Of a DNA stretch of 64,000 nucleotides, positions 1 to 64,000 are shown piece after piece. A model generated the notes under the pieces. The model was not told the origin of the DNA and did no database searches. It saw nothing but the letters and a program-made list of their open reading frames with translations. The stretch is from Chitinophaga terrae (ex Kim and Jung 2007) (GTDB taxonomy: Bacteria; Bacteroidota; Bacteroidia; Chitinophagales; Chitinophagaceae). Position numbers and translations under genes: made by a program. The stretch covers positions 62,001 to 126,000 of the forward strand of contig NZ_FNRL01000007.1 in the NCBI RefSeq assembly GCF_900107795.1, given 5' to 3'. Within the stretch, counting starts at the first letter, position 1. Each line of letters starts with the position of its first letter.

Positions 1-570
1 GCAGTAGTAGTAGTGGGTGGTTACTTCGGCTATAACCGTTTCGTAAAACAGCCTAATGAAACCAAAGCACAGGAAATGATCTTCCATGCTCAGAACTACT
101 TTGCAGTAGATTCATTTAAACTGGCGCTGAACGGTGACGGTAATAATTATGGCTTCCTGCAGGTTATTAATAAGTATGGTAATACCAAAGCCGGTAACCT
201 CGCTAAATACAGCGCAGGCGTATGCTACATTCACCTGGGCGAATACCAGAAAGGGATCGATATGCTGAAATCTTTCAGTTCCAATGACCTCATCCTCCAG
301 CCTACCGCCTATGGCCTGATGGGAGATGCATACATGGAATTGAACAAAACCGCTGATGGTATCGAAGCTTATAAAAAAGCAGGTCACTATAACGATAATG
401 AACTGACTGCACCTATCTACTTATTCCGCGCCGGTTTGGCACTGGAAAAAGCAGGTAAAGGCCAGGAAGCTATCGCTATCTATAAAGAGATCAAAGAGAA
501 ATTTCCTAAATCCAAAGAAGGTCTGGAAATGGATAAATACCTGGCAAGACTGGGTGAAGTAACAAATTAA
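1..570 (+). CDS. TPR-repeat membrane-anchored protein, 5' end outside window
   Basis: The reading frame is open from base 1 (first codons Ala-Val-Val-Val-Val-Gly-Gly), so the GTG at 13 is not the start and the 5' end lies outside the window. The hydrophobic first residues look like the end of an N-terminal membrane helix. The remaining ~180 residues are helical with degenerate TPR units (for example around AKYSAGVCYIHLGEY and around APIYLFRAGLALEKAG). The architecture of one N-terminal helix followed by TPRs resembles YfgM/BamD-like envelope chaperone proteins. The assignment to that group is inference. It is followed by ribH on the same strand. Confidence 0.75.
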   Translation, partial: AVVVVGGYFGYNRFVKQPNETKAQEMIFHAQNYFAVDSFKLALNGDGNNYGFLQVINKYGNTKAGNLAKYSAGVCYIHLGEYQKGIDMLKSFSSNDLILQPTAYGLMGDAYMELNKTADGIEAYKKAGHYNDNELTAPIYLFRAGLALEKAGKGQEAIAIYKEIKEKFPKSKEGLEMDKYLARLGEVTN

Positions 571-626
571 GAAGTAAGAAATTAATAGATGTAACACTCA
601 ACGTTACGTTTACTAAATTGGTTTTT

Positions 627-1127
627 ATGTCCGATTATAATAAAAGCTTACTTAACGACGCTGGCATTCTCAATTTAGAGGATGCCAGTGTTGTTATGGT
701 GTATACCGAATGGAACGATACCATCGTAAATGAACTGGTAGCCGGCTGCGAAAGAGCGCTCACCCAGTACAAAGTTTCAAGATCAGAAAAGATCGTGGTT
801 CCCGGCGCCTTCGAATTGCCCTATGCCTGCAAACAGTATTGGGAAGCAACAGCAGGTACCGGAAAGCAACCTGGCGCTATTATTGCTTTCGGTTGCGTGA
901 TCCGTGGCGAAACGCCGCATTTCGACTATGTATGTAAAGCCGTAACAGAAGGCATCCTTCAATTGAACCTTCAATTACCCGTTCCTGTTATATTTGGAAT
1001 TCTGACAGTAGACAACGAAAAACAGGCGCTGGACAGGTTAGGCGGCGCACATGGTCATAAAGGCGAGGAAGCCGCTATCACCGCACTGAAGATGATTGCA
1101 CTGCAACGTCAGCTGGCCGGAAAATAA
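627..1127 (+). CDS. ribH: 6,7-dimethyl-8-ribityllumazine synthase
   Basis: Penultimate enzyme of riboflavin synthesis. It condenses 5-amino-6-ribitylaminouracil with 3,4-dihydroxy-2-butanone-4-phosphate in the cytoplasm. The 166-residue length fits the family. Characteristic segments are VYTEWNDTIVNELVAGC (start of the fold), VPGAFELPYACK (phosphate/pyrimidine site), GCVIRGETPHFDYV with the likely catalytic His98, and GGAHGHKGEEAA near the C-terminus. I chose ATG 627; the frame could open at a TTG at 618, but ATG gives the usual N-terminus. No other rib gene is nearby, so it is separated from the rest of its pathway here. Confidence 0.97.
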   Translation: MSDYNKSLLNDAGILNLEDASVVMVYTEWNDTIVNELVAGCERALTQYKVSRSEKIVVPGAFELPYACKQYWEATAGTGKQPGAIIAFGCVIRGETPHFDYVCKAVTEGILQLNLQLPVPVIFGILTVDNEKQALDRLGGAHGHKGEEAAITALKMIALQRQLAGK

Positions 1128-1150
1128 TGCAGCTATAAAAAGGAAGCAAG

Positions 1151-1870
1151 ATGAATGTACAGTTATTTATACCGTGTTTCGTAGATCAGTTCTTCCCGGA
1201 AACCGCCTTTAATATGGTAAAGGTCCTGGAAAAACTGGGATGCAACGTGATGTATAACGCGGAACAGACCTGCTGCGGACAACCCGCCTACAACGCAGGC
1301 TACCAGGACGAATGCAGAACTGTTGCCACCAAGTTTATCAAGGACTTTAAAACATATGATTATATCGTTGCTCCAAGCGGCTCTTGTACAGGATTTGTAA
1401 GGAACTACTATGGCAAATTGTTCGATAATTCCGCTGTACACAACGAAGTGAAACTGTTAAGGAAAAACCTGTTTGAATTCACAGAATTCCTTACCGATGT
1501 CCTGCATGTAACAGACGTAGGAGCCACGCTCAATGGAATTGGTACCTATCACGACGCCTGCGGCGCATTGAGAGAATGTGGTATTAAAACAGGTCCTCGT
1601 AAATTGCTGGAAAAAGTAAAAGGACTGGAGCTCAGGGAGATGAACGACAGCGAAGTATGCTGCGGGTTTGGCGGTACCTTTGCCGTAAAATTTGAGCCGA
1701 TCTCGGTGAACATGGGCGAACAGAAGGTGCATAACGCTGCCAATAGCGGCGCCGAATACCTCATTTCTACCGACCTTTCCTGCCTGATGCACCTGGATGG
1801 CTATATCCGTAAACATAACAGCAATGTAAAGGTGATGCACATTGCAGATGTACTGGCAAGCGGTTGGTAA
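1151..1870 (+). CDS. LutA/GlpC-type (Fe-S)-binding protein with two CCG domains
   Basis: A 239-residue protein with two cysteine-rich CCG domains. The first has the core CCGQPAYNAG (around residue 41) and an upstream IPCFVDQFFP segment. The second has VCCGFGGTFAVKF (around residue 173) with upstream DACGALRECG. Paired CCG domains of this kind occur in LutA/YkgE of the L-lactate oxidation complex and in heterodisulfide reductase-type subunits, where they bind Fe-S clusters. lutB and lutC are not adjacent, so the electron-transfer partner is not visible. It probably shares a transcript with ribH and the EVE gene (gaps of 23 and 33 bases). Confidence 0.88.
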   Translation: MNVQLFIPCFVDQFFPETAFNMVKVLEKLGCNVMYNAEQTCCGQPAYNAGYQDECRTVATKFIKDFKTYDYIVAPSGSCTGFVRNYYGKLFDNSAVHNEVKLLRKNLFEFTEFLTDVLHVTDVGATLNGIGTYHDACGALRECGIKTGPRKLLEKVKGLELREMNDSEVCCGFGGTFAVKFEPISVNMGEQKVHNAANSGAEYLISTDLSCLMHLDGYIRKHNSNVKVMHIADVLASGW

Positions 1871-1903
1871 TCCTTTATTCTATCTACCTAATCTCATAAA
1901 ATT

Positions 1904-2314
1904 ATGAACTACTGGTTGGTGAAGTCAGAGCCCTTCAAATACTCCTGGGAACAGTTTGTGAAAGACAAGAAAACATTCTGGGATGGCGTACGAAATTACC
2001 AGGCACGGAACAACCTGAAAGCGATGAAAAAAGGCGACCAGGTATTTTTTTATCACAGCAATGAAGGTCTTGAAATCGTAGGCCTGGCAACTGTTGCCAA
2101 GGAAAGCTACCAGGACCCCACCACACCCGACCCAAACTGGGTGGTGGTAGACCTGAAGCCGCTCAAAGCATTTAAAAAGCCTGTGACGCTTGCCCAGATG
2201 AAAGCAGAAAAAAAACTGGCTAACTTATCTCTTATCCGCCAGGGCAGGCTCTCTGTTTGCTCCGTTACCCCGGAAGAATTCGAGGTAATAATGGAAATGG
2301 GAGGCATGAAATAG
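1904..2314 (+). CDS. EVE domain-containing protein
   Basis: A 136-residue single-domain protein starting MNYWLVKSEP, followed by FWDGVRNYQARNNL, GDQVFFYHSN and EIVGLATVAKESY. These are the hallmarks of the EVE family (PUA-like, related to YTH domains and human thymocyte nuclear protein 1). EVE domains are thought to read modified bases; the ligand cannot be inferred here. It is the last gene before a hairpin terminator at 2333-2366, and so probably closes the ribH transcription unit. Confidence 0.93.
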   Translation: MNYWLVKSEPFKYSWEQFVKDKKTFWDGVRNYQARNNLKAMKKGDQVFFYHSNEGLEIVGLATVAKESYQDPTTPDPNWVVVDLKPLKAFKKPVTLAQMKAEKKLANLSLIRQGRLSVCSVTPEEFEVIMEMGGMK

Positions 2315-2332
2315 CCAGATCATTATTATATT

Positions 2333-2366
2333 AAAAGGCATTTCTTGAAAAAGGAATGCCTTTTTT
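2333..2366 (+). terminator. Rho-independent terminator after the EVE gene
   Basis: The stem arms AAAAGGCATT and AATGCCTTTT enclose a short A-rich loop and run into a T tract. It lies 19 bases after the EVE stop codon. Confidence 0.85.
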
Positions 2367-2409
2367 GTGGAATTTTATTGTTTTATTCATCCTGAAGAAA
2401 AGTTAAACC

Positions 2410-3246
2410 ATGAATACCAGGACCTATCTTATCTGTATGCTCTTCCTTTTTCCCGCCTGTATGAAGAGTACGCCCAAACCGGAAATGACAGCGAAAGAAA
2501 TAGCCATGCCTGCCCCGAGGGAAGAAGAAAGAGTAGCTGCCCAAAGCGACGATATTGCCCCGGCTATTGCCTCCAAGGTAATACAAACCGCGAATGTATC
2601 GTTCGAAACGGATGCTTTCAATAAATGTCGTGTAGCCGTAAACGATGTTATAAAGAAATATGGAGGCCAGGTCACGAATGAAAAACAGGATAAGGGAGAA
2701 TACTCCTGGCGGAGTGAAACAACCGCCAAAGTGCCGGCCAATAAACTGGATTCCGCTCTCAACGCCCTGGAAGGGATAGCCGGTGTGTTCAACGAAAAAA
2801 CAGTGAACACAGAAGATGTTACAAAGCAATACATAGACATGGACGCCAGGATGCGTACCCAGCAGGCGCTGGAGCAGCGCTACCTGCAGCTATTGCAAAA
2901 AGCGGGTACAGTAGGCGATATGCTTGAAATAGAAGAGAAACTGAGCCAGGTTAGAGCCGTGATAGAAGCAGCCAAAACCAATATGAAACAGATCGATGAC
3001 CAGGTGGCTTACAGTACGCTGACCATCAACTACTGGCAGGTGATGAAGAACTCATCATTGAGACGGCCTGGTTTTGCTTCACAAGCCTGGGATTCCGTGA
3101 AAGACGGATGGGATGCGATAGTGGCAACAGTATTAGGACTTATTGCTGCCTGGCCTTTTATTATTGTTGCCGTAATTATTTTTATTTTTGTAAGAAGATG
3201 GAGGAAGAACAGGCGCCTGAGAAAACAGGTTGCCAGCCATCAGTAA
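2410..3246 (+). CDS. DUF4349 lipoprotein with C-terminal membrane helix
   Basis: A 278-residue protein. The N-terminus MNTRTYLICMLFLFPAC has a lipobox (FPAC, Cys17), suggesting a lipoprotein. The central part (about 60-215) matches DUF4349: a β-rich start (QTANVSFETDAFNKC), the segment VPANKLDSALNALEGIAG, then a helical coiled-coil stretch (QQALEQRYLQLLQKA to MKQIDDQVAYSTLTINYW). A strongly hydrophobic helix (about 243-265) is followed by a basic Arg/Lys tail. DUF4349 proteins have no established biochemical role. The next gene follows after 23 bases. Confidence 0.88.
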   Translation: MNTRTYLICMLFLFPACMKSTPKPEMTAKEIAMPAPREEERVAAQSDDIAPAIASKVIQTANVSFETDAFNKCRVAVNDVIKKYGGQVTNEKQDKGEYSWRSETTAKVPANKLDSALNALEGIAGVFNEKTVNTEDVTKQYIDMDARMRTQQALEQRYLQLLQKAGTVGDMLEIEEKLSQVRAVIEAAKTNMKQIDDQVAYSTLTINYWQVMKNSSLRRPGFASQAWDSVKDGWDAIVATVLGLIAAWPFIIVAVIIFIFVRRWRKNRRLRKQVASHQ

Positions 3247-3269
3247 CGTTAACCTATAAACGAATTTTC

Positions 3270-3947
3270 ATGAAACCAAAATTGGTGGTGCTGACCGGGG
3301 CCGGCATCAGTGCAGAAAGCGGGCTCCGGACGTTCAGGGATACCGATGGCCTCTGGGAAGGGTACGACGTGTATGAAGTGGCCAGTCCCCAGGGCTGGCA
3401 GAAGAACCCGGCGCTGGTACAGGATTTCTATAATTCACGACGCCGTGATGTAAAGGCTGCTGTGCCTAATGCTGCGCATATTGGCCTGGCAAAGCTGGAA
3501 GAGAAATACGATGTGCAGATCATTACGCAGAACATCGACGACCTGCATGAACGCGGAGGTTCTACATCTGTAATGCACCTGCACGGGCAGATCTTCAAAA
3601 TGAGAAGCTGTACAAATGAGTCGCTGATCTATGATGTTTACGATGACATCAGGATGGGCGACCTGGCGGCAGACGGCGGGCAGCTAAGACCGCATATTGT
3701 ATGGTTTGGCGAAGCCGTGCCGATGATAGAACCGGCATTGAAAGAAGTGTTGCAGGCCGATGTGTTCGTAGTAGTGGGAACCTCTCTGCAGGTTTATCCT
3801 GCGGCCAGCCTGCTGGAATATGTATCTGAAACAGTTCCTGTATATGTGATCGACAGGAAGATCCCGCTGATCGGCAGGCAGAATGTTCACCGGATAGAAA
3901 AGCCTGCCACCGCAGGCGTGGAAGAACTGCTGAGTATCTTGCTTTAA
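3270..3947 (+). CDS. cobB: SIR2-family NAD-dependent deacylase (CobB-like)
   Basis: A 225-residue sirtuin that removes acyl groups from lysines using NAD. Visible motifs are GAGISAESGLRTFRD (residues 10-24, NAD binding), TQNIDDLHERGGS (86-98), HLHGQ with catalytic His105, and GTSLQVYPAA. The Tyr54-x-x-Arg57 pair in QDFYNSRR is the class III signature associated with succinyl/malonyl-lysine preference. Only one Cys (Cys114) remains in the zinc-ribbon region; the second CxxC is replaced by acidic and glycine residues, so structural zinc is probably lost. The frame extends upstream to 3108, but that overlaps the previous gene, and ATG 3270 gives the canonical N-terminus. Confidence 0.93.
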   Translation: MKPKLVVLTGAGISAESGLRTFRDTDGLWEGYDVYEVASPQGWQKNPALVQDFYNSRRRDVKAAVPNAAHIGLAKLEEKYDVQIITQNIDDLHERGGSTSVMHLHGQIFKMRSCTNESLIYDVYDDIRMGDLAADGGQLRPHIVWFGEAVPMIEPALKEVLQADVFVVVGTSLQVYPAASLLEYVSETVPVYVIDRKIPLIGRQNVHRIEKPATAGVEELLSILL

Positions 3948-3952
3948 CAAAA

Positions 3953-3976
3953 AACCTCCCCGGGGCCGGGGAGGTT
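3953..3976 (-). terminator. GC-rich hairpin terminator between convergent genes
   Basis: A perfect 11-bp stem (AACCTCCCCGG / CCGGGGAGGTT) with a 2-base loop. On the minus strand it is followed by a run of six T, so it best terminates the gene ending at 4022. In the plus direction it may also slow transcription from the sirtuin gene. Confidence 0.8.
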
Positions 3977-4021
3977 GCACAAATCCTTCTACCATAGAGT
4001 CCACCATAGGAAAAAATATCT

Positions 4022-5344
4022 TTATTCAAAGCTTTCTTCAAAGCTGATATCAAATTCCTCTAATTCTTTCAGTACCGGGTTATAGATCTCTGGAAGAATG
4101 GGTATATGTAGTCCTGTTAATGAAATTTTTTCCTGGAGTAATAATTTGGCCATTATGCCTAGGGGTAATCCAACTGTTTTAGCCATCGCTGTGTGAACGT
4201 TATCTTCTCCCTGTACGATCATATAACTATGCATCCTGGTAGCCATATTCCGCCGCTCAAACTCCAGCTCATGCACCATCACTACCATGTCTTTGTCTGC
4301 CGGCTCCATCTTCAGTTTATTCTCGACCAGGTATTGCAGGATCCCTGCATTGGTTTGCCTACCTAAATTTATGATTTCTGTATTGAAAAGGCCAAGAAAT
4401 TTTAGTTGCCTTATCACTTTTGATTTACTGCTGACACCCAGGAACTGCGCTATATTCTCTTCCGTTGCGTTATCTTTTACATCAACATGCTGGCTAGCCC
4501 AATTGTTGTAGGTCAGCTCATTTGTTTCGAATTGTTTGACATCGTCTGTGAGTCCCAGTTTCACCAGCGCATTCCAACCTTCGCAAAAATCCGGGAACCT
4601 GAGGGTTGCGCGCATAAACGTTGCCAGGTCCTGCAGCTCGTAGGCCTCCATATAGGTGAGGGAATCGCGGTTCGGATAGTAAGCCAGTTTGCCTATTCCA
4701 GGTATGAGGATGGTTTTGCTGTGATCAAACAGTTGATCATAAGCTACTTCCTTTACTTTTCCTTTCTCTTTGTAAACCGCTCCTGAGCTGCCGGCCAGCA
4801 CTATATTACGGGCGTTCCAGGAAACTTTGTACTGCCACGGGTTATCGGCATGGTCGGGCGAGATCAGGCCGCCGCAGTAGGACTTGAAAGAAAATATCTG
4901 TCCTCCTTTCTTCTCGATTGAATGTATCAGCTTCATGGCCGACATATGATCGATCCCGGGGTCGAGGCCCATTTCGTACAGGAACAGTATGCCGGCGTCG
5001 TTGATCTCTTTCTCCAGTTTCTTTACTTCCGGGTCGATATAGGAAGCAGTGAGTAAATTCTTTTTATACTGAATGCAGTCTTTGGCAACGAAAATATGAA
5101 GAGGTGGAGGTAATAATGAAATAACCAGGTCTGTATCCCGGATGAGTTGTTGTCTTGCGTCCTGATCTTTAATATCTAGGTCTGAGGCGGTGGCGTAATA
5201 AGATTTTCCAATTTTAGATTTTATCAGCGCCAGATCATGATCTGCCACGGTCAGATGCCACTTTTGCCTGGGGGCATTGGTTAGCAGATAATCGATAAGA
5301 CTGGTGGCCGATTTGCCGGCGCCAAACAACAGTATGTTCTTCAT
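4022..5344 (-). CDS. Saccharopine dehydrogenase-like (LYS9-type) oxidoreductase
   Basis: A 440-residue protein starting with a Rossmann segment, MKNILLFGAGKSATSLIDYL, and continuing with VISLLPPPLHIFVAKDCI and GLDPGIDHMSAMKLI, typical of saccharopine reductase/dehydrogenase C-terminal-type enzymes. Family members act on the saccharopine route of lysine metabolism or related ε-deamination steps. No lysine 2-oxoglutarate reductase partner is adjacent, so the substrate is not settled. It is transcribed away from gyrA across a 422-base divergent region. Confidence 0.85.
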   Translation of the reverse strand: MKNILLFGAGKSATSLIDYLLTNAPRQKWHLTVADHDLALIKSKIGKSYYATASDLDIKDQDARQQLIRDTDLVISLLPPPLHIFVAKDCIQYKKNLLTASYIDPEVKKLEKEINDAGILFLYEMGLDPGIDHMSAMKLIHSIEKKGGQIFSFKSYCGGLISPDHADNPWQYKVSWNARNIVLAGSSGAVYKEKGKVKEVAYDQLFDHSKTILIPGIGKLAYYPNRDSLTYMEAYELQDLATFMRATLRFPDFCEGWNALVKLGLTDDVKQFETNELTYNNWASQHVDVKDNATEENIAQFLGVSSKSKVIRQLKFLGLFNTEIINLGRQTNAGILQYLVENKLKMEPADKDMVVMVHELEFERRNMATRMHSYMIVQGEDNVHTAMAKTVGLPLGIMAKLLLQEKISLTGLHIPILPEIYNPVLKELEEFDISFEESFE

Positions 5345-5766
5345 AGTCTGTTTAGAAAAGTGATTAAGAATCAGGGGAATAACAGCTCTTTTGATATTAA
5401 TGTTCGAATTACGTATGAATTCGGATTTTAAGATATTATATATATGTTTTCCGTTGATTCGAAGTGTTGATTTTCAGTGGGTTAAGTACAAATACTTTGC
5501 CAATATCGATTTAAGAAATATATTAACTGTCGTTAATATATAGACTTTTAACCGAAATAGGATCGCCTTTGAAGATAACAAGGGAGATTGTAAATAGTTG
5601 TCTTCCATAGGGGAAAAGAATCATATATCCATCTTGCTATATAAAGCATTATCCCTATGGCGTTTTTTATTCACATTTAACGTTTTTTAGCTCAAAATAA
5701 GGGCTGAAATGGCTATATTTGCCTTTATCTGTTTTCAACAGAAAAAATTGTAAATCAATACACAAA
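5345..5766. other. Divergent intergenic region upstream of gyrA
   Basis: A 422-base AT-rich region with no convincing gene. It holds the likely gyrA -7 element (5714-5721) and an 8-bp inverted repeat, CCATAGGG (5607-5614) / CCCTATGG (5653-5660), enclosing an AT-rich loop. Confidence 0.6.
5714..5721 (+). promoter_or_regulatory. Likely gyrA promoter -7 element
   Basis: TATATTTG matches the Bacteroidota -7 consensus TAnnTTTG and lies 46 bases before the gyrA ATG. The -33 element is not clear. Confidence 0.5.
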
Positions 5767-8355
5767 ATGACAGAGCATACGGAAAATCATCAGGAAGGGA
5801 GAATTGTCCAGATCAACATTGAGGAGCAAATGAAAACCGCCTATATCGACTATTCCATGTCGGTAATTGTCGGTCGTGCATTACCCGATGTTAGGGATGG
5901 TTTGAAACCTGTGCATCGCCGGGTTTTATTCGGAATGAATGAACTGGGCAACCACAGCAACAAGCCTTACAAAAAATCTGCGCGTGTGGTTGGTGAGGTA
6001 ATGGGTAAATATCACCCGCATGGTGATGCTTCTATTTATGACACCATTGTACGTTTAGCGCAGCCCTGGAGCATGCGTTATCCGATGGTAGACGGTCAGG
6101 GTAACTTCGGTTCGGTGGATGGAGACATGCCGGCGGCTATGCGTTACACCGAGATCCGTTTACAGAAGATCGCTGAAGCGATGCTGGAAGATATCGACAA
6201 AGAAACGGTTGATTTCACCAACAACTTCGACGATACCCTGGAAGAACCAACAGTACTGCCAACACGTATTCCTAACCTCCTGGTTAACGGTGCGTCTGGT
6301 ATCGCAGTAGGGATGGCCACCAACATTATGCCGCACAACCTCGGCGAAGTAGTGGATGGAGCAATTGCCTATATCGAAAACAGGGACATTACCGTTGAAG
6401 AACTCATCAAACACGTAAAAGCGCCGGATTTCCCTACAGGTGGCGTGATCTACGGTTTTGAAGGAGTGAAACAAGGTTTCGAAACCGGTAGAGGAAGGGT
6501 AGTGGTAAGAGGTAAAGTAACCTCCGAAACCGCCAAAAACGGCAGAGAAAAACTGATCATCTACGAACTGCCTTACCAGATCAATAAAGCAGTCTTACAC
6601 CAGAAAATCGCACAACTGGTAAGCGATAAGATCATTGAAGGCATCTCCGATGTACGCGACGAAAGCGACAGGGAAGGTATGCGCCTGGTGATCGACCTCA
6701 AAAAAGAGGCGATCTCCAACGTGATCATCAACCAGTTATTTAAATATTCAGAACTGCAGACCTCTTACGGTATCAACAACGTGGCCCTGGTTAAAGGCCG
6801 TCCGCGTATCCTGAACCTGAAAGAGATGATCGCAGAGTTCATCGACTTCCGCCACGAGGTGGTAGTGAGAAGAACAACCTACGAATTACGCAAAGCAGAA
6901 GAAAAAGCGCATATCCTTGCCGGTTACCTGATCGCACTGGATCACCTGGACCAGGTAATTGCCCTGATCCGCGCGGCTGCTACTCCTGAAATAGCGAAAG
7001 ATGGCCTCATGACTGAATTTGGGCTCTCCGAGATCCAGGCCAAAGCCATCCTCGAACTTCGTTTACAACGTTTAACAGGCATGGAGCGCGATAAGATCCG
7101 TGCAGAGTATGACGATATCATGAAGCTCATCGCTTACCTGAAAGATGTATTAAGCGATGAAGGCCTGCGTATGAAGATCATACGTGAAGAGCTGGAAGAA
7201 GTGAAGAAGAAATTCGGAGACGAGCGTAAAACAGAGATCCAGTACCTGGCCAGCGAAATGAGGATTGAAGATATTATCGCAGAAGAAGACGTGGTGATCA
7301 CCATTTCTCACCTGGGATATATCAAACGTACCTCGGCTTACGATTACCGCCAGCAGAAACGCGGCGGCCGCGGTGCTATCGGCGGTAGAACGAGGGATGA
7401 AGATTATATCGAACATCTCTTTGTCGCCTCTACTCACCATACCATGCTGTTCTTCACAGAGAAAGGACGCTGTTACTGGCTGAAAGTATACGAAATCCCG
7501 GATGGAGAAAAAGGCGGTAAAGGACGTGCCATCCAGAACATGATCCAGTTGCCGACCGATGATAAGATCCGTGCGATCATCGATATTAAAGACCTCCAGG
7601 ATAAAGACTTTATCAACAGCCATTATATTGTGCTGTGTACCAAGAAAGGTATTATCAAGAAAACATTGCTGGAAGAATTCTCCCGCCCTCGCCAGAACGG
7701 GGTGAACGCTATTACTGTCAACGAAGGGGATCAGCTGCTGGAAGCCCGGCTGACAACAGGCGACAGCGAGATCATGATGGCTATCCAGAGCGGACGCGCT
7801 ATCAGGTTCCCTGAATCTACCGTTCGTGATACCGGTCGTGGCGCCATCGGCGTACGCGGTATCGAAGTGGATAGCGAGAACGATGAGGTAGTTGGTATGG
7901 TTTGTGTTGAGAAAGAGGACAACCAGAAAACAATCCTGGTAGTTTCTGAGAAAGGATACGGTAAACGTACCAACATCGAAGAGTACCGTATCACTAACCG
8001 TGGCGGTAAAGGTGTAAAAACTATAAATATTACGGAAAAAACCGGTAACTTGATAGGCATACTGGATGTAACCGAAAGCCAGGACCTGATGATCACTTGT
8101 AAATCCGGTATCACTATCCGGATGGCGGTAGCAGATATCAGGGAAGCTGGCCGCGCAACCCAGGGAGTAAGGTTGATCCGTCTCGATGGTAATGATGAAA
8201 TAGCAGCTGTAGCACGTCTTGATGAACAGGAAGAAGATGAAAACCAGGAAGTTGAAGGAGTAGAAGCAGATCAATCTGCCTCCTCAGATTCTCCGGAAAC
8301 GCCAGAAACACCGGGCACTGAATCTTCCGACGGTGAAGAAACTCCAGCAGAATAA
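5767..8355 (+). CDS. gyrA: DNA gyrase subunit A
   Basis: Breakage-reunion subunit of gyrase, which introduces negative supercoils with GyrB. It is 862 residues, the usual length. The N-terminal winged-helix region carries the catalytic Tyr127 in [11 protein letters not shown]. The quinolone-resistance region reads [14 protein letters not shown], with Ala88 and Asp92 at the positions of E. coli Ser83 and Asp87. The C-terminal β-pinwheel has the GyrA box QKRGGRG (near residue 530), so it is gyrase and not topoisomerase IV ParC. It ends in a ~40-residue acidic, Ser/Thr/Pro-rich tail. I chose ATG 5767 ([11 protein letters not shown]); the open frame reaches back to 5719. Confidence 0.98.
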
Positions 8356-8535
8356 TCAGCAATTTTTCCGGGAGCAGTTGTTTCCAAGGCATAGCTCCCG
8401 GATCCTTGATAAAAAAAGTACAGTCGGCTTTAGTGGTAACATAAATCCTGATTGTATATCCATTATCAGAGCATCAAATCGAACTAAAGTAGCGGAGACG
8501 TTACTTCAATTGTAATTAGCAAAAAAATCAAAAGC

Positions 8536-9789
8536 ATGAAACATTTATTGGTATCTCTTCTCTTTTGCACGGCCGCAACAACAGCAATGGCACAACGCGC
8601 AAAAGTTGCTAGTGCTGATGAGAACCTGAAGAAGGAAGACCTGGAAAAAGCAAAAGCAGACATTGATGCCGCATTGCAGAACGATAAAACCAAGAACGAC
8701 GCGAAAACCTGGTTGGTAAATGGTAAGATCCTTGAAGCAATGGGCACTAAACAAAAAAGTGGTGCACTCGCAAGAGAAGCTTTTGCATCATTTAAAAAAG
8801 CTTTGGAGCTGGATCCGAAAATGAAGGAAGCCGTGCTGGAAATGAACCGGCCTTTGTTCAATGTTTACGCTACGATTGCTAACGTTGGTTACGCTAACCT
8901 GAACGAACAGAAATGGGATTCTTCTCTCATCAACTTCAAAGACGCTTTTGAAGTAGCCGACTTCTACAACAGCAAGAACCTGGGCGGTACTATTCCTACC
9001 GATACTGCATTGACCTTCTATGTTGGTTATGCTGCCAGCCAGGCTGGTAAAAAAGATGATGCATTCACTTACCTGAAAAAAGCAGCTGATCTGCAATTCA
9101 AAGGTGAACCTGCATTATATGTACTGTTAGGCCAACTGTACGAAGAAAAAGGTGATCAGGCTAACTGGCTGAAAACTATTGAAGAAGCTAAAACCATCTT
9201 CCCTAAAGATAAACGCTTCAACGACATGGAACTGGCTTACTACAGCAAAACCGGTAAAACCAACGAATTACTGTCTATGCTGGAAAAGAAAATGGCAGAA
9301 AACCCTAACGATGAAGCAATGGTGTTGGATTACGCCATCCGTGTTGATAACATCGCTAACCCACGCGACGAAAAAGGCAACGACGCACCTAAACCGGCTA
9401 ACTACGAAGAGCTGATGGGTAAAGCAGAAGCAGCTTACAAAAAAGCATTGGAATTAAATCCAAACGACGCTACTGCTAACTTCCAGTTAGGCGCTTTGTA
9501 CTTCAACAGAGCTGTTGTCTTCAACAAAGAACTGAATGCACTGGACAGCAAACAACAAACTTCTCCTAAAGCAAAAGAACTGCAAACCAAAGTAGAAGGT
9601 CTGATGAACCAGGCATTGCCTTACTTCGAAAAAGCTGATGCCGGCTTCTCTTCCAAAGGTAACCTGGAAGCGAGCGACAAACAGACTTACGAAAGCTGCC
9701 TTTACGCATTGCAAAAGATCTATGCGATCAAAAATAACAATGCTAAAGTAGAAGAAATGAAAAAGAAACTGGACGCATTACAGAAGTAA
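8536..9789 (+). CDS. Exported TPR-repeat protein
   Basis: A 417-residue protein with signal peptide MKHLLVSLLFCTAATTAMAQ (cleavage likely after AMA-Q). The mature part is helical with TPR-like units, for example FYVGYAASQAGKKDDAFTYL, and AAYKKALELNPNDATANFQL with FQLGALYFNRA. It is Lys- and Ala-rich and probably periplasmic. The role is unknown; such proteins usually scaffold protein complexes. It stands alone, with a 180-base upstream gap after gyrA and a strong terminator at 9813-9848. Confidence 0.85.
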   Translation: MKHLLVSLLFCTAATTAMAQRAKVASADENLKKEDLEKAKADIDAALQNDKTKNDAKTWLVNGKILEAMGTKQKSGALAREAFASFKKALELDPKMKEAVLEMNRPLFNVYATIANVGYANLNEQKWDSSLINFKDAFEVADFYNSKNLGGTIPTDTALTFYVGYAASQAGKKDDAFTYLKKAADLQFKGEPALYVLLGQLYEEKGDQANWLKTIEEAKTIFPKDKRFNDMELAYYSKTGKTNELLSMLEKKMAENPNDEAMVLDYAIRVDNIANPRDEKGNDAPKPANYEELMGKAEAAYKKALELNPNDATANFQLGALYFNRAVVFNKELNALDSKQQTSPKAKELQTKVEGLMNQALPYFEKADAGFSSKGNLEASDKQTYESCLYALQKIYAIKNNNAKVEEMKKKLDALQK

Positions 9790-9812
9790 TCACCGGTTTA
9801 CAATATAATTTC

Positions 9813-9848
9813 AAAGGGCTAAACAATTGCTTGTTTAGCCCTTTTTCT
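9813..9848 (+). terminator. Rho-independent terminator after the TPR gene
   Basis: A perfect 14-bp stem, AAAGGGCTAAACAA / TTGTTTAGCCCTTT, with a 4-base loop and a following T run. It begins 24 bases after the stop codon. Confidence 0.92.
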
Positions 9849-9990
9849 TTGATGTGCATATTGGCAAAGGTTGATACGGCTACCCAATTCTTCAACAGGT
9901 TTGCTATGTTTCTTATTAACTTAATTGCTGCGTTAAAACGTTGCTATCTCCCTATCGTAAAATCAATATTTTATAAGTCTTAATCAACAA

Positions 9991-10025
9991 AAAAGGGCCG
10001 AACCTTTAAACAGTTCAACCCTTTA
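9991..10025 (-). terminator. Second (distal) terminator hairpin
   Basis: AAAGGGCCGAAC pairs with GTTCAACCCTTT (10 of 12 positions). On the minus strand it is followed by a TTTTTT run. Confidence 0.65.
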
Positions 10026-10055
10026 TTGATTATTGAAGTGGATGCTAAATGAAAA

Positions 10056-10080
10056 GATCCCGGCAGGTTATGTCGGGATC
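10056..10080 (-). terminator. Proximal terminator hairpin of the small Lys/Ala-rich gene
   Basis: GATCCCG and CGGGATC form a 7-bp stem; on the minus strand TTTT follows. It lies about 30 bases after the stop codon. Confidence 0.65.
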
Positions 10081-10111
10081 CAATAAACTCAAAACGTTAT
10101 AGTGTTTTGTA

Positions 10112-10297
10112 TTAAGCCGCTTTCTTCTTAGGAGCTGGTTTTTCAGCTTTCTTAGCAGTGTCGGAAGCATGTTTAGCAGGAGCTTTAGCTTCAGTTTTTG
10201 CTTTTTCTTTCTTAGCTGGTTTTTCAGCTGGAGCTTGAGCGAAAGAAGCAGCAGAAATGCTCATTAATACTACAGCGGCGATCAGGCTTTTTTTCAT
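10112..10297 (-). CDS. Small secreted Lys/Ala/Pro-rich protein
   Basis: A 61-residue protein: signal peptide MKKSLIAAVVLMSISAASFA (cleavage before QAPAEK), then a ~40-residue tail made almost only of Ala, Lys, Pro and Glu with KPAKKEKAK-type repeats. No family assigned. The mature peptide is very basic and probably unstructured. It closely resembles the 74-residue protein at 12840-13064, on the other side of the histidine kinase gene, in signal peptide and composition. Its own hairpin terminators suggest it is a monocistronic, probably abundant transcript. Coding is supported by the good signal peptide. Confidence 0.75.
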   Translation of the reverse strand: MKKSLIAAVVLMSISAASFAQAPAEKPAKKEKAKTEAKAPAKHASDTAKKAEKPAPKKKAA

Positions 10298-10446
10298 GAT
10301 GATTGTCTTTTTAAATGATTATTAAAGAATATTGTTTTTGTTGTTGAAGTAAAATTAAGGCAGGAGAGGAGGGATAGGAGAGATGTTTCGGTGAATCCGG
10401 CAATACTGTCGTTGAATATGGTAAAATGCACGGTAATGCAAGTACG

Positions 10447-12645
10447 TTAAAGCAGTAAATGAATAGCTTCCTGAACAGCCTGTATGCTCAGCTGCTTTAG
10501 TGTATTGAACTGTGCGGCAACAATTTGTGGATGATAACTATTTTCCTGCAGGCTTTCCAACAGATCTAACAAGGGGTATAAATGCTCTTCCAATCCAATA
10601 AATGCGACGGTGGTTTTTAGGGTATGCGCCGCAGCCCTGATGCCGCTGATATTTTCTGAAGCAATCGCATTCTTTAAGGCCGACAGCTCTTCTGGCAGCT
10701 GGGTTACAAACTGTTCAAGCATCGTCCTGACAAAGGTTTCATTACCGTTAGATAACTGCTGCAAATACTGCATATTGATGACCTGCAAAGGCGCCGCTTC
10801 AGCGGGTAAATGCGAACCGTTGACATGGTCCCTGGCCGGCAACTTGCCGGTATACAATTGTATCAGCCTGAAAAGTTCCGTTTCATTGATAGGCTTGGCA
10901 ATATACTCGCTCATTCCCATTTGCAAACACTTTTCCCTTTCACCTGTCATGGCGTGGGCAGTCATAGCGATAACAGGAATGGTTGACTTAAGGTCATTGC
11001 GGATGCGCTGTATGGTAGAATAGCCATCCATTTCCGGCATTTGTATGTCGAGCAGCACCAGGTCGAAATGCTGTTTATCCAGCGACTGCAATACCTCGTG
11101 GCCGTTGTTAACGATCTTGTACTGCAGTTGCCAGTTATGCAACAGGTGTTTCAGCAGGTTCTGGTTCATCTTGTTATCTTCAGCAACCAATATCCTGACA
11201 TCGGGATGGGCAGGCAGTATTTCTCCCTCCGCCAGGTAGTTTTGCTGATCTTCGGAGATGGAATCTCCCAGGGTGTATGGGAGTTCTACCTTAAATGTAG
11301 CGCCTTCTCCGGGCGCACTTTCCACGGAAATGAAGCCGTTCTGCAATTCAATCAGTTGCTTCACGATGGTAAGGCCCAGGCCTGTACCGCCAAACTTACG
11401 GGTGGCGGCGCTTTCCAGCTGGTTGAACCGGTCGAAGATGCTTTGTTGCTTAGCCGGGTCAATACCAATACCCGTATCTATAACGGTAAAGAGTAAACGT
11501 AATGCCTGGTCCTGTTCCCATACTTTTTCCACATGGATGGTAACGCTGCCTTTATCAGTGAACTTGATGGCGTTGCTGGTCAGGTTCACCAACACCTGGG
11601 TGAGGCGTACAGGATCGCCGTAGAGGATATCCGGAATGCTCTCGTCAACTGTTACACTCAGTTGCAGGTCTTTTTCCATCGCCTTGGGCCTGAACAAAGT
11701 ATTAACGCTATGGAGCACGCTCCGCAGGCTGAAGGATACCGGCTCTATACGCATCATACCCGATTCGATCTTCGACAGGTCGAGGATGTCGTTAATGATA
11801 TCCAGCAGGTTGTTGCCGGCGGTTTCTATTGCGCTTACGTATTCCTTGGATTGTTCGTTCAGCGGTTGGGTCTTTAACAGGTGAGTAAAGCCCAGCACGG
11901 CGTTCATGGGGGTGCGGATCTCATGGCTCATATTAGCCAGGAATTGTTCTTTAACGGCTCCCAGTTTTTTCTCCTTGCGCTGCGATTCGTCCAACGCTTC
12001 AATTAGTTGTTCCTGTTTATGAATGCGGCTGATTATATAAAGGAAGGCCAGGATGCTGGTAAGACAGGCAAAGAACACCAGGGTAGTGCCCCACCTGAGC
12101 GCCCGGTGCCCGCTGCTGTCTATCAGGTTGGTGGCCCTGTTGACCTCCGACTGCCTGGTAGAGTCGAGTTGGTGCAGTATATTGGTGATGGCTTCGCCTA
12201 AGCGTTTTCCTTTCTGGTTATTGATCATTTTTTCTGCAGCGCTTTTGCCATCGCTGTAGAAAGTGTCCAATACCATGAGGTTGAAAGAATTTTTTTCTTC
12301 GACGAGGTAGTTCAGTTGGGTTAACAGGCGTTCGGTACTGTCGTTCCTTAGTATCCTGTTGATCTCTTTCAGGTCGGCTTTAATGATCGCTACTTCCGCT
12401 TCAATTCCTATTATGTGAACAGTGTCCTGCGAGATAACAGCTCCTCTGACCTTACTGTCGGTTTTTGCCATATTCGTTTGCAGCTTCTGCAACTCGTTCT
12501 TCACATTCAGCTCCTGCAGCAGTTGTTCGTTACCCCGGATCAGTTTACGGATGTTGTTGGAAGAATTAAACTGCAATACAATAAATAAAATCATTCCGAA
12601 GATGAACAGTCCGAGTAGGTAATATTTGATTCGTTTAGGCTGCAT
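10447..12645 (-). CDS. Hybrid sensor histidine kinase with receiver and HPt domains
   Basis: A 732-residue membrane kinase of the BarA/TorS type. Membrane helix 1 is at about 10-26, then an extracytoplasmic helical sensor (about 30-183, CHASE3-like length), then helix 2 (about 184-206). HisKA follows with phospho-acceptor His241 in NMSHEIRTPMNAVLGF. The HATPase_c domain has LVNLTSNAIKF (N box) and GGTGLGLTIVKQL (G2 box). A receiver domain starts at RILVAEDNKMNQNLL with the phosphorylated Asp in VLLDIQMPEMDG. An HPt domain has His674 in AAAHTLKTTVAF. A separate output regulator is therefore expected; the LytTR regulator at 13191 is the nearest candidate but is not shown to be its partner. Confidence 0.95.
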   Translation of the reverse strand: MQPKRIKYYLLGLFIFGMILFIVLQFNSSNNIRKLIRGNEQLLQELNVKNELQKLQTNMAKTDSKVRGAVISQDTVHIIGIEAEVAIIKADLKEINRILRNDSTERLLTQLNYLVEEKNSFNLMVLDTFYSDGKSAAEKMINNQKGKRLGEAITNILHQLDSTRQSEVNRATNLIDSSGHRALRWGTTLVFFACLTSILAFLYIISRIHKQEQLIEALDESQRKEKKLGAVKEQFLANMSHEIRTPMNAVLGFTHLLKTQPLNEQSKEYVSAIETAGNNLLDIINDILDLSKIESGMMRIEPVSFSLRSVLHSVNTLFRPKAMEKDLQLSVTVDESIPDILYGDPVRLTQVLVNLTSNAIKFTDKGSVTIHVEKVWEQDQALRLLFTVIDTGIGIDPAKQQSIFDRFNQLESAATRKFGGTGLGLTIVKQLIELQNGFISVESAPGEGATFKVELPYTLGDSISEDQQNYLAEGEILPAHPDVRILVAEDNKMNQNLLKHLLHNWQLQYKIVNNGHEVLQSLDKQHFDLVLLDIQMPEMDGYSTIQRIRNDLKSTIPVIAMTAHAMTGEREKCLQMGMSEYIAKPINETELFRLIQLYTGKLPARDHVNGSHLPAEAAPLQVINMQYLQQLSNGNETFVRTMLEQFVTQLPEELSALKNAIASENISGIRAAAHTLKTTVAFIGLEEHLYPLLDLLESLQENSYHPQIVAAQFNTLKQLSIQAVQEAIHLLL

Positions 12646-12705
12646 GACAGTTTAATACGTAAGATGCGTGGATATAGGAAAGCCAGTATTAAGATACCTG
12701 ATTTA

Positions 12706-12760
12706 AATTTTTCGGCCAACAGCTGTTATAATAAATTCATTAGCTATTGGCCGAAAAATT
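12706..12760 (-). terminator. Long inverted repeat upstream of the histidine kinase gene
   Basis: Perfect 14-bp arms AATTTTTCGGCCAA (12706-12719) and TTGGCCGAAAAATT (12747-12760) enclose a 27-base AT-rich loop; pairing extends about five more bases with one mismatch. It lies 80 bases after the stop of the small gene at 12840 and 60 bases before the kinase start. It could be that gene's terminator or an operator for the kinase. Confidence 0.5.
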
Positions 12761-12839
12761 ACAATAACTACCGGAAATGTAAATAGTTTCAACGAGAAAC
12801 CCCATCGAAACTAAATACAGAAAACCCCTGTGGTAGAAT

Positions 12840-13064
12840 TTATTTTGCTTTAGGTGCAGCGGCAGGAGCAGGTTTGGCAGCATGGTGATGATGATGTTTT
12901 GCATGTGCTTTAGCTGCAGGAGCTTTTTCCTGGTTAGCTGCGGTTTCTTTCTTCGCAGGCGCTGCTTCTTTTTTTACTTCTTTTTTAGGAGTAGTGGTTT
13001 GTGCAAAAGATGATGCACTCATAACCAGCATTGCTGCAGCGAGGACTAAACTTAACTTTTTCAT
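12840..13064 (-). CDS. Small secreted Lys/Ala-rich protein with His cluster
   Basis: A 74-residue protein: signal peptide MKKLSLVLAAAMLVMSASSFA, then a Lys/Ala/Glu/Pro-rich tail carrying the cluster AHAKHHHHHAAKPAP. It shares its signal peptide pattern and the KKE/PAKK vocabulary with the 61-residue protein at 10112, and is probably a paralogue. The His run could bind metal ions (Ni, Zn, Cu), which is inference from composition only. A TACCTTTA sequence (close to TAnnTTTG) about 40 bases upstream may be its promoter. Confidence 0.75.
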   Translation of the reverse strand: MKKLSLVLAAAMLVMSASSFAQTTTPKKEVKKEAAPAKKETAANQEKAPAAKAHAKHHHHHAAKPAPAAAPKAK

Positions 13065-13190
13065 ATTTTCTTGCTTTAAAAGTGATCAATTGTTTGACGA
13101 TATAAAGGTACGCCAGCGCATAGCCGGGTAGGCAGACAATTGGATCAACAGGCAAGAGCTGTCGGTTAACAGGGAATAAGTGTCGGCGAA

Positions 13191-13886
13191 CTATAGTAAG
13201 TTAAGTTTGCTGTTTAGACTGTTGCGATAGGCGTCGGCAACTGGTATGGCATGCTTCTGAATAATGATGGTGCCGTCTTCTATGGATTCTATTTTGTCGA
13301 GCGATACAATATAAGACCGGTGTACCCGCATGAATTTAGAGGAAGGTAGTTTTTCTTCCAGCGATTTCAGGGTGGAGTGAATGGCATGGAACCTGGCAGG
13401 GGTGTGGAGTTTCACATAATCGCCCATGGCTTCCAGGTAAAGGATATCTTCCGTTCTGATACGTTTTAACACGCCGTTATCCCGGATGAAAATAAATTCT
13501 GCATCTGATATCTGCACGGTGCCCTGGCTGCTCTCGCAAAGCTCCTTTGCCTTTTCTATGGCTTGTATGAACCTGGCCGGCTGAACTGGTTTGATAAGAT
13601 AATCTACTACATTCAGTTCAAATGCCTCTACTGCGTAATCCTTTTTTACCGTAGTGAAAATGATCAAAGGTTTGCTCTTGCCCAGGTTACGGGTCAGCTC
13701 CAGGCCGCTCATGCCAGGCATCTCTATATCCAGTAACAGGAGGTCCACTTTTTCCTGCTGAAGGAGATTATAGGCTTCCATGGCGCTGCCGCATTCCCCC
13801 ACCACCTGGAGCAAGGATACATGGCTGGCCAATTGTCGCATAGCCGTACGGGCAAGTTTATTATCATCTACGATGAGGCAATTCAT
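13191..13886 (-). CDS. LytTR-family response regulator
   Basis: A 231-residue two-domain regulator. The receiver domain (1-120) has acidic residues Asp7/Asp8 in IVDDNK, phosphorylatable Asp53 in LLLLDIEMPGM and the conserved Lys in VVDYLIKPV. The LytTR DNA-binding domain (about 135-231) has IFIRDNGVLKRI, ILYLEAMGDYVKLHT and FMRVHRSYIVSLDKI. Such regulators normally pair with a LytS/YehU-type kinase; none lies next to it. The nearest kinase is the hybrid kinase at 10447, separated by the small secreted gene. Confidence 0.94.
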   Translation of the reverse strand: MNCLIVDDNKLARTAMRQLASHVSLLQVVGECGSAMEAYNLLQQEKVDLLLLDIEMPGMSGLELTRNLGKSKPLIIFTTVKKDYAVEAFELNVVDYLIKPVQPARFIQAIEKAKELCESSQGTVQISDAEFIFIRDNGVLKRIRTEDILYLEAMGDYVKLHTPARFHAIHSTLKSLEEKLPSSKFMRVHRSYIVSLDKIESIEDGTIIIQKHAIPVADAYRNSLNSKLNLL

Positions 13887-13987
13887 GCGGCTAAAATAAA
13901 TAAATTTCTTACGTGGCCATTTTTATTTTCCATCTCTTCCTGCCATCATCTCCTCATTCTCTTATTATTAATAATAAAATATTTTTA

Positions 13988-13995
13988 TATATTTG
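13988..13995 (+). promoter_or_regulatory. Likely promoter -7 element
   Basis: TATATTTG matches the TAnnTTTG consensus 21 bases before the ATG at 14017, in a very AT-rich stretch. Confidence 0.5.
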
Positions 13996-14016
13996 AAATT
14001 AATAATTAGTTATAGG

Positions 14017-15645
14017 ATGAAATATCTAAAATGCTTGTTTCTCCTGGCAATTTTATCTGCCGTTTTTTCGGCGGCAACCGGCCAGGTACCTGTTGTATCA
14101 CTAAGCGCTGATTTTAACGTGCCGGACGATGGATGGGACAAACTGCTGCAACTGAGGAATGGGAACACCTGCTACCTGAATTTCAGCCGGAAGAGCGGAC
14201 TAATTGTTACCATGTATAATTCGAAGCATGAACTGACGGCGGTTGATACGACTGCAGCCCGGTTGTGGAAAGCTGATGACCTGGAATCTTCAGAGCTGGA
14301 CGGGATCTTCGAGATCAACGGACAGCCGGTCATATTTATACAACAACTGGTGAAGAACCTCCCTGTGTTATACCGCCTGGTACTGGACCCTGTTTCAGGC
14401 AAATTGCAGCAGGAAGATAAGCTGGGCGAACTGCCGTCGGTACAGCACCGCAGTGTGCTGGTGGATGACAATCTTGCCTCCCATGATTTCTTTGTAGAAA
14501 AAGATCCGCGCAGTGATCACTATGCCATTGCTGCATTCACGGGTACGCCTATACAAAAAAATGATAGTCTTCGTACGCGGATCACCGTTACCCATTATGG
14601 TCCGCAACATGCAGTGCTGAATAAAGGACTGTTCTATTTAGCCGACACGGCTTATAACTATTTCAGTTATATCAATATGGCAGTAAGCGGGGATAGGATC
14701 TACCTTTCTACTGTTGGGTTCAATACAAAGAAAGAAACAGGCAACAATGTATCCAGGGTGCTCTTTTCTGTCTTATCGCCGGATTCTGCAACCTTCTCGC
14801 ACCAGCTGTTGAATACCGGTAGGGAGCCTGGCAATGTAAGCGGCGCCGTTCAATACCTGCCGGCGCTTGACCAGGTTAGGCTGTTGTTGCATATACCCGG
14901 TCAGCAAACCGACGGGAATTCCGGTTCTGAGATCTTCCAGTTCTCCGCTTCCACAGGCAAGCTTCGCAAACATGCCAACCTGGTATTCCCGGAACTGGAC
15001 AGGAACGCCCAAACCAACCTGGGCTACCAGCAGCCTTTTAAAGGTACTCCTCAACGCTGGCGGACGAACGAAGACGGCAGCAGTGTGTTACTGCTGGAAA
15101 ACCTATCGTTCTTTAAGCAGGGAAACTCCCAGGTCAATAAGTTCCACACAAATTTCGGCGACCTGGGTATTGCCATGCTGGATAGCAGTGGCAGGGAAAA
15201 TAATACAGTGGCCATTTCCAAGTACCAGGTAGTTACCGGTATTTGCGAACCTTTCCAGTTGCAGCGCAGGGTAAAAAGCGAATGGGTGTTCAGGAACAAG
15301 ATAGCCGCCCTGAATACGAATACCTATATGTCGTACGATTTTGTGCAGATCCCCAACGCTTCGTTTGTTCTGTTCAACGATTACCTGCAATACCTGGAAA
15401 CGGGAGGGGCGGAAAGGACCAGGAAGCCGCTGAAATACCCGGTGGATGCCAATTTTGTATGCTACCGTTTCTATAATGGTAAAATGGACAGGTTGTTCCT
15501 TTTCGGAACGCCTGAAACCACGAAAGGGTACGCGTGCCTTATGGGAGCAGCCGATTACGACGCCTCATCGAAGGTGTATGCAACCATTCTTATCAGCCGC
15601 AAAGGCCTGGAAAGAAAGGCCAACATCGCCTGGATACAATTCTAG
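14017..15645 (+). CDS. Exported protein of unknown function
   Basis: A 542-residue protein with signal peptide MKYLKCLFLLAILSAVFSAATG. The mature sequence is rich in β-strand-like alternation with many Gly/Asp/Asn turns, suggesting a β-propeller or similar fold; I cannot place it in a named family. Repeating strand patterns appear throughout (for example VYATILISRKGLERKANIAW at the end). The open frame extends to 13993, but ATG 14017 gives a clean signal peptide and sits correctly behind the -7 element. It overlaps the convergent endonuclease V gene by 4 bases. Confidence 0.75.
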   Translation: MKYLKCLFLLAILSAVFSAATGQVPVVSLSADFNVPDDGWDKLLQLRNGNTCYLNFSRKSGLIVTMYNSKHELTAVDTTAARLWKADDLESSELDGIFEINGQPVIFIQQLVKNLPVLYRLVLDPVSGKLQQEDKLGELPSVQHRSVLVDDNLASHDFFVEKDPRSDHYAIAAFTGTPIQKNDSLRTRITVTHYGPQHAVLNKGLFYLADTAYNYFSYINMAVSGDRIYLSTVGFNTKKETGNNVSRVLFSVLSPDSATFSHQLLNTGREPGNVSGAVQYLPALDQVRLLLHIPGQQTDGNSGSEIFQFSASTGKLRKHANLVFPELDRNAQTNLGYQQPFKGTPQRWRTNEDGSSVLLLENLSFFKQGNSQVNKFHTNFGDLGIAMLDSSGRENNTVAISKYQVVTGICEPFQLQRRVKSEWVFRNKIAALNTNTYMSYDFVQIPNASFVLFNDYLQYLETGGAERTRKPLKYPVDANFVCYRFYNGKMDRLFLFGTPETTKGYACLMGAADYDASSKVYATILISRKGLERKANIAWIQF

Positions 15646-16334
15646 TCAGCTTTCGTATAGCCTTCGTTTATCAGCCCTTTCCTGAAGCTGTTTACAGCGT
15701 TGTGCGCCAACCGTGTTGGTTCCGGCAGGCGGTAGTTCCTGATACTCTGTTGCAGGATCCGCAGGCTGGTTGGGATGTCGGTCAGGTGACCGGGAGAAAC
15801 AAATATGGGCTTTACATTTTTCTTGCTTCTAAGCACGGTACCGATGGGCTGATCAAATTTATCGGTAAGCAGGGTGTGTTCATTTTGCTGCAGGCCAGGT
15901 TCTTCATATTTGCCGTATAATTTCTTCTTAGCGCTGCCGATGGTAGGATGTTGGGCCAGTACTCCAAAATGGCTGGCGATACCCATTTTCCGGGGATGCG
16001 CGATGCCATGGCCATCTACAACCAATACATCAGGTTTAACGGGTAACTGTTCCCAGGCTTCCAGCAGGGCCGGCACCTCCCTGAATGCCAGGAAACCCGG
16101 CACGTAAGGGAACAATACTTCTTTCCGGACCAGCGAATAACCAACGGGTTTCAGGTCAGGAAAAGTAAGCAGCACGATCCCGGCGTAAACGGTTGTACTG
16201 AACTTATTAAAGGAAATATCGGCGCCGCCGATCAATTTTATGTCCCCGGTAAAAGGGGTAACAATCACCTGGTCTTTTAGCGTTTTTTGTATTGCTGTTG
16301 CTTCGGGAACTGTCAGTGTATTATAATCAGTCAT
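15642..16334 (-). CDS. nfi: Endonuclease V (deoxyinosine 3' endonuclease)
   Basis: A 230-residue DNA repair enzyme that nicks the second phosphodiester bond 3' to deoxyinosine. Family features are GGADISFNK (metal-binding Asp), VPGFLAFREVPALLEAW, and PDVLVVDGHGIAHPRKMGIASHFGV with the catalytic/recognition DGHG.AHPR.G.A.H.G pattern. The length is as expected. The upstream gene (DUF763) ends one base before its start, so the two are probably cotranscribed. Confidence 0.95.
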   Translation of the reverse strand: MTDYNTLTVPEATAIQKTLKDQVIVTPFTGDIKLIGGADISFNKFSTTVYAGIVLLTFPDLKPVGYSLVRKEVLFPYVPGFLAFREVPALLEAWEQLPVKPDVLVVDGHGIAHPRKMGIASHFGVLAQHPTIGSAKKKLYGKYEEPGLQQNEHTLLTDKFDQPIGTVLRSKKNVKPIFVSPGHLTDIPTSLRILQQSIRNYRLPEPTRLAHNAVNSFRKGLINEGYTKAD

Positions 16335-16335
16335 T

Positions 16336-17541
16336 TCAGAATAATTTTAGCTGTTCTCCGGACTTCGGATCTGCCGGTTTAGTAGCCTTACCAAAAACCG
16401 TGCGCCCGCCATATTTCCAGGAATCCTGTCGTTCCCGTTCTATTACTTTGTCGAAATTTGTATTGGGTTCAAAGTCTTTTTCGATCTGCTGTGAGAGCTG
16501 TGAAAGTTTCCTGATCGCATCCTTCTTTTCTGAGGCGCCGACTTTTGCTTTATCCAGCGCTTCTTTCAGGGTTTGAATGGTATTGTCGTAGATCTTCAGC
16601 GGCACGGGGAAGGGGTGACCGTCCTTACCTCCATGGGCAAACGAATACCTGGCCGGGTCTTCGAAGCGGGAAGGCGTACCATGTATCACTTCGCTCACCA
16701 GGGTTAGCGATTGTAATGTTCTCGGGCCTACGCCTTCCAGCATCAGCAGGGCTTCGAAGTCGGCCGGTTTGGTGTCGTACGCCAGCGCCAGCACGCTGCC
16801 CAGGCGTTTCAGGTTCACATCTTCCGCCCGCACATCATGGTGGGAGGGCATGATCAGTTTGATCTCCTGGAGGAGATGCGCCGGTTTTTCGCCCGTCAGG
16901 TTCAGTATCCCGTGCTGGGTCGGGTCGGCCGCCTTATCTGTCAGGTTGAGTATCAATCCCTGGTTTTTACCGTAGATAAAAGTATGGGGGGATTGGGTAT
17001 ATGATTCGAAAGATTTTGAATGCCAGTGGTAGCGGCGGGCCAGGCCATTGGCATCGTTCATTCCCTGTTGCACAACGGCCCATTCTCCGTCATCCGACAA
17101 GATGAAAGAGTGGAGATATAGCTGGAAACCGTCTTGTATAGCCGTGTTATCGACTTTAGCGGTCACTTTGCTGCTATAGACCAACTGTTCGCCGGGCAGG
17201 CCTGTTTTATCGGCAATGGCGCGCAGTTCGGCCGGGGTTTGTTTGCTATACTTGCCCTTTCCTCCGCAAATATAAATCCCCAGTTCCCTGGAATGAGGGT
17301 TGATGGCCTTTTTCAGCGCGCCCATAACGCTGGTGGTGATGCCTGACGAGTGCCAGTCCATTCCCAGTACACAGCCAAGCGCCTGGAACCAACAAGGGTC
17401 ACTCAACCGCTTTATCACTTCGTTCTTCCCGTAATCGGTTACAATGGCCTCTACGATTGCGCCGCCCAAAAGACTCATTCGCTTGTAAAGCCAGGCAGGT
17501 ACCTGGCCATAGTGCAGAGGCAGATCTGCGTATGATGGCAT
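16336..17541 (-). CDS. DUF763 family protein
   Basis: A 401-residue protein matching DUF763 from its start, with segments ADLPLHYGQVPAWLYKRM, GMDWHSSGITTSVMGALK, YICGGKGKYSKQTP and HHDVRAEDVNLKRLG; the last is followed by a helix-hairpin-helix-like LLMLEGVGPRTLQSLTLVSEVIHG. DUF763 has no confirmed biochemistry. The HhH-like segment and close coupling to endonuclease V suggest a nucleic-acid or repair role (inference). The C-terminal ~80 residues are charged and helical. Confidence 0.88.
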   Translation of the reverse strand: MPSYADLPLHYGQVPAWLYKRMSLLGGAIVEAIVTDYGKNEVIKRLSDPCWFQALGCVLGMDWHSSGITTSVMGALKKAINPHSRELGIYICGGKGKYSKQTPAELRAIADKTGLPGEQLVYSSKVTAKVDNTAIQDGFQLYLHSFILSDDGEWAVVQQGMNDANGLARRYHWHSKSFESYTQSPHTFIYGKNQGLILNLTDKAADPTQHGILNLTGEKPAHLLQEIKLIMPSHHDVRAEDVNLKRLGSVLALAYDTKPADFEALLMLEGVGPRTLQSLTLVSEVIHGTPSRFEDPARYSFAHGGKDGHPFPVPLKIYDNTIQTLKEALDKAKVGASEKKDAIRKLSQLSQQIEKDFEPNTNFDKVIERERQDSWKYGGRTVFGKATKPADPKSGEQLKLF

Positions 17542-17566
17542 TTTTCCTGGTTAAAAAGGTGACTGA

Positions 17567-18232
17567 TTACAATGGGTTAGCGTGCACCTGGTATTGGAAT
17601 ACATTATTGTTGTTCAGAAGAAATTCATCCAGCTGTTCCATTTTCGCCTTCGGTCCCCGGACTTCATAATTCACTTCTATCATCTTTTCCTTGCGTACCA
17701 TGAGAATTCTCCTGTACTTAAGCTGGAATTGTTGTAGTAGCTTTTCGACATCAAGATGTGGAGCTTTTTCTTCATAAAAGAAAACGGTGTAGAGGCGTTT
17801 ATCATTGACCTGCGAAATCTGCTTCTCCACGTATTCAAGAATGACCAGTACGATCAGCGAGCCAGCCAGGGCGGTTGCCGCCAGGAAGTAATTGCTCATA
17901 CCTATTGCCATCCCAATGGCTGCCGCAATCCAGATAGAGGCGGCGGTAGTGATCCCGTCTATCGTATAGTCGTTCTTGAAAATCACGCCGGCCCCGATAA
18001 ATCCCACACCTGTGAGAATGTTGGAGGCCACGCGATCAGGCGACCCGGGGAAGCCCAGCTTGGCGCTGAGAATGGTAAAAACCGCGCTGCTCATACAAAT
18101 GAGGGTCATGGTCCGCATTCCCGCCGCTTTGCGTTTATACTCACGTTCGATTCCCAGTAATGCTCCCATTACCAAAGCTATCAACACTTTCAGCAACTGG
18201 TCATCTTCTATTATCTGCAAAGCTTCCTTCAT
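17567..18232 (-). CDS. MgtC/SapB family membrane protein
   Basis: A 221-residue protein. The first ~140 residues are the MgtC membrane domain (VLIALVMGALLGIEREYKRK, MRTMTLICMSSAVFTILSA, GVGFIGAGVIFK, TTAASIWIAAAIGMAIGM). The C-terminal cytosolic part resembles an ACT-like domain with VFFYEEKAPHLDVEKLLQQF. MgtC proteins are linked to growth in low magnesium and to P-type ATPase regulation; the exact role here is not visible. I chose ATG 18232 over an upstream start at 18274 because of the -7 element at 18254-18261. Confidence 0.92.
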   Translation of the reverse strand: MKEALQIIEDDQLLKVLIALVMGALLGIEREYKRKAAGMRTMTLICMSSAVFTILSAKLGFPGSPDRVASNILTGVGFIGAGVIFKNDYTIDGITTAASIWIAAAIGMAIGMSNYFLAATALAGSLIVLVILEYVEKQISQVNDKRLYTVFFYEEKAPHLDVEKLLQQFQLKYRRILMVRKEKMIEVNYEVRGPKAKMEQLDEFLLNNNNVFQYQVHANPL

Positions 18233-18253
18233 GAGCGCAAAATAATTTCTATA

Positions 18254-18261
18254 CAAATGTA
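18254..18261 (-). promoter_or_regulatory. Likely promoter -7 element for the MgtC gene
   Basis: On the minus strand this reads TACATTTG, an exact TAnnTTTG match 21 bases before the chosen ATG. Confidence 0.5.
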
Positions 18262-18365
18262 CGTGTTGGCACAATTCTTTCCTTCACAAAAAAAGTGTGA
18301 GAGAGAATGAGCGATGGGATAGATGAAGTTAATTGAATATGTCTGACCTTAAATATAGTTAATTG

Positions 18366-18560
18366 ATGAAACCCTTTTTCTACAAGTCCTGCATCGTAAT
18401 TTGCTTAGCAGGAATTCTGAGCCTCTTCCTCTTCTCCTGCAGCGGTTCCAAGCAAGCCAGCCAGGAAGCGGATTCGGCTGCAGTTAGCATGCCCAAAGTA
18501 GATAGCACCAGTGTTATCCCGGTTGATACAACCAAGACAAAACCAGATACTATACGTTAA
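18366..18560 (+). CDS. Small lipoprotein, unknown function
   Basis: A 64-residue protein with a hydrophobic signal sequence (residues 6-24) ending in a lipobox (FLFSC). The short mature part is Ser/Thr/Asp-rich with DSTSVIPVDTTKTKPDT. No family recognised. Next to a second mini-lipoprotein gene on the same strand. Confidence 0.65.
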   Translation: MKPFFYKSCIVICLAGILSLFLFSCSGSKQASQEADSAAVSMPKVDSTSVIPVDTTKTKPDTIR

Positions 18561-18627
18561 GCGAGCCCGCAGTTTAGAGGGATAAGACCTATCACCTTTA
18601 GATTTTTCACCCTTAAACTGTAAAATC

Positions 18628-18864
18628 ATGAAACGTTTGATCGCTCTAATGTTAACAGTGTCTGTAGTCTCGGTATTTGCCGCTTGCGGCAATGGAAACC
18701 ATACTCCGCAGACGGACTCAGTGCCAGCCGATAATACCCTAGGAACAGATCAGCAGGATACAGTTCCCGGCGCACAAATGCCTCCCGGTGCAATCAACCC
18801 GGGCGAAGATTCATCCAGGTTTGGTACAGGAGCTGGAGATAGCTCCAAAACACAACGTCCTTAA
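18628..18864 (+). CDS. Small lipoprotein, unknown function
   Basis: A 78-residue protein: MKRLIALMLTVSVVSVFAAC is a lipoprotein signal with lipobox FAAC. The mature part is Gly/Pro/Asp/Gln-rich and low in complexity (QMPPGAINPGEDSS). No family recognised. It is followed by a hairpin terminator at 18875-18930. Confidence 0.7.
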   Translation: MKRLIALMLTVSVVSVFAACGNGNHTPQTDSVPADNTLGTDQQDTVPGAQMPPGAINPGEDSSRFGTGAGDSSKTQRP

Positions 18865-18874
18865 TTGGAAGTAA

Positions 18875-18930
18875 GATACCGCCCCTGATATCAGTAAAAA
18901 TTACTATATCTGTGGCGGTATCCTTTTTTA
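18875..18930 (+). terminator. Terminator after the mini-lipoprotein genes
   Basis: Outer stem GATACCGCC (18875-18883) / GGCGGTATC (18914-18922), followed by a T run. The interior also has partly self-complementary TGATATCAG / TATATCTG segments. Confidence 0.8.
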
Positions 18931-18933
18931 AAA

Positions 18934-18941
18934 TATATTTG
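18934..18941 (+). promoter_or_regulatory. Likely promoter -7 element for the ABC transporter gene
   Basis: TATATTTG, an exact TAnnTTTG match 39 bases before the ATG at 18981 and directly after the preceding terminator. Confidence 0.5.
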
Positions 18942-18980
18942 GATATAGTTCGTCTCCCTAGTATTAAAGACTATATCCTG

Positions 18981-20756
18981 ATGCAAAGAAAAGAAGATAA
19001 TAACCCTGCGGCACATCCGATCAAGCTGTCGTCTCTCAAAAAAACCTTTCGACTATTCCACTATGTGAAGCCCTACTGGCCTCAATTCCTTGTAGGCCTA
19101 ATGTTCCTGTTCGTTTCCAGCCTGGCAGGCCTGGCCTTTCCGCGGTTGCTGGGCGAGCTGGTAGGCGGGCAAAGCGATCAGCCGCTCTTTAAACACGCCA
19201 ATGAGGCTGGTTTAGCCCTGGTACTAGTACTGGTAGCTCAAGCCGTTTTTTCATTTTTCCGGATCGTATTATTCGTTAACGTTACCGAAAAAACACTGGC
19301 TACCCTTAAACAAACCATATACAGTCACCTGATCAAGCTGCCTATGCGTTTTTTCCTGGAGAAGCGGGTAGGAGAGCTGAGCAGCCGGATTTCCGCCGAT
19401 ATCTCCCTGTTGCAGGAAACTTTTACGACCACGCTGGCTGAGTTTATACGCCAGATGATCATTATTATCGGAGGTATCACCATCCTGCTTTACACCTCCT
19501 GGCAACTGACCGTTTTTATGCTGGCCATACTGCCGGTAATGATGATAGCGGCGGTGATATTTGGCAAGTTTATCCGCCGGTTCTCCAAAGAAGTGCAGGA
19601 ACAGGTGGCCAAAGCCAATACCGTGGTAGAAGAGACCCTGCAAGGCATATTCAATGTGAAGGCTTTTGCCAATGAATATTATGAAATAAACAGGTACCAG
19701 CAACGAACCAACGAGGCGGCCCGTATAGGCATGAAAGGAGGCCGTTTCAGAGGTGCTTTTTCTTCCTTTATAATTCTTGGTATTTTTGGCGCCCTTGTCT
19801 CTGTCATTTGGCGTGGGGTGGCCATCGGGATGCCTACCAGTCATTTGCTTTCCTTCGTACTGTATTCCGTTTTTATCGGCGGGTCTATAGCCGGGCTGGC
19901 AGAGGTATATACCAATTTGCAGAAAAGCATTGGCGCCACTGAACACCTGTTGGAGATCCTGGACGAACCGGCAGAAGACATCGCACCATTTGAGGATATT
20001 GCGCCTGAAAACAGGGTAGAAGGGCAGGTAAGTTTCAAAGAGGTTACGTTCTTCTATCCAACCCGTCCTGATCTTACCATCCTCGACAAGATCTCATTCG
20101 ATATTTACCCTGATCAGAAAGTGGCCCTGGTTGGCCCCAGCGGCGGCGGTAAAAGTACGATCGTTTCCCTGCTGCTTCGTATATATGATCCCGTTAGCGG
20201 CGGCATTTACTTCGATGGAAAACCCGGCAATGCCATTCCACTTTCCCAACTTCGTTCACAACTGGCCATCGTACCACAGGACGTATTTCTCTTTGGCGGT
20301 ACCATCGCCGAAAATATTGCCTACGGAAAACCCGGCGCCACGCCGGAAGAGCTGGAAGCGGCTGCCCGGCAGGCCAACGCATGGGAATTCATTCAACGTT
20401 TCCCCGATGGTATGAATACGATCGTGGGCGAGCGTGGCGTCCAGCTATCAGGAGGGCAACGCCAACGTATCGCTATTGCACGGGCGGTACTTAAGAATCC
20501 GCGCATCCTCATCCTCGACGAAGCCACATCAGCCCTCGACGCCGAATCAGAACGCCTCGTGCAGGAAGCGCTGGACAAACTCATGGAAGGCAGAACATCC
20601 ATCGTGATCGCGCACCGCCTTTCCACCATCCGCGAAGCCGATAAGATCATCGTCCTCGATAAAGGCCATATCATAGAAGAAGGCACCCACGGAGAACTGG
20701 TCGAACTGGAAGGCATGTACCGCATGCTGAGCGACATGCAATTCCAAACGAGTTAA
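18981..20756 (+). CDS. ABC exporter, fused permease and ATPase (MsbA/MDR type)
   Basis: A 591-residue half-transporter that works as a homodimer or heterodimer in the inner membrane. The N-terminal part has six helices (about 38-330). The ATPase domain has Walker A GPSGGGKST (about 385), signature LSGGQRQRIAIARA (about 489), Walker B ILILDEATSALD (about 510) and the H-loop in IVIAHRLSTI. It resembles lipid or multidrug exporters; the substrate cannot be told from sequence. I chose ATG 18981; the frame extends back to 18912 into the promoter and terminator zone. Confidence 0.95.
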   Translation: MQRKEDNNPAAHPIKLSSLKKTFRLFHYVKPYWPQFLVGLMFLFVSSLAGLAFPRLLGELVGGQSDQPLFKHANEAGLALVLVLVAQAVFSFFRIVLFVNVTEKTLATLKQTIYSHLIKLPMRFFLEKRVGELSSRISADISLLQETFTTTLAEFIRQMIIIIGGITILLYTSWQLTVFMLAILPVMMIAAVIFGKFIRRFSKEVQEQVAKANTVVEETLQGIFNVKAFANEYYEINRYQQRTNEAARIGMKGGRFRGAFSSFIILGIFGALVSVIWRGVAIGMPTSHLLSFVLYSVFIGGSIAGLAEVYTNLQKSIGATEHLLEILDEPAEDIAPFEDIAPENRVEGQVSFKEVTFFYPTRPDLTILDKISFDIYPDQKVALVGPSGGGKSTIVSLLLRIYDPVSGGIYFDGKPGNAIPLSQLRSQLAIVPQDVFLFGGTIAENIAYGKPGATPEELEAAARQANAWEFIQRFPDGMNTIVGERGVQLSGGQRQRIAIARAVLKNPRILILDEATSALDAESERLVQEALDKLMEGRTSIVIAHRLSTIREADKIIVLDKGHIIEEGTHGELVELEGMYRMLSDMQFQTS

Positions 20757-21002
20757 TTTCACGTAGAGGTTTCACGCAAAGGGGCATAAGGAGCAAAGCG
20801 CGCAAAGGATTTTTATTAAGGGAAATAAGAAAGCAAAGGGAGTGGAGATTGAGTTATGTAACACCATCATCACTGCCTTTGCTTTCTTATTTTCCGCTTC
20901 GGTCCAAATATCGCCTTTGCCTCTTAAAATCCGCTTCGATCCAAAAATCTTTGCGCGCTTTGCTCCTTATGCCCCTTTGCGTGAAACCTCTGCGTGAAAC
21001 CG
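20757..21002. repeat. Long palindromic intergenic repeat, copy 1
   Basis: It fills the whole gap between two convergent genes, from just after TAA of the ABC gene to just before the thioesterase stop. The outer arms (about 20757-20808 and 20949-21000) are complementary over ~50 bases with one mismatch and contain GCAAAGGGGCATAAGGAG. An inner stem, GGAAATAAGAAAGCAAAGG, pairs with CCTTTGCTTTCTTATTTTCC. The apex has GTTATGTAAC. The right arm carries an unpaired insertion bounded by imperfect 15-base direct repeats (20894-20908 and 20931-20945). Confidence 0.9.
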
Positions 21003-21476
21003 CTAGAGGTATGGTTTCATCTCTTCGTCGATGTCTTTACGGAGGTCCATCAGTTTTTTAGCGTATTGTTCCAGGTTGATCTCATTGGCGGTTTGTGGTT
21101 GCCACTTAGGTACAGGGATGGGTTTCCCGGTATCATCTACTGCCGCGAATACCATCACGCAGTGAGTGGTTTTCGATTTCTGTTGCTGCCTCGGGTTTCC
21201 CGCAAATACATCTATAGAAATATGCATGCTTGTTTTACCGGTATAAATGATCTTGGCGTTGATCTCTACCAGGTCGCCGATGGAAATTGGCTTAAAGAAC
21301 CTGATGCCGCCTACGTAAACAGTGACCGCATATTGCCCGCTCCAGTTGGCGGCGCAGGTATAGCCTGCCTGGTCTATCCATTTCATTACAGACCCTCCAT
21401 GTACTTTACCTCCGAAATTAACGTCGGAAGGTTCGGCCAGGAAACGCAGGGTGATCGTGTGATATATAGAATCCAT
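21003..21476 (-). CDS. Acyl-CoA thioesterase (hotdog fold)
   Basis: A 157-residue hotdog-fold protein of the acyl-CoA hydrolase (YciA/BFIT) type. Motifs are HGGSVMKWIDQAGYTCAANW (catalytic Asp in the long helix), VGGIRFFKPISIGDLVEI and TGKTSMHISIDVFAG. It probably hydrolyses short to long acyl-CoAs in the cytosol; chain preference is unknown. Its stop codon abuts palindromic repeat copy 1. Confidence 0.92.
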   Translation of the reverse strand: MDSIYHTITLRFLAEPSDVNFGGKVHGGSVMKWIDQAGYTCAANWSGQYAVTVYVGGIRFFKPISIGDLVEINAKIIYTGKTSMHISIDVFAGNPRQQQKSKTTHCVMVFAAVDDTGKPIPVPKWQPQTANEINLEQYAKKLMDLRKDIDEEMKPYL

Positions 21477-21514
21477 ATTCTTGGTTTACGGCTGCCAAAA
21501 TACAAATAAAAATA

Positions 21515-21541
21515 AAGGCGCAACATTAAATGCTGCGCCTT
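21515..21541 (-). terminator. Terminator of the TonB-type receptor gene
   Basis: AAGGCGCA / TGCGCCTT stem with an 11-base loop. On the minus strand it is followed by the T-rich ATTTTTATTTG, 29 bases after the receptor stop codon. Confidence 0.75.
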
Positions 21542-21569
21542 GATCTATGTACTGTTCTGATCTCCTGGT

Positions 21570-24068
21570 TTAGAAATTATCTCCGCCTCCCATATCTCCG
21601 CCGTTGTTGTCTCTTGATTTATTGTTCTTACGTTTGAACAGGTTGGTATCCATTTTTCCAAACCGGTAATTTACGTTCAGGCGTAACTCGCGGGTCGCTC
21701 TTTTACGGTAATATTCCTGCTCTGAGAAACTGGTGGTAGTATACGAAAGGCTGCGGTCTGTATTAAAGATATCGTTCAGGCCAAGGGAAATAGAGAGGGC
21801 TTTGTTTTTCAGCAGGTCTTTTTTAATTGCTGCATCAACAGCCCAGTTAGGCTTTCTTTCTCCCTGTGGCAGGATCTGTTTTGACTCGTATTGCCCGCTC
21901 ACCTGTAAGGTAAGGTTCCATGGCAGTTTGGTGTTACTGTTCACTTTTCCGAACCAGATGAAACCCTGGTTGGAGAGGTTATCGCCGTTGTTGGAGGCGT
22001 TGATCTTTGTTTGCGCGAAATTGGCGTTGGCTGTAACATCCCAGCTTTTTGTGATCTGGCTTCTGAAGGTGAACTCCGCACCGTACGAGTTACGGGTACT
22101 CGCATTGATCGGGTAGTTCAGCAATACTTTCTGAGACTGACCATTTAGGTTCAGCGTAGTGTCTACATAAAAATCAGTGATCGCGTTATTGGTATTGCGG
22201 TAGTATAATGAAACCAGCAGGTTGTATTTCTGGTTGAAGTCTTTCAGGTACGACAACTCGAATGAATTGGTGAATTCCGGTTTCAGGTCAGGGTTCCCGG
22301 TGCTGGCGCTTTGACCGTTATAATCGATCGTTGGCAGCAGGTCGCGGAACCACGGGCGGCGTATCCTACGGCTGTAGTTCAGTTGCAATTCGTGATCTCC
22401 TTTCAGTTTCTGTGAGAGGAAAATACTTGGGAAAAAGCTGATAGGGTATTTAATACTGTAAGCAGCTTTGTTGCCTAAACGGGTTTCACCGTCGTAATTG
22501 GACTGTTCGGCCCTTAATCCTACCTGGTACCCGAAATCTTTTAACGCGCCGGTGTAGCTTACATACGCGGCGTTGATCTGTTCGCGGTAATGATAGTTAT
22601 TGGAGAGTGCCGTGTCGAGCAGCATCTCGCCAGAGGGGTACTGTTTACCATAGGTATTGGTAAAGTTATCAAAGGTCCTGTTGTTGGTGCGTAAACCCAT
22701 TTCAATTTTCGATTTCTCCGTCAGCGGTTTTACGTAATCTAACTGCCCGGTCAGGTAGATGGTTTTACCATCTCCGCCGCCTAAACGGTATTCGGGCGCT
22801 TTAGGATCGTAAATCGCATTGTTGTTCGGATCGAAATACTGGAGGGAATAAGTGGAGCTGTTATCGCTGGTCGCATAGTTGTAAGTGAAATCAGCGGTTA
22901 ATTCTTCTCCTTCTTTTGCGAATGTATGTTTGTATCCCAGCTGGGTGGTATAGTTGCGGAAACCGTTGAGGGTGTTGTTTACACCGTTGCCGTAGCGTAC
23001 CAGTTGCTGGTGAATATCTGATTCGTTAATGACCTGGTTATTATAGCGGTTGAAGTTACCTGCTGTAATATTTTCTGAAATGGTAAGGGTGTTCCGGTTA
23101 TCTATGAACCAGTCGAACCCGATGCGGCCAGTCTGGAACCTGCGGTAAAAGTCGCCGTTTTCCAGTTGCTCTGTATAATTGGTGGTGTCGCTGCCCAGGT
23201 TCTTCCTGAACAAGCGGCCATTGGTAGGCGATTTCCTGTTCCTGATATTATAGTTGATAAAGAAGTTGAATTTTTCCTGGCGGATATTCAGGTCTATGCC
23301 GGCGTTGGTGCTTCCGAGAGAAGTTATGCCGGCGTTTGCAGTGCCGTTTATACCTGCTTTCCTGTTCTTTTTGAGAACAATGTTCAATATTCCGCTCATC
23401 CCTTCTGCATCATATTTGGCTGAGGGATTGGTAACAACTTCGATGTTCTGGATCGCATCTGCGGGGATCTGGTCCAGCGTAAGGGTAGAGGGGCGGCCAT
23501 CGATGAAGATGGTAGGAGCGCCGTTGCGGACAGTAACGTTACCGTCTATATCCACGTTCACGGAAGGCACCTGTTTCAGTACGTCTGTTGCGGTACCGCC
23601 GATACTTGCCAGGTTCTTTTCTACATTAAATACCTTCTTGTCTATCGCCATGCTGAAAGCAGGTTTTTCTCCTACTACGTTTACGGCGGCGAGGGATTTT
23701 ACGTTAGGGGCCAGTTTGATATTGCCCACATCCACATTGCTGGATTTGCCGGAAAGCTGAACAGGTTTGAAGAAAGGCTGATAGCCGATGAAATTTACTT
23801 TAATAATATAGTGACCAAAATTAATATTTTCAAAAATGAAGTCTCCGTTCGGTTTTGAGAGCATGCCTGTCTGAACACTTGAGTCTGCGCGCAACAAAGC
23901 TACAGAGGCATATTCAACTGGTTTATTGGTTTGTGCGTCGATCAATTTACCATAGATAGATCCGGCACCTGCATTTCCGGGTTTCCCGGCGCCCTGGTGC
24001 TGTTGTGCAGAAATGGTTCCTGTAAGCAATAATAGCCAGCCTGTAATTAGCAATACAATTTTTCTCAT
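21570..24068 (-). CDS. TonB-dependent receptor-like outer-membrane β-barrel protein
   Basis: An 832-residue protein. Signal peptide MRKIVLLITGWLLLLTGTISA is followed by a carboxypeptidase-regulatory-like domain (about 35-115, GSIYGKLIDAQTNKPVEYAS), a plug-like domain (about 120-235, PSVNVDIDGNVTVRNGAPTI, then IFIDGRPSTLTLDQIPADAI) and a β-barrel of the outer-membrane β-barrel family (PF14905-like) to the end. The C-terminus is Asn/Gly/Asp-rich. The ligand is unknown, and no SusD partner is adjacent, so it is not a typical SusCD glycan locus. I chose ATG 24068; an upstream start at 24083 would spoil the signal peptide. Confidence 0.92.
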   Translation of the reverse strand: MRKIVLLITGWLLLLTGTISAQQHQGAGKPGNAGAGSIYGKLIDAQTNKPVEYASVALLRADSSVQTGMLSKPNGDFIFENINFGHYIIKVNFIGYQPFFKPVQLSGKSSNVDVGNIKLAPNVKSLAAVNVVGEKPAFSMAIDKKVFNVEKNLASIGGTATDVLKQVPSVNVDIDGNVTVRNGAPTIFIDGRPSTLTLDQIPADAIQNIEVVTNPSAKYDAEGMSGILNIVLKKNRKAGINGTANAGITSLGSTNAGIDLNIRQEKFNFFINYNIRNRKSPTNGRLFRKNLGSDTTNYTEQLENGDFYRRFQTGRIGFDWFIDNRNTLTISENITAGNFNRYNNQVINESDIHQQLVRYGNGVNNTLNGFRNYTTQLGYKHTFAKEGEELTADFTYNYATSDNSSTYSLQYFDPNNNAIYDPKAPEYRLGGGDGKTIYLTGQLDYVKPLTEKSKIEMGLRTNNRTFDNFTNTYGKQYPSGEMLLDTALSNNYHYREQINAAYVSYTGALKDFGYQVGLRAEQSNYDGETRLGNKAAYSIKYPISFFPSIFLSQKLKGDHELQLNYSRRIRRPWFRDLLPTIDYNGQSASTGNPDLKPEFTNSFELSYLKDFNQKYNLLVSLYYRNTNNAITDFYVDTTLNLNGQSQKVLLNYPINASTRNSYGAEFTFRSQITKSWDVTANANFAQTKINASNNGDNLSNQGFIWFGKVNSNTKLPWNLTLQVSGQYESKQILPQGERKPNWAVDAAIKKDLLKNKALSISLGLNDIFNTDRSLSYTTTSFSEQEYYRKRATRELRLNVNYRFGKMDTNLFKRKNNKSRDNNGGDMGGGDNF

Positions 24069-24401
24069 AATAATAGCTTCCAACTGATTTAATAGCGGGG
24101 GTAAAATTAGACCATATGCAGGAAGAATGCCTCGATTTTGGGATGAAAGGTAGGACGGAACTCGCTATAGCTGCCTGTTTCAACCATAATATCTTGTAAA
24201 ATCCTTTCTGCTGGCAGTTTACGGCCAGGTGCTGCATTTCTGCCACAACTGTTAATTAATGTTAAGCAGGTATGTTGACGGATTGGCGGCGAGCCGGCTA
24301 TTGTGGATAAAAAAAAGAGTTATAATGTTTTATCTGTTCCGTTATAACGTTGAGCTACGTATCTTTACAGCCTGGTGTTTGCGTTATTTTAATTTTTTTA
24401 T
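24069..24401. other. Divergent intergenic region
   Basis: A 333-base region between the receptor gene (minus) and the RraB-type gene (plus). I see no coding region. A GTATCTTTAC sequence near 24357-24366 is one base from the TAnnTTTG element and could serve the plus-strand gene. Confidence 0.5.
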
Positions 24402-25160
24402 ATGCATAAGGATTACCGCCCGGACTGGGATATTTATACGTGCCATATTGAAGAAAGTCCAGCAGTAATAGGCCTCGACCTTGATTTAAGACGATTCGCG
24501 CCCTTGAAGGATAAGCCTAATGCCATATATATCACTGTATATTTGAATAATCCACGTGAAGACGGATTCCCTCGGGATGCTGAATTTGCCATCATGGGTG
24601 AGATCGAAGATAAACTGGTGGAAGCGCTGCAATCCAAATTGGATGCTCAGTTTGTAGGTCGTACCTACAGTAACGGCGTACGCGACTTTTATTTCTATAC
24701 CGGGGATGTAACCTTGCACGACAAGTATATTTCCGATGTCATGATAACCTTCCCTGATTACCGGTATGACTACGGGGTGAAGGAAGACAATAACTGGGAA
24801 CTCTATTTCGATTACCTGTTTCCTGATGTCTACGAATTTCAACGTATCCAGAACAGGAAAGTATTGCGGATGTTGCAACAGCACGGCGATGTTTCCGAAA
24901 AAGAACGCCCCATCGATCACTGGATCCACTTTAAAACAGAAGAAGACAGGTCGTTATACTGGGAACATATAAAGGAAAACGGGTTTTCACTGATGAAAGA
25001 AGATACTACCGAAAATCCGGAATTCCCTTTTAAACTTTGCATCTCCCGTAAAGATAAAACCAGTGAAGCGTCCATTAACAATGTGGTAATGGGGCTGTGG
25101 GAATTAGCACAGCAGGTGAATGGCATGTACGATGGATGGGAAACAAGCATCATGAAATAA
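24402..25160 (+). CDS. DUF695 and RraB-like two-domain protein
   Basis: A 252-residue protein. Residues 1-135 resemble DUF695 (DWDIYTCHIEESPAVIGLDL, DAEFAIMGEIEDKLVEAL, FYFYTGDVTLHDKYI). Residues 140-252 resemble RraB, the inhibitor of RNase E (RPIDHWIHFKTEEDRSLYWE, then ENPEFPFKLCISRKD and VVMGLWELAQQVNGMYDGWE). In γ-proteobacteria RraB tunes RNase E; the target in Bacteroidota is not established. A weak hairpin terminator follows at 25168-25198. Confidence 0.82.
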   Translation: MHKDYRPDWDIYTCHIEESPAVIGLDLDLRRFAPLKDKPNAIYITVYLNNPREDGFPRDAEFAIMGEIEDKLVEALQSKLDAQFVGRTYSNGVRDFYFYTGDVTLHDKYISDVMITFPDYRYDYGVKEDNNWELYFDYLFPDVYEFQRIQNRKVLRMLQQHGDVSEKERPIDHWIHFKTEEDRSLYWEHIKENGFSLMKEDTTENPEFPFKLCISRKDKTSEASINNVVMGLWELAQQVNGMYDGWETSIMK

Positions 25161-25167
25161 TATAGAG

Positions 25168-25198
25168 TTGTTGACCGGGCATTGCCTTGTCAACAACC
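25168..25198. terminator. Hairpin between convergent genes
   Basis: A perfect 9-bp stem, GTTGTTGAC / GTCAACAAC, with a 13-base loop. The downstream T run is weak. Confidence 0.55.
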
Positions 25199-25218
25199 AT
25201 ATATTTTATCTCCTTCCA

Positions 25219-25380
25219 CTATCTTCTTACAGCACCTGCAATAATAGAAACCAAGAACAGCACAAGGAAAATAAAGAATAGTATTTTCGCAATAGATGCT
25301 GCGCCAGCGGCTATCCCACCAAACCCGAAAATGGCGGCTATAACAGCCACGATAAAGAAAATTAATGCCCAACGTAACAT
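25219..25380 (-). CDS. DUF1328 small membrane protein (YtjA-like)
   Basis: A 53-residue protein starting [20 protein letters not shown], with a central [16 protein letters not shown] and the C-terminus [11 protein letters not shown]. This is a clear DUF1328 protein: two short hydrophobic helices around a Gly/Ala hinge. Role unknown. The open frame extends upstream to 25572, but ATG 25380 gives the standard family N-terminus. Confidence 0.93.
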
Positions 25381-25501
25381 AACAAAATAGTTTTGATGGT
25401 GAATAATATTTCCATTAAGGATTTCCGTTAACCTGGAAACAATTATCATTCCGGTAGTACAATATTTGCGTAAGTGGTAAATCCATTTTTTTTCGATATA
25501 A

Positions 25502-27532
25502 TTGTTCCGATTGAAAAGCTTGAGGTGTTTATCTAAAATATTGCCTACACTAACTGTCATTTGCTGGCTCATCTGCCAGTGTGGTATCGTCGCAGGCTAT
25601 GCCCAGATCTATACCCCTGTGACGAAAGACACGATCATATTCCCTAAAGCGCTGAAATACAGGAGCCCACTGATTCCTGACACCTTTCCGCACAGGAATA
25701 GCCCTCTTTTTAAGCAGCCTCAGACCGATACCGGCAACCACAAAAACGGGCTTTTTAAGAAGCTGGGCGAGTACAGGGATTCCCTAAAAAACAAAGAATA
25801 CCGGCAATCGTTCATTAAACGGATCACGAAACAGGACGAACCCGTTCCTTCAAATGATATCGATAGCTCTATCATCAAAAGTGAGAAATATTTTACCCCT
25901 TTTGCAGGTAAAGTGATCCGTAATATCCACTATAGAAAAGTGAAGGTTTTTGGTCCAAGGAACATCAACGATACCTCCTTTACCACGAGCATGAAACTGA
26001 TAAAGCTGGCCAACCGGTTACACTATGATTCAAGGCAATGGGTGATCAGGCAATCGCTCTTCTTCCGGGAAGATCAACGGCTCGACCCTTTTGAAATGGC
26101 GGATAATGAACGTTACCTGCGTAACCGCCCATTTATCCAGGATGCCAGGTTATATGTAAAGAATGTAGAAGGGGATTCGCTGGATATAGAAGTGGTAACA
26201 AAAGACCTGTTTGAATATGGTGCGGATCTTTCACAGTTCAGTCCTACCGATATCAGGGCAAGTATTTCCAATAATAACCTTTTCGGAGCAGGACAGGGCG
26301 TCAGGGTGGGCGCCCGGTGGCGGAAGGATTATAACCCCATCTGGAATTCGGAGATCAGGTATACCAAGTATAATATGATGGGGTCTTTTGTTGATATGGC
26401 AGTCGGCTACACGACATTGAATAACTTCGCACAACTGGATACCAACGCCTATGAAGGCTCTGTGTATATAGAATTAACCCGGCCCTTATTCAGGAATGCC
26501 GCCAAATGGGTAGGTGGTTTAACCCTGGCCCAGAACTGGTCCATCAACATTAAAGGAATATTGCCTGAATCGGGCGACAGCATCTTCCGGGACTACCGGT
26601 ACCGGATAATCGACGGGTGGGTAGGCTACAATCTTATCAATAATTACAGGCACGATGGCACAATAGGAAGTAAACCGAACCTGGCTATACTGGCCCGGCA
26701 CTATAACCTGGCATTCCAGCGAACGCCTTCGCAGGAACGGTATAAAGACGACCCGGTGTACAATAACCATCGTTTATACCTGTTGGAATTACAGGCCTAC
26801 CGGATCGACTATTTCAAAGCGCATTACTTTTTTGGTTTTGGAAGAACGGAGGATATCCCGTTGGGTTACAACATCAGCGCAACAAGCGGATGGGAGACCT
26901 GGAGGGACCGCCGCCGGCTTTACACAGGCATCACCGCCCAGAAGTACTGGATAACGCACTGGCAGGGATTGTTCAATACAACCCTGGAATTGGGCAACTA
27001 TTGGCTGAACCATAAAATAGAGGACGCTGTTTTTCACGCACGGCTGGAATATTACAGCCGGCTGGTCTATGTCGGTACTTCCAGGTTCAGGCAATTCTTT
27101 AACGCTGATTACCTGAACAGTCCTAATCCTTATTTCAATAAACCGTTGAACATAAATATGGAATACGGGATATGGGGATACCGCGATACCAAGTTAAACG
27201 GGTACCAGCGATTAAACATGGAATCACAAACCGTTTATTACAGCCCGTTGAAAATACTGGGTTTCAAATTCAACTTCTTTGCAGACCTGCAGGCCTCCAT
27301 CCTCAATCATAAACACGACGACCTGTTGAGGAACCCGGTACACCTGGGAATAGGAGGCGGTTTCAGGGTGAAGAACGAAAACCTCTCGCTCAATACCATC
27401 AGCGTTTCAGGCTACTATTTCCCGAATCCTCCAACGCCGGTGAAAGGTTTCAGGTTGGAGATCACTACCATTGTTGACTTCCGTTTTGATGTATCTGCAT
27501 TGAAGGCGCCTTCTGTTATCCTCTTCCGTTGA
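25502..27532 (+). CDS. Omp85/BamA-like outer-membrane protein
   Basis: A 676-residue protein with a signal peptide (hydrophobic [21 protein letters not shown]). A POTRA-like segment (about 135-240: [19 protein letters not shown], then [20 protein letters not shown]) is followed by [16 protein letters not shown]. The rest is a β-barrel rich in aromatic and Gly residues, with the conserved-looking [15 protein letters not shown]. This resembles Omp85 surface-antigen proteins in Bacteroidota. No ATG fits; TTG 25502 or TTG 25511 must be used. Confidence 0.75.
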
Positions 27533-27571
27533 TAAAGATATTCTTTGTAATTTTATAACAAACTATTGGTC

Positions 27572-28636
27572 ATGGAATGGAAGAACGAATTAACCCAGTT
27601 GCTGGGCATCACTTATCCGATCGTACAGGCGCCAATGTTAGGAATAACAACTCCTGCCATGGTTGCCGCTGTAAGTGAAAGCGGGGGATTAGGATCTTTG
27701 CCTGTAGGCGGCTTACCGCCTGAACGTGTGGCTGCTTTGATCAGGGAAGTTAAATCGCTGACGGCAGCGCCATTTGCAGTGAACCTTTTTGTATATGAAC
27801 CTGCGCCATCCTATGACCGAAAAGCGTTTGAAGAAATGCAGGATTTCCTGCAATTTTTGTATGGAGCCAACAGGCTTGCCGTTCCCAGGGTGAATTTTGA
27901 TGAAGTGCCGTTTTATTCCTGGAGAGACCAGCTACCGGCGATCTTCGCCGCAGGGGTTAAACTGGTGAGCTTTACTTTTGGCATGCCTGACGAAGCCGGT
28001 TACAAGCTGTTGAAAGAGCACGGCGTTACACTGATCGGAACAGCTACCAGCGTGAATGAGGCGGTAGTACTAAAGGAAGCCGGCACGGATATTATTGTAG
28101 CACAGGGAATCGAAGCAGGAGGACACAGGGGTTCTTTCCTGGGCGATAGCCTTCCACAGGTAGGCACCATGTCGCTTATCCCGCAGGTTGTGGATCGTTT
28201 ACGCGTTCCTGTTATAGCAGCGGGTGGTATTATGGACGGAAGAGGAGTGAGGGCGGCGTTTAACCTGGGCGCAATGGGCATACAGCCGGGAAGCCTGTTC
28301 TTAAGGGCGCATGAAAGCCTGGCTACCCCGGGTCATAAAGCCGCTATTGGCCGCCTAACGGACACGGATACTGTATTAACCCGCGGATTTACAGGAAGAT
28401 GGGCCAGGGGAATAAAAAACAAATTGCTGCAGGAAATAGAGGCTTCCGGTCTGCAGATCAGCGGTTATCCATACCAGAATGAATTGACACAGCCGATCAG
28501 GAAACTGGCCAGGGAACTGGACAATACCGACTTTGCAGTGATGTGGGCAGGTCAGTCGGCCGGCAAAGCCAGGGCCTGGAGCACTGCCGACATTTTTGCT
28601 GAACTGGTAAGAGATACCGAGTCGCCGAACCACTAA
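27572..28636 (+). CDS. Nitronate monooxygenase (NPD-type flavoprotein)
   Basis: A 354-residue TIM-barrel flavoprotein of the 2-nitropropane dioxygenase family, which oxidises alkyl nitronates with FMN. Motifs are YPIVQAPMLGITTPAMVAAV (start of the barrel), GGLGSLPVGG, ITLIGTATSV-like strand 5, QGIEAGGHRGSF (FMN site) and VIAAGGIMDGRGV (phosphate binding). I chose ATG 27572 (MEWKNELTQLLG) over a TTG six bases earlier. Its 3' end overlaps the convergent glycolipid-binding-like gene by 4 bases. Confidence 0.92.
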   Translation: MEWKNELTQLLGITYPIVQAPMLGITTPAMVAAVSESGGLGSLPVGGLPPERVAALIREVKSLTAAPFAVNLFVYEPAPSYDRKAFEEMQDFLQFLYGANRLAVPRVNFDEVPFYSWRDQLPAIFAAGVKLVSFTFGMPDEAGYKLLKEHGVTLIGTATSVNEAVVLKEAGTDIIVAQGIEAGGHRGSFLGDSLPQVGTMSLIPQVVDRLRVPVIAAGGIMDGRGVRAAFNLGAMGIQPGSLFLRAHESLATPGHKAAIGRLTDTDTVLTRGFTGRWARGIKNKLLQEIEASGLQISGYPYQNELTQPIRKLARELDNTDFAVMWAGQSAGKARAWSTADIFAELVRDTESPNH

Positions 28637-29184
28637 TAATTAATCCTTTCAAATAACCCCGGGTAGTCTTTTACAATATAAAATTCATCGTACGGTAGCC
28701 GGGCGCTGAAATCGTTATCTACATTTTCATATAAATATTCATGCTGGGCAAGCCTGGTGTACCGTTGCTGCACCCGTTGCAATTCGAATTCAGGGAGCTT
28801 GATGTACAGCATATCGAGCACTTTGCTTTCATGAGCGTTGAATTGCAATCGCCTCACCGGCAGCGTGTTGGTGAAGGGGGTTAAAGAAATATCTATATCC
28901 ATGCAGTTATCAAAGAGCGCAATGTGATTGTTGTCCTTATCGAACCAATGCCCTTCCAGGTCTGATGATAAATGCAGCTCCTTAGCCTGTACGCTTTCTT
29001 CTCTTATGTGAAACGCTGAAGTTCTCCAGTCTGAAGTCAGGTCAACTTTATACCTGATGCAGAAAGGCTGTTTCTCTTTTACGCCATTGATGCAACCAAC
29101 TGCCGCCATGCCCTGGCCGCTGTTGTACAGGCGGAAATACTCAATTGCAGGCCATTCAAGGGCTTGCCAGATTACCGGATTCAT
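28633..29184 (-). CDS. Putative glycolipid-binding family protein
   Basis: A 183-residue protein matching the putative glycolipid-binding family (PF06475-like): WQALEWPAIEYFRLYNSGQG, AVGCINGVKEKQPFCIRYKVDLTS (two linked stretches), GHWFDKDNNHIALFDNCMDI and a C-terminal YENVDNDFSARLPYDEFYIV. Functions of the family are not firmly known. It lies 4 bases after the molybdopterin oxidoreductase gene and is probably cotranscribed with it and fdhD. Confidence 0.85.
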   Translation of the reverse strand: MNPVIWQALEWPAIEYFRLYNSGQGMAAVGCINGVKEKQPFCIRYKVDLTSDWRTSAFHIREESVQAKELHLSSDLEGHWFDKDNNHIALFDNCMDIDISLTPFTNTLPVRRLQFNAHESKVLDMLYIKLPEFELQRVQQRYTRLAQHEYLYENVDNDFSARLPYDEFYIVKDYPGLFERINY

Positions 29185-29188
29185 AGAA

Positions 29189-31486
29189 TTATTGTTGTTT
29201 AACTGCAGATCGCCTGATCTGGATAATAACGGATTTGGATACAGGTGTGTTGCTTTGATCGGCTACGCTGTTTACCGGAACAAGTACATTGGTTTCGGGA
29301 AAGTAGGTAGCGGTGCAACCAACCGGGATATCATAAGGGATAACGATAAAGCCTTCTGCAACCCTGGTTACGCCATCCTGGAAGTTGAAAAGATCCACGA
29401 TTTCGCCTCCTTTAAAACCATTCGCTTTAACATCTTCCTTATTCATGAAAATTACCCGGCGTTCATTGTACACGCCCCGGTAGCGATCATTAAGCCCATA
29501 GATGGTTGTATTGAACTGGTCGTGGCTACGGATGGTCATCATGAGGTATTCATTTTCGCCGATCGCAGAATAGCTGACGCCTGCTATGTTGAAATTCGAT
29601 TTGCCGCTGTAGGTGTTGAACCTGCCTTCCCGGGCGCCGTTAGGCAAATAAAAACCTCCGGGCCGCCTTACTTTTTTATTGTAATCTTCGAACCCCGGGA
29701 TGACCTGGGCAATGGCTTCTCTTATATAATCATAATGCTGACGGTAACTGTTCCATGGAATTGGCGAATTGTTGCCGAACAGTGTCATGGCCAGCTCACA
29801 GATGATAACAGGTTCGCTTTTCAGATGGGAAGAAATAGGATGCAAATTGCCTTTGGAGGATTGTACAACGCCCATCGAGTTTTCGCAACTCACGAATTGT
29901 TCTTCTCCATTCACTATATCCCTGTCGCTGCGCCCAAGGCAAGGCAGGATCAAAGCGCTGCGGCCATGAACAAGATGACTCCTGTTCAGTTTAGTTGAAA
30001 CATGAACAGTAAGATCGCAATTCCGTAATGCCTGGGCGGTGTAGTTGGTATCAGGGGTGGCCGACAGGAAATTGCCTCCCATCGCCATAAATACTTTTGC
30101 TTTACCTTCATGCATGGCACGAATAGCCTCTACGGTATCATAGCCATGGCGGCGGGGCGACCTGATCTTAAAAACAGTATCCAGTTTATCCAGGAACACG
30201 GCGCTGGGCTTCTCGTAGATTCCCATGGTCCGGTCGCCCTGCACATTGCTATGCCCTCTGACGGGGCAAACGCCGGCCCCTTTAATGCCGATGCTGCCTT
30301 TAAGCAATAGGATATTGACCACTTCGCGAATGGTATCTACTGCGTTCTTATGTTGGGTTAGACCCATGGCCCAGCAGGTAATTATTTTCTTTTTACCCGC
30401 GAGCGTCCTGGCTGCTTCTTTAAGCTGGTGAAGAGGTACTCCGCAGATCTTTACCAGTTCATCCGGGTTTAATGATCTTAAGTGCTCAATATATTCTACA
30501 TATCCTTTGGTGTTGTTGCTGATAAAATCATGGTCGAACACCGTTCCCGGTTTCTTTGTTTCCTCTTCCAGTAACAGGATGGCCAGCGCTTTCAGCAAAG
30601 CCAGATCTCCATTGATCCTTACCTGTAAGAAGAGGTCTGTAAGGGGAGTAGGAATGTTCAATAAACCTTTTACGGTTTGTGGATTCAGAAAGCTGATCAG
30701 TCCTGTTTCTGGTAGAGGGTTGACGGAGATGATAAAGGCGCCGTTGTTTTTTGCTTTTTGAAGCGCGGTAAGCATACGGGGGTGATTGGTGCCGGGGTTT
30801 TGCCCCATGATCATAATCACCTCTGCTTCATGAACATCTTCCAGTGTAACGGAACCTTTGCCTATTCCTACAGCGGCCGAAAGTGCAACTCCGCTAGACT
30901 CATGGCACATATTGGAGCAGTCGGGAAGGTTATTGGTTCCGAACTCCCTGACCATCAGTTGGTACAGAAAGGCAGCTTCATTGCTTGTTCTGCCGGATGT
31001 ATAGAATATTGCTTCGTCGGGCGATCGCAGTCCTTTCAGCTGGCTGGCAATAAGCCGGTATGCTTCTTCCCAGCTGATGGGCGTATAATGAGTTGCACCC
31101 GGTGCGAGGTACACAGGTTCTGCTATTCTCCCTTTTTTACCTATTTCATAATCTGTAAGTTCACCGAGGTCTTTTACGCTGTTCTGTGCAAAGAAATCGC
31201 CTGTCAACCTTTTTGTGGTGGCTTCTTCAGCTATCGCTTTAGCGCCGTTCTCGCAGTATTCAGCGATGGGCGACCGCTCATCGTCCGGGTCGGGCCACGC
31301 ACAGCCGGGGCAGTCGAATCCCGATTTCTGGTTGAGTTTAAGCAATGCTTTCATTCCCCTGAAAACATTCATTTCTTCCAGGATATGCTGCATGCTCGAC
31401 ACGACGGCAGGCATACCTGCCGCCCTGGTTTTAGGCCTTGATATTTTTATGCCGGTGAATTTCACAGGATTTTCTGCTGCATCCAT
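29189..31486 (-). CDS. FdhF/YdeP-family molybdopterin oxidoreductase
   Basis: A 765-residue protein of the YdeP group of formate dehydrogenase-like enzymes. The N-terminus carries a CPGC motif (Cys59, Cys62). The molybdopterin domain begins with PISWEEAYRLIASQLKG. SNMCHESSG sits at the position that binds molybdenum in relatives. VIMIMGQNPGTNHPRML and GICPVRGHSNVQGDRTMG-type segments bind the cofactor. YdeP proteins are linked to acid or oxidative stress in enterobacteria; the substrate is unknown. The immediately upstream fdhD supplies the sulfurtransferase needed for cofactor sulfuration. Confidence 0.92.
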   Translation of the reverse strand: MDAAENPVKFTGIKISRPKTRAAGMPAVVSSMQHILEEMNVFRGMKALLKLNQKSGFDCPGCAWPDPDDERSPIAEYCENGAKAIAEEATTKRLTGDFFAQNSVKDLGELTDYEIGKKGRIAEPVYLAPGATHYTPISWEEAYRLIASQLKGLRSPDEAIFYTSGRTSNEAAFLYQLMVREFGTNNLPDCSNMCHESSGVALSAAVGIGKGSVTLEDVHEAEVIMIMGQNPGTNHPRMLTALQKAKNNGAFIISVNPLPETGLISFLNPQTVKGLLNIPTPLTDLFLQVRINGDLALLKALAILLLEEETKKPGTVFDHDFISNNTKGYVEYIEHLRSLNPDELVKICGVPLHQLKEAARTLAGKKKIITCWAMGLTQHKNAVDTIREVVNILLLKGSIGIKGAGVCPVRGHSNVQGDRTMGIYEKPSAVFLDKLDTVFKIRSPRRHGYDTVEAIRAMHEGKAKVFMAMGGNFLSATPDTNYTAQALRNCDLTVHVSTKLNRSHLVHGRSALILPCLGRSDRDIVNGEEQFVSCENSMGVVQSSKGNLHPISSHLKSEPVIICELAMTLFGNNSPIPWNSYRQHYDYIREAIAQVIPGFEDYNKKVRRPGGFYLPNGAREGRFNTYSGKSNFNIAGVSYSAIGENEYLMMTIRSHDQFNTTIYGLNDRYRGVYNERRVIFMNKEDVKANGFKGGEIVDLFNFQDGVTRVAEGFIVIPYDIPVGCTATYFPETNVLVPVNSVADQSNTPVSKSVIIQIRRSAVKQQ

Positions 31487-31502
31487 GATTGCACGATTTG
31501 AG

Positions 31503-32330
31503 TTACACGCGGATCCTTTCCGGCGCGCTATATATATTAAAACGCTGGGATTTTAAAAACCCTACCAGCGTAATATGCCATTTTTCCGCTACGGTCACTG
31601 CCAGGCTGGAAGGTGCGCCAATAGCTGCTACAACCGGGATGCCGGCCATTGCAGCTTTCTGGATCAGTTCAAAACCTGCGCGTCCGCTTAACAGCAGCAG
31701 TGAGCTGCCAAGGGCAACAGCGTTTTCTTCCAATGCCCTTCCTATTACCTTATCCACTGCATTATGCCTGCCTATATCTTCTTCCATCATCAACAATTCT
31801 CCCTGATCGTTAAACAATGCCGCCGCATGAATTCCGCCGGTTGTTTTAAACAGGTCTTGTTCCCGGTTCAGTATTTCCGGAAGATGAAATAAAACAGATG
31901 CAGGAAATTGAAAGGAAGAGGAGAGAGGCGTATTGATAACTGTATGAATATCGCCCATGGATGTTTTCCCGCAAACACCGCAGGCCGCGGTTGAAGAAAA
32001 GCTCCTGTCGATCCGCTTCAACTGGGGCTGAATGCCGGGATGCAGTTGAACGGTGGCGACGCTGCCTTCAGGAGTTTCGACAAGATCTACTGACTGGATT
32101 TCGGCCGGAGAGGAAATAATGCCTTCTGTGAACAGGAAGCCGCTGGCTAATACGGCATCTCTGCCGGGTGTGCGCATGGTAACAGCAATGTCCTGGGTCT
32201 GGCGGACGTTATTGCTGTAGTACGCCAGCCTGATCTGAAGCGGGGCTTCGGCTGCCAGCTGATCATCTGCCTCGAGGAAGCCAGTCTGATCAACCTTCTT
32301 AACGTGGGTGAATACTACCGCATTTGTCAT
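31503..32330 (-). CDS. fdhD: Formate dehydrogenase accessory sulfurtransferase FdhD
   Basis: A 275-residue protein that transfers sulfur from IscS to the molybdenum cofactor of formate dehydrogenase-type enzymes. The conserved CGVCGK motif (Cys117, Cys120) in FSSTAACGVCGK is the sulfur-carrying loop. Other family segments are ASGFLFTEGII, GGIHAAALFNDQGELLMMEEDIGRHNAVDK (in two pieces) and LLLSGRAGFELIQKAAMAGI. It is 16 bases upstream of the YdeP-type enzyme, its likely client. Confidence 0.96.
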   Translation of the reverse strand: MTNAVVFTHVKKVDQTGFLEADDQLAAEAPLQIRLAYYSNNVRQTQDIAVTMRTPGRDAVLASGFLFTEGIISSPAEIQSVDLVETPEGSVATVQLHPGIQPQLKRIDRSFSSTAACGVCGKTSMGDIHTVINTPLSSSFQFPASVLFHLPEILNREQDLFKTTGGIHAAALFNDQGELLMMEEDIGRHNAVDKVIGRALEENAVALGSSLLLLSGRAGFELIQKAAMAGIPVVAAIGAPSSLAVTVAEKWHITLVGFLKSQRFNIYSAPERIRV

Positions 32331-32338
32331 ATGTAAAG

Positions 32339-32660
32339 TTATGCTTTCACGATCATCTTACCGCTGTTCCTGCCTGAAAATAATCCCAGGAATGCTTCGG
32401 GTAATTTATCAAAGCCTTCTTCAATCGTTTCTGTGTATTTAAGTTGCCCGTCTTTCACCCAGCCGGCCAGTTGTTCAATCGCTTCGGGGAAATCCTTCGC
32501 ATAATTGGTGCAAATGAACCATATGCGGCTGAACACGCGGGCCTACAGGCGTTTCTCTTGAGTTATACAATGCAATCTGGCCGCATAATGTTCTTGCCTG
32601 GGCGTCAAGTGATTTTAAGGTTGCCGGGTCCGAACCTGGTTTAAAGTTATCGAATTTGAT
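32339..32660 (-). pseudogene. Remnant of an NADP-dependent (quinone/enal reductase-like) oxidoreductase
   Basis: Read on the minus strand, one frame from about 32660 encodes an internal part of a YncB/PTGR-type medium-chain reductase (DAQARTLCGQIALYNSRETP). A different frame from about 32536 encodes the C-terminus (NYAKDFPEAIEQLAGWVKDG, EGFDKLPEAFLGLFSG, GKMIVKA). The two overlap at about 32515-32540, where the sequence has lost roughly 10-20 residues and shifted frame. The N-terminal two thirds are missing, so this is not a working gene. It lies directly upstream of fdhD. Confidence 0.85.
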
Positions 32661-32782
32661 TTAAAATAATTGAGGATAAAAGAAGAGCGATTCCCTCTAA
32701 AAATCTTGGCGCCTTTGAGAGAAACAACGTACATTAGGGTTATTAATTCACCCCTTTTATTTAAATTAAAGCAACTTATTTT

Positions 32783-33637
32783 ATGCGTCTGGATGATGAA
32801 GAAATGAGTCAGAACGTCGAGAAGCGAAGTGGCGGCGGTATGCGTACCGTTGGCATTGGCGGCGGTATCGGAGGTATTATTATCCTGGTATTGGCGTTGC
32901 TCTTCAAACAAGACCCGCAACAGGTAATGCAGGCCGTACAACAGGCCCAGGGACCTCAGTCGGGCGGCGAGACCTCAGAAAAACTTACTTCTGCAAACGC
33001 TTCTCCCTTTGAGGTAATGTCTTCTAAAGTATTAAGAAGTACTGAAAAGGTATGGACAGCCACTTTCCAGGAAAACAACAAAACCTATGAAGCACCTGGA
33101 ATGGTTTTATTTGAAAAAGGAACCACTTCCGGATGCGGGTTCGCTGAATCGGCTATGGGACCATTTTACTGCCCGGCCGACCAGAAAGTGTACCTGGATG
33201 TTTCCTTCTTTACGGAGCTGGAACAACAGTTCGGGGTAAAAGGAGATTTCGCGAAAGCCTATGTGATCGCCCACGAAGTGGGGCATCATGTACAGAACCT
33301 GTTGGGCATCAGCCGCAAGGTACAGGCTATGCGAAGCAGGTTAAGTGAAAAAGAATATAATAAACTGTCGGTAATGCTGGAATTGCAGGCCGATTTCCTG
33401 GCGGGAGTATGGGCTAATAAGGCCAATCGCATACTCGAACCGGGAGATATAGAATCGGGTTTAAATGCAGCCAGCGCCGTCGGCGACGACAGGCTGCAAC
33501 AAGCCAGCACAGGCCAGGTTGTGCCGGATGCCTTCACGCATGGCACTTCCGCCCAGCGCATGTCATGGTTCAAGAAAGGCTTCGAGACCGGCGACGTCTC
33601 CCAGGGCGATACGGGTATCGGCCTCGGCACGTGGTAG
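32783..33637 (+). CDS. Neutral zinc metallopeptidase (YpfJ family)
   Basis: A 284-residue protein. A basic/Gly-rich N-terminus precedes one transmembrane helix (about 27-42, GIGGIIILVLALLF). The peptidase domain follows, with the zinc site HEVGHH (164-169), an upstream CGFAESAMGPFYCPADQKVY and a downstream LELQADFLAGVWAN carrying the third ligand region. Family members are putative membrane-tethered proteases without well-known substrates. Its stop codon lies next to palindromic repeat copy 2. Confidence 0.93.
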   Translation: MRLDDEEMSQNVEKRSGGGMRTVGIGGGIGGIIILVLALLFKQDPQQVMQAVQQAQGPQSGGETSEKLTSANASPFEVMSSKVLRSTEKVWTATFQENNKTYEAPGMVLFEKGTTSGCGFAESAMGPFYCPADQKVYLDVSFFTELEQQFGVKGDFAKAYVIAHEVGHHVQNLLGISRKVQAMRSRLSEKEYNKLSVMLELQADFLAGVWANKANRILEPGDIESGLNAASAVGDDRLQQASTGQVVPDAFTHGTSAQRMSWFKKGFETGDVSQGDTGIGLGTW

Positions 33638-33640
33638 GGG

Positions 33641-33844
33641 GTCACGCAGAGCTTTTCTCGCAAAGAGGCAAAAGGAGCAAAGAGCGCAAAGAAATATTGA
33701 TTGTAGCGGATATTAGAGAAGCAAAGGATCAAAGATTGTGTTTTATAACTAATCTTTGATCCTTTGCTTCTTCTTTTCCCTTAAAAAATTTCTTTGCGCT
33801 CTTTGCTCCTTTTGCCTCTTTGCGAGAAAAGCTCTGCGTGAAAA
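33641..33844. repeat. Long palindromic intergenic repeat, copy 2
   Basis: It fills the gap between two convergent genes. Outer arms of ~53 bases are fully complementary (containing CACGCAGAGCTTTTCTCGCA and GGCAAAAGGAGCAAAGAGCG). A 20-bp perfect inner stem (GAAGCAAAGGATCAAAGATT) has a 13-base apex containing TTTTATAAC. The middle part of the two arms does not pair. The right end abuts the pncB stop codon. Confidence 0.9.
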
Positions 33845-35014
33845 TTAAACGATGTCGAGCATCTCCCGGGCAAGGGTGATCATTTTGGGGTCGCCCGTGT
33901 ATTTGCCGCTGGTGTCTGAGAGTTTGACGACTTCCGTCCAGCGGGGCGCATTTTCGGGGAGCGCTTCATACATTTTAATAACGATGTTCATAGCGGGCTG
34001 CCCTACGTCGTTCGTGAAGTCAGTTCCGATGCCGAACGACATGCCTATCCTCCCTTTGCAATGCTCTGCTATATGCGCCACTTTTTCGTAGTCCAGGCCA
34101 TCAGAGAAGATGATGGTTTTGCTCAGAGGATCGATTCCCATTTTCTTGTAATGGGTGATGGTCTTTTCTGCAAAGATGATGGGATCGCCGCTGTCGTGCC
34201 GTACGCCGTCAAACAATTTGGCGAACTTCTTATCGAATTGTTCGAAAAATACGGTGCTGGTGTAGGTGTCGGATAACGCAATACCCAGGTCGCCCCGGTA
34301 GATCTGCACCCAGTTTTCAAGGCCCAGCATATTAGCCATTTTGAAACCGTATTTGGCGGCATGGAACATGAACCACTCGTGGGCATGAGTACCTACAGGC
34401 TTAACGCCGTTCTGCATAGACAGGTAAATATTGCTGCTCCCGATAAAGGAACCGGTGCCATATTGTTTGAGGGTTTGAACAACCAGGCGATGAACATCCA
34501 ATGAGTAACGCCGTCTTGTTCCGAATTCGGCTACAGTAACTCCCAGCTCTTTATACTTTTCTATTTTCTCGCGGGTGATCCGGATAACCTCTTCATCGCC
34601 CACCCGCTGTTCGCCTGTTAGCCGGTAGTACAATTCGCAGATCAGCGACATTAAAGGAACTTCCCAGAGGATGGTCCTGTACCAGTAGCCGCTGGTCAGT
34701 ACTTCCACGTCGTTGCCATGTTGCGAGATATATACTTCAGACGGGTCGTACCTATAACCCTGGAGAAAGTCCAGGTAAGTAGGATCCAGGTAAGGGCAGG
34801 TGATGGCCAGGTATTCTTTTTCTTCGGCTGTCAATTGTAAATGCCTCATATCGTTCACCGCTGCTTTCAGCGCTTCAGCAAAGCCGGGAGGGAAGGCATG
34901 CTTCCCGCGGTTAATGAAGGTATACCTTGCACGGGCCTTCGGAAACAGCTTGATGACAGCATGCTGCATGGTGAACTTGTAAAAATCGTTGTCTAAGATA
35001 CTGGTAAGGATCAT
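33845..35014 (-). CDS. pncB: Nicotinate phosphoribosyltransferase
   Basis: A 389-residue enzyme that makes nicotinate mononucleotide from nicotinate and PRPP with ATP, for NAD salvage. The family N-terminus is ILDNDFYKFTMQHAVIKLFP. Other core motifs are YWYRTILWEVPLMSLI, EFGTRRRYSLDVHRLVV (substrate-binding Arg cluster), GTHAHEWFMFHAAKYG (phospho-His region) and FDGVRHDSGDPIIFAEK. The length is normal. No other NAD synthesis gene is nearby. Confidence 0.96.
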   Translation of the reverse strand: MILTSILDNDFYKFTMQHAVIKLFPKARARYTFINRGKHAFPPGFAEALKAAVNDMRHLQLTAEEKEYLAITCPYLDPTYLDFLQGYRYDPSEVYISQHGNDVEVLTSGYWYRTILWEVPLMSLICELYYRLTGEQRVGDEEVIRITREKIEKYKELGVTVAEFGTRRRYSLDVHRLVVQTLKQYGTGSFIGSSNIYLSMQNGVKPVGTHAHEWFMFHAAKYGFKMANMLGLENWVQIYRGDLGIALSDTYTSTVFFEQFDKKFAKLFDGVRHDSGDPIIFAEKTITHYKKMGIDPLSKTIIFSDGLDYEKVAHIAEHCKGRIGMSFGIGTDFTNDVGQPAMNIVIKMYEALPENAPRWTEVVKLSDTSGKYTGDPKMITLAREMLDIV

Positions 35015-35367
35015 ACAAAAAATTTATAGTTTGGCGCCACAAGTGTTTACCGTATTCGGCATCCGGATCATGCCCAATGCGATCAGTTTAAGCCCCCTGA
35101 AGATAAGCATCAGTCTTAATCATCAGCAAAAAATATCTATTGCCATGGATAGCCTCTACATGAAAGACAATATGCATAGCAGGCCAACCACCCCTAAAAA
35201 CTGAATATATGCGTCCCGGGTTGGTGGCCGGAGACAGTCTATTGGTTGTGTTGTAGCCATTGTGTTAAGTTATGTTTTTAAAACAAACCTGGGATTAGTT
35301 ATGTTTACCGGAAGTTGATTGAAAGATCAATGCCGCTTTTGAATTAGCATAATATTTTAACCAATCT
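35015..35367. other. Divergent intergenic region pncB / marR
   Basis: A 353-base stretch without a supported gene. Short open frames on both strands lack family features or credible starts. It probably carries the promoters of both flanking genes, but no exact TAnnTTTG element could be assigned. Confidence 0.4.
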
Positions 35368-35820
35368 ATGAAAAATTCCGACATCAGCGAACGACTGAGA
35401 ATTAACATTGCCAGCACGGTTATACGAATCCATACAGCCTACAGGTTAAGGTTATTACAGGTATTTATGCAGGCAGGTATTGATATCACTCCTGACATGT
35501 ATTTTGTTTTAAAGCATTTATGGGCAAAAGATAACGGGAGCAGGCAGCAGAACCTGGCCGATAAAACGGGTAAAGATAAAGCCAGCCTTACAAAATTGCT
35601 TGAAAACTTAGAGAAAAGAGGATTGGTGAACAGGAAAACAGATGAAAGGGATAAACGGAGCAAAAGGGTATGGCTGACAACTACAGGGCGCAAGCTGAAA
35701 GAAAAAGTTTACCCGTTGGCGTTATCGGTGGTAGAGCTGACGGAACAGGGAGTTGGGCATGCTGACCTGCAACAGGCGCAATCAATCCTGGAAACAGTTT
35801 ACAATAATATCAAACGTTGA
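35368..35820 (+). CDS. MarR-family transcriptional regulator
   Basis: A 150-residue winged-helix regulator. The recognition region includes GSRQQNLADKTGKDKASLTKLLENL followed by the wing ERRGLVNRKTDERDKRSKRVWLTT-type sequence with the conserved DxRxxR pattern (written as short stretches LEKRGLVNRKTDERDKRSKR). N- and C-terminal helices form the usual dimer. Regulated target unknown; the following DinB and PAP2 genes are on the same strand and may be in its unit. Confidence 0.92.
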   Translation: MKNSDISERLRINIASTVIRIHTAYRLRLLQVFMQAGIDITPDMYFVLKHLWAKDNGSRQQNLADKTGKDKASLTKLLENLEKRGLVNRKTDERDKRSKRVWLTTTGRKLKEKVYPLALSVVELTEQGVGHADLQQAQSILETVYNNIKR

Positions 35821-35847
35821 CAGCCGCTTTTTCATTAACTTTAGCCT

Positions 35848-36291
35848 ATGCTAACAGGAACATTTATCAGTTTATATGAGCGGGATCTCAGTAAGCTGGA
35901 GGAAGAAATTACGGCGTATGAAAATGCCGGAGATATCTGGAAAGTAGTGCCGGGGATCAATAACAGCGCAGGCAACCTCGTTTTGCATTGTTGCGGTAAC
36001 CTGCAGCATTTTATCGGCGCGGTACTTGGGAATTCAGGTTATGTAAGGAACCGCGACCTTGAGTTCAGCAACAAGGATGTACCGGTTGAGGAGCTGCTAC
36101 AGCTTATTGGCAATACCAGGAGAGTGGTATTAACTACTATTGCGGCATTAACACAGGAGGACCTGGAAAAGGAATTCCCGCTGGTTATGTTTAACACCAG
36201 GATGCCAACCGGCGAGGTGCTTATTTACCTCATCAGCCATTTGAATTATCACCTCGGGCAGGTGAATTATCACCGTCGTATTTTAGGCTGA
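35848..36291 (+). CDS. DinB-like (DUF1572) four-helix protein
   Basis: A 147-residue all-helical protein of the DinB/DUF1572 type. The His residues HCCGNLQHFIGAVLG (metal site) and SHLNYHLGQVNYHRRIL (third metal ligand pair) form the likely metal-binding triad. DinB-superfamily members include thiol-dependent transferases; no specific reaction can be given. It starts 27 bases after the MarR stop. Confidence 0.85.
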   Translation: MLTGTFISLYERDLSKLEEEITAYENAGDIWKVVPGINNSAGNLVLHCCGNLQHFIGAVLGNSGYVRNRDLEFSNKDVPVEELLQLIGNTRRVVLTTIAALTQEDLEKEFPLVMFNTRMPTGEVLIYLISHLNYHLGQVNYHRRILG

Positions 36292-36298
36292 TCGTGGT

Positions 36299-36943
36299 AT
36301 GAAGAAATTCGTTAACAGTTTTCTGCGTGTATACAAGGAAGTGAAGGTCTTGTTATGGCCATTATTGGGCATACTGGCGGCGCTTTTATACTGGCGGTTG
36401 ATGGTAGACAGGCCTACCGTTTACCTGCAGATCAACAGGCTTCATACAGCATGGGGCGACAGGTTTTTCCCGCTGGCAACTCACCTGGGAAGCGTTTCCG
36501 CCGCCGTGCTGATATCCTTGCTGCTGGTATTGATAAGACGACAGATGGGGTTTGTGATGGCCACGGCCTATATGTTCACAGCAGTAATAAGCTTTACACT
36601 TAAATTCCTGGTTGGTTATCCGCGTCCTTACAGGTATTTCTTTGACCGGCTGCACGACCTGTACCTGGTGCCGGGAGTGGAAGTATTGGACAACCTCAGG
36701 AGCTTCCCATCGGGGCATAGCATCTGTGCTTTTACAGCGGCAACTGTGCTTTCGTACTATGCCCGGAATAAGAAGTTTGCTTTGCTTTACCTGTTTTTAG
36801 CTTTGCTGGTGGCTTATTCCAGGATGTATTTAAACCAGCATTTCCTGGAAGATGTATCAGCAGGAGCGGTTGTTGGTGTTTTCTTTACCATGGTTTGGCT
36901 GAGTTTTTTCGGAGAAGAAAAAAAGACGCCCCGTCTAGGATAA
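36299..36943 (+). CDS. PAP2-family membrane phosphatase
   Basis: A 214-residue integral membrane protein with the three phosphatidic-acid-phosphatase motifs: KFLVGYPRPYR (K-x6-RP), SFPSGHSICAF (PSGH with the catalytic His) and SRMYLNQHFLEDV (SR-x5-H-x3-D with the nucleophilic His). It probably dephosphorylates a lipid phosphate or polyprenyl pyrophosphate at the periplasmic side. It is 7 bases from the DinB gene and probably cotranscribed. Confidence 0.93.
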   Translation: MKKFVNSFLRVYKEVKVLLWPLLGILAALLYWRLMVDRPTVYLQINRLHTAWGDRFFPLATHLGSVSAAVLISLLLVLIRRQMGFVMATAYMFTAVISFTLKFLVGYPRPYRYFFDRLHDLYLVPGVEVLDNLRSFPSGHSICAFTAATVLSYYARNKKFALLYLFLALLVAYSRMYLNQHFLEDVSAGAVVGVFFTMVWLSFFGEEKKTPRLG

Positions 36944-37449
36944 CAGATCATTTTTCTCTTCCATTTCTTTGATCAGCGCCGACTGGTGCTGATGTTGCAG
37001 GAGTGAACCGGGTGGGGGAGCCTGTTCATTTTTTTGTGGTTTTACATACCAGTCGGGTATCGGAACATATCTTGCCCACAGTATTTCATAGCCGATGTAG
37101 ATCTGGTATTTACCATCTTTTACATGATCGGAATGCCCTAATCTTCTTTCTTCGCCAGGGGCAAGGTTTTCCAGCAACCTGGCCTGGCGGGTAGTGCCCA
37201 TGTTGGTAGTGATGATCTGGTTCACAGCTACTGTTACGAACCGGTTTGGAGACAGGTTCTTTACGCTACGCAGGTATCTGGCTGCACTGAAAGCGCTGTT
37301 GATACGCCTACAATTCTGACTGCTTTTATCGCGTCTTCGCCGGGAACAGGCCTGTGTTTTTTCTCTTTGAACAGGTAGCCCTGGTTTCGTATAGTCCTGA
37401 AGTATAGGTACCACAGCATGAAGAATAAATACCGGTACAAGCATTTCAA
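36935..37449 (-). pseudogene. Conserved-looking protein disrupted by a frameshift
   Basis: Two overlapping minus-strand frames look like halves of one protein of ~170 residues. The first (from 37449) begins KCLYRYLFFMLWYLYFRTIR with one membrane helix and continues KEKKHRPVPGEDAIKAVRIV, then ends at a stop at 37261. The second carries on as SAARYLRSVKNLSPNRFVTV, MGTTRQARLLENLAPGEERR and KYQIYIGYEILWARYVPIP. The switch lies at about 37290-37305 and needs one extra base. No slippery heptamer is visible. The start is unclear (TTG 37449). No family recognised. It could be a pseudogene or a sequencing error. Confidence 0.65.
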
Positions 37450-37965
37450 ATGGTTTTATAAGAGAGGGATGGAATGAAACATGAAGTCTTACGGTTTTGA
37501 AGGATATCTTTATAGTGGGCTAATTACTTCTTTAGTGTCATTTTGATAATACTAATCTAACGTGTTCCAGGCAGAGGATTGTAAATCGCATGTTAAATAG
37601 ACTGATGTTAAAATAACCCCTAAAATGCGTTTACGGGATAAAGTCAATAATTTTTTCCCACATTAACAAATAGATCACAAATTTTTCCAGCAGAATCCTG
37701 CAACTTTGCTTCATCGATCGAGCAAGGTGTTTGTAGCCAAAGTCAGCTTTAGAGGTTAACCCCCAAATACTTAAATATTGATAATTTTTCTTGTTTTATA
37801 ATGTGGAATGGCTATTTACACCTGGTGTATATAGGATGTTCTGACGTTAAGTTATCAAGCAATAAGTTGATAATTTGTAGGGGTAAAGGGATGGCGCCAG
37901 GTGCCAGACCTGTTGCATACTGTTATACTATAAATGCATGGAAGTCCTGTTGCCGGGTAAGCGAT
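37450..37965. other. 516-base intergenic region
   Basis: AT-rich, between two minus-strand genes. A 62-codon plus-strand frame at 37801 has no family features and is not called. The only clear structure is the hairpin at 37946-37984 that overlaps the PAP2 stop codon. Confidence 0.4.
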
Positions 37966-37984
37966 TTAATTGCCCGGGAACAGG
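37946..37984 (-). terminator. Hairpin overlapping the stop codon of the PAP2 gene
   Basis: CCTGTTGCCGGG pairs with CCCGGGAACAGG (11 of 12) around a 15-base loop that contains the stop codon. No strong T run, so termination efficiency is uncertain. Confidence 0.45.
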
Positions 37985-38811
37985 GTTAATGTGAGTCCTA
38001 CGCTTTTAAACTGGGGATTATAGGAAGGCATGATTATTTTGCTGGCGCCGGAAGAGTTGCCAGACTTGAAAAGTTTACGCTGTATCCATGGGTAAGCCCA
38101 GTAGGCAGCTTTAGTGCTCAGGATACCTAAACCAGCTCCCGCCACTACATCGCTTAACCAGTGTTTATTGTTATACATACGCAGTGCGCCGGTTGTTGCT
38201 GCCGCAATGTAACCGGTCATACCTATCCAAGGCGATACGTCTTTATATTCCTGCCACATGAATTCAGCTGCTGCAAACGCAGTTGCCGTATGTCCTGAGG
38301 GGAACGACAGCCAGTCCTGTTGGTTAGGGCGTTGCTCGTTTGTCCAGTTTTTGATGCCTACCACGGCTCCTGATGTCAACAAGGCCGACATGCCCAGGAG
38401 GATAGACCTGTCCCTGAGGTTATGTTTTCCCTTTACGCCAGCCATATTCAGGATATATACTGCCGCTACCGGGGCCACCTGCAGGTAGTTGTCGATCTTG
38501 GTGCGGGGACGAAAATCTGTGTTGTTAGGGATCTCTTTGAACCAACCTTTGGTATGATGGTTTACATCCCGGAGGGTAGGATTGTTGAGTGCATAGAAGC
38601 CATAACCCACCATGGCGGCAGGTACCAATACGCCTGTAAGCGTACATTCCAGGCTTTCTGTCCTGGTCAGCTGCTTAAATTGTTCTTTATTGATCTGGTA
38701 ACTTGAATCCTTTGCAGGCTTTATAGAATCAGCTGCCTGGGCAAGTACGGTTGAAAAAGAGCAGGAAACAAAGCTGTAGGCCAATCCCGCGACATATATC
38801 ATTTTCTTCAT
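37966..38811 (-). CDS. PAP2-family phosphatase with signal peptide
   Basis: A 281-residue protein with signal peptide MKKMIYVAGLAYSFVSCSFSTVLAQ (as a stretch from the start). PAP2 motifs are KNWTNEQRP, SFPSGHTATAF and ALRMYNNKHWLSDVVAG. Hydrophobic segments between motifs are shorter than in typical integral PAP2 enzymes, which fits an exported or envelope-associated lipid phosphatase. The substrate is unknown. It is preceded by an exact -7 element at 38832-38839. Confidence 0.9.
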   Translation of the reverse strand: MKKMIYVAGLAYSFVSCSFSTVLAQAADSIKPAKDSSYQINKEQFKQLTRTESLECTLTGVLVPAAMVGYGFYALNNPTLRDVNHHTKGWFKEIPNNTDFRPRTKIDNYLQVAPVAAVYILNMAGVKGKHNLRDRSILLGMSALLTSGAVVGIKNWTNEQRPNQQDWLSFPSGHTATAFAAAEFMWQEYKDVSPWIGMTGYIAAATTGALRMYNNKHWLSDVVAGAGLGILSTKAAYWAYPWIQRKLFKSGNSSGASKIIMPSYNPQFKSVGLTLTLFPGN

Positions 38812-38831
38812 GCATCAACTCCTTCAGTTTT

Positions 38832-38839
38832 CAAATATA
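38832..38839 (-). promoter_or_regulatory. Likely promoter -7 element for the PAP2 gene
   Basis: On the minus strand this reads TATATTTG, 20 bases before the ATG at 38811. Confidence 0.5.
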
Positions 38840-38873
38840 AAATAAAAATTCTGAAGAAATTCTGGAGTTGCCA

Positions 38874-39389
38874 TTATTCGCCGCCTTTATCCATGGGACG
38901 GGGTAAAATAATCTCCGCCGCCTGGCTGGCGTACTTATTATGAAAAATAAATGTAATAAGTAGTCCTAATAAACATCCCACCAGTACAGATAACACCCTT
39001 TCCACCGCCGTATCCCAAAGATGAGAGCCCGCTTCATGGGTCATCACAATAATTGTTGCCGCCAGCGCGGTGCGGGTAGCCGGTTCCAGCCGGAGCAAAT
39101 TACAAAGGAGCACAGTGATCATCACAGCTATAGACATCATTACTATCATATTCGGGTGAATAAGGATCAACAGGAAACCCGAAATGGCGCCAATGATATT
39201 AGCCTTAATACGTGTAACCGCCAACGTTACCGCATCCGAACCATCCGGCGATAATACCAGCATAACAGATATCAAAACCCAGACAACGTTATCATAATTG
39301 AATAGAAATGAAAGGCCCAGTACGGCCAGTACGCCGGTAACACATTTGGCTGCATAGATCAGCACCCTTTTTATCCTTTGTTTATCCAT
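38874..39389 (-). CDS. FUSC-like / aromatic acid exporter-type membrane protein
   Basis: A 171-residue membrane protein. Helices cover AAKCVTGVLAVLGLSFLF, VVWVLISVMLVLSPDGSDAV, NIIGAISGFLLILI, MIVMMSIAVMITVLLC and VLSVLVGCLLGLLITFIF. The pattern with VLSPDGSDA followed by a helix pair is the N-terminal half of FUSC/YqjA-type exporters. It lacks the cytosolic half found in larger family members. I chose ATG 39389 (MDKQRIKR). Palindromic repeat copy 3 lies immediately upstream. Confidence 0.82.
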   Translation of the reverse strand: MDKQRIKRVLIYAAKCVTGVLAVLGLSFLFNYDNVVWVLISVMLVLSPDGSDAVTLAVTRIKANIIGAISGFLLILIHPNMIVMMSIAVMITVLLCNLLRLEPATRTALAATIIVMTHEAGSHLWDTAVERVLSVLVGCLLGLLITFIFHNKYASQAAEIILPRPMDKGGE

Positions 39390-39409
39390 AGCTCCACAAT
39401 GATAGCGTA

Positions 39410-39660
39410 TTTCACGCAAAGGGGCAAAGTTGGCAAAGAGACATAAGATTTTTTATAAGGGACATAAGTTTTTTTTAAGAAAAGGCATAAGTTTTTTAAG
39501 TAGAAGAAAGAAAAATAAAGAGCGGAGATTATGTAATAGGTATTACACAATCTTCGCTCTTTGCCCTCTTAATATTCTTAAAAAACTTATGTCCCTTATA
39601 AAAAATCTTATGTCTCTTTGCCAACTTTGCCCCTTTGCGTGAAACACTTTTGCGTGAAAT
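39410..39660. repeat. Long palindromic intergenic repeat, copy 3
   Basis: Outer arms of ~70 bases are nearly perfectly complementary (TTTCACGCAAAGGGGCAAAG, TTGGCAAAGAGACATAAG, TTATAAGGGACATAAG). An inner stem AAAGAGCGGAGATT pairs with AATCTTCGCTCTTT. The apex has TGTAATA/TATTACA. The right end has a second GCGTGAAA unit and shares its last base with the peptidase stop codon. It sits between two tandem minus-strand genes, just upstream of the FUSC-like gene. Confidence 0.9.
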
Positions 39661-41192
39661 CAATACTTGGCGGGCTGCCCCGGCTTCGGAATGGATTTAC
39701 GGATAAATTCGCGGATATCTTCGTTGCCTTTGCTCAGGTCATCTTTGCGGAGGTACATCATATGGCCGCTGCGGTAACCTTTCCAGGAAAGACGGTCTTT
39801 TAACCTGCCACCGGGATCCAGCTGCCACATGCTGTATTTGGCGTTGAAATAGTCGCAGGCGCCGTCATAATAGCCAGATTGGATCATGACATGCAACCAG
39901 GGGTTGGCTGCCATTGCCTGGCGCAGGTTTTCTCCTGTATTATCGTTATTCCTGTCCCACGGATGCACAGGGCCGAACATCATATATTTAAGGTCGGTAT
40001 CAAATTTCAGTTCTTCCCGCAGGTAGATATTAATGGCGGGAGTAAAGGCATGAAGCCAGCTGGTGAGTTCGGCGTTGTAATCGGGGCTGTCGCCGGCGTC
40101 TTCCCGGTCTATTCCTTTGTACCGGGAGTCGAGGCGGCCTACGGTATATCCTTTATCTCTCAATAACTCTTTCCAGTAGAATTGCGGTGGTACTTTCAGG
40201 TTATGTTGCAGGATCACTTTCTCTGAAAGCCCAGAATAGCGCGACATCCGGGCTGCCATGGCTTTCCGTTTCTGATCGTCGAGGAAGCCGCCCTGGCTGA
40301 TAGCTGGTATCAGTTCATTGATGGTGAATTGTTCCACTTCCGGAAGGAAGTCTGTCAGGTCTTTCGATTGCAGGTCCTGCGCCAAGGCATGATGGTACCA
40401 TGCAGTAGCGGAATAGTAGGGTAACATCAACGCGGCGTCAACAGGTCCGTTCCTGGAGATGCCCAGCTCTGTTGGCGAAACGAGGATCACCCCGTTCAGG
40501 TACATCCATTGAGCGTTCTGCAATTCCAGCGCCAGTCCTGAAACGCGGGTTGTTCCATAGCTTTCGCCTATCAGGTATTTGGGAGAAGCCCAGCGGTTAT
40601 GCCGGGATACAAAGGTATTGATCCATTCGGCCAGGTACTTGATATCAGCGTTCACACCGAAGAAATTTTCCCTGGCGGCGTCTTTGGCTAACACCCTTGA
40701 GAAACCCGTATTAGCCGGGTCTACATACAATATATCGGCTATGTCGAGGATGGAGTGCGGATTTTCGTGTATACCGTAAGGTTGTACCGGGTAGCCTTCG
40801 TCGTCTATGTTAAGCAAACGGGGACCGGTGTAGGCAATCTGCATCCAGACGGAGGGAGTGCCTGGACCGCCGTTAAAGGAGATCACCAAAGGCCTGGTAC
40901 TACGGTCTTTAACATCGGTCCTTTCATAATAAGTATAAAAAAGACCTGCCATTACTTTCCCGTCTGCATCCCAAACGGGCTGAGTACCGGTAATGGCCCG
41001 GTAGGGGACTTTTTGACCATTGATCGTTACATCATGAGAGGTAATAACAGTGGTATCAGGATTCAAAGTAACAGACCTGGCGGGAGGTAGATCTGATGGG
41101 TTATTAGCTGTAGCGGGCCTTTTGTTCTGCGCCTGGGCGGAAAACAGGCTGAAAGCTGCAATGATGCAGGATAGTGTCGCATAAGTCTTCAT
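39660..41192 (-). CDS. Secreted S10-family serine carboxypeptidase-like protein
   Basis: A 510-residue exported protein with signal peptide MKTYATLSCIIAAFSLFSAQ. It has an α/β-hydrolase fold of the S10 type: VISFNGGPGTPSVWMQ (oxyanion region), LIGESYGTTR with the nucleophilic Ser near 211, QSGYYDGACDY with the catalytic Asp and YRSGHMMYLR with the catalytic His. S10 enzymes remove C-terminal residues at acidic pH; bacterial substrates are little known. Confidence 0.92.
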   Translation of the reverse strand: MKTYATLSCIIAAFSLFSAQAQNKRPATANNPSDLPPARSVTLNPDTTVITSHDVTINGQKVPYRAITGTQPVWDADGKVMAGLFYTYYERTDVKDRSTRPLVISFNGGPGTPSVWMQIAYTGPRLLNIDDEGYPVQPYGIHENPHSILDIADILYVDPANTGFSRVLAKDAARENFFGVNADIKYLAEWINTFVSRHNRWASPKYLIGESYGTTRVSGLALELQNAQWMYLNGVILVSPTELGISRNGPVDAALMLPYYSATAWYHHALAQDLQSKDLTDFLPEVEQFTINELIPAISQGGFLDDQKRKAMAARMSRYSGLSEKVILQHNLKVPPQFYWKELLRDKGYTVGRLDSRYKGIDREDAGDSPDYNAELTSWLHAFTPAINIYLREELKFDTDLKYMMFGPVHPWDRNNDNTGENLRQAMAANPWLHVMIQSGYYDGACDYFNAKYSMWQLDPGGRLKDRLSWKGYRSGHMMYLRKDDLSKGNEDIREFIRKSIPKPGQPAKY

Positions 41193-41252
41193 TGTGCTGA
41201 TTTAGATTTTTGCTGTAGGGACTAATTTGCAAAATCTTTCTCATAAATTCTA

Positions 41253-42083
41253 TCATAATGTTATGTCCGGTTCTTCCGGTTCCCGTTGATCTTTATGCTG
41301 GAACTCACTGGGCCGTTTCCCTATGAGTTTATAAAAAGTATTGCTGAATGCTGAAACACTGTTATAGCCGGTATCCCAGGCAATTTCGTTAACCGTTTTC
41401 CTGGTTTCCAGCAGGTATCCCAGGGCTCTAATCATCCGGGCCAGTTTTAAGTATTGGAAGAAGGAAATATCCATTGTATTCCTGAACAGCCGGGTAAGGG
41501 TTCTTTCACTGAGGCTGAATTCATGACCTATGACATCGAGAGTGAGGTTTTCAGCCAGGTTTTCGTGTATGTACCGCAAAACCGGTTGCAGGCGCGGATG
41601 GTCGGTAGTGGGAAGATTAATAGGCAGAGGCGTTTTACTGATCTCAGGAAGCATTTCCTTCATGGCTTTCAGGAATGTGAACCGTTTATCCCCCGGCGTG
41701 ATATGGCCATCCCATTGGCCTGTGTAAAGGATCATTTCCAACAGAAGGTTGTTAACCGGGTAACTGCCCGTTTTACTGTAGAACGGATCGTCATTGTCCC
41801 CTGGCTCTGCATAGAAGTAAATGTTCCTGACATAATTAGCAGGGTAGCGGTGAACGAAGTAGTGCTCAACGCCCGCTGGCACCCACATGTAATGCCTGGC
41901 AGGCAGGAAATAGGTTTTATCCCTGGTGTATAAAAAAGCAACGCCGCCTTCAACATAGGTCAGCTGTCCTTTGTTATGCTTATGGAAAGAGAAGTGATGT
42001 TCTGTTTTCCAATGCCATACGTAGGTAGATTCAGGTATTGCATCAACCTCAGCAAATATTTGTTCGGTAATTGGATTTTCCAT
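41253..42083 (-). CDS. AraC-family transcriptional regulator with cupin domain
   Basis: A 276-residue regulator. An N-terminal cupin-like sensor (HHFSFHKHNKGQLTYVEGGV) is followed by a C-terminal double helix-turn-helix domain (about 170-265): LDVIGHEFSLSERTLTRLFR and VNEIAWDTGYNSVSAFSNTF, ending FYKLIGKRPSEF. It is divergent from the TolC/HlyD/MFS efflux operon across an 87-base gap and is therefore the likely regulator of that operon (inference from position). I chose ATG 42083 over TTG 42101. Confidence 0.93.
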   Translation of the reverse strand: MENPITEQIFAEVDAIPESTYVWHWKTEHHFSFHKHNKGQLTYVEGGVAFLYTRDKTYFLPARHYMWVPAGVEHYFVHRYPANYVRNIYFYAEPGDNDDPFYSKTGSYPVNNLLLEMILYTGQWDGHITPGDKRFTFLKAMKEMLPEISKTPLPINLPTTDHPRLQPVLRYIHENLAENLTLDVIGHEFSLSERTLTRLFRNTMDISFFQYLKLARMIRALGYLLETRKTVNEIAWDTGYNSVSAFSNTFYKLIGKRPSEFQHKDQREPEEPDITL

Positions 42084-42170
42084 TTTGGCCGGTTCTAGCA
42101 ATTTTATGGCAATTTATAGAAAATAAATTAATGGCATCAATCGGAACTTTGCATCTTCATCACCTTAAAT

Positions 42171-43505
42171 ATGTTTATAAAAGTTAATAACTGGTTGGTC
42201 GTGGTGGTGATCACTATGATTTGTATCACTCACCAGGCCAGGAGCCAGGACCCTGAAAGAAGATCACTAACGTTAACGGATGTATGGAAACAGGCGGAGG
42301 TTTATAACAAGCAGTTGCAAATGCAATATCTCCGTGTCGAAAGCCTGGAAGAACGGACCAAAGCAGCAAAAGACGAACGTTTACCGGAAGTAAAGGCAAA
42401 TGGTTTGTATGCGAGAGTATCTAACCTGGCCATATACGAAGACGGCCTTTTCAAGGCGCCCACGCAGTTTCCGGTAGTGCATGAGTACTATTCGGTAGGG
42501 GGAGATGCTTACCTGAATCTTTATAACGGCGGCAAAACATCCCGTGAAATAAAAGCCAGGCAAACGGAGGCGGAATTAGCCAAGGAACAGCAAAAGCTGA
42601 CGGCCTCCGAGATCCGCTATAAAGCAGCGGCTTTATATCTTGATGTGTACCGGGGAAGGATGTACGAAAAGGTGCTCAACCAGTATATCCGTGACCGTGA
42701 AAAAGAACTGGAAGAGATCAGGCAGCTTTTTAAGAACGGAGTAGTATTGAAAAGCGATGTACTGAGAGCGGAACTGAACCTCTCCAAACAACGGATGTCG
42801 TTGCTGGAGATCAGGAACGGCATAAAGATCGCCAATCAGCGGCTGAACATCATGATAGGGCAGCCAGACAGCGTAGATAATCAACTGGCTATGGATACCC
42901 TGGTCGTAGATGCGCATGCCGACCGTAGCTACGAAGATTTTGTAGCCGACGCTTACCATAATTCCTTCGAATTCAAGATATCAGAAAAAGAAACACAGCT
43001 CAGTGAATTAAGGCTAAAGGACGTAAAAAGCAACATCCTGCCAAAGGTGGGACTCTATGCGGAGTATGGCTACACTTATCCGCAGATCCAATTTTATCCC
43101 TATGCCATTTCATTATACGGACTCGGACAGGCAGGAGTGAAGGCAAGTATGCCGCTTTCGGCTCTTTACCAGAACAAACATAAAAAAGCTGAAGCGAAGA
43201 TCAACCTTGAACGGCAGGAGATAGAACATGCCGATATCCAGGACCAGGTCAGAGAAGCGGTAAGAACTGCGTACCTGAGATATACTGAAGCGTTAACGCG
43301 CATACAGGTAGCCAATGATAATATTACCCAGGCTAAAGAAAATTTCAGGATTGTCAACAATACCTATTTCAATCAATTATCGCTGCTTACAGATCTGCTG
43401 GATGCTGAAACGCAGCTTCTGCAGGCACGTTTCGACCTCACCACCGCGGCTGTTACAGCACAGCTCCAGTATTATCAATTATTGAAAGCAACAGGCAACC
43501 TTTAG
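42171..43505 (+). CDS. TolC-family outer-membrane efflux protein
   Basis: A 444-residue outer-membrane channel. A signal sequence (VVVVITMICITHQARSQ) is followed by the paired helical/β repeats of TolC proteins: LTLTDVWKQAEVYNKQLQMQ in the first half, and RLKDVKSNILPKVGLYAEYG then LLTDLLDAETQLLQARFDL in the second. It is the first gene of a tripartite efflux operon with the HlyD and MFS genes, 3 bases before the next start. The GAACTTTG at 42144-42151 may be its -7 element. Confidence 0.92.
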   Translation: MFIKVNNWLVVVVITMICITHQARSQDPERRSLTLTDVWKQAEVYNKQLQMQYLRVESLEERTKAAKDERLPEVKANGLYARVSNLAIYEDGLFKAPTQFPVVHEYYSVGGDAYLNLYNGGKTSREIKARQTEAELAKEQQKLTASEIRYKAAALYLDVYRGRMYEKVLNQYIRDREKELEEIRQLFKNGVVLKSDVLRAELNLSKQRMSLLEIRNGIKIANQRLNIMIGQPDSVDNQLAMDTLVVDAHADRSYEDFVADAYHNSFEFKISEKETQLSELRLKDVKSNILPKVGLYAEYGYTYPQIQFYPYAISLYGLGQAGVKASMPLSALYQNKHKKAEAKINLERQEIEHADIQDQVREAVRTAYLRYTEALTRIQVANDNITQAKENFRIVNNTYFNQLSLLTDLLDAETQLLQARFDLTTAAVTAQLQYYQLLKATGNL

Positions 43506-43508
43506 CAT

Positions 43509-44576
43509 ATGAACACGACGAATATCAATACCAATACCAATAAAACCGACAGGCTGATATCCAGGATCACCACGATTATCGCCATCATCGTGGTCATCTT
43601 ACTATTAATCTGGGGAATTAAGACCCTGTTCCATCACTTTAATTACGAAGAAACAAATGACGCACAGGTAGATGAATATATCAATCCTGTTGTGGCAAAG
43701 GTTACTGGTTACATACAGGAGATCAGGTACGAAGAGAACCAGGAAGTGAAGAAAGGCGATACGCTGGTGATCATTGATAACAGTGAATATGCCGCCCAGC
43801 AACAGGAGGCAGAAGCCTCGCTGCTCAATGCCAAGGCGCAGGTAGATATTCTCAGGACCAATGTCACTACTGCATCGCAGGCTTCTAAAGTGAACCAGTC
43901 GCAGATTGCAGCTGCCAAGGCAAAGCTGGTGCACCAGGAACAGGAATACGACAGGTATAAAAAACTATATGATGTTGAATCGGCTACCAAACAGCAGTTG
44001 GAAAGAGTGGAAGCCGCGCTGGCTGTAGCCAGGTCTGATTACCAGACGGCGTTGGATGCTTACCAGGCTTCTGTAGCCAGGATCAATGATACGAGAGTGC
44101 AGCAGGAAGCGCTGGAAGCGGAGATAAAAAGAAGAGAAGCAGTGGTAACCAAAAACAATCTCAATGTTTCGTATACGATCATCACGGCGCCCTATAACGG
44201 AAAAATGGGAAGGCGTACCGTACAGCGGGGGCAGCTGATCCAGGCAGGGCAAGTGATCGCGTATATCGTTGATTGGGAATCAGGTAAGTGGGTTGTTGCC
44301 AATTTTAAAGAAACACAGATCCGTCATATGGCCATCGGTGAAACGGCGCATATTACCATAGATGCCTTCCCCGGACAAACGTTCACCGGGAAGATCGAAT
44401 CGCTGGCCGGGGCTACCGGAAGCCGGTTTTCGCTGTTACCGCCTGATAATGCAACCGGTAATTTCGTAAAGATAGCACAACGCATCCCGGTACGTATACG
44501 GCTAAACGGAAAACCTGAAGAGTTAAAAGCGTTGGCGGCAGGAATGAATGCCAATGTATCAGTGTCTAAAGAATAA
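43509..44576 (+). CDS. HlyD/EmrA-family membrane fusion protein
   Basis: A 355-residue adaptor. One N-terminal membrane helix (about 17-38, IIAIIVVILLLIWGIKTLF) is followed by the lipoyl half-motif ETNDAQVDEYINPVVAKVTG, then a long α-hairpin (about 90-195), the second lipoyl half (TIITAPYNGKMGRRTVQRGQ) and a β-barrel domain (WVVANFKETQIRHMAIGE). The EmrA-type TNDAQV motif and a following MFS pump support an EmrAB-TolC-like complex spanning the envelope. Confidence 0.95.
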   Translation: MNTTNINTNTNKTDRLISRITTIIAIIVVILLLIWGIKTLFHHFNYEETNDAQVDEYINPVVAKVTGYIQEIRYEENQEVKKGDTLVIIDNSEYAAQQQEAEASLLNAKAQVDILRTNVTTASQASKVNQSQIAAAKAKLVHQEQEYDRYKKLYDVESATKQQLERVEAALAVARSDYQTALDAYQASVARINDTRVQQEALEAEIKRREAVVTKNNLNVSYTIITAPYNGKMGRRTVQRGQLIQAGQVIAYIVDWESGKWVVANFKETQIRHMAIGETAHITIDAFPGQTFTGKIESLAGATGSRFSLLPPDNATGNFVKIAQRIPVRIRLNGKPEELKALAAGMNANVSVSKE

Positions 44577-44587
44577 TCAACGGATCG

Positions 44588-46180
44588 ATGGGTAAGAAGC
44601 AAGTTTTTCGTTCGTGGGTCCCTGAATGGCTGATACGGTTAAACATCTTTTTAGTGATGTTTCCTACCGTTATGCTGTTCGCATTGTCGACCGCGAATGT
44701 TAACGCGGCAACAGGGTTTTATGGAGTAGAGCCGCATGATATACAATTTTCCATGTTGATCTACTATGCGGCGCTGGTGGCGTTTACGCCGCTGGAGAAG
44801 CGTTTTTTCAGTCGCATTGCTACGAAAGAATATTTCGTTATCTGCCTGGCGTTGCAGGTAATGATCACATTCTGGGCTTACCAGTCACGTGATTTGTATG
44901 GGTTGTTTGTATGCCGGTTCCTGCAGGGGATTGTGAACTGCGGCGTGACAAGTATTTGCCTCACTTTGCTGTTCAGCCGTTTACGTTCTGAGCATGCAAG
45001 AGAAACAGGGTATGCGATTTTTTATGGGATGATCCTTTGCGCCAGCTCCTTAACGTCTTTGGTGACGGCGCAGCTGGTAGATGATTATGAGTACAATGTG
45101 CTGTATAAAATGATGATCTATGCGTTTGTTCCCGGGGCGGTATTGCTGCTGCTGATCATGAACAAAGTGCATCTAACCCGCAAAATGCCATTATACCAGC
45201 TCGACTGGACCAGCTTTTTCATATATGCGCCTATGTTGATTATGATCGGGTACATCCTCATATACGGGCAGCAGTACTACTGGTTGCAGGACCCAACCAT
45301 CAGGTGGTGTTTGGCGGGCGTTATATTCCTGGGAGTGGTGTTTGTTGTTCGGCAGCTGCACCTGAAACGTCCTTTTATTAATATGGCAGTATTCAGGTCG
45401 AGGGGTTTTGTATTCGGGATAGTGCTTTTGGCTGGCTTATATGTGATTCGCGGGGCTTTTAATGTAACAACCGCATACTTCAGCGTGGTGCTTGGGATGG
45501 ATCCGTTGCATACCTACGAGTTGCTGATCTACAATATTATCGGGATCATCATCGGTGCAGTTACCGCGGCTAACCTGGTGATCCAGCGCCGCCCGCTTCA
45601 GTTTATATGGCTGGTAGGCTTTTTCCTGTTGCTGGTGTTCCATGGTTCTATGTACTTCCTGTTTGCGGCGGAGGCGGACCAGTCTACATTCATTGCGCCG
45701 CTGGTGATACAAGGTCTGGGAGCCGCCATGTTACTGACGCCGATCGTCTTGTTTATTATTTCGTCCGTACCAGAAAAGATCAGCGCTTCAGCTTCAACGG
45801 CGGGGGTATTCGTAAGATATACGTCGTTTGCTTTAAGTACAGCCTCCATTAATTATTTCTCTTTATTCTTTTCCCGAACTCATACCAACAGCCTGAGCGA
45901 GAATACTTCAATTTTAAACGTGCAGGCAGCCCAACGGCTGCACGCTTACCAGGGAGCTTTGCAAGGCCGCGGTTTAATGAGCGACCAGGCGGCGAAGGTG
46001 GCGCCGGCATTGTTAGACAAGGCAGTTCAGAAGCAGGTTTTCATGAAATATGCGATGGATTATTATGAGTTGATCGCAATATTGATCCTCGTGTTGATGT
46101 TGCTGGTTATTATGACGCCGTATATCAATCGTACGATCATTAATGTAAGATCGAACCAACCTGCGGCGGCTACGGTTTAA
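44588..46180 (+). CDS. MFS drug:H+ antiporter (DHA2/EmrB-like)
   Basis: A 530-residue, probably 14-helix, inner-membrane transporter. It starts with a helix PEWLIRLNIFLVMFPTVMLF and contains FVCRFLQGIVNCGVTSICLT (motif-B/C-like region) and VIQGLGAAMLLTPIVLFIIS. It completes the TolC/HlyD/MFS tripartite exporter, with gaps of 3 and 11 bases. The substrate is unknown; relatives export hydrophobic drugs or siderophore-like compounds. Confidence 0.9.
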   Translation: MGKKQVFRSWVPEWLIRLNIFLVMFPTVMLFALSTANVNAATGFYGVEPHDIQFSMLIYYAALVAFTPLEKRFFSRIATKEYFVICLALQVMITFWAYQSRDLYGLFVCRFLQGIVNCGVTSICLTLLFSRLRSEHARETGYAIFYGMILCASSLTSLVTAQLVDDYEYNVLYKMMIYAFVPGAVLLLLIMNKVHLTRKMPLYQLDWTSFFIYAPMLIMIGYILIYGQQYYWLQDPTIRWCLAGVIFLGVVFVVRQLHLKRPFINMAVFRSRGFVFGIVLLAGLYVIRGAFNVTTAYFSVVLGMDPLHTYELLIYNIIGIIIGAVTAANLVIQRRPLQFIWLVGFFLLLVFHGSMYFLFAAEADQSTFIAPLVIQGLGAAMLLTPIVLFIISSVPEKISASASTAGVFVRYTSFALSTASINYFSLFFSRTHTNSLSENTSILNVQAAQRLHAYQGALQGRGLMSDQAAKVAPALLDKAVQKQVFMKYAMDYYELIAILILVLMLLVIMTPYINRTIINVRSNQPAAATV

Positions 46181-46740
46181 AATTTTTAGAAGGGGAGATA
46201 GATAGAAGAGAGGTTATTGAAGAAAGTTTTGCCAGGAAGTTGGCCGGCTACTGATGCCAATTCAAATTCCCGCTTTAATCAGTGTGAAATTTAAAAGCTT
46301 GTAAGGGGTTAGAGGAGCGTCTGAAGAAGAAAACGGGCTTCCTAAAACGCCTAAAAGTGGTTTTAAATGGGCTGTGCCCTAGAAGAAGAAAATGTAGGTA
46401 GTGTCTATATACCTGATATTCTATTTAACATAATATAAATTATAGGAAATATCGATCAACACGAAACCTTACAAAAAGCGAATCTGCCGATAGCCAACTT
46501 CTTTAAGTTTTAAAATCGGGCCGGCCAATTTTTGCAAACCTTTTTTGTGTGTAATTAATTGAAAATGAAAGCGCTGAGAATTGAATATCTGAAACGCGCC
46601 TTACCTGATGTACAGATAATTCAATTCTCAGCGCCTTGGAAGAAAGCAGCTTTTGGGGAATATTTTAACATGAAATTAAGTGGGCTTGACTCTCCCCTTG
46701 CCAAATTACTTTGCGGTCAACAAATCATTAAAATACACGA
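46181..46740. other. 560-base intergenic region with a palindrome
   Basis: AT-rich, between the MFS gene and the convergent glucokinase gene. No supported coding sequence. It contains the 21-22 bp inverted repeat at 46571-46634. Confidence 0.5.
46571..46634. repeat. 21/22-bp inverted repeat with one bulged base
   Basis: The left arm GCGCTGAGAATTGAATATCTG (46571-46591, 21 bases) and its complement at 46613-46634 differ only by one extra base in the right arm; the loop is 21 bases. It lies 106 bases after the glucokinase stop and lacks a T tract, so it is not a standard terminator. Confidence 0.8.
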
Positions 46741-47790
46741 TTATTTCATCAGCGTGGCATAATACGCAGCGCCCCATAAAGCAGCTTTATCGTTTGCCAC
46801 GATATGTATCGGCACACTGCTCAATAACTCCGCCATTCGGTCGCTTTGCATATAATGATGATAGAATTCTCCTGTTTGCAGCAACTGGGAAATCCTTGGA
46901 GGTATGCCGCCGCCGAGGAATAGTCCGCCGGTTGCTTTCAGTTTCAACACCAGGTTACTGGATTCGCGGGCCAGGTAACGCACGAACAATTCCATGGTTT
47001 TATTACAGATCGGGATATCTGCTTCGATAGCGCCCTTGCTGATCTCGGCAGCTGCATCGCCATTGGCAATGGCAGTTCTTAAAGCGTAAGGTTCTTCAAG
47101 ACCTTTGACATCTCTCAGGAATTCAAAAATATCTTTTAATCCGGGTCCACTGATCACCCGTTCGGCGCTCACGATCTCATATTTGTCCTGCAGGTATCTC
47201 ATGAGCAGGATATCCAGGTCTGTTCGTGGTGCGAAATCTGTGTGCCCGCCCTCCGTAGGAAACGGATGATGCAATTTACCATCCCAGTATATTCCTGCCA
47301 TTCCCAAACCGGTTCCGGGTGCTATGATCGCCATGTTCCCGGCTGCATTCTTTTCACCGGTATGTATAGTGGTCAGGTGACTGGCGGATAACGTGGCCAA
47401 CCCGTATGCAGTTGCTTCCAGGTCGTTGATCAGCGCCACAGACTGCACACCGGTCGCCTTCCTGATATCCGCCTCGCTCAATGACCTGGAGAGATTGGTT
47501 AAATCCACTTCTCCGTCAACCACGGGCCCGGCAACGCCAATGCATATACGCTGGGGCGGAGTTTCGGGGCTTTCCGCGATAAATTCCCTGATCAATTCTG
47601 CGAAGTTTTCATGGTCTTTGGAGGCAAATTTCTCATCGCGGATCATGTCTAACTCTCCGTTTACCACGCTGCATATCGCAAGGTTTGTTTTGGTGCCGCC
47701 CAGGTCTCCCGCTACCAGGTAGATCTTTTCATTCTTCGCTTCCGGTGTAATAAAATGAGGTAAATACTGTTGCATCTCTGAAATCTGCAT
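46741..47790 (-). CDS. glk: Glucokinase
   Basis: A 349-residue sugar kinase of the bacterial glucokinase (Glk, PF02685) type that phosphorylates glucose with ATP. The phosphate-1 motif VAGDLGGTKTNLAICSV is at the N-terminus; then ICIGVAGPVVDGEVDLTN, ALINDLEATAYGL (catalytic Asp), IIAPGTGLGMA and the GGHTDFAPR segment with the zinc-less His/Asp sugar site. It could use glucose released by the nearby GH15 enzyme or trehalose turnover (inference from distance only). Confidence 0.94.
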   Translation of the reverse strand: MQISEMQQYLPHFITPEAKNEKIYLVAGDLGGTKTNLAICSVVNGELDMIRDEKFASKDHENFAELIREFIAESPETPPQRICIGVAGPVVDGEVDLTNLSRSLSEADIRKATGVQSVALINDLEATAYGLATLSASHLTTIHTGEKNAAGNMAIIAPGTGLGMAGIYWDGKLHHPFPTEGGHTDFAPRTDLDILLMRYLQDKYEIVSAERVISGPGLKDIFEFLRDVKGLEEPYALRTAIANGDAAAEISKGAIEADIPICNKTMELFVRYLARESSNLVLKLKATGGLFLGGGIPPRISQLLQTGEFYHHYMQSDRMAELLSSVPIHIVANDKAALWGAAYYATLMK

Positions 47791-47923
47791 TGTATCGGTC
47801 TTTTTACTAAAATAAGGTATTAGTTTGATACCTCTCGCAAATTAGTAATCCGCCCGGAAGTATGAAGCTTTTCCGGCGCTCCCAGCTTGCCGGGTGATAC
47901 TGCATCGTGTAAACAAGCCAACC

Positions 47924-48241
47924 TCACCGATCGTCTTCCATTACAATACACCCATTTCTCGCTAATCCGTCCAATAGTTCCCGTACAATGTGTTCTACGT
48001 CAGATCTTTTAGGCACTGGATTCTTCTGCAGGTAAAAGATCCGGGATTTATCAAAAAAGTCCACTAAATCATCGATGGTCGTATTATGATTTCTATTAGA
48101 ATGAATAAAGAAAAGAATCAATGAGTTTAGCCAATGATAGTCGGATATTCTCACAATATCGCCTGAAGAGTGTTTGTAAAGAACCCCATATGGTTCCTCA
48201 AAAAACACACGATCTCCATTTATTACTAATGTTCCCGTCAT
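47924..48241 (-). CDS. Small protein, possibly PqqD/RRE-like
   Basis: A 105-residue protein with no certain family. The pattern GVLYKHSSGDIVRISDYHWL, then a Thr-Ile-Asp-Asp-Leu helix, then DVEHIVRELLDGLARNGCIV is reminiscent of PqqD-like RiPP recognition elements (a β-hairpin, then helices, with a C-terminal helix ending in a short strand). It starts 5 bases after the SpaB_C-like gene, so the two form a two-gene operon. A leader-peptide-binding partner role is inference only. Confidence 0.5.
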   Translation of the reverse strand: MTGTLVINGDRVFFEEPYGVLYKHSSGDIVRISDYHWLNSLILFFIHSNRNHNTTIDDLVDFFDKSRIFYLQKNPVPKRSDVEHIVRELLDGLARNGCIVMEDDR

Positions 48242-48246
48242 ATATC

Positions 48247-49185
48247 TTATGAATTAATTTCTTGTTGCTTACGGGCGTCGACCGCAATATCTGATGCATT
48301 TAAGGTGTGTCGGGCAGCATTATAATACATATACAAAAATTCATAGACCAAGAGTTCATGCAGTCGTTCTTTATGTGTAATTAACCTGTTTAACATCATG
48401 TGAACCAGGCTCGACATGAGACTGAATGGGTCAATTGTTAACCTTTGCTCTTCTTTAAGCGCTGAAATAGCTTTCAATTGCTCATTCAACGCCGCTTTAC
48501 GCTGATTCAGCAACGGCATGATCTCCCTGAACCTGCCTGTCTGATCATTTTTCCTGTTCAATAACTCTGCAATGTCTTTTCTATGCAGCGCATATTTCTC
48601 GTTAACCTTTTTCATAAAGGGATCAAACTCCTTCTGGTATTCTTTCCGCACTGCGTCTGCAAAGTTGATTTTTTCCTGCAGCGTTAACCCCAGGTCAGAA
48701 AGCAGGTCATCTGTCAGGCGCAATCCGATCAAAAACGTGAGATTAGGATTGCTTCTGCGCTGTACATAGCCAATAATCGGCAAGGCAAATAAACTATCAA
48801 TAAAAAATATGGATTCACATATTTCCATAGATGTCGATCCATACCGTTCAATTTCTCTCGAGTAAGTATCTGGCTGTATTTTCCATATCAGGTTACCGTA
48901 TTCTGATTCGGAAATGGCAGAATTCAGAAGGTTTGATAACTCGCTTACTTTATCGGGGGTTGTAAGCAGGAAACGGAGCCTGATATGATAGTCCGGGTCC
49001 TGGTATTTAACAAAGAACCATTTGGAAGCAAGTCCCCCCTGCATGATCCTGTTCACCATTGGATGAATTACTTCACTCAGAATCAGGTCGGCAGAACTGA
49101 TGCCACAATAAAGCTTGACATAAAACCATTCGCTTCCCAATCCGAAATTTCTTTGCGGCAGATTAGCGATATCAAAGGTCACCAA
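48247..49185 (-). CDS. Stand-alone SpaB_C / thiopeptide-type bacteriocin biosynthesis domain protein
   Basis: A 312-residue protein matching the LanB C-terminal (elimination-type) domain throughout: FGLGSEWFYVKLYCGISSAD, GGLASKWFFVKYQDPDYHIR, LRFLL, and a C-terminal RLTIDPFSLMSSLVHMMLNR then YNAARHTLN. In class I lanthipeptide synthetases this domain removes glutamate from glutamylated Ser/Thr; relatives include thiopeptide elimination enzymes and pyridine synthases. The large LanB N-terminal domain, a LanC and a precursor are absent here. Only TTG 49185 or GTG 49182 can start it. Its start is 51 bases from the divergent GH15 start. Confidence 0.88.
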   Translation of the reverse strand: MVTFDIANLPQRNFGLGSEWFYVKLYCGISSADLILSEVIHPMVNRIMQGGLASKWFFVKYQDPDYHIRLRFLLTTPDKVSELSNLLNSAISESEYGNLIWKIQPDTYSREIERYGSTSMEICESIFFIDSLFALPIIGYVQRRSNPNLTFLIGLRLTDDLLSDLGLTLQEKINFADAVRKEYQKEFDPFMKKVNEKYALHRKDIAELLNRKNDQTGRFREIMPLLNQRKAALNEQLKAISALKEEQRLTIDPFSLMSSLVHMMLNRLITHKERLHELLVYEFLYMYYNAARHTLNASDIAVDARKQQEINS

Positions 49186-49236
49186 TACTGGAACAGCTTT
49201 TGCCTCAAGAAAGCCTGTAATTTAAACATATTCGAT

Positions 49237-51018
49237 ATGGAAAGACATACCTATCAGACTGGCATTATTGGCAACTGTGCGTTTATTGCACATATCAACA
49301 AAAATACCAACCTGGATTGGCTCTGCTGGCCCCGAATGGACAGTACTTTTATATTCGGCGGACTGCTGGATAAAGAAAAAGGCGGTGAATTTTCCATTCT
49401 TCCTGAAGGCGGTTATACTTCCTACCAGTACTATATGGAAAACACCAACGTGTTGTGTACGGAAATTACCACCTCTGAGGGAAGCTACAGGATCACCGAC
49501 TACGCGCCCCGGTTCTACCAGTACGAACGTTTCTTTAAACCGTTGATGATGATCCGCAAAGTTGAGCCCCTGGAAGGCTCGCCGAGGATCAGGGTTAAAT
49601 GTCGCCCCGTTTGCGATTATGGCGCTTTCCAGCTAAAAGCCATGCGAGGCAGCAGCCATATCGAATTTGCAGGATGTGATGAAAATATCCGGTTAACTAC
49701 GAATATCCCTGTCAGTTACCTGTTCGATCAAGAGTATTTTGTACTGAACGATACCCGTTACCTGGTGCTGACTTACGGACGCCCGCTGGAAGCCGCCCTG
49801 GTAAGTACCGCAGAACATTTCTTAAGGGAAACCATTATTTACTGGCGCTCCTGGATCAAGCAATCTTCCATCGCCAATTATTTCCAGCCTTACGTGATCC
49901 GCTCGGCCCTCACCCTGAAAATACACCAATACGAAGATACAGGCGCTATTATAGCCGCCAGCACCACCAGTTTGCCCGAATTTCCAAACAGTGGCCGAAA
50001 CTGGGACTACCGTTATTGCTGGATGCGTGACACTTATTACGTGATCACCGCGTTGAATCACATTGGGCATTTCGAGGAAATGGAAAGATATTTCGGGTAT
50101 ATAACGGATATCTCCTTTTCCGGCGAAATGCGCTACCAACCGCTGTATGGGATTACCGGACAAAAAACGCTGACTGAAAATATACTTCCTGAACTGGATG
50201 GTTATTTAGGTAACAAGCCTGTACGAATTGGAAACCAGGCATATGAGCATATACAGAACGATATCTACGGCCAGGTCCTGATCTCAATGCTCCCCCTATA
50301 TACTGATCACCGTTTCATCTTCTCGGAAAGAAAAGATTCTGCCAGGTGGATAGAATTACTTCTGAATAAAATAGAAAGGACCATCGATGAAAAAGACGCG
50401 GGGATCTGGGAGTTCAGGAATATGGCTAACATCCATTGCTATACGAACCTGTTCCAGTGGGCAGGCTGCAGCGCCGCAGAAAAAATGGCTAAGACCATCG
50501 GTAACGAGAACCTGCTGAAACGCGCTTCTGCCCTGAAAGCTAAAGCCGCCGCCCATATAGAAAGTTGTTATGATCCTGAAAGAAAGGTCTATACCAATGC
50601 CGCTGGCGGTAAAGACCTGGATGCCAGCACCCTGCAACTCATTATGATGAATTACCTGGACCCTTCTTCTCAAAGAGCCCGGGATCACCTGGCTGCACTT
50701 GAAAAAGAACTGAAAACACCGGAAGGACTTTTCTACAGGTACCGGCATGCCGATGATTTCGGAAAACCTCATACCACTTTCCTCGTGTGTGCATTCTGGT
50801 ATGTAGAGGCATTAGCCTGTGTAGGCAGACTGGAAGATGCTCAAAGAGAATTTGCACAACTGCTGCAATATTCCAATCACCTGCTTTTATTCAGTGAAGA
50901 CGTAGAATCTGCCAACGGCAGTCAATGGGGTAACTTCCCTCAGGCATATAGCCATGTAGGGTTAATGAACGCAGCATATCGCATAGCCATGAAAATGGAT
51001 ATGCCTATATTCCTGTAA
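49237..51018 (+). CDS. Glycoside hydrolase family 15 protein (trehalase/glucoamylase-like)
   Basis: A 593-residue GH15 enzyme. The N-terminal super-sandwich segment (TGIIGNCAFIAHINKN, DWLCWPRMDS) is followed by an (α/α)6 barrel with GRNWDYRYCWMRDTYYVITA (acid Glu/Asp region), AWIELLLNKIERTIDEKDAG-type helices and LLLFSEDVESANG / GNFPQAYSHVGLMNAA (base region). GH15 enzymes next to trehalose-phosphate synthase genes often act as trehalases. The open frame reaches back to 48985 through the divergent gene; ATG 49237 gives the family N-terminus. Confidence 0.92.
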   Translation: MERHTYQTGIIGNCAFIAHINKNTNLDWLCWPRMDSTFIFGGLLDKEKGGEFSILPEGGYTSYQYYMENTNVLCTEITTSEGSYRITDYAPRFYQYERFFKPLMMIRKVEPLEGSPRIRVKCRPVCDYGAFQLKAMRGSSHIEFAGCDENIRLTTNIPVSYLFDQEYFVLNDTRYLVLTYGRPLEAALVSTAEHFLRETIIYWRSWIKQSSIANYFQPYVIRSALTLKIHQYEDTGAIIAASTTSLPEFPNSGRNWDYRYCWMRDTYYVITALNHIGHFEEMERYFGYITDISFSGEMRYQPLYGITGQKTLTENILPELDGYLGNKPVRIGNQAYEHIQNDIYGQVLISMLPLYTDHRFIFSERKDSARWIELLLNKIERTIDEKDAGIWEFRNMANIHCYTNLFQWAGCSAAEKMAKTIGNENLLKRASALKAKAAAHIESCYDPERKVYTNAAGGKDLDASTLQLIMMNYLDPSSQRARDHLAALEKELKTPEGLFYRYRHADDFGKPHTTFLVCAFWYVEALACVGRLEDAQREFAQLLQYSNHLLLFSEDVESANGSQWGNFPQAYSHVGLMNAAYRIAMKMDMPIFL

Positions 51019-51030
51019 AACATATAACTT

Positions 51031-51082
51031 AAAAAATAAGGAGCGGAGATCCAGATGTACAGGTCTCCGCTCCTTATTTTTT
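51031..51082. terminator. Strong bidirectional terminator
   Basis: A perfect 19-bp stem (51031-51049 with 51064-51082) with AAAAAATAAGGAGCGGAGA as the left arm. A-runs and T-runs flank it on both sides, so it serves both convergent genes. Confidence 0.93.
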
Positions 51083-51094
51083 GCGAGCAATTAT

Positions 51095-53272
51095 TTAGGA
51101 TTTAGGCAGCGTGCGCAGGAAATGCCTTACTTCGTGGTAGCTACGCAGGTAGTACTGTGCAGCAGATACCTGGCTTCCTACTTTGATGGTAGTGGCTTCT
51201 AAGGGAAGCGCTTTAAAGATATCTTCATCTGTCACATCATCTCCCATAGCCATTATGAAATCATAGGGCTGATGATTCAACCAGCTCAATGCAGCTTTTC
51301 CTTTATTGATCTCTATATTCTTTACTTCTATCACTTTATCGCCAGGCAGCACCTGCAGGCCTTTTTCTACAGTAAAATAGCGAAGGGTGTTCATTAATTC
51401 ATTCGCTCTCAGTTCTCCCAATCCGGATTCCACCTTCCGGTAATGCCAAACCAGCGAAAAGCTTTTCTCTTCTATAAAAGCGCCAGGGGTACGGTCTGTA
51501 GCCAGTTCCATGATTGGCAGGATCTCTTTTTTCCAGGTATCGCTTAAGCCGGGGAGCTGGTACCACTCTCCTTCCTTTGTCTTCTGCCAGGCGCCGTGTT
51601 CGGCAATAAGATCCAGTTTCAGATGCCCGAACCATTCTCCAAGAGTTACATGATTCCGGCCACTGATGATCACCACATCATTTCCGGGAACAGAAGATAA
51701 CTCTCTCAGGAGCTGGTACAGGTCCTGGTCTGGCGAGGCCTGGTCGATATTCGACTGGAACCCTACCAGGGTACCATCGTAATCCAGGAAAATGATCCGT
51801 CGTTTGGCAACCTGGTATTGGTGCCTGATCAGTGTAGCCGTTTCCTGGCTTACCCTGCGGGCCAGCATATTCTGCTGCATTTCATTCACTTCCCTTAAAC
51901 GGGTCATGAACAGCTTCACCCAGTGGTTGACATTAAACTTGGCCACTACTGTACGCATGGCCTTCATCCTTCTCTCCTGCTCTGCTTTCGGCATATTGAT
52001 CGCCTCCACAATGGAGCGGGTAATAGCGCCAATATTATTCGGGTTAACGATGAGCGCATCAATTAATTCTTTAGATGCCCCAGCCATTTCACTGAGGATC
52101 AGTACACCATCGTTGTTATTGCGGCTGGCCACATACTCCTTGCTAACGAGGTTCATTCCATCGCGCATCGGCGTCACCAGGCAGATATCAGCGAAGTTGT
52201 AAAGCGCAGATAAGGTTTCTATAGGGAACGACCTGTAAAAATATTGTATAGGATGCCAGGCAAGTGTTCTGAAACGGGCATTGATATTGCCTACCAGTTT
52301 ATCTATCTCGTCCCGCAGGTCTTTGTACTGCGGTACTGTATCTCTTGACGGTACGACGATCATATACAGTACAACTTTACCGATATATTCCGGGTGTAAT
52401 TGAAGCAACAGCTCAAAGGCCTGTAAACGCTGGAGTATCCCCTTGCTGTAGTCGAGCCGGTCGATCGAGAGCACCAGTTTTTCCTGCTGGAAGTTTTCTT
52501 TGAGTCTCTCCATCTGCTTCTGTACTTCCGGATCGCTTCCCAGTTTCGAATACTTTTCGAAATCAATACCCATAGGAAATGTTTCCACTACAATGGCCCT
52601 GTCGTTATAGGAAACAACGTTGGCTGAAGTCTGGGCTGGCAGGATCCTGCTCACTGCGTTCAGGAAATGACGGGTATCGTCAAATGTATGGAAGCCCATC
52701 AGGTCGGCGCCTAACATCCCTTCCAGGATTTCGGCCCGCCAGGGGATTAACCTGAATAATTCGAACGAAGGGAAAGGTATATGCTGGAAGAAACCAATGG
52801 AGATCTCGGGAAGTTCGGCACGCAGCATTCCCGGCAACAGGAGCAGCTGGTAGTCGTGTATCCAGATGATGTCTCCCGGGTCGGCTATCTTCAAAATAAT
52901 ATCCCTGAATTTTTTATTCACCTGGTAATAGGCATCCCAATAGCCCTGGTCGTAGCGGGCATAAACGCCCATATAGTGGAAAACCGGCCACAGTGTTTCA
53001 TTGGAAAACCCTTCATAATAGTTATTTATTTCATCCTGAGATAAGAAAACAGGCAACAGGTTCATTTTCCTCAGTTGCTTCGTAACAGTCTCCTGCTCTT
53101 TCGGATCGGAAATTTCCTGGCCGGGCCATCCCACCCAGATGTTGTTTCCTTCGCGGTAAATAGAGCCTAATCCGGTGGCTAAGCCGCCTTCACTTGGCTG
53201 TAAATTGTATTCACCATTCGATTCAGAGATTTTTACTGGCAACCTGTTCGATACAATAATAGTCTTTCGCAT
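51095..53272 (-). CDS. otsAB: Fused trehalose-6-phosphate synthase / phosphatase
   Basis: A 725-residue bifunctional enzyme that makes trehalose from UDP-glucose and glucose-6-phosphate in two steps. The N-terminal GT20 synthase (1-~470) has [47 protein letters not shown] and [20 protein letters not shown]. The C-terminal HAD phosphatase (~490-725) has [12 protein letters not shown] with the Asp nucleophile near 494 and [11 protein letters not shown]. The two domains are fused as in eukaryotic and some bacterial enzymes. It is convergent with the GH15 gene, suggesting a synthesis/turnover pair for trehalose. Confidence 0.95.
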
Positions 53273-53492
53273 AGTCAGTTTATATAATCTATTATCAAAT
53301 TACTTTCAATCGAGTCAGCACCAACAAAACAAAAAATGCACCCAAAAGAGCGGAACCGTATTAACAGTATGTAAAGTGCAGCGAAAGCGGCGGTGGTTCA
53401 TCAACAGGGTTATCCCGGAGCGGGATAAAGGCCGAGCCCGTATAAGCGTGATACTTGCAAGATAGCCTTTTTCAGGGGTAAAAGGAAGGAAA
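53273..53492 (+). other. Structured-looking intergenic sequence, possible ncRNA
   Basis: Between the otsAB start and the EamA-side terminator. It is GC-richer than typical spacers and holds several short hairpins (TTATCCCG/CGGGATAA around GAG; GTATAAGCGTGATAC; CTTGCAAG). Small frames on both strands have no family features. I do not recognise a known riboswitch or RNA; an unannotated RNA is possible. Confidence 0.3.
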
Positions 53493-53532
53493 AAGCAGAT
53501 ATTTTGTCGAAATACACGATATATCTGCTTCT
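53491..53532 (-). terminator. Terminator of the CGNR/EamA operon
   Basis: AAGCAGATAT pairs with ATATCTGCTT; on the minus strand the stem runs into TTTTTCC. It follows the EamA stop codon directly. Confidence 0.75.
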
Positions 53533-53539
53533 TTATCAA

Positions 53540-54451
53540 TTATTTACTTGTCTTTTTTCCTAATGTCATCAAAACAACGCCTGAAATGACAATCGCAGCG
53601 GCTACCCCAACTATCGGGCTTAATGCCTCTTTTCCTACCAGGAAACCTAAGATCAGGGCCACAATAGGGTTCACATAAGCGTAGGTGGCAGTTAACCTGG
53701 GCGGGGCATTTTTTGATAACCAGCTGTAAGAGCCGAAACCTACAAGCGAACCTACAAACACCAGGTAGAAATATGCCAGGATGCCTTCTGAGGTATTTTG
53801 GGAAATGGTATTAATGGCGCCTGGCTCCATCAAAAAGCTCAGCAACAAGGCAAACACTCCGCCTGTGAACATCTGGATACCGGTGCCTGTCAACTGCGCC
53901 GGCATAGGCAAACGCTTGATCAGCAAGGTGCCCAGCGCCCAACTGATACAGCCGCCTGTTACCACGGCTACCGGCCATAAAGGATATTCCCTGGTTTCGT
54001 GGTGCGAGCCAAATGGATTAAACAACAGGAACAAGCCGCAAAAGCCCACCCCAATTCCAAGTAATGTGAGCGTTGAAGGCCGTTGTTTGCTGAAAAATGC
54101 CCAATCAAACCCAATAATCCAGGCAGGTACCGCTGCTACTAATAGCGCTACCAATCCCGAGGGCATATAATGCACCCCTAAAGCGGTAACTGTATTACCC
54201 ATTCCAATGAGCATAACGCCTATCAGCATCGCCGACAGCAATTGTTTTCTTTCAGGCCATGTCTTCTCTTTAATAATACCTATTGTCAGCATAATAGCTC
54301 CCGCGAGCAAAAAGCGAACAGCAGACAACATAAAGGGCGGGATGACCCCGGTGGCGATCTTCATTCCCAGGTAGGTTGATCCCCAGATAATGTAAACAGC
54401 TAACAAACATGCTACGAGCTTAGATGCATAGTTTCCTTTAAGATTGGTCAT
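53540..54451 (-). CDS. EamA/DMT-family exporter (RhaT/YedA-like)
   Basis: A 303-residue protein with ten hydrophobic helices in two EamA repeats (about 12-140 and 155-295). The start YIIWGSTYLGMKIATGVIPP and the segments ALGVHYMPSGLVALLVAAVP and LTATYAYVNPIVALILGFLV are typical. It probably exports a metabolite such as an amino acid or nucleoside. Its start overlaps the end of the CGNR regulator by 4 bases, so the two are translationally coupled, and the regulator may sense the exported compound (inference). Confidence 0.93.
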   Translation of the reverse strand: MTNLKGNYASKLVACLLAVYIIWGSTYLGMKIATGVIPPFMLSAVRFLLAGAIMLTIGIIKEKTWPERKQLLSAMLIGVMLIGMGNTVTALGVHYMPSGLVALLVAAVPAWIIGFDWAFFSKQRPSTLTLLGIGVGFCGLFLLFNPFGSHHETREYPLWPVAVVTGGCISWALGTLLIKRLPMPAQLTGTGIQMFTGGVFALLLSFLMEPGAINTISQNTSEGILAYFYLVFVGSLVGFGSYSWLSKNAPPRLTATYAYVNPIVALILGFLVGKEALSPIVGVAAAIVISGVVLMTLGKKTSK

Positions 54452-55062
54452 TGTTTCTTCTTTTTATTTTTCTGGTAATTCCGGGTAACTTTATCTATAT
54501 CCCCGCAGGTGGACATACTGCACCATTTCCTTGACTGGTTTTTGCTTTTGTCGAGGAACAGCCAGCCGCATGCGGGACATTCCTTTAATTGCTTCAGCTC
54601 GTCGGAGGTCAACAACCCGGCGGCCGATTTTACCGGCCACCAATATAATTGCTCCGGAGCCGGCGCATTAAAATGAAGGACGCCCGCTCCCCTGTTCCAC
54701 CCCATTTCAAGGTTAGAAAATGCTTCAGCAATGAAAGCATTGAATTGCAATTGCACATCAGTTGCAGGATTTTTTCGCTGCAAGATGGCTGTAAAAATGT
54801 CATACAACAGTTCTCTCAGTTGCAATGATTTTGCAAAAACCGCTGCCGCTTTTTGCGGGTAATCCTTTCCTAACCGTTCAATGGTATGCAGCAATTTTGG
54901 AGTCAGCATTTTCGTGTGCTCGTACCAGGCAACCAGCGATTTGAAATCTGCCAGGTAATCATGGAAAGTTTCGCGGTTCCGGTAATCAACCGTATTCACA
55001 AAATCCAGGCAAAAAATACCGCCGTCTAAACGCAGTGATTGAATGCTCTTGGTGGCTAACAT
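54448..55062 (-). CDS. CGNR zinc-finger / ABATE-domain regulator
   Basis: A 204-residue putative regulator. The N-terminal ABATE domain starts LRLDGGIFCLDFVNTVDYRN. The C-terminal zinc finger is CPACGWLFLDKSKNQSRKWC then SMSTCGDIDK, where the usual CGNR reads CGDI. Four zinc cysteines are preserved. Basic residues (KKKKQ) end the protein. It is coupled to the EamA exporter gene. I chose ATG 55062, 24 bases downstream of an exact -7 element. Confidence 0.9.
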   Translation of the reverse strand: MLATKSIQSLRLDGGIFCLDFVNTVDYRNRETFHDYLADFKSLVAWYEHTKMLTPKLLHTIERLGKDYPQKAAAVFAKSLQLRELLYDIFTAILQRKNPATDVQLQFNAFIAEAFSNLEMGWNRGAGVLHFNAPAPEQLYWWPVKSAAGLLTSDELKQLKECPACGWLFLDKSKNQSRKWCSMSTCGDIDKVTRNYQKNKKKKQ

Positions 55063-55086
55063 ATACTCCTGTTTAAGTGATGAATA

Positions 55087-55094
55087 CAAAGATA
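55087..55094 (-). promoter_or_regulatory. Likely promoter -7 element of the CGNR/EamA operon
   Basis: On the minus strand this reads TATCTTTG, an exact TAnnTTTG match 24 bases before the start codon. Confidence 0.5.
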
Positions 55095-55231
55095 AGAGAA
55101 TTACTTAACCACCAAAACTTATTTTACTGGTTAATAAAAATCAGGGGTTTTATGTATGTTTCCGGCAACTAAAGTATCGCTATAGACCAAATAATAAAAT
55201 AAGTTTAAATTCAATTAGTTATAAACTGAAA

Positions 55232-55254
55232 ATAGCCTTCAAAAAGAAGGCTAT
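55232..55254 (-). terminator. Hairpin downstream of the GT-C-like gene
   Basis: ATAGCCTTC / GAAGGCTAT, a perfect 9-bp stem with a 5-base A-rich loop, 84 bases after the stop codon at 55339. Confidence 0.6.
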
Positions 55255-55338
55255 CCCCAGCTATACTGATATAATTTTACCATGAAGATTTACGAAGATC
55301 CGGAGTAAATCGATTCATTTCTCCACAAGATACATAAA

Positions 55339-56973
55339 TTATTTTACATATACTTCAATAATTGCATTTGTTGGTCTTCTTGGGGCCAGGAAAGTATCTA
55401 CCTGCTGGTAATTTTTCTTCAGTTCTTCCCTCAATGCAAACGGGAAAAAGTTGTTTAAGGTCGGTGCATATTCGTAAAGGATGAGATCATAATGCTTATT
55501 CTGTACCTTCTCTTTAAATGCCGCCAACTGCCGGTTGAACATCCCTACCCCCAAATGATACCATAATGGGAAGTCGGGCCCCGTCTCTGTACGGTATGGA
55601 ATAACAACCGCCAAAGGTGTCAATTCTGTCATGTTTAGCACTTTAATGTCTCCATTTTTCTTTTCTTTTACAACCGGTAATTGCAACAAACGATTTATTC
55701 CATTCACTGTAGAGGCCGGCATATAGATCTTTTTAAACGGAGCCAGATCTGTAAATACCCAGGTTGAAACCGGTACATCTGTGGTATCTGTGTTCACCAT
55801 AAAATTCCTCCTGTTCACCACGTTCTCATGCTCCCCGTTTTTATCAGCAACAACTTCCTGCGCCGGGAACAGGCGGTCTGTAAACCGGCCGATGTATTTC
55901 CACCAGGTACCGGACCACCAGAACAGCACAAGCGCGGTAGCGCCCGCCAGGGCTTTAGTACGATCCAGGTTCAGTTGCAGGAGGTCGACCAGGTAGGTGG
56001 CAATAAAGGCAAAAGCGAAGCTATGGAAGAAGATATTGTTATCAGGCGGGGTATAACTGGTGACCTGGAAAATAGCCGCTTCTCCCAGAATACCTATTGT
56101 CAGCAACGCGAACAGCACATCCCGGCGCTGCCGGAACCAGGCGTTCCAGCTTTTGATGCCAGCCGCCAGGCATAAGCCTACCAATACAAGGTAGCCTTTT
56201 ATCCAGTTGGAGTTACCCATGATCTCATCCGTAAAATCGTTCACCGCCAACCTGGAACTATGAGGCGGCTGCCCGTGGTTAAACCAATAGGCAAATCCCG
56301 GCATCAAAGGCGCTATAAATAAAATGGCAATTACCGCGTACATGCCAACAAATACCAGCAGGTCAACCCAGCGGCGGGTAACCAGGCAGTTGTAAGCCAG
56401 CAAACCTAAGCAAAGCATCAGCGCCATGCCCCCTCCATCCTGCTTCGTAAAGAGGGAAAGGAAAGTGAAGAATGCAGCGCCGGCCATCCAGGCATAACTA
56501 CGTTTACGGTTATCCGAAAAGATAGCTTTCAGCAAAAAACTTAGTCCAACCAGTTCATACACGATAACCGTCTGGTTATACCAGGGCCAGAAATTGAAAA
56601 AGGAATACGATAATACAAACACCAGCACAGAGAGGAAGCGAACGCCAGGCCTCACCTGCAAACTTTTCAAGATCGACCTGAAGGCCAATCCCGAGATAAT
56701 GTTGATGAACACCTGGGCTTTCACCAGTGAGATCATCTGGGGACCAAATATTTTAAAGAAGATAGCAGGAATGATCCAGTAACCATAACCTAAAGGCATC
56801 CCGAAATCCTTATATGGTATTTCGCCAATGGATAAACGGTATGCGCCTTCCCAGGAAAGAAAAATGTTGACACGGTAAGGAAATGTTACGAACAGTGGAA
56901 CCAGTGCTAAACCAATAATAATACAGATTTCGGCAATCGATAAGCGGCTCTGCTTTAGGGACATCGTTGGCAT
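55339..56973 (-). CDS. Polytopic membrane protein, GT-C glycosyltransferase-like
   Basis: A 544-residue protein with about ten to twelve hydrophobic helices in the first 400 residues and a soluble C-terminal part. The N-terminal loop SWEGAYRLSIGEIPYKDFGM, then PLGYGYWIIPAIFFKIFGP, has the pattern of the first loop of GT-C (ArnT/PMT-like) transferases that use polyprenyl-phosphate sugars. No certain family. It is divergent from the UbiA/DprE operon, so a role in using a polyprenyl-phosphoryl sugar made there is plausible but unproven. Confidence 0.65.
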   Translation of the reverse strand: MPTMSLKQSRLSIAEICIIIGLALVPLFVTFPYRVNIFLSWEGAYRLSIGEIPYKDFGMPLGYGYWIIPAIFFKIFGPQMISLVKAQVFINIISGLAFRSILKSLQVRPGVRFLSVLVFVLSYSFFNFWPWYNQTVIVYELVGLSFLLKAIFSDNRKRSYAWMAGAAFFTFLSLFTKQDGGGMALMLCLGLLAYNCLVTRRWVDLLVFVGMYAVIAILFIAPLMPGFAYWFNHGQPPHSSRLAVNDFTDEIMGNSNWIKGYLVLVGLCLAAGIKSWNAWFRQRRDVLFALLTIGILGEAAIFQVTSYTPPDNNIFFHSFAFAFIATYLVDLLQLNLDRTKALAGATALVLFWWSGTWWKYIGRFTDRLFPAQEVVADKNGEHENVVNRRNFMVNTDTTDVPVSTWVFTDLAPFKKIYMPASTVNGINRLLQLPVVKEKKNGDIKVLNMTELTPLAVVIPYRTETGPDFPLWYHLGVGMFNRQLAAFKEKVQNKHYDLILYEYAPTLNNFFPFALREELKKNYQQVDTFLAPRRPTNAIIEVYVK

Positions 56974-57025
56974 AAAAGATTGGGATTCTCAGTTAATTAT
57001 TATGTTACTGTTTAATGAACTGCGG

Positions 57026-57033
57026 CAAAAGTA
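57026..57033 (-). promoter_or_regulatory. Likely promoter -7 element for the GT-C-like gene
   Basis: On the minus strand this reads TACTTTTG, an exact TAnnTTTG match 52 bases before the start codon. Confidence 0.45.
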
Positions 57034-57086
57034 ATCGAATAAATTGTATCTTGACCCCGGAAAGAGACCAACTTTTTAAGTTCCCC

Positions 57087-57974
57087 ATGAAATTTATCAG
57101 ACTACTAAGGCCAAAACATTGGATCAAAAATGCGTTCCTGTTTATACCGCTTTTCTTTGCCGGAGAGATATTTCTTGTAGACAAAGTGATGACCGTACTG
57201 ATCGCATTTGCTTCCTTTAGCTTAATTGCCAGTAGTATTTATATCCTGAACGACTACCGTGATATAGAAGCCGACAGGCAACATCCGGTAAAGTGCAAAC
57301 GCCCGTTAGCCTCGGGAGAGATCTCTAAAACGGCAGCCCTGATGCTATTCATTGCCTGTATAGCCGGGGGTTTCGGATTAGGTTTCCTGGTTAAAGAGAA
57401 ATTCGTCTTTGTACTGAGCATCTACTTCGTTCTCAACCTTTTTTACTGCCTGGGGCTTAAAAATATTTCCATTCTCGACATTATTATCCTCTCCATCGGC
57501 TTTGTGCTGAGAGTAAAAGCGGGCGGAGTTGCCTCGGGGATCGCCATGTCGGAATGGCTTACCATTATGATCTTCCTGCTGGCTTTATTTATGGCTATCG
57601 CCAAACGCAGGGACGATATCCTGATCCGCCTTGATTCAGGCAAGGAAGTACGGAAAGCCAGCAAAGGATACAACATGGATTTCCTGAATGTGATGCTGGC
57701 GGTTGTTTCGGCAGTGATCATTGTTGCCTACCTGATGTACGCCATTGCACCAGAGACACAGGCAAGGTTCCATACTTACCGCCTTTATTATACAACCCTG
57801 TTCGTTATTGGCGGATTATTGCGATATTTGCAAATAACCTACGTGGAGAACAATACCGGTTCTCCCACCAAGATCCTATATAAAGACCGTTTTATTCAAT
57901 TAACCATACTCCTTTGGGTCCTGAGTTTTTATGTAATTATCTATTTACCAACAGATAAAAGCTTTTTTGAATAA
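57087..57974 (+). CDS. UbiA-family polyprenyl-phosphate phosphoribosyltransferase
   Basis: A 295-residue membrane enzyme. The start MKFIRLLRPKHWIKNAFLFI and the Asp-rich motif SIYILNDYRDIEADRQHPVK mark the decaprenyl-phosphate phosphoribosyltransferase branch of UbiA, which transfers 5-phosphoribose from PRPP to a polyprenyl phosphate. Second Asp region RRDDILIRLDSGKEVRKAS. The stop codon overlaps the next ATG by one base. I chose ATG 57087; the open frame extends to 57015. Confidence 0.9.
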   Translation: MKFIRLLRPKHWIKNAFLFIPLFFAGEIFLVDKVMTVLIAFASFSLIASSIYILNDYRDIEADRQHPVKCKRPLASGEISKTAALMLFIACIAGGFGLGFLVKEKFVFVLSIYFVLNLFYCLGLKNISILDIIILSIGFVLRVKAGGVASGIAMSEWLTIMIFLLALFMAIAKRRDDILIRLDSGKEVRKASKGYNMDFLNVMLAVVSAVIIVAYLMYAIAPETQARFHTYRLYYTTLFVIGGLLRYLQITYVENNTGSPTKILYKDRFIQLTILLWVLSFYVIIYLPTDKSFFE

Positions 57975-59305
57975 TGCAAAAACGGTTATCCAACTGGGGA
58001 AATTACCCGGTTATTACCAGTGAAGAAAATGCGTTTACCCAGGAAGATCAGTTAAAAAGATATGTAGCTGCTCATAAAGGTATCATTGCCAGGGGAAATG
58101 GCCGTTGTTACGGCGACGCTTCCCTTGGAAAGAACAACGTATCCATGCTCCGGTACGATAAAGTGCTGGCGTTCGATGTGCAGCAGGGAATTTTAGATGT
58201 ACAGGCGGGGGTGACGCTGGATCAGCTGCTGGAGATCATTGTTCCGAAAGGCTGGTTCCTCCCGGTAACTCCCGGTACCAAATATATTACTGTAGGAGGC
58301 GCAGTAGCTTCCGATGTGCATGGCAAAAATCACCATGTCGACGGTACCTTCTCCAATCACGTGATTGATATGGATGTACTGCTGGCAGATGGTACAGTTA
58401 TGACCTGCGGCCCCGACCGCCACACCGACCTGTTCCAGGCTACCGCCGGGGGAATGGGGCTTACCGGTATTATCACCCGGGTGAAGTTCACGCTTAAGAA
58501 GATCAGCACTGCCTATATCCGTCAGTCGCAATTCAAAGCGGCCAACCTGGATGAAGTACTTCGCCTGTTCGACGAATACAAGCACTATACTTACAGCATG
58601 GCGTGGATCGATTGCCTGCAGAAAGGCGATTCGTTCGGTAGGAGTATCCTCATCGTGGGAGAACATGCTACACCCGAAGAACTGAATGCGCAACAGCGGA
58701 AAGCGCCTTTAACGATCCCGCCTAAACGAAAGCTGGTAGTTCCTTTTAATCTTCCGTCTTTCGTTCTGAACAAGCTGACAGTCAAGGCATTCAACGCCTT
58801 GTACTACGCCAAGAACTATAAGAAGGAAATGCACAAAGTGATCCCCTACGAGCCGTTCTTCTACCCGCTGGACGCTATTCTGCACTGGAACAGGGGTTAC
58901 GGGAAAGCTGGTTTTGTACAATACCAATTCGTTTTGTCGCTGGATCAGAAAGAAGGACTGGTAGCAATCATGAAGCGGATCAGTGAAAAAGGCTGGGGGT
59001 CGTTCCTTACCGTATTGAAAGTATTCGGCCCCCAGGATAGCCTCATCTCCTTCCCTATGGAAGGTTATACGCTGGCGATGGATTTCCCTGTAAGAAAAGG
59101 GTTGTTTGAATTCCTGGACGAGCTGGACGAGATCGTTCTGCAATACGGGGGGCGCCTGTACCTGTCGAAAGACGCCAGGATGCAGCAACAGATCTTCTGG
59201 AAAAGCTACCCTAACGCCCAGGCCTTTGCGGATATTGTTAAACAATACAACCCCGAAGCCCGTTTCGAATCGCTGCAGTCAGCACGTTTATTACTTACAA
59301 AATAA
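57974..59305 (+). CDS. DprE1-like FAD-dependent polyprenylphosphoryl-ribose 2'-oxidase
   Basis: A 443-residue VAO-type flavoprotein. FAD-binding motifs are GIIARGNGRCYGDASLG and ITVGGAVASDVHGKNHHVDG, which closely resembles the DprE1 consensus including the GKNHH stretch. The C-terminal substrate-binding half has GYTLAMDFPVRKGLFEFLDE and GGRLYLSKDAR. Mycobacterial Cys387 aligns with Ala368, and Lys418 aligns with Lys399. Together with the SDR downstream it would epimerise polyprenylphosphoryl-ribose to -arabinose. Confidence 0.92.
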   Translation: MQKRLSNWGNYPVITSEENAFTQEDQLKRYVAAHKGIIARGNGRCYGDASLGKNNVSMLRYDKVLAFDVQQGILDVQAGVTLDQLLEIIVPKGWFLPVTPGTKYITVGGAVASDVHGKNHHVDGTFSNHVIDMDVLLADGTVMTCGPDRHTDLFQATAGGMGLTGIITRVKFTLKKISTAYIRQSQFKAANLDEVLRLFDEYKHYTYSMAWIDCLQKGDSFGRSILIVGEHATPEELNAQQRKAPLTIPPKRKLVVPFNLPSFVLNKLTVKAFNALYYAKNYKKEMHKVIPYEPFFYPLDAILHWNRGYGKAGFVQYQFVLSLDQKEGLVAIMKRISEKGWGSFLTVLKVFGPQDSLISFPMEGYTLAMDFPVRKGLFEFLDELDEIVLQYGGRLYLSKDARMQQQIFWKSYPNAQAFADIVKQYNPEARFESLQSARLLLTK

Positions 59306-59323
59306 TTATCTCGCTTACCATAC

Positions 59324-60055
59324 ATGCCAACAGTTTTATTATTAGGCGCAGGTTCGGACATGGCTATTGCATTAGCCAGGAAATATGCTTCCGAAAAATA
59401 TGACGTACAATTAGCTGGTCGCAATACCAAAGCCCTCGAACCATTAATGCAGGATCTGCAGGTAAGATATGGCGTCAATGCATCTGTTCATGCTTTTGAT
59501 GCTACAGACTATAACAGTCATGCTTCTTTCTTTCATTCCTTACCGGTGATCCCTGATACAACCATCTGTGTATTTGGCTACCTGGGCGACCAGGCAACTG
59601 CGCAGCAAAACTGGCAGGAAGCAGCGCAGATCATTCACACGAACTATACCGGCGCAGTTTCTATCCTGAACATTGCAGCGGAAACATACGAGAAGGCCGG
59701 AAAAGGTACGATTATAGGTATCAGCTCGGTGGCGGGAGAAAGAGGAAGGCAGAGTAATTATATTTATGGTAGCGCAAAAGCAGGTTTTACAGCATATTTA
59801 AGCGGTCTGCGAAACCGAATGGCAAAATCAAACGTACATGTAATGAGTGTTTTACCAGGCTTTGTAAACACACAGATGACGCAGCATCTTAAACTTCCCC
59901 CGCTTCTAACCGCGCAGCCGGAAGATGTAGCGAATGCTATCCGGAAAGCCGATAAGGGTCGAAAAAATGTTCTGTACGTTAAGTGGCAATGGAAGTTTAT
60001 TATGCTTATTATTAAAACTATCCCTGAAGCAATATTTAAAAAACTATCATTGTGA
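59324..60055 (+). CDS. DprE2-like short-chain dehydrogenase
   Basis: A 243-residue SDR. The nucleotide-binding start VLLLGAGSDMAIALARKYAS, the active-site IIGISSVAGERGRQSNYIYG followed by SAKAGF (Tyr-x-x-x-Lys) and the C-terminal hydrophobic helix WKFIMLIIKTIPEAIFKKL fit DprE2, which reduces the keto intermediate made by DprE1. The 18-base gap to the DprE1-like gene and the overlap with the HAD gene mark one operon. Confidence 0.9.
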   Translation: MPTVLLLGAGSDMAIALARKYASEKYDVQLAGRNTKALEPLMQDLQVRYGVNASVHAFDATDYNSHASFFHSLPVIPDTTICVFGYLGDQATAQQNWQEAAQIIHTNYTGAVSILNIAAETYEKAGKGTIIGISSVAGERGRQSNYIYGSAKAGFTAYLSGLRNRMAKSNVHVMSVLPGFVNTQMTQHLKLPPLLTAQPEDVANAIRKADKGRKNVLYVKWQWKFIMLIIKTIPEAIFKKLSL

Positions 60056-60642
60056 TCATTGCTTTTTTTGATTTTGATGGCACTATTACCCGTAAAGACA
60101 CCCTATGGGAAATCATCCGGTTTCACCGTGGAAGCGCCAGTCTTTACGCCGGTATGGTGCAGTTACTTCCTTCCCTGATCCGTTTCAAACTAAACCTTAT
60201 CAGTGCGCAATCGATGAAAGAACAGGTGTTAGCCTATTTTTTTGCAGAAATGAATTCAACTGCGTTTAAGCGTTGCTGTGAGGCTTTCTGTAAAGAGAAA
60301 TTGCCCCGCCTCATACGCCCCCAGGCCCTGGCTGCTATCAAAGAACACCAGAGAAATGGTCATCATGTTGTAGTGGTTACCGCCTCGGCCCAGGACTGGG
60401 TAGCGCCCTGGTGCAGAACCGAAAATATCATCTGCCTGGGCACCCAGCTTGAAGTGCATCAACAGAAGATCACCGGCAAAATTCTGGGAGCCAACTGCAA
60501 CGGGGAAGAAAAAGTGAACAGGATCAAAAAGGCATACCGCCTGGAGAACTTCAAAACTATTTACGCCTACGGCGATACGAAAGGCGACCTGCCCATGCTG
60601 GAGTTGGCGCAGCACAAAATCTATAAACCCTTCCGTTCTTAG
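60052..60642 (+). CDS. HAD-IB family phosphatase
   Basis: A 196-residue HAD hydrolase starting at GTG 60052, overlapping the SDR stop by 4 bases. FFDFDGTITRKDTLWEIIRF carries the Asp nucleophile (Asp7) and acid/base (Asp9). VVTASAQDWVAPWC is motif 2, and AYGDTKGDLPMLELA is motif 4. It resembles SerB/phospholipid-phosphatase HAD-IB proteins. By context it may remove the 5-phosphate from polyprenylphosphoryl-5-phosphoribose, a step done by a PAP2 protein in mycobacteria. This is inference. Confidence 0.85.
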   Translation: MIIAFFDFDGTITRKDTLWEIIRFHRGSASLYAGMVQLLPSLIRFKLNLISAQSMKEQVLAYFFAEMNSTAFKRCCEAFCKEKLPRLIRPQALAAIKEHQRNGHHVVVVTASAQDWVAPWCRTENIICLGTQLEVHQQKITGKILGANCNGEEKVNRIKKAYRLENFKTIYAYGDTKGDLPMLELAQHKIYKPFRS

Positions 60643-60890
60643 CACGCAAAGGGGCAAAGTTTGCAAAGAGGCATAAGGATTTTTTTAAGAGACATAAGGA
60701 AATTTTATTAAGGGACATAAGAAGGAAAGGAAGAAAAGGAGGCGAAGAATATGTTATGTAATACAATCTTCAATCCTTTGTTTTCTTATTTCCCTTAAAA
60801 AAAATTTCCTTATGTCTCTTAAAAAAATCCTTATGCCTCTTTGCAAACTTTGCCCCTTTGCGTGAAACCTCGCGCCTCTGCGTGAAATAA
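60643..60890. repeat. Long palindromic intergenic repeat, copy 4
   Basis: It begins at the base after the HAD stop codon. Outer arms of ~64 bases are perfectly complementary (CACGCAAAGGGGCAAAG, TTTGCAAAGAGGCATAAGG, TTAAGAGACATAAGGAAATT). Inner pairing is looser, and the apex carries GTTATGTAATAC within GAAGA/TCTTC. The right end has an extra AACCTCGCGCCTCTGCGTGAAA unit absent from the left (given here as AACCTCGCGCCTCTGCGTGA). Confidence 0.9.
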
Positions 60891-60925
60891 AAAATGCCTC
60901 ACCATTACGGTAAGGCACTTTTTAT
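60887..60925 (-). terminator. Hairpin terminator of the desaturase gene
   Basis: TGCCTCACC and GGTAAGGCA pair with one mismatch around a 5-base loop, with A and T runs on either side. It lies about 45 bases after the desaturase stop. Confidence 0.7.
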
Positions 60926-60968
60926 TATTGTAACAGATTGATTGTACTTGATTATACTATATACCCAA

Positions 60969-61751
60969 CTAAGCGGCGTTCACCTTCTTCATTGGGGTGG
61001 CTGTAGCTACTACGGCTGGTTTCAGCTTAATGATACCGATAAAGTTCATCAGCTTCATCACCTGGTAGCTTGGGTCCAGCTCGTACCATTTTTTAGCGAA
61101 GTTCGGGCTGTCTTTAAACTTGTGGTGATTGTTCTGGAACAATTCTCCCAACAGTACTACGCCCCATGGTGAAGTGTTGCGGGAATGATCGCCGTTATCG
61201 AAATTCTGGTAACCATATTTATGTCCGCACCAGTTAACTACTGCGCCCTGTACAGGCCCCATCAGGAAATGGATAGGCAGCAAGAGGTACAGGTACCACA
61301 TGCCGGCAGGAACAAAAGCTACGTAGAATGCGATGTAGGCAGCAATCCAGGCTAACCTGGTGATGTTGCTGTCACCGATTTTATCCATTGCTTTCCATTC
61401 CGGTAACGGATCGGCAGTGAACTGCGGATCTACAGTGCTGGTATTGTTTACGAAACCGTTGTAAATTTTACGGGTTTGAACCATCATTGTCCAAACGTCT
61501 TTGAAGAAGTGTGGAGAATGCGGGTCTTTTTCCGTATCACTGTACTCGTGGTGCATACGATGCATTACCCCATACGCCCTTGGGATCAGGTAAGATGATC
61601 CCTGGAAGAACCAGGTGCAGAAATAGAAAAAACGCTCCCAGAACTTGCTGGTAGTGTACATCTGGTGAGATGCGTACCTATGTAAATAAAACGTGTGAAA
61701 AAACAAGGAACAGAACCAGTGCACACAGAAGAATATGAGGATTACAGTCAT
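60969..61751 (-). CDS. Membrane acyl-CoA/acyl-lipid desaturase
   Basis: A 260-residue integral membrane di-iron desaturase. His boxes are HRYASH (HxxxxH), HRMHH (HxxHH) and a third box in LFQNNHHKF. Hydrophobic segments surround the first two boxes and one lies before the third, as in Δ9-type desaturases. It would add double bonds to membrane fatty acids. It is monocistronic, with an exact -7 element upstream. Confidence 0.94.
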   Translation of the reverse strand: MTVILIFFCVHWFCSLFFHTFYLHRYASHQMYTTSKFWERFFYFCTWFFQGSSYLIPRAYGVMHRMHHEYSDTEKDPHSPHFFKDVWTMMVQTRKIYNGFVNNTSTVDPQFTADPLPEWKAMDKIGDSNITRLAWIAAYIAFYVAFVPAGMWYLYLLLPIHFLMGPVQGAVVNWCGHKYGYQNFDNGDHSRNTSPWGVVLLGELFQNNHHKFKDSPNFAKKWYELDPSYQVMKLMNFIGIIKLKPAVVATATPMKKVNAA

Positions 61752-61781
61752 TTCAGATTTTTATAAGTGACAATTAAACGC

Positions 61782-61789
61782 CAAAGGTA
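61782..61789 (-). promoter_or_regulatory. Likely promoter -7 element for the desaturase gene
   Basis: On the minus strand this reads TACCTTTG, an exact TAnnTTTG match 30 bases before the ATG. Confidence 0.5.
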
Positions 61790-61856
61790 ACGCTAAAGGA
61801 TGGGATATGCCGTAAAAAATAGCGTTGAGAAGGTGAATGAAATGTTAAAAATAATT

Positions 61857-63500
61857 TTACTGTTTTACTTTCCTTACCCAGCGCAGTTCCAGCAGGTTCA
61901 TGCCATTGTTGTATAAACCCTGTACATTGGGTTGCACCAACCGTATCACTTCATCATAAAACAGCGGCACCACGGCTGCATCTTCTGTGACCATCCTGTC
62001 CATCTCCCGGTAAAGCGTATATCGTATGCTGTCGTTATTCTCTTTCAGCGCCTGCTCGTATAGCCTGTCAAAAGCCGGGTTGCGGTAACGGGTATAGTTA
62101 GGCGGCGCGGGGTTATTCCCGTAAAAAACTGTCAGGTAGCTTTCTGCATCGGGGTAGTCGGCAATCCATGAGGCCCTGAAAAACAGCGCCAGCGACCTGG
62201 ATGTTTGTTCCAGCAACACTCCTTTCTGTACCACTTCTACCTGTACACGAATCCCCACTTCCTGCAGCTGGTTAGCCACATAATTAGCCAGATCGGCGTA
62301 AGCCGGAATAGAGAGCAACCTGATCACCGGCAATCCTTTCCCTCCCGGGAAGCCCGCTTCCTTCAGCAGCGCCCTGGCGGTAGCCGGAGAATATGGATAG
62401 CCTTTGACTTTCTGAGGGTCGAAAGACGGTAACCCCGCCGGCACAAAACCCGACAATGCAGCAGTTCCGATACCGTTCCGCAGGTAGGTCATCATTTTCG
62501 TACGATCGATCCCGTAGTTGATCGCCTGCCGGATCTTTTTTATACGGAGTGGACTGTTTTTTACCAACGGGTTGCTGCTGTCCATCAAAATACCAAGATA
62601 TTCCGTATTCAGGTAGGCATGTTTGCTTAACACCATCTTCCCCTCCCACTCCTTTTTCAACTTCCCCTGCTTGGTGAGCACTTCGTCTTTAAATGATGGT
62701 TCAATGTCGTTCATAAAATCCAGTTGCCCCTGGCGGAAAAGCAGGAATTCAGATGCCTTGCTTTCCAGGAAGCTGATCTGCACAGCCTCAAGGTAAGGCA
62801 GTTGATGCCCGGTACTGTCTTTCTCAAAGTAACGCGGGTTCCTGTGCAGCACCAGCGCCTGGCCCTCATCCCAGAAGAAAAACCTGAAAGGGCCGCTGCC
62901 ACAGGGGTGATTCCTGAAATCCTTTCCATATTTATTCACCACTTCAAAGGGTACTATACTGCAGTATTGCATGCTGAGGATACCTAATACCGGATGGAAT
63001 GGCTGGAACAGGGTAAGCTGGAAAGTACTGTCGTCCAGCGCCTGAAAACCCGTTTCAGGATTAAGGCGGCCATTGAAAAGCCAGGCGCCGGGAGAAGCAG
63101 TAGCAGGATCGAGCAGGCGCCGGAGACTGTACACCACGTCACCAGCCACCAGCTTGCGCCCTTTGCCACCCGGAAACGCCTCGTTATCGTGGAAATAAAC
63201 ATCTGTTCTTAAATGGAAGGTATAAGTCAAATGATCATCGGATACCTCCCAGGATCTAGCCACCGATGGCCGGATGGCCAATGCAGTATCGGTTTCCACC
63301 AATGTATTGTATAATAACTTCGCCGCCCAGATCACTTCCTGGCTTTTGGCAAATGCCGGATCAAGGCTGCTGATAGCATTAACGCTGTTATAACGGAAAA
63401 CATCCAGGCTTTGCGACCGGCGGTTGTTGCACGATAAGGTCACCAGGAACAACAGTATCCAGGCGCTGCTTCTAACCGCTTGACAATAATAACATTTCAT
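61857..63500 (-). CDS. ABC-type peptide-binding lipoprotein (SBP family 5)
   Basis: A 547-residue solute-binding protein. The N-terminus is MKCYYCQAVRSSAWILLFLV and ends in a lipobox TLSC. Features of family 5 (OppA/DppA) are NAISSLDPAFAKSQEVIWAA, DVYFHDNEAFPGGKGRKLVA (the KFHDG-type signature), DVVYSLRRLLDP and the IKKIRQAINYGIDRTKMMTY segment. It would deliver oligopeptides to an ABC permease; no permease genes are adjacent in the window. It is divergent from the M1 peptidase gene, hinting at joint peptide use. Confidence 0.92.
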   Translation of the reverse strand: MKCYYCQAVRSSAWILLFLVTLSCNNRRSQSLDVFRYNSVNAISSLDPAFAKSQEVIWAAKLLYNTLVETDTALAIRPSVARSWEVSDDHLTYTFHLRTDVYFHDNEAFPGGKGRKLVAGDVVYSLRRLLDPATASPGAWLFNGRLNPETGFQALDDSTFQLTLFQPFHPVLGILSMQYCSIVPFEVVNKYGKDFRNHPCGSGPFRFFFWDEGQALVLHRNPRYFEKDSTGHQLPYLEAVQISFLESKASEFLLFRQGQLDFMNDIEPSFKDEVLTKQGKLKKEWEGKMVLSKHAYLNTEYLGILMDSSNPLVKNSPLRIKKIRQAINYGIDRTKMMTYLRNGIGTAALSGFVPAGLPSFDPQKVKGYPYSPATARALLKEAGFPGGKGLPVIRLLSIPAYADLANYVANQLQEVGIRVQVEVVQKGVLLEQTSRSLALFFRASWIADYPDAESYLTVFYGNNPAPPNYTRYRNPAFDRLYEQALKENNDSIRYTLYREMDRMVTEDAAVVPLFYDEVIRLVQPNVQGLYNNGMNLLELRWVRKVKQ

Positions 63501-63548
63501 TTGACAGTAAATTAATATCTTTCCGGTTAAAACAGACTAAAATTAATT

Positions 63549-64000
63549 ATGCGCGGAGCACTTACATGCTGTATAGCTCTATTATTTTCTGCGACGGCAT
63601 TCGGCCAGCAACGATTCAGCCGTGCAGATACCCTCAGGGGTAGCATCACTCCTCAACGCAGCTGGTGGGATGTGACCAAATATGACCTGCACGTCACCGT
63701 TCACCCGGAAGATAGTACTTTCAGCGGTTATAACACTATCACCTACAAGGTATTAAAACAGGATTCTGTATTGCAGATAGACCTGCAGTATCCCATGCAG
63801 ATAGACAGCGTAACGCAGGACAAACAGTCGTTGCGCGTGACCCGCGACAGCAATGCCTGGTTTGTTACTGTTAAAAGTCCCCAGCTTAAAGATAAATCCA
63901 AACAACTGACCGTTCATTTTAGCGGCAAGCCCCGCAGGGCGGCCAATGCACCCTGGAGCGGCGGCGTGATATGGACAAAAGATGAAAAAGACAGGACCTG
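63549..64000 (+). CDS. M1-family metallopeptidase, N-terminal part only
   Basis: An open frame from ATG 63549 to the window end. Signal peptide MRGALTCCIALLFSATAFG is followed by the M1 N-terminal β-domain (RSWWDVTKYDLHVTVHPED, TFSGYNTITYKVLKQDS, VLQIDLQYPMQIDSV). The catalytic HExxH motif would lie beyond the window. It is an exported aminopeptidase candidate. TATCTTTC, one base off the -7 consensus, lies about 25 bases upstream. Confidence 0.85.
   Translation, partial: MRGALTCCIALLFSATAFGQQRFSRADTLRGSITPQRSWWDVTKYDLHVTVHPEDSTFSGYNTITYKVLKQDSVLQIDLQYPMQIDSVTQDKQSLRVTRDSNAWFVTVKSPQLKDKSKQLTVHFSGKPRRAANAPWSGGVIWTKDEKDRT

Follow-up and report, generated by a model that had tools for sequence, protein, structure and literature searches.

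A truncated LanB elimination-domain gene and its small partner, the probable 3' end of a former RiPP cluster

Gene pair and its setting

Two co-directional ORFs on the minus strand, separated by a gap of 5 bases and both confirmed as real at the coordinates given below, lie between a glucokinase-type gene and a GH15-type glycoside hydrolase gene in the window, that is, the whole 64,000-nucleotide stretch of DNA analyzed here. The surroundings consist of ordinary chromosomal genes, named from their sequences as a TolC/HlyD/MFS efflux set, glucokinase, GH15, and trehalose-6-phosphate synthase/phosphatase. The features of the locus are as follows:

46741..47790, minus strand: glucokinase-type gene (left flank), next to GH15 in each of the 29 other genomes in the comparison
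47831..47923, no strand: left junction zone, from the conserved glucokinase upstream sequence to the stop of the small gene (insert end approximate)
47924..48241, minus strand: small protein of 105 aa from an ATG start, family without assignment, partner gene 3' of lanB
48247..49185, minus strand: truncated LanB, a stand-alone SpaB_C / Lant_dehydr_C elimination (glutamate lyase) domain of 312 aa, TTG/GTG start
49177..49188, no strand: right junction, with LanB homology up to 49176 and GH15 upstream homology from 49189
49237..51018, plus strand: GH15-type glycoside hydrolase gene (right flank), starting at ATG 49237

The SpaB_C ORF has no ATG start; from the preceding stop up to the sequence derived from LanB, its frame offers only TTG/GTG codons. 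On the opposite strand, the GH15 frame is open by chance through the fragment (window 48985-51018), and gene callers may add a false N-terminal extension of 84 residues to GH15.

Elimination domain and small protein

The 312-aa ORF is a complete LanB elimination domain with scores above the curated cut-offs: it covers positions 1-255 of the 255 in PF14028 (Lant_dehydr_C; E 3.9e-62, 211.2 bits versus a cut-off of 24.4) and matches the whole TIGR03891 model (E 1.8e-62, 211.6 bits versus 48.45), in agreement with the sequence-only reading of this DNA. The elimination motifs are kept, namely HxRxR at residues 67-71, RYG at 114-116, and H262MxxNR. The catalytic residues of NisB are R784/R786, R826, and H961 (PMC4341554); R69/R71, R114, and H262, assigned by motif as their equivalents, are present in the window copy and conserved in the family alignment. 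Full-length LanB proteins (NisB, MibB, MadB) have these H-x-R-x-R, RYG, and H-M-x-x-N-R motifs of the C-terminal domain in common with the window ORF; in contrast to it, they also possess their own N-terminal glutamylation domain and RRE, an ortholog of which is missing from the window genome as well.

The best PDB matches of the 312-aa protein are MadB (9g04, E 1.6e-19) and MibB (5ehk). The alignment of the fragment to MadB begins at MadB residue 753, and the inter-domain linker of MadB, residues 741-753, is disordered (PMC12241602). The cut falls in the disordered linker and leaves the elimination domain whole, and the product of the SpaB_C ORF could still fold and be competent to act as a glutamate lyase.

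The 105-aa protein had been credited, by eye, with a PqqD-like pattern, for which neither Pfam, PF05402, nor hhalign gave support. It showed no significant match in Pfam, NCBIfam, and PDB profile searches, with no PqqD in Pfam at E<=10, and it was not matched in a genome-wide search with PF05402 (PqqD). Compared with the PqqD proteins of the genus, it gave an hhalign value of 3.3, whereas shuffled sequences (100 controls) reached up to 11. Its identification as PqqD/RRE by sequence was rejected, there being no sequence or profile similarity. The protein is present in 2 of the 79 genus genomes, and no convincing homologs were found in 396 family-level or 395 class-level genomes. Weak homologs in the family sample were all treated as chance matches: the best, in G199, has no LanB in its vicinity and is encoded opposite an arginyl-tRNA synthetase-like gene, and the other four contain stop codons.

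According to the strict definition, an RRE consists of three strands followed by three helices in a winged-helix fold (PMC12710340). AlphaFold2, run with two sequences (mean pLDDT 60, strands mostly below 50), placed strands of the small protein at residues 2-7, 10-15, 20-23, and 29-31 and helices at 36-48, 56-66, and 79-95. In size and in this predicted strand-strand-strand(-strand)-helix-helix-helix order (pLDDT 60), the protein is similar to discrete RRE and PqqD proteins, although it shares neither sequence nor profile similarity with them. The model thus allows the possibility that the small protein is an RRE which may bind a leader peptide.

Intact orthologous cluster in a relative and parts missing from the window genome

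The genus search covered 79 genomes, and the only very close genus relative of the SpaB_C protein (82% identity) was found in G066, a relative within the same genus, as the end of a 1061-aa open frame. The LanB encoded there comprises 1059 aa and both domains (PF04738 at 36-697, PF14028 at 767-1035); its residues 747-1058 are 82% identical to the 312-aa ORF of the window, whereas residues 1-746 have no counterpart there. Directly downstream of the G066 lanB lies a gene encoding 107 aa, 73% identical to the 105-aa protein, and upstream of lanB lie genes for a C39-type ABC exporter and an HlyD protein as well as three short ORFs (44, 65, and 75 aa), the 65-aa and 75-aa ORFs having leader-like sequences that end in GG. 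The small gene and the elimination domain of this cluster are orthologous to the window pair and follow the same order, and the earlier assignment of the pair to RiPP maturation is borne out by the membership of both genes in a LanB cluster. In contrast to the pair, the G066 cluster is complete and sits between an MFS gene and glucokinase, not between glucokinase and GH15. Conservation of the pair in relatives holds for the G066 orthologs (82%, 73%) but not for the truncated form, which occurs in no other genus genome searched. A contig scan for close LanB relatives returned three distant LanBs only. The intact cluster was located at L078:4112-8221 and L036:13580-17082, with no LanC nearby.

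The window genome is a draft assembly of 64 contigs and 99.97% complete, and its gene content points to a Chitinophaga-like member of Bacteroidota. LanB-N (PF04738) occurs in it as a single copy, on contig C25, within a fused 1015-aa LanB frame that has its own elimination domain; the genome search for LanB-N that had been proposed yielded no separate one. The 312-residue protein was rightly described as unfused to a glutamylation domain. Matches of the G066 LanB in the window genome are limited to the window fragment (747-1058) and the 31% identical LanB on C25, and no piece of residues 1-746 was found anywhere in the genome. The exporter of G066 likewise has no ortholog genome-wide (best match 31%), and a LanC-like gene was found on contig C32 only in the genome-wide search. 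Within the window, tblastn with the G066 cluster detected the pair and a 31% match between the ABC part of the exporter and an unrelated ABC protein encoded at 19.2-20.7 kb, with no precursor, HlyD, or exporter ortholog, which agrees with the earlier statement that partners are lacking nearby. The pair is therefore not a class I lanthipeptide or split-LanB locus as these are defined (LanB-N; G066-type precursor, LanC, and exporter).

Glucokinase and GH15 are direct divergent neighbors with a short gap in all 29 of the other genomes compared, and for this reason the pair is regarded as an intruder between them. In blastn, DNA homology between the window and G066 starts at 47994, or at 47940 if the scoring is relaxed, and breaks off abruptly at 49176, inside lanB; in the intergenic alignment, homology to the GH15 upstream sequence resumes at 49189, at a conserved TTGGAAcAGCTTTTG / TTGGAAnAGCTTTTG box. 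On the left side, the conserved glucokinase-adjacent sequence ends near 47830 in the GlcK-GH15 intergenic alignment, and at this junction the window has lost the GTTTTGTTAAT box that most relatives possess. Neither a target-site duplication nor inverted repeats longer than 6-7 bases were found at the insert ends. Recombination, in which GH15 or GlcK would have received a tract from a donor resembling G066, was considered and rejected, as the identity between the window and G066 does not rise close to the junction. The whole G066 cluster lies near by, yet beyond glucokinase on its far side, so that the fragment may have arrived either by duplication and deletion or by separate acquisition.

G048, the relative whose GH15 and glucokinase most resemble those of the window, has neither a G066-type cluster nor the small gene, and unrelated genes occupy its MFS-glucokinase interval. 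This interval is variable in the genus, holding the LanB cluster in G066, almost nothing in the window, and the unrelated genes in G048 (L122:4437-10187), among which are three similar ORFs of ~145 aa resembling bacilliredoxins. The glucokinase-GH15 gap of G066 (L037:5670-5910) contains a perfect 12-base inverted repeat, CCGTTAGTAAAA / TTTTACTAACGG, possibly the scar of another insertion.

Conservation and origin of the pair

Compared with the intact orthologous gene, the fragment resembles a pseudogene in its loss of coding sequence, as residues 1-746 of 1059 are missing, whereas the remaining sequence shows no stops, no frameshifts, no excess of changes at conserved sites, and no relaxed selection. 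Between the SpaB_C part and G066 (NG86), dN is 0.097, dS 1.74, and dN/dS 0.056, with dS values near saturation and rough; the dN is similar to that of the flanking GH15 (0.111) and lower than that of glucokinase (0.199). When scored with 29 other SpaB_C domains as the reference, the window copy reaches 286.9 bits versus 284.4 for the intact G066 copy, the corresponding Pfam scores are 211 versus 207, and among 35 polarized differences the window copy keeps the family residue in 20, versus 15. In a neutral simulation with substitutions only, both ORFs stayed stop-free with 2.5% probability after 0.08 substitutions per site. Since the synonymous branch length is roughly 0.87 (half of the rough, nearly saturated dS), unconstrained evolution would be limited to a small share of the time since the two genes diverged, which leaves two options, a recent truncation or continued use of the fragment. 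Had the 1059-codon gene been broken at random, the domain would have stayed complete in a few percent of cases only; the conservation of the pair and the position of the cut in the linker are as compatible with retained function as with a lucky cut of recent date. Decaying remnants, the outcome by which the sequence-only reading would have been refuted, were thus found in part: among the 79 genomes of the genus, just one other has the pair, with its domain fused and its gene context kept, but the sequence itself has not decayed.

The fusion of the G066 ortholog and the genome-wide absence of the missing parts argue for a lost cluster of which the pair was the tail, not for a set with partners elsewhere. 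We consider that the pair is probably what is left of the 3' end of a LanB-type RiPP cluster, truncated, displaced, and recently orphaned, and the sequence comparisons best explain it as the remnant of a cluster of known general type, not as a natural split-LanB system. From what is known of the LanB family, we infer that in the ancestor or donor the N-terminal domain of a full-length LanB would have attached glutamate from Glu-tRNA to Ser/Thr residues of GG-leader peptides and the C-terminal domain would have eliminated it, while the C39 ABC exporter and HlyD protein would have cut and exported the product, with the small gene directly behind lanB. In the window lineage, a rearrangement would then have spared only the elimination domain and the small gene, which came to lie in the gap between glucokinase and the divergently oriented GH15, and the glutamylation domain, exporter, and precursors would have been lost. 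Having no glutamylated substrate of its own, the fragment most likely does nothing useful now.

The main competitor of such a relic, considerably less probable than it, is a pair with retained function, in which the elimination domain and the small protein would act in trans, e.g., as an additional glutamate lyase acting on what the C25 LanB produces or on some other glutamylated peptide. The intact motifs, the lack of decay, and the cut at the domain border are consistent with it. When NisB was split by engineering, its elimination domain proved fully functional in trans (PMC8546558), and stand-alone glutamate lyases have been described beside a full-length dehydratase (PMC9486935), so that function of the window domain in trans is chemically possible. 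However, the sole other LanB of the genome has its own elimination domain and sits on another contig, neither a G066-type precursor nor a glutamylation partner lies near the pair, the ORF lacks an ATG start, and the truncated form is confined to this genome among those searched in the genus. A more specific proposal, to which we assign a slightly smaller chance, is that a full-length LanB was severed exactly where its two domains meet and that the lyase and a new small, possibly RRE-like, protein were kept under selection to act in trans on peptides glutamylated by another enzyme; if true, the pair would be a naturally occurring counterpart of the split that until now has been made in NisB by engineering. 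If the fragment is kept, it would document in nature the step from a fused to a split LanB.

Split LanB pairs are known in TbtB/TbtC, GodF/GodG, and pinensin-like systems, and natural split LanBs were also found within the genus in the four genomes inspected (G015, G034, G048, and G054), surrounded by LanC-like genes, exporters, or precursor-like ORFs, named as read from sequence. The separate elimination protein of such pairs, the TbtB/TbtC, GodF/GodG, and genus ones alike, has ~300 aa, as in the window. In the four genus genomes, however, the separate SpaB_C gene lies directly downstream of its own LanB-N gene, whereas the window gene has no adjoining LanB-N. The window ORF falls in the fused LanB branch, with 25-28% identity to the split-type SpaB_C proteins of the genus. 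With its closest ortholog fused, no separate LanB-N in the genome, and both LanB 1-746 and the exporter ortholog absent genome-wide, a split-LanB system of the TbtB/TbtC or pinensin-like type with its other genes elsewhere, as had been suggested, is highly improbable. Slightly less credible again is the other earlier suggestion, a reused SpaB_C domain that catalyzes a different reaction and is paired with an RRE. Stand-alone enzymes of the SpaB_C fold with other reactions, such as the pyridine synthase TbtD, are known, but the window ORF is 82% identical to a canonical LanB elimination domain, keeps all elimination motifs, and has no azole or dehydropeptide cluster genes around it. An assembly artefact, i.e., a full cluster cut by a misjoined contig, deserves equally little credence: the assembly is a draft of 64 contigs, but the junction lies 110 kb inside a 271 kb contig, both flanks are neighbors seen in relatives, and the missing parts are nowhere in an assembly of such completeness.

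Since a single relative exposed this pair as the tail of a lost cluster, stand-alone SpaB_C genes call for caution before they are described as new split RiPP systems. The G066 locus, with a LanB, a C39 exporter, GG-leader peptides, and a lineage-specific small protein and without LanC, is the better lead for RiPP mining. A second C39 exporter of G066, 49% identical to the first, is accompanied by an HlyD protein and GG-leader peptides at L126:4438-8691. In the window genome, the fused C25 LanB (1010 aa; L034:13658-16690) is preceded by a 66-aa ORF (L034:12984-13184) and a response regulator, and no LanC adjoins it. The tail of the 66-aa ORF is Thr-rich and Cys-free (LPTLPTTYETTPTTLTTINTTTKP), which makes this ORF a candidate precursor of a dehydrated peptide without lanthionine rings.
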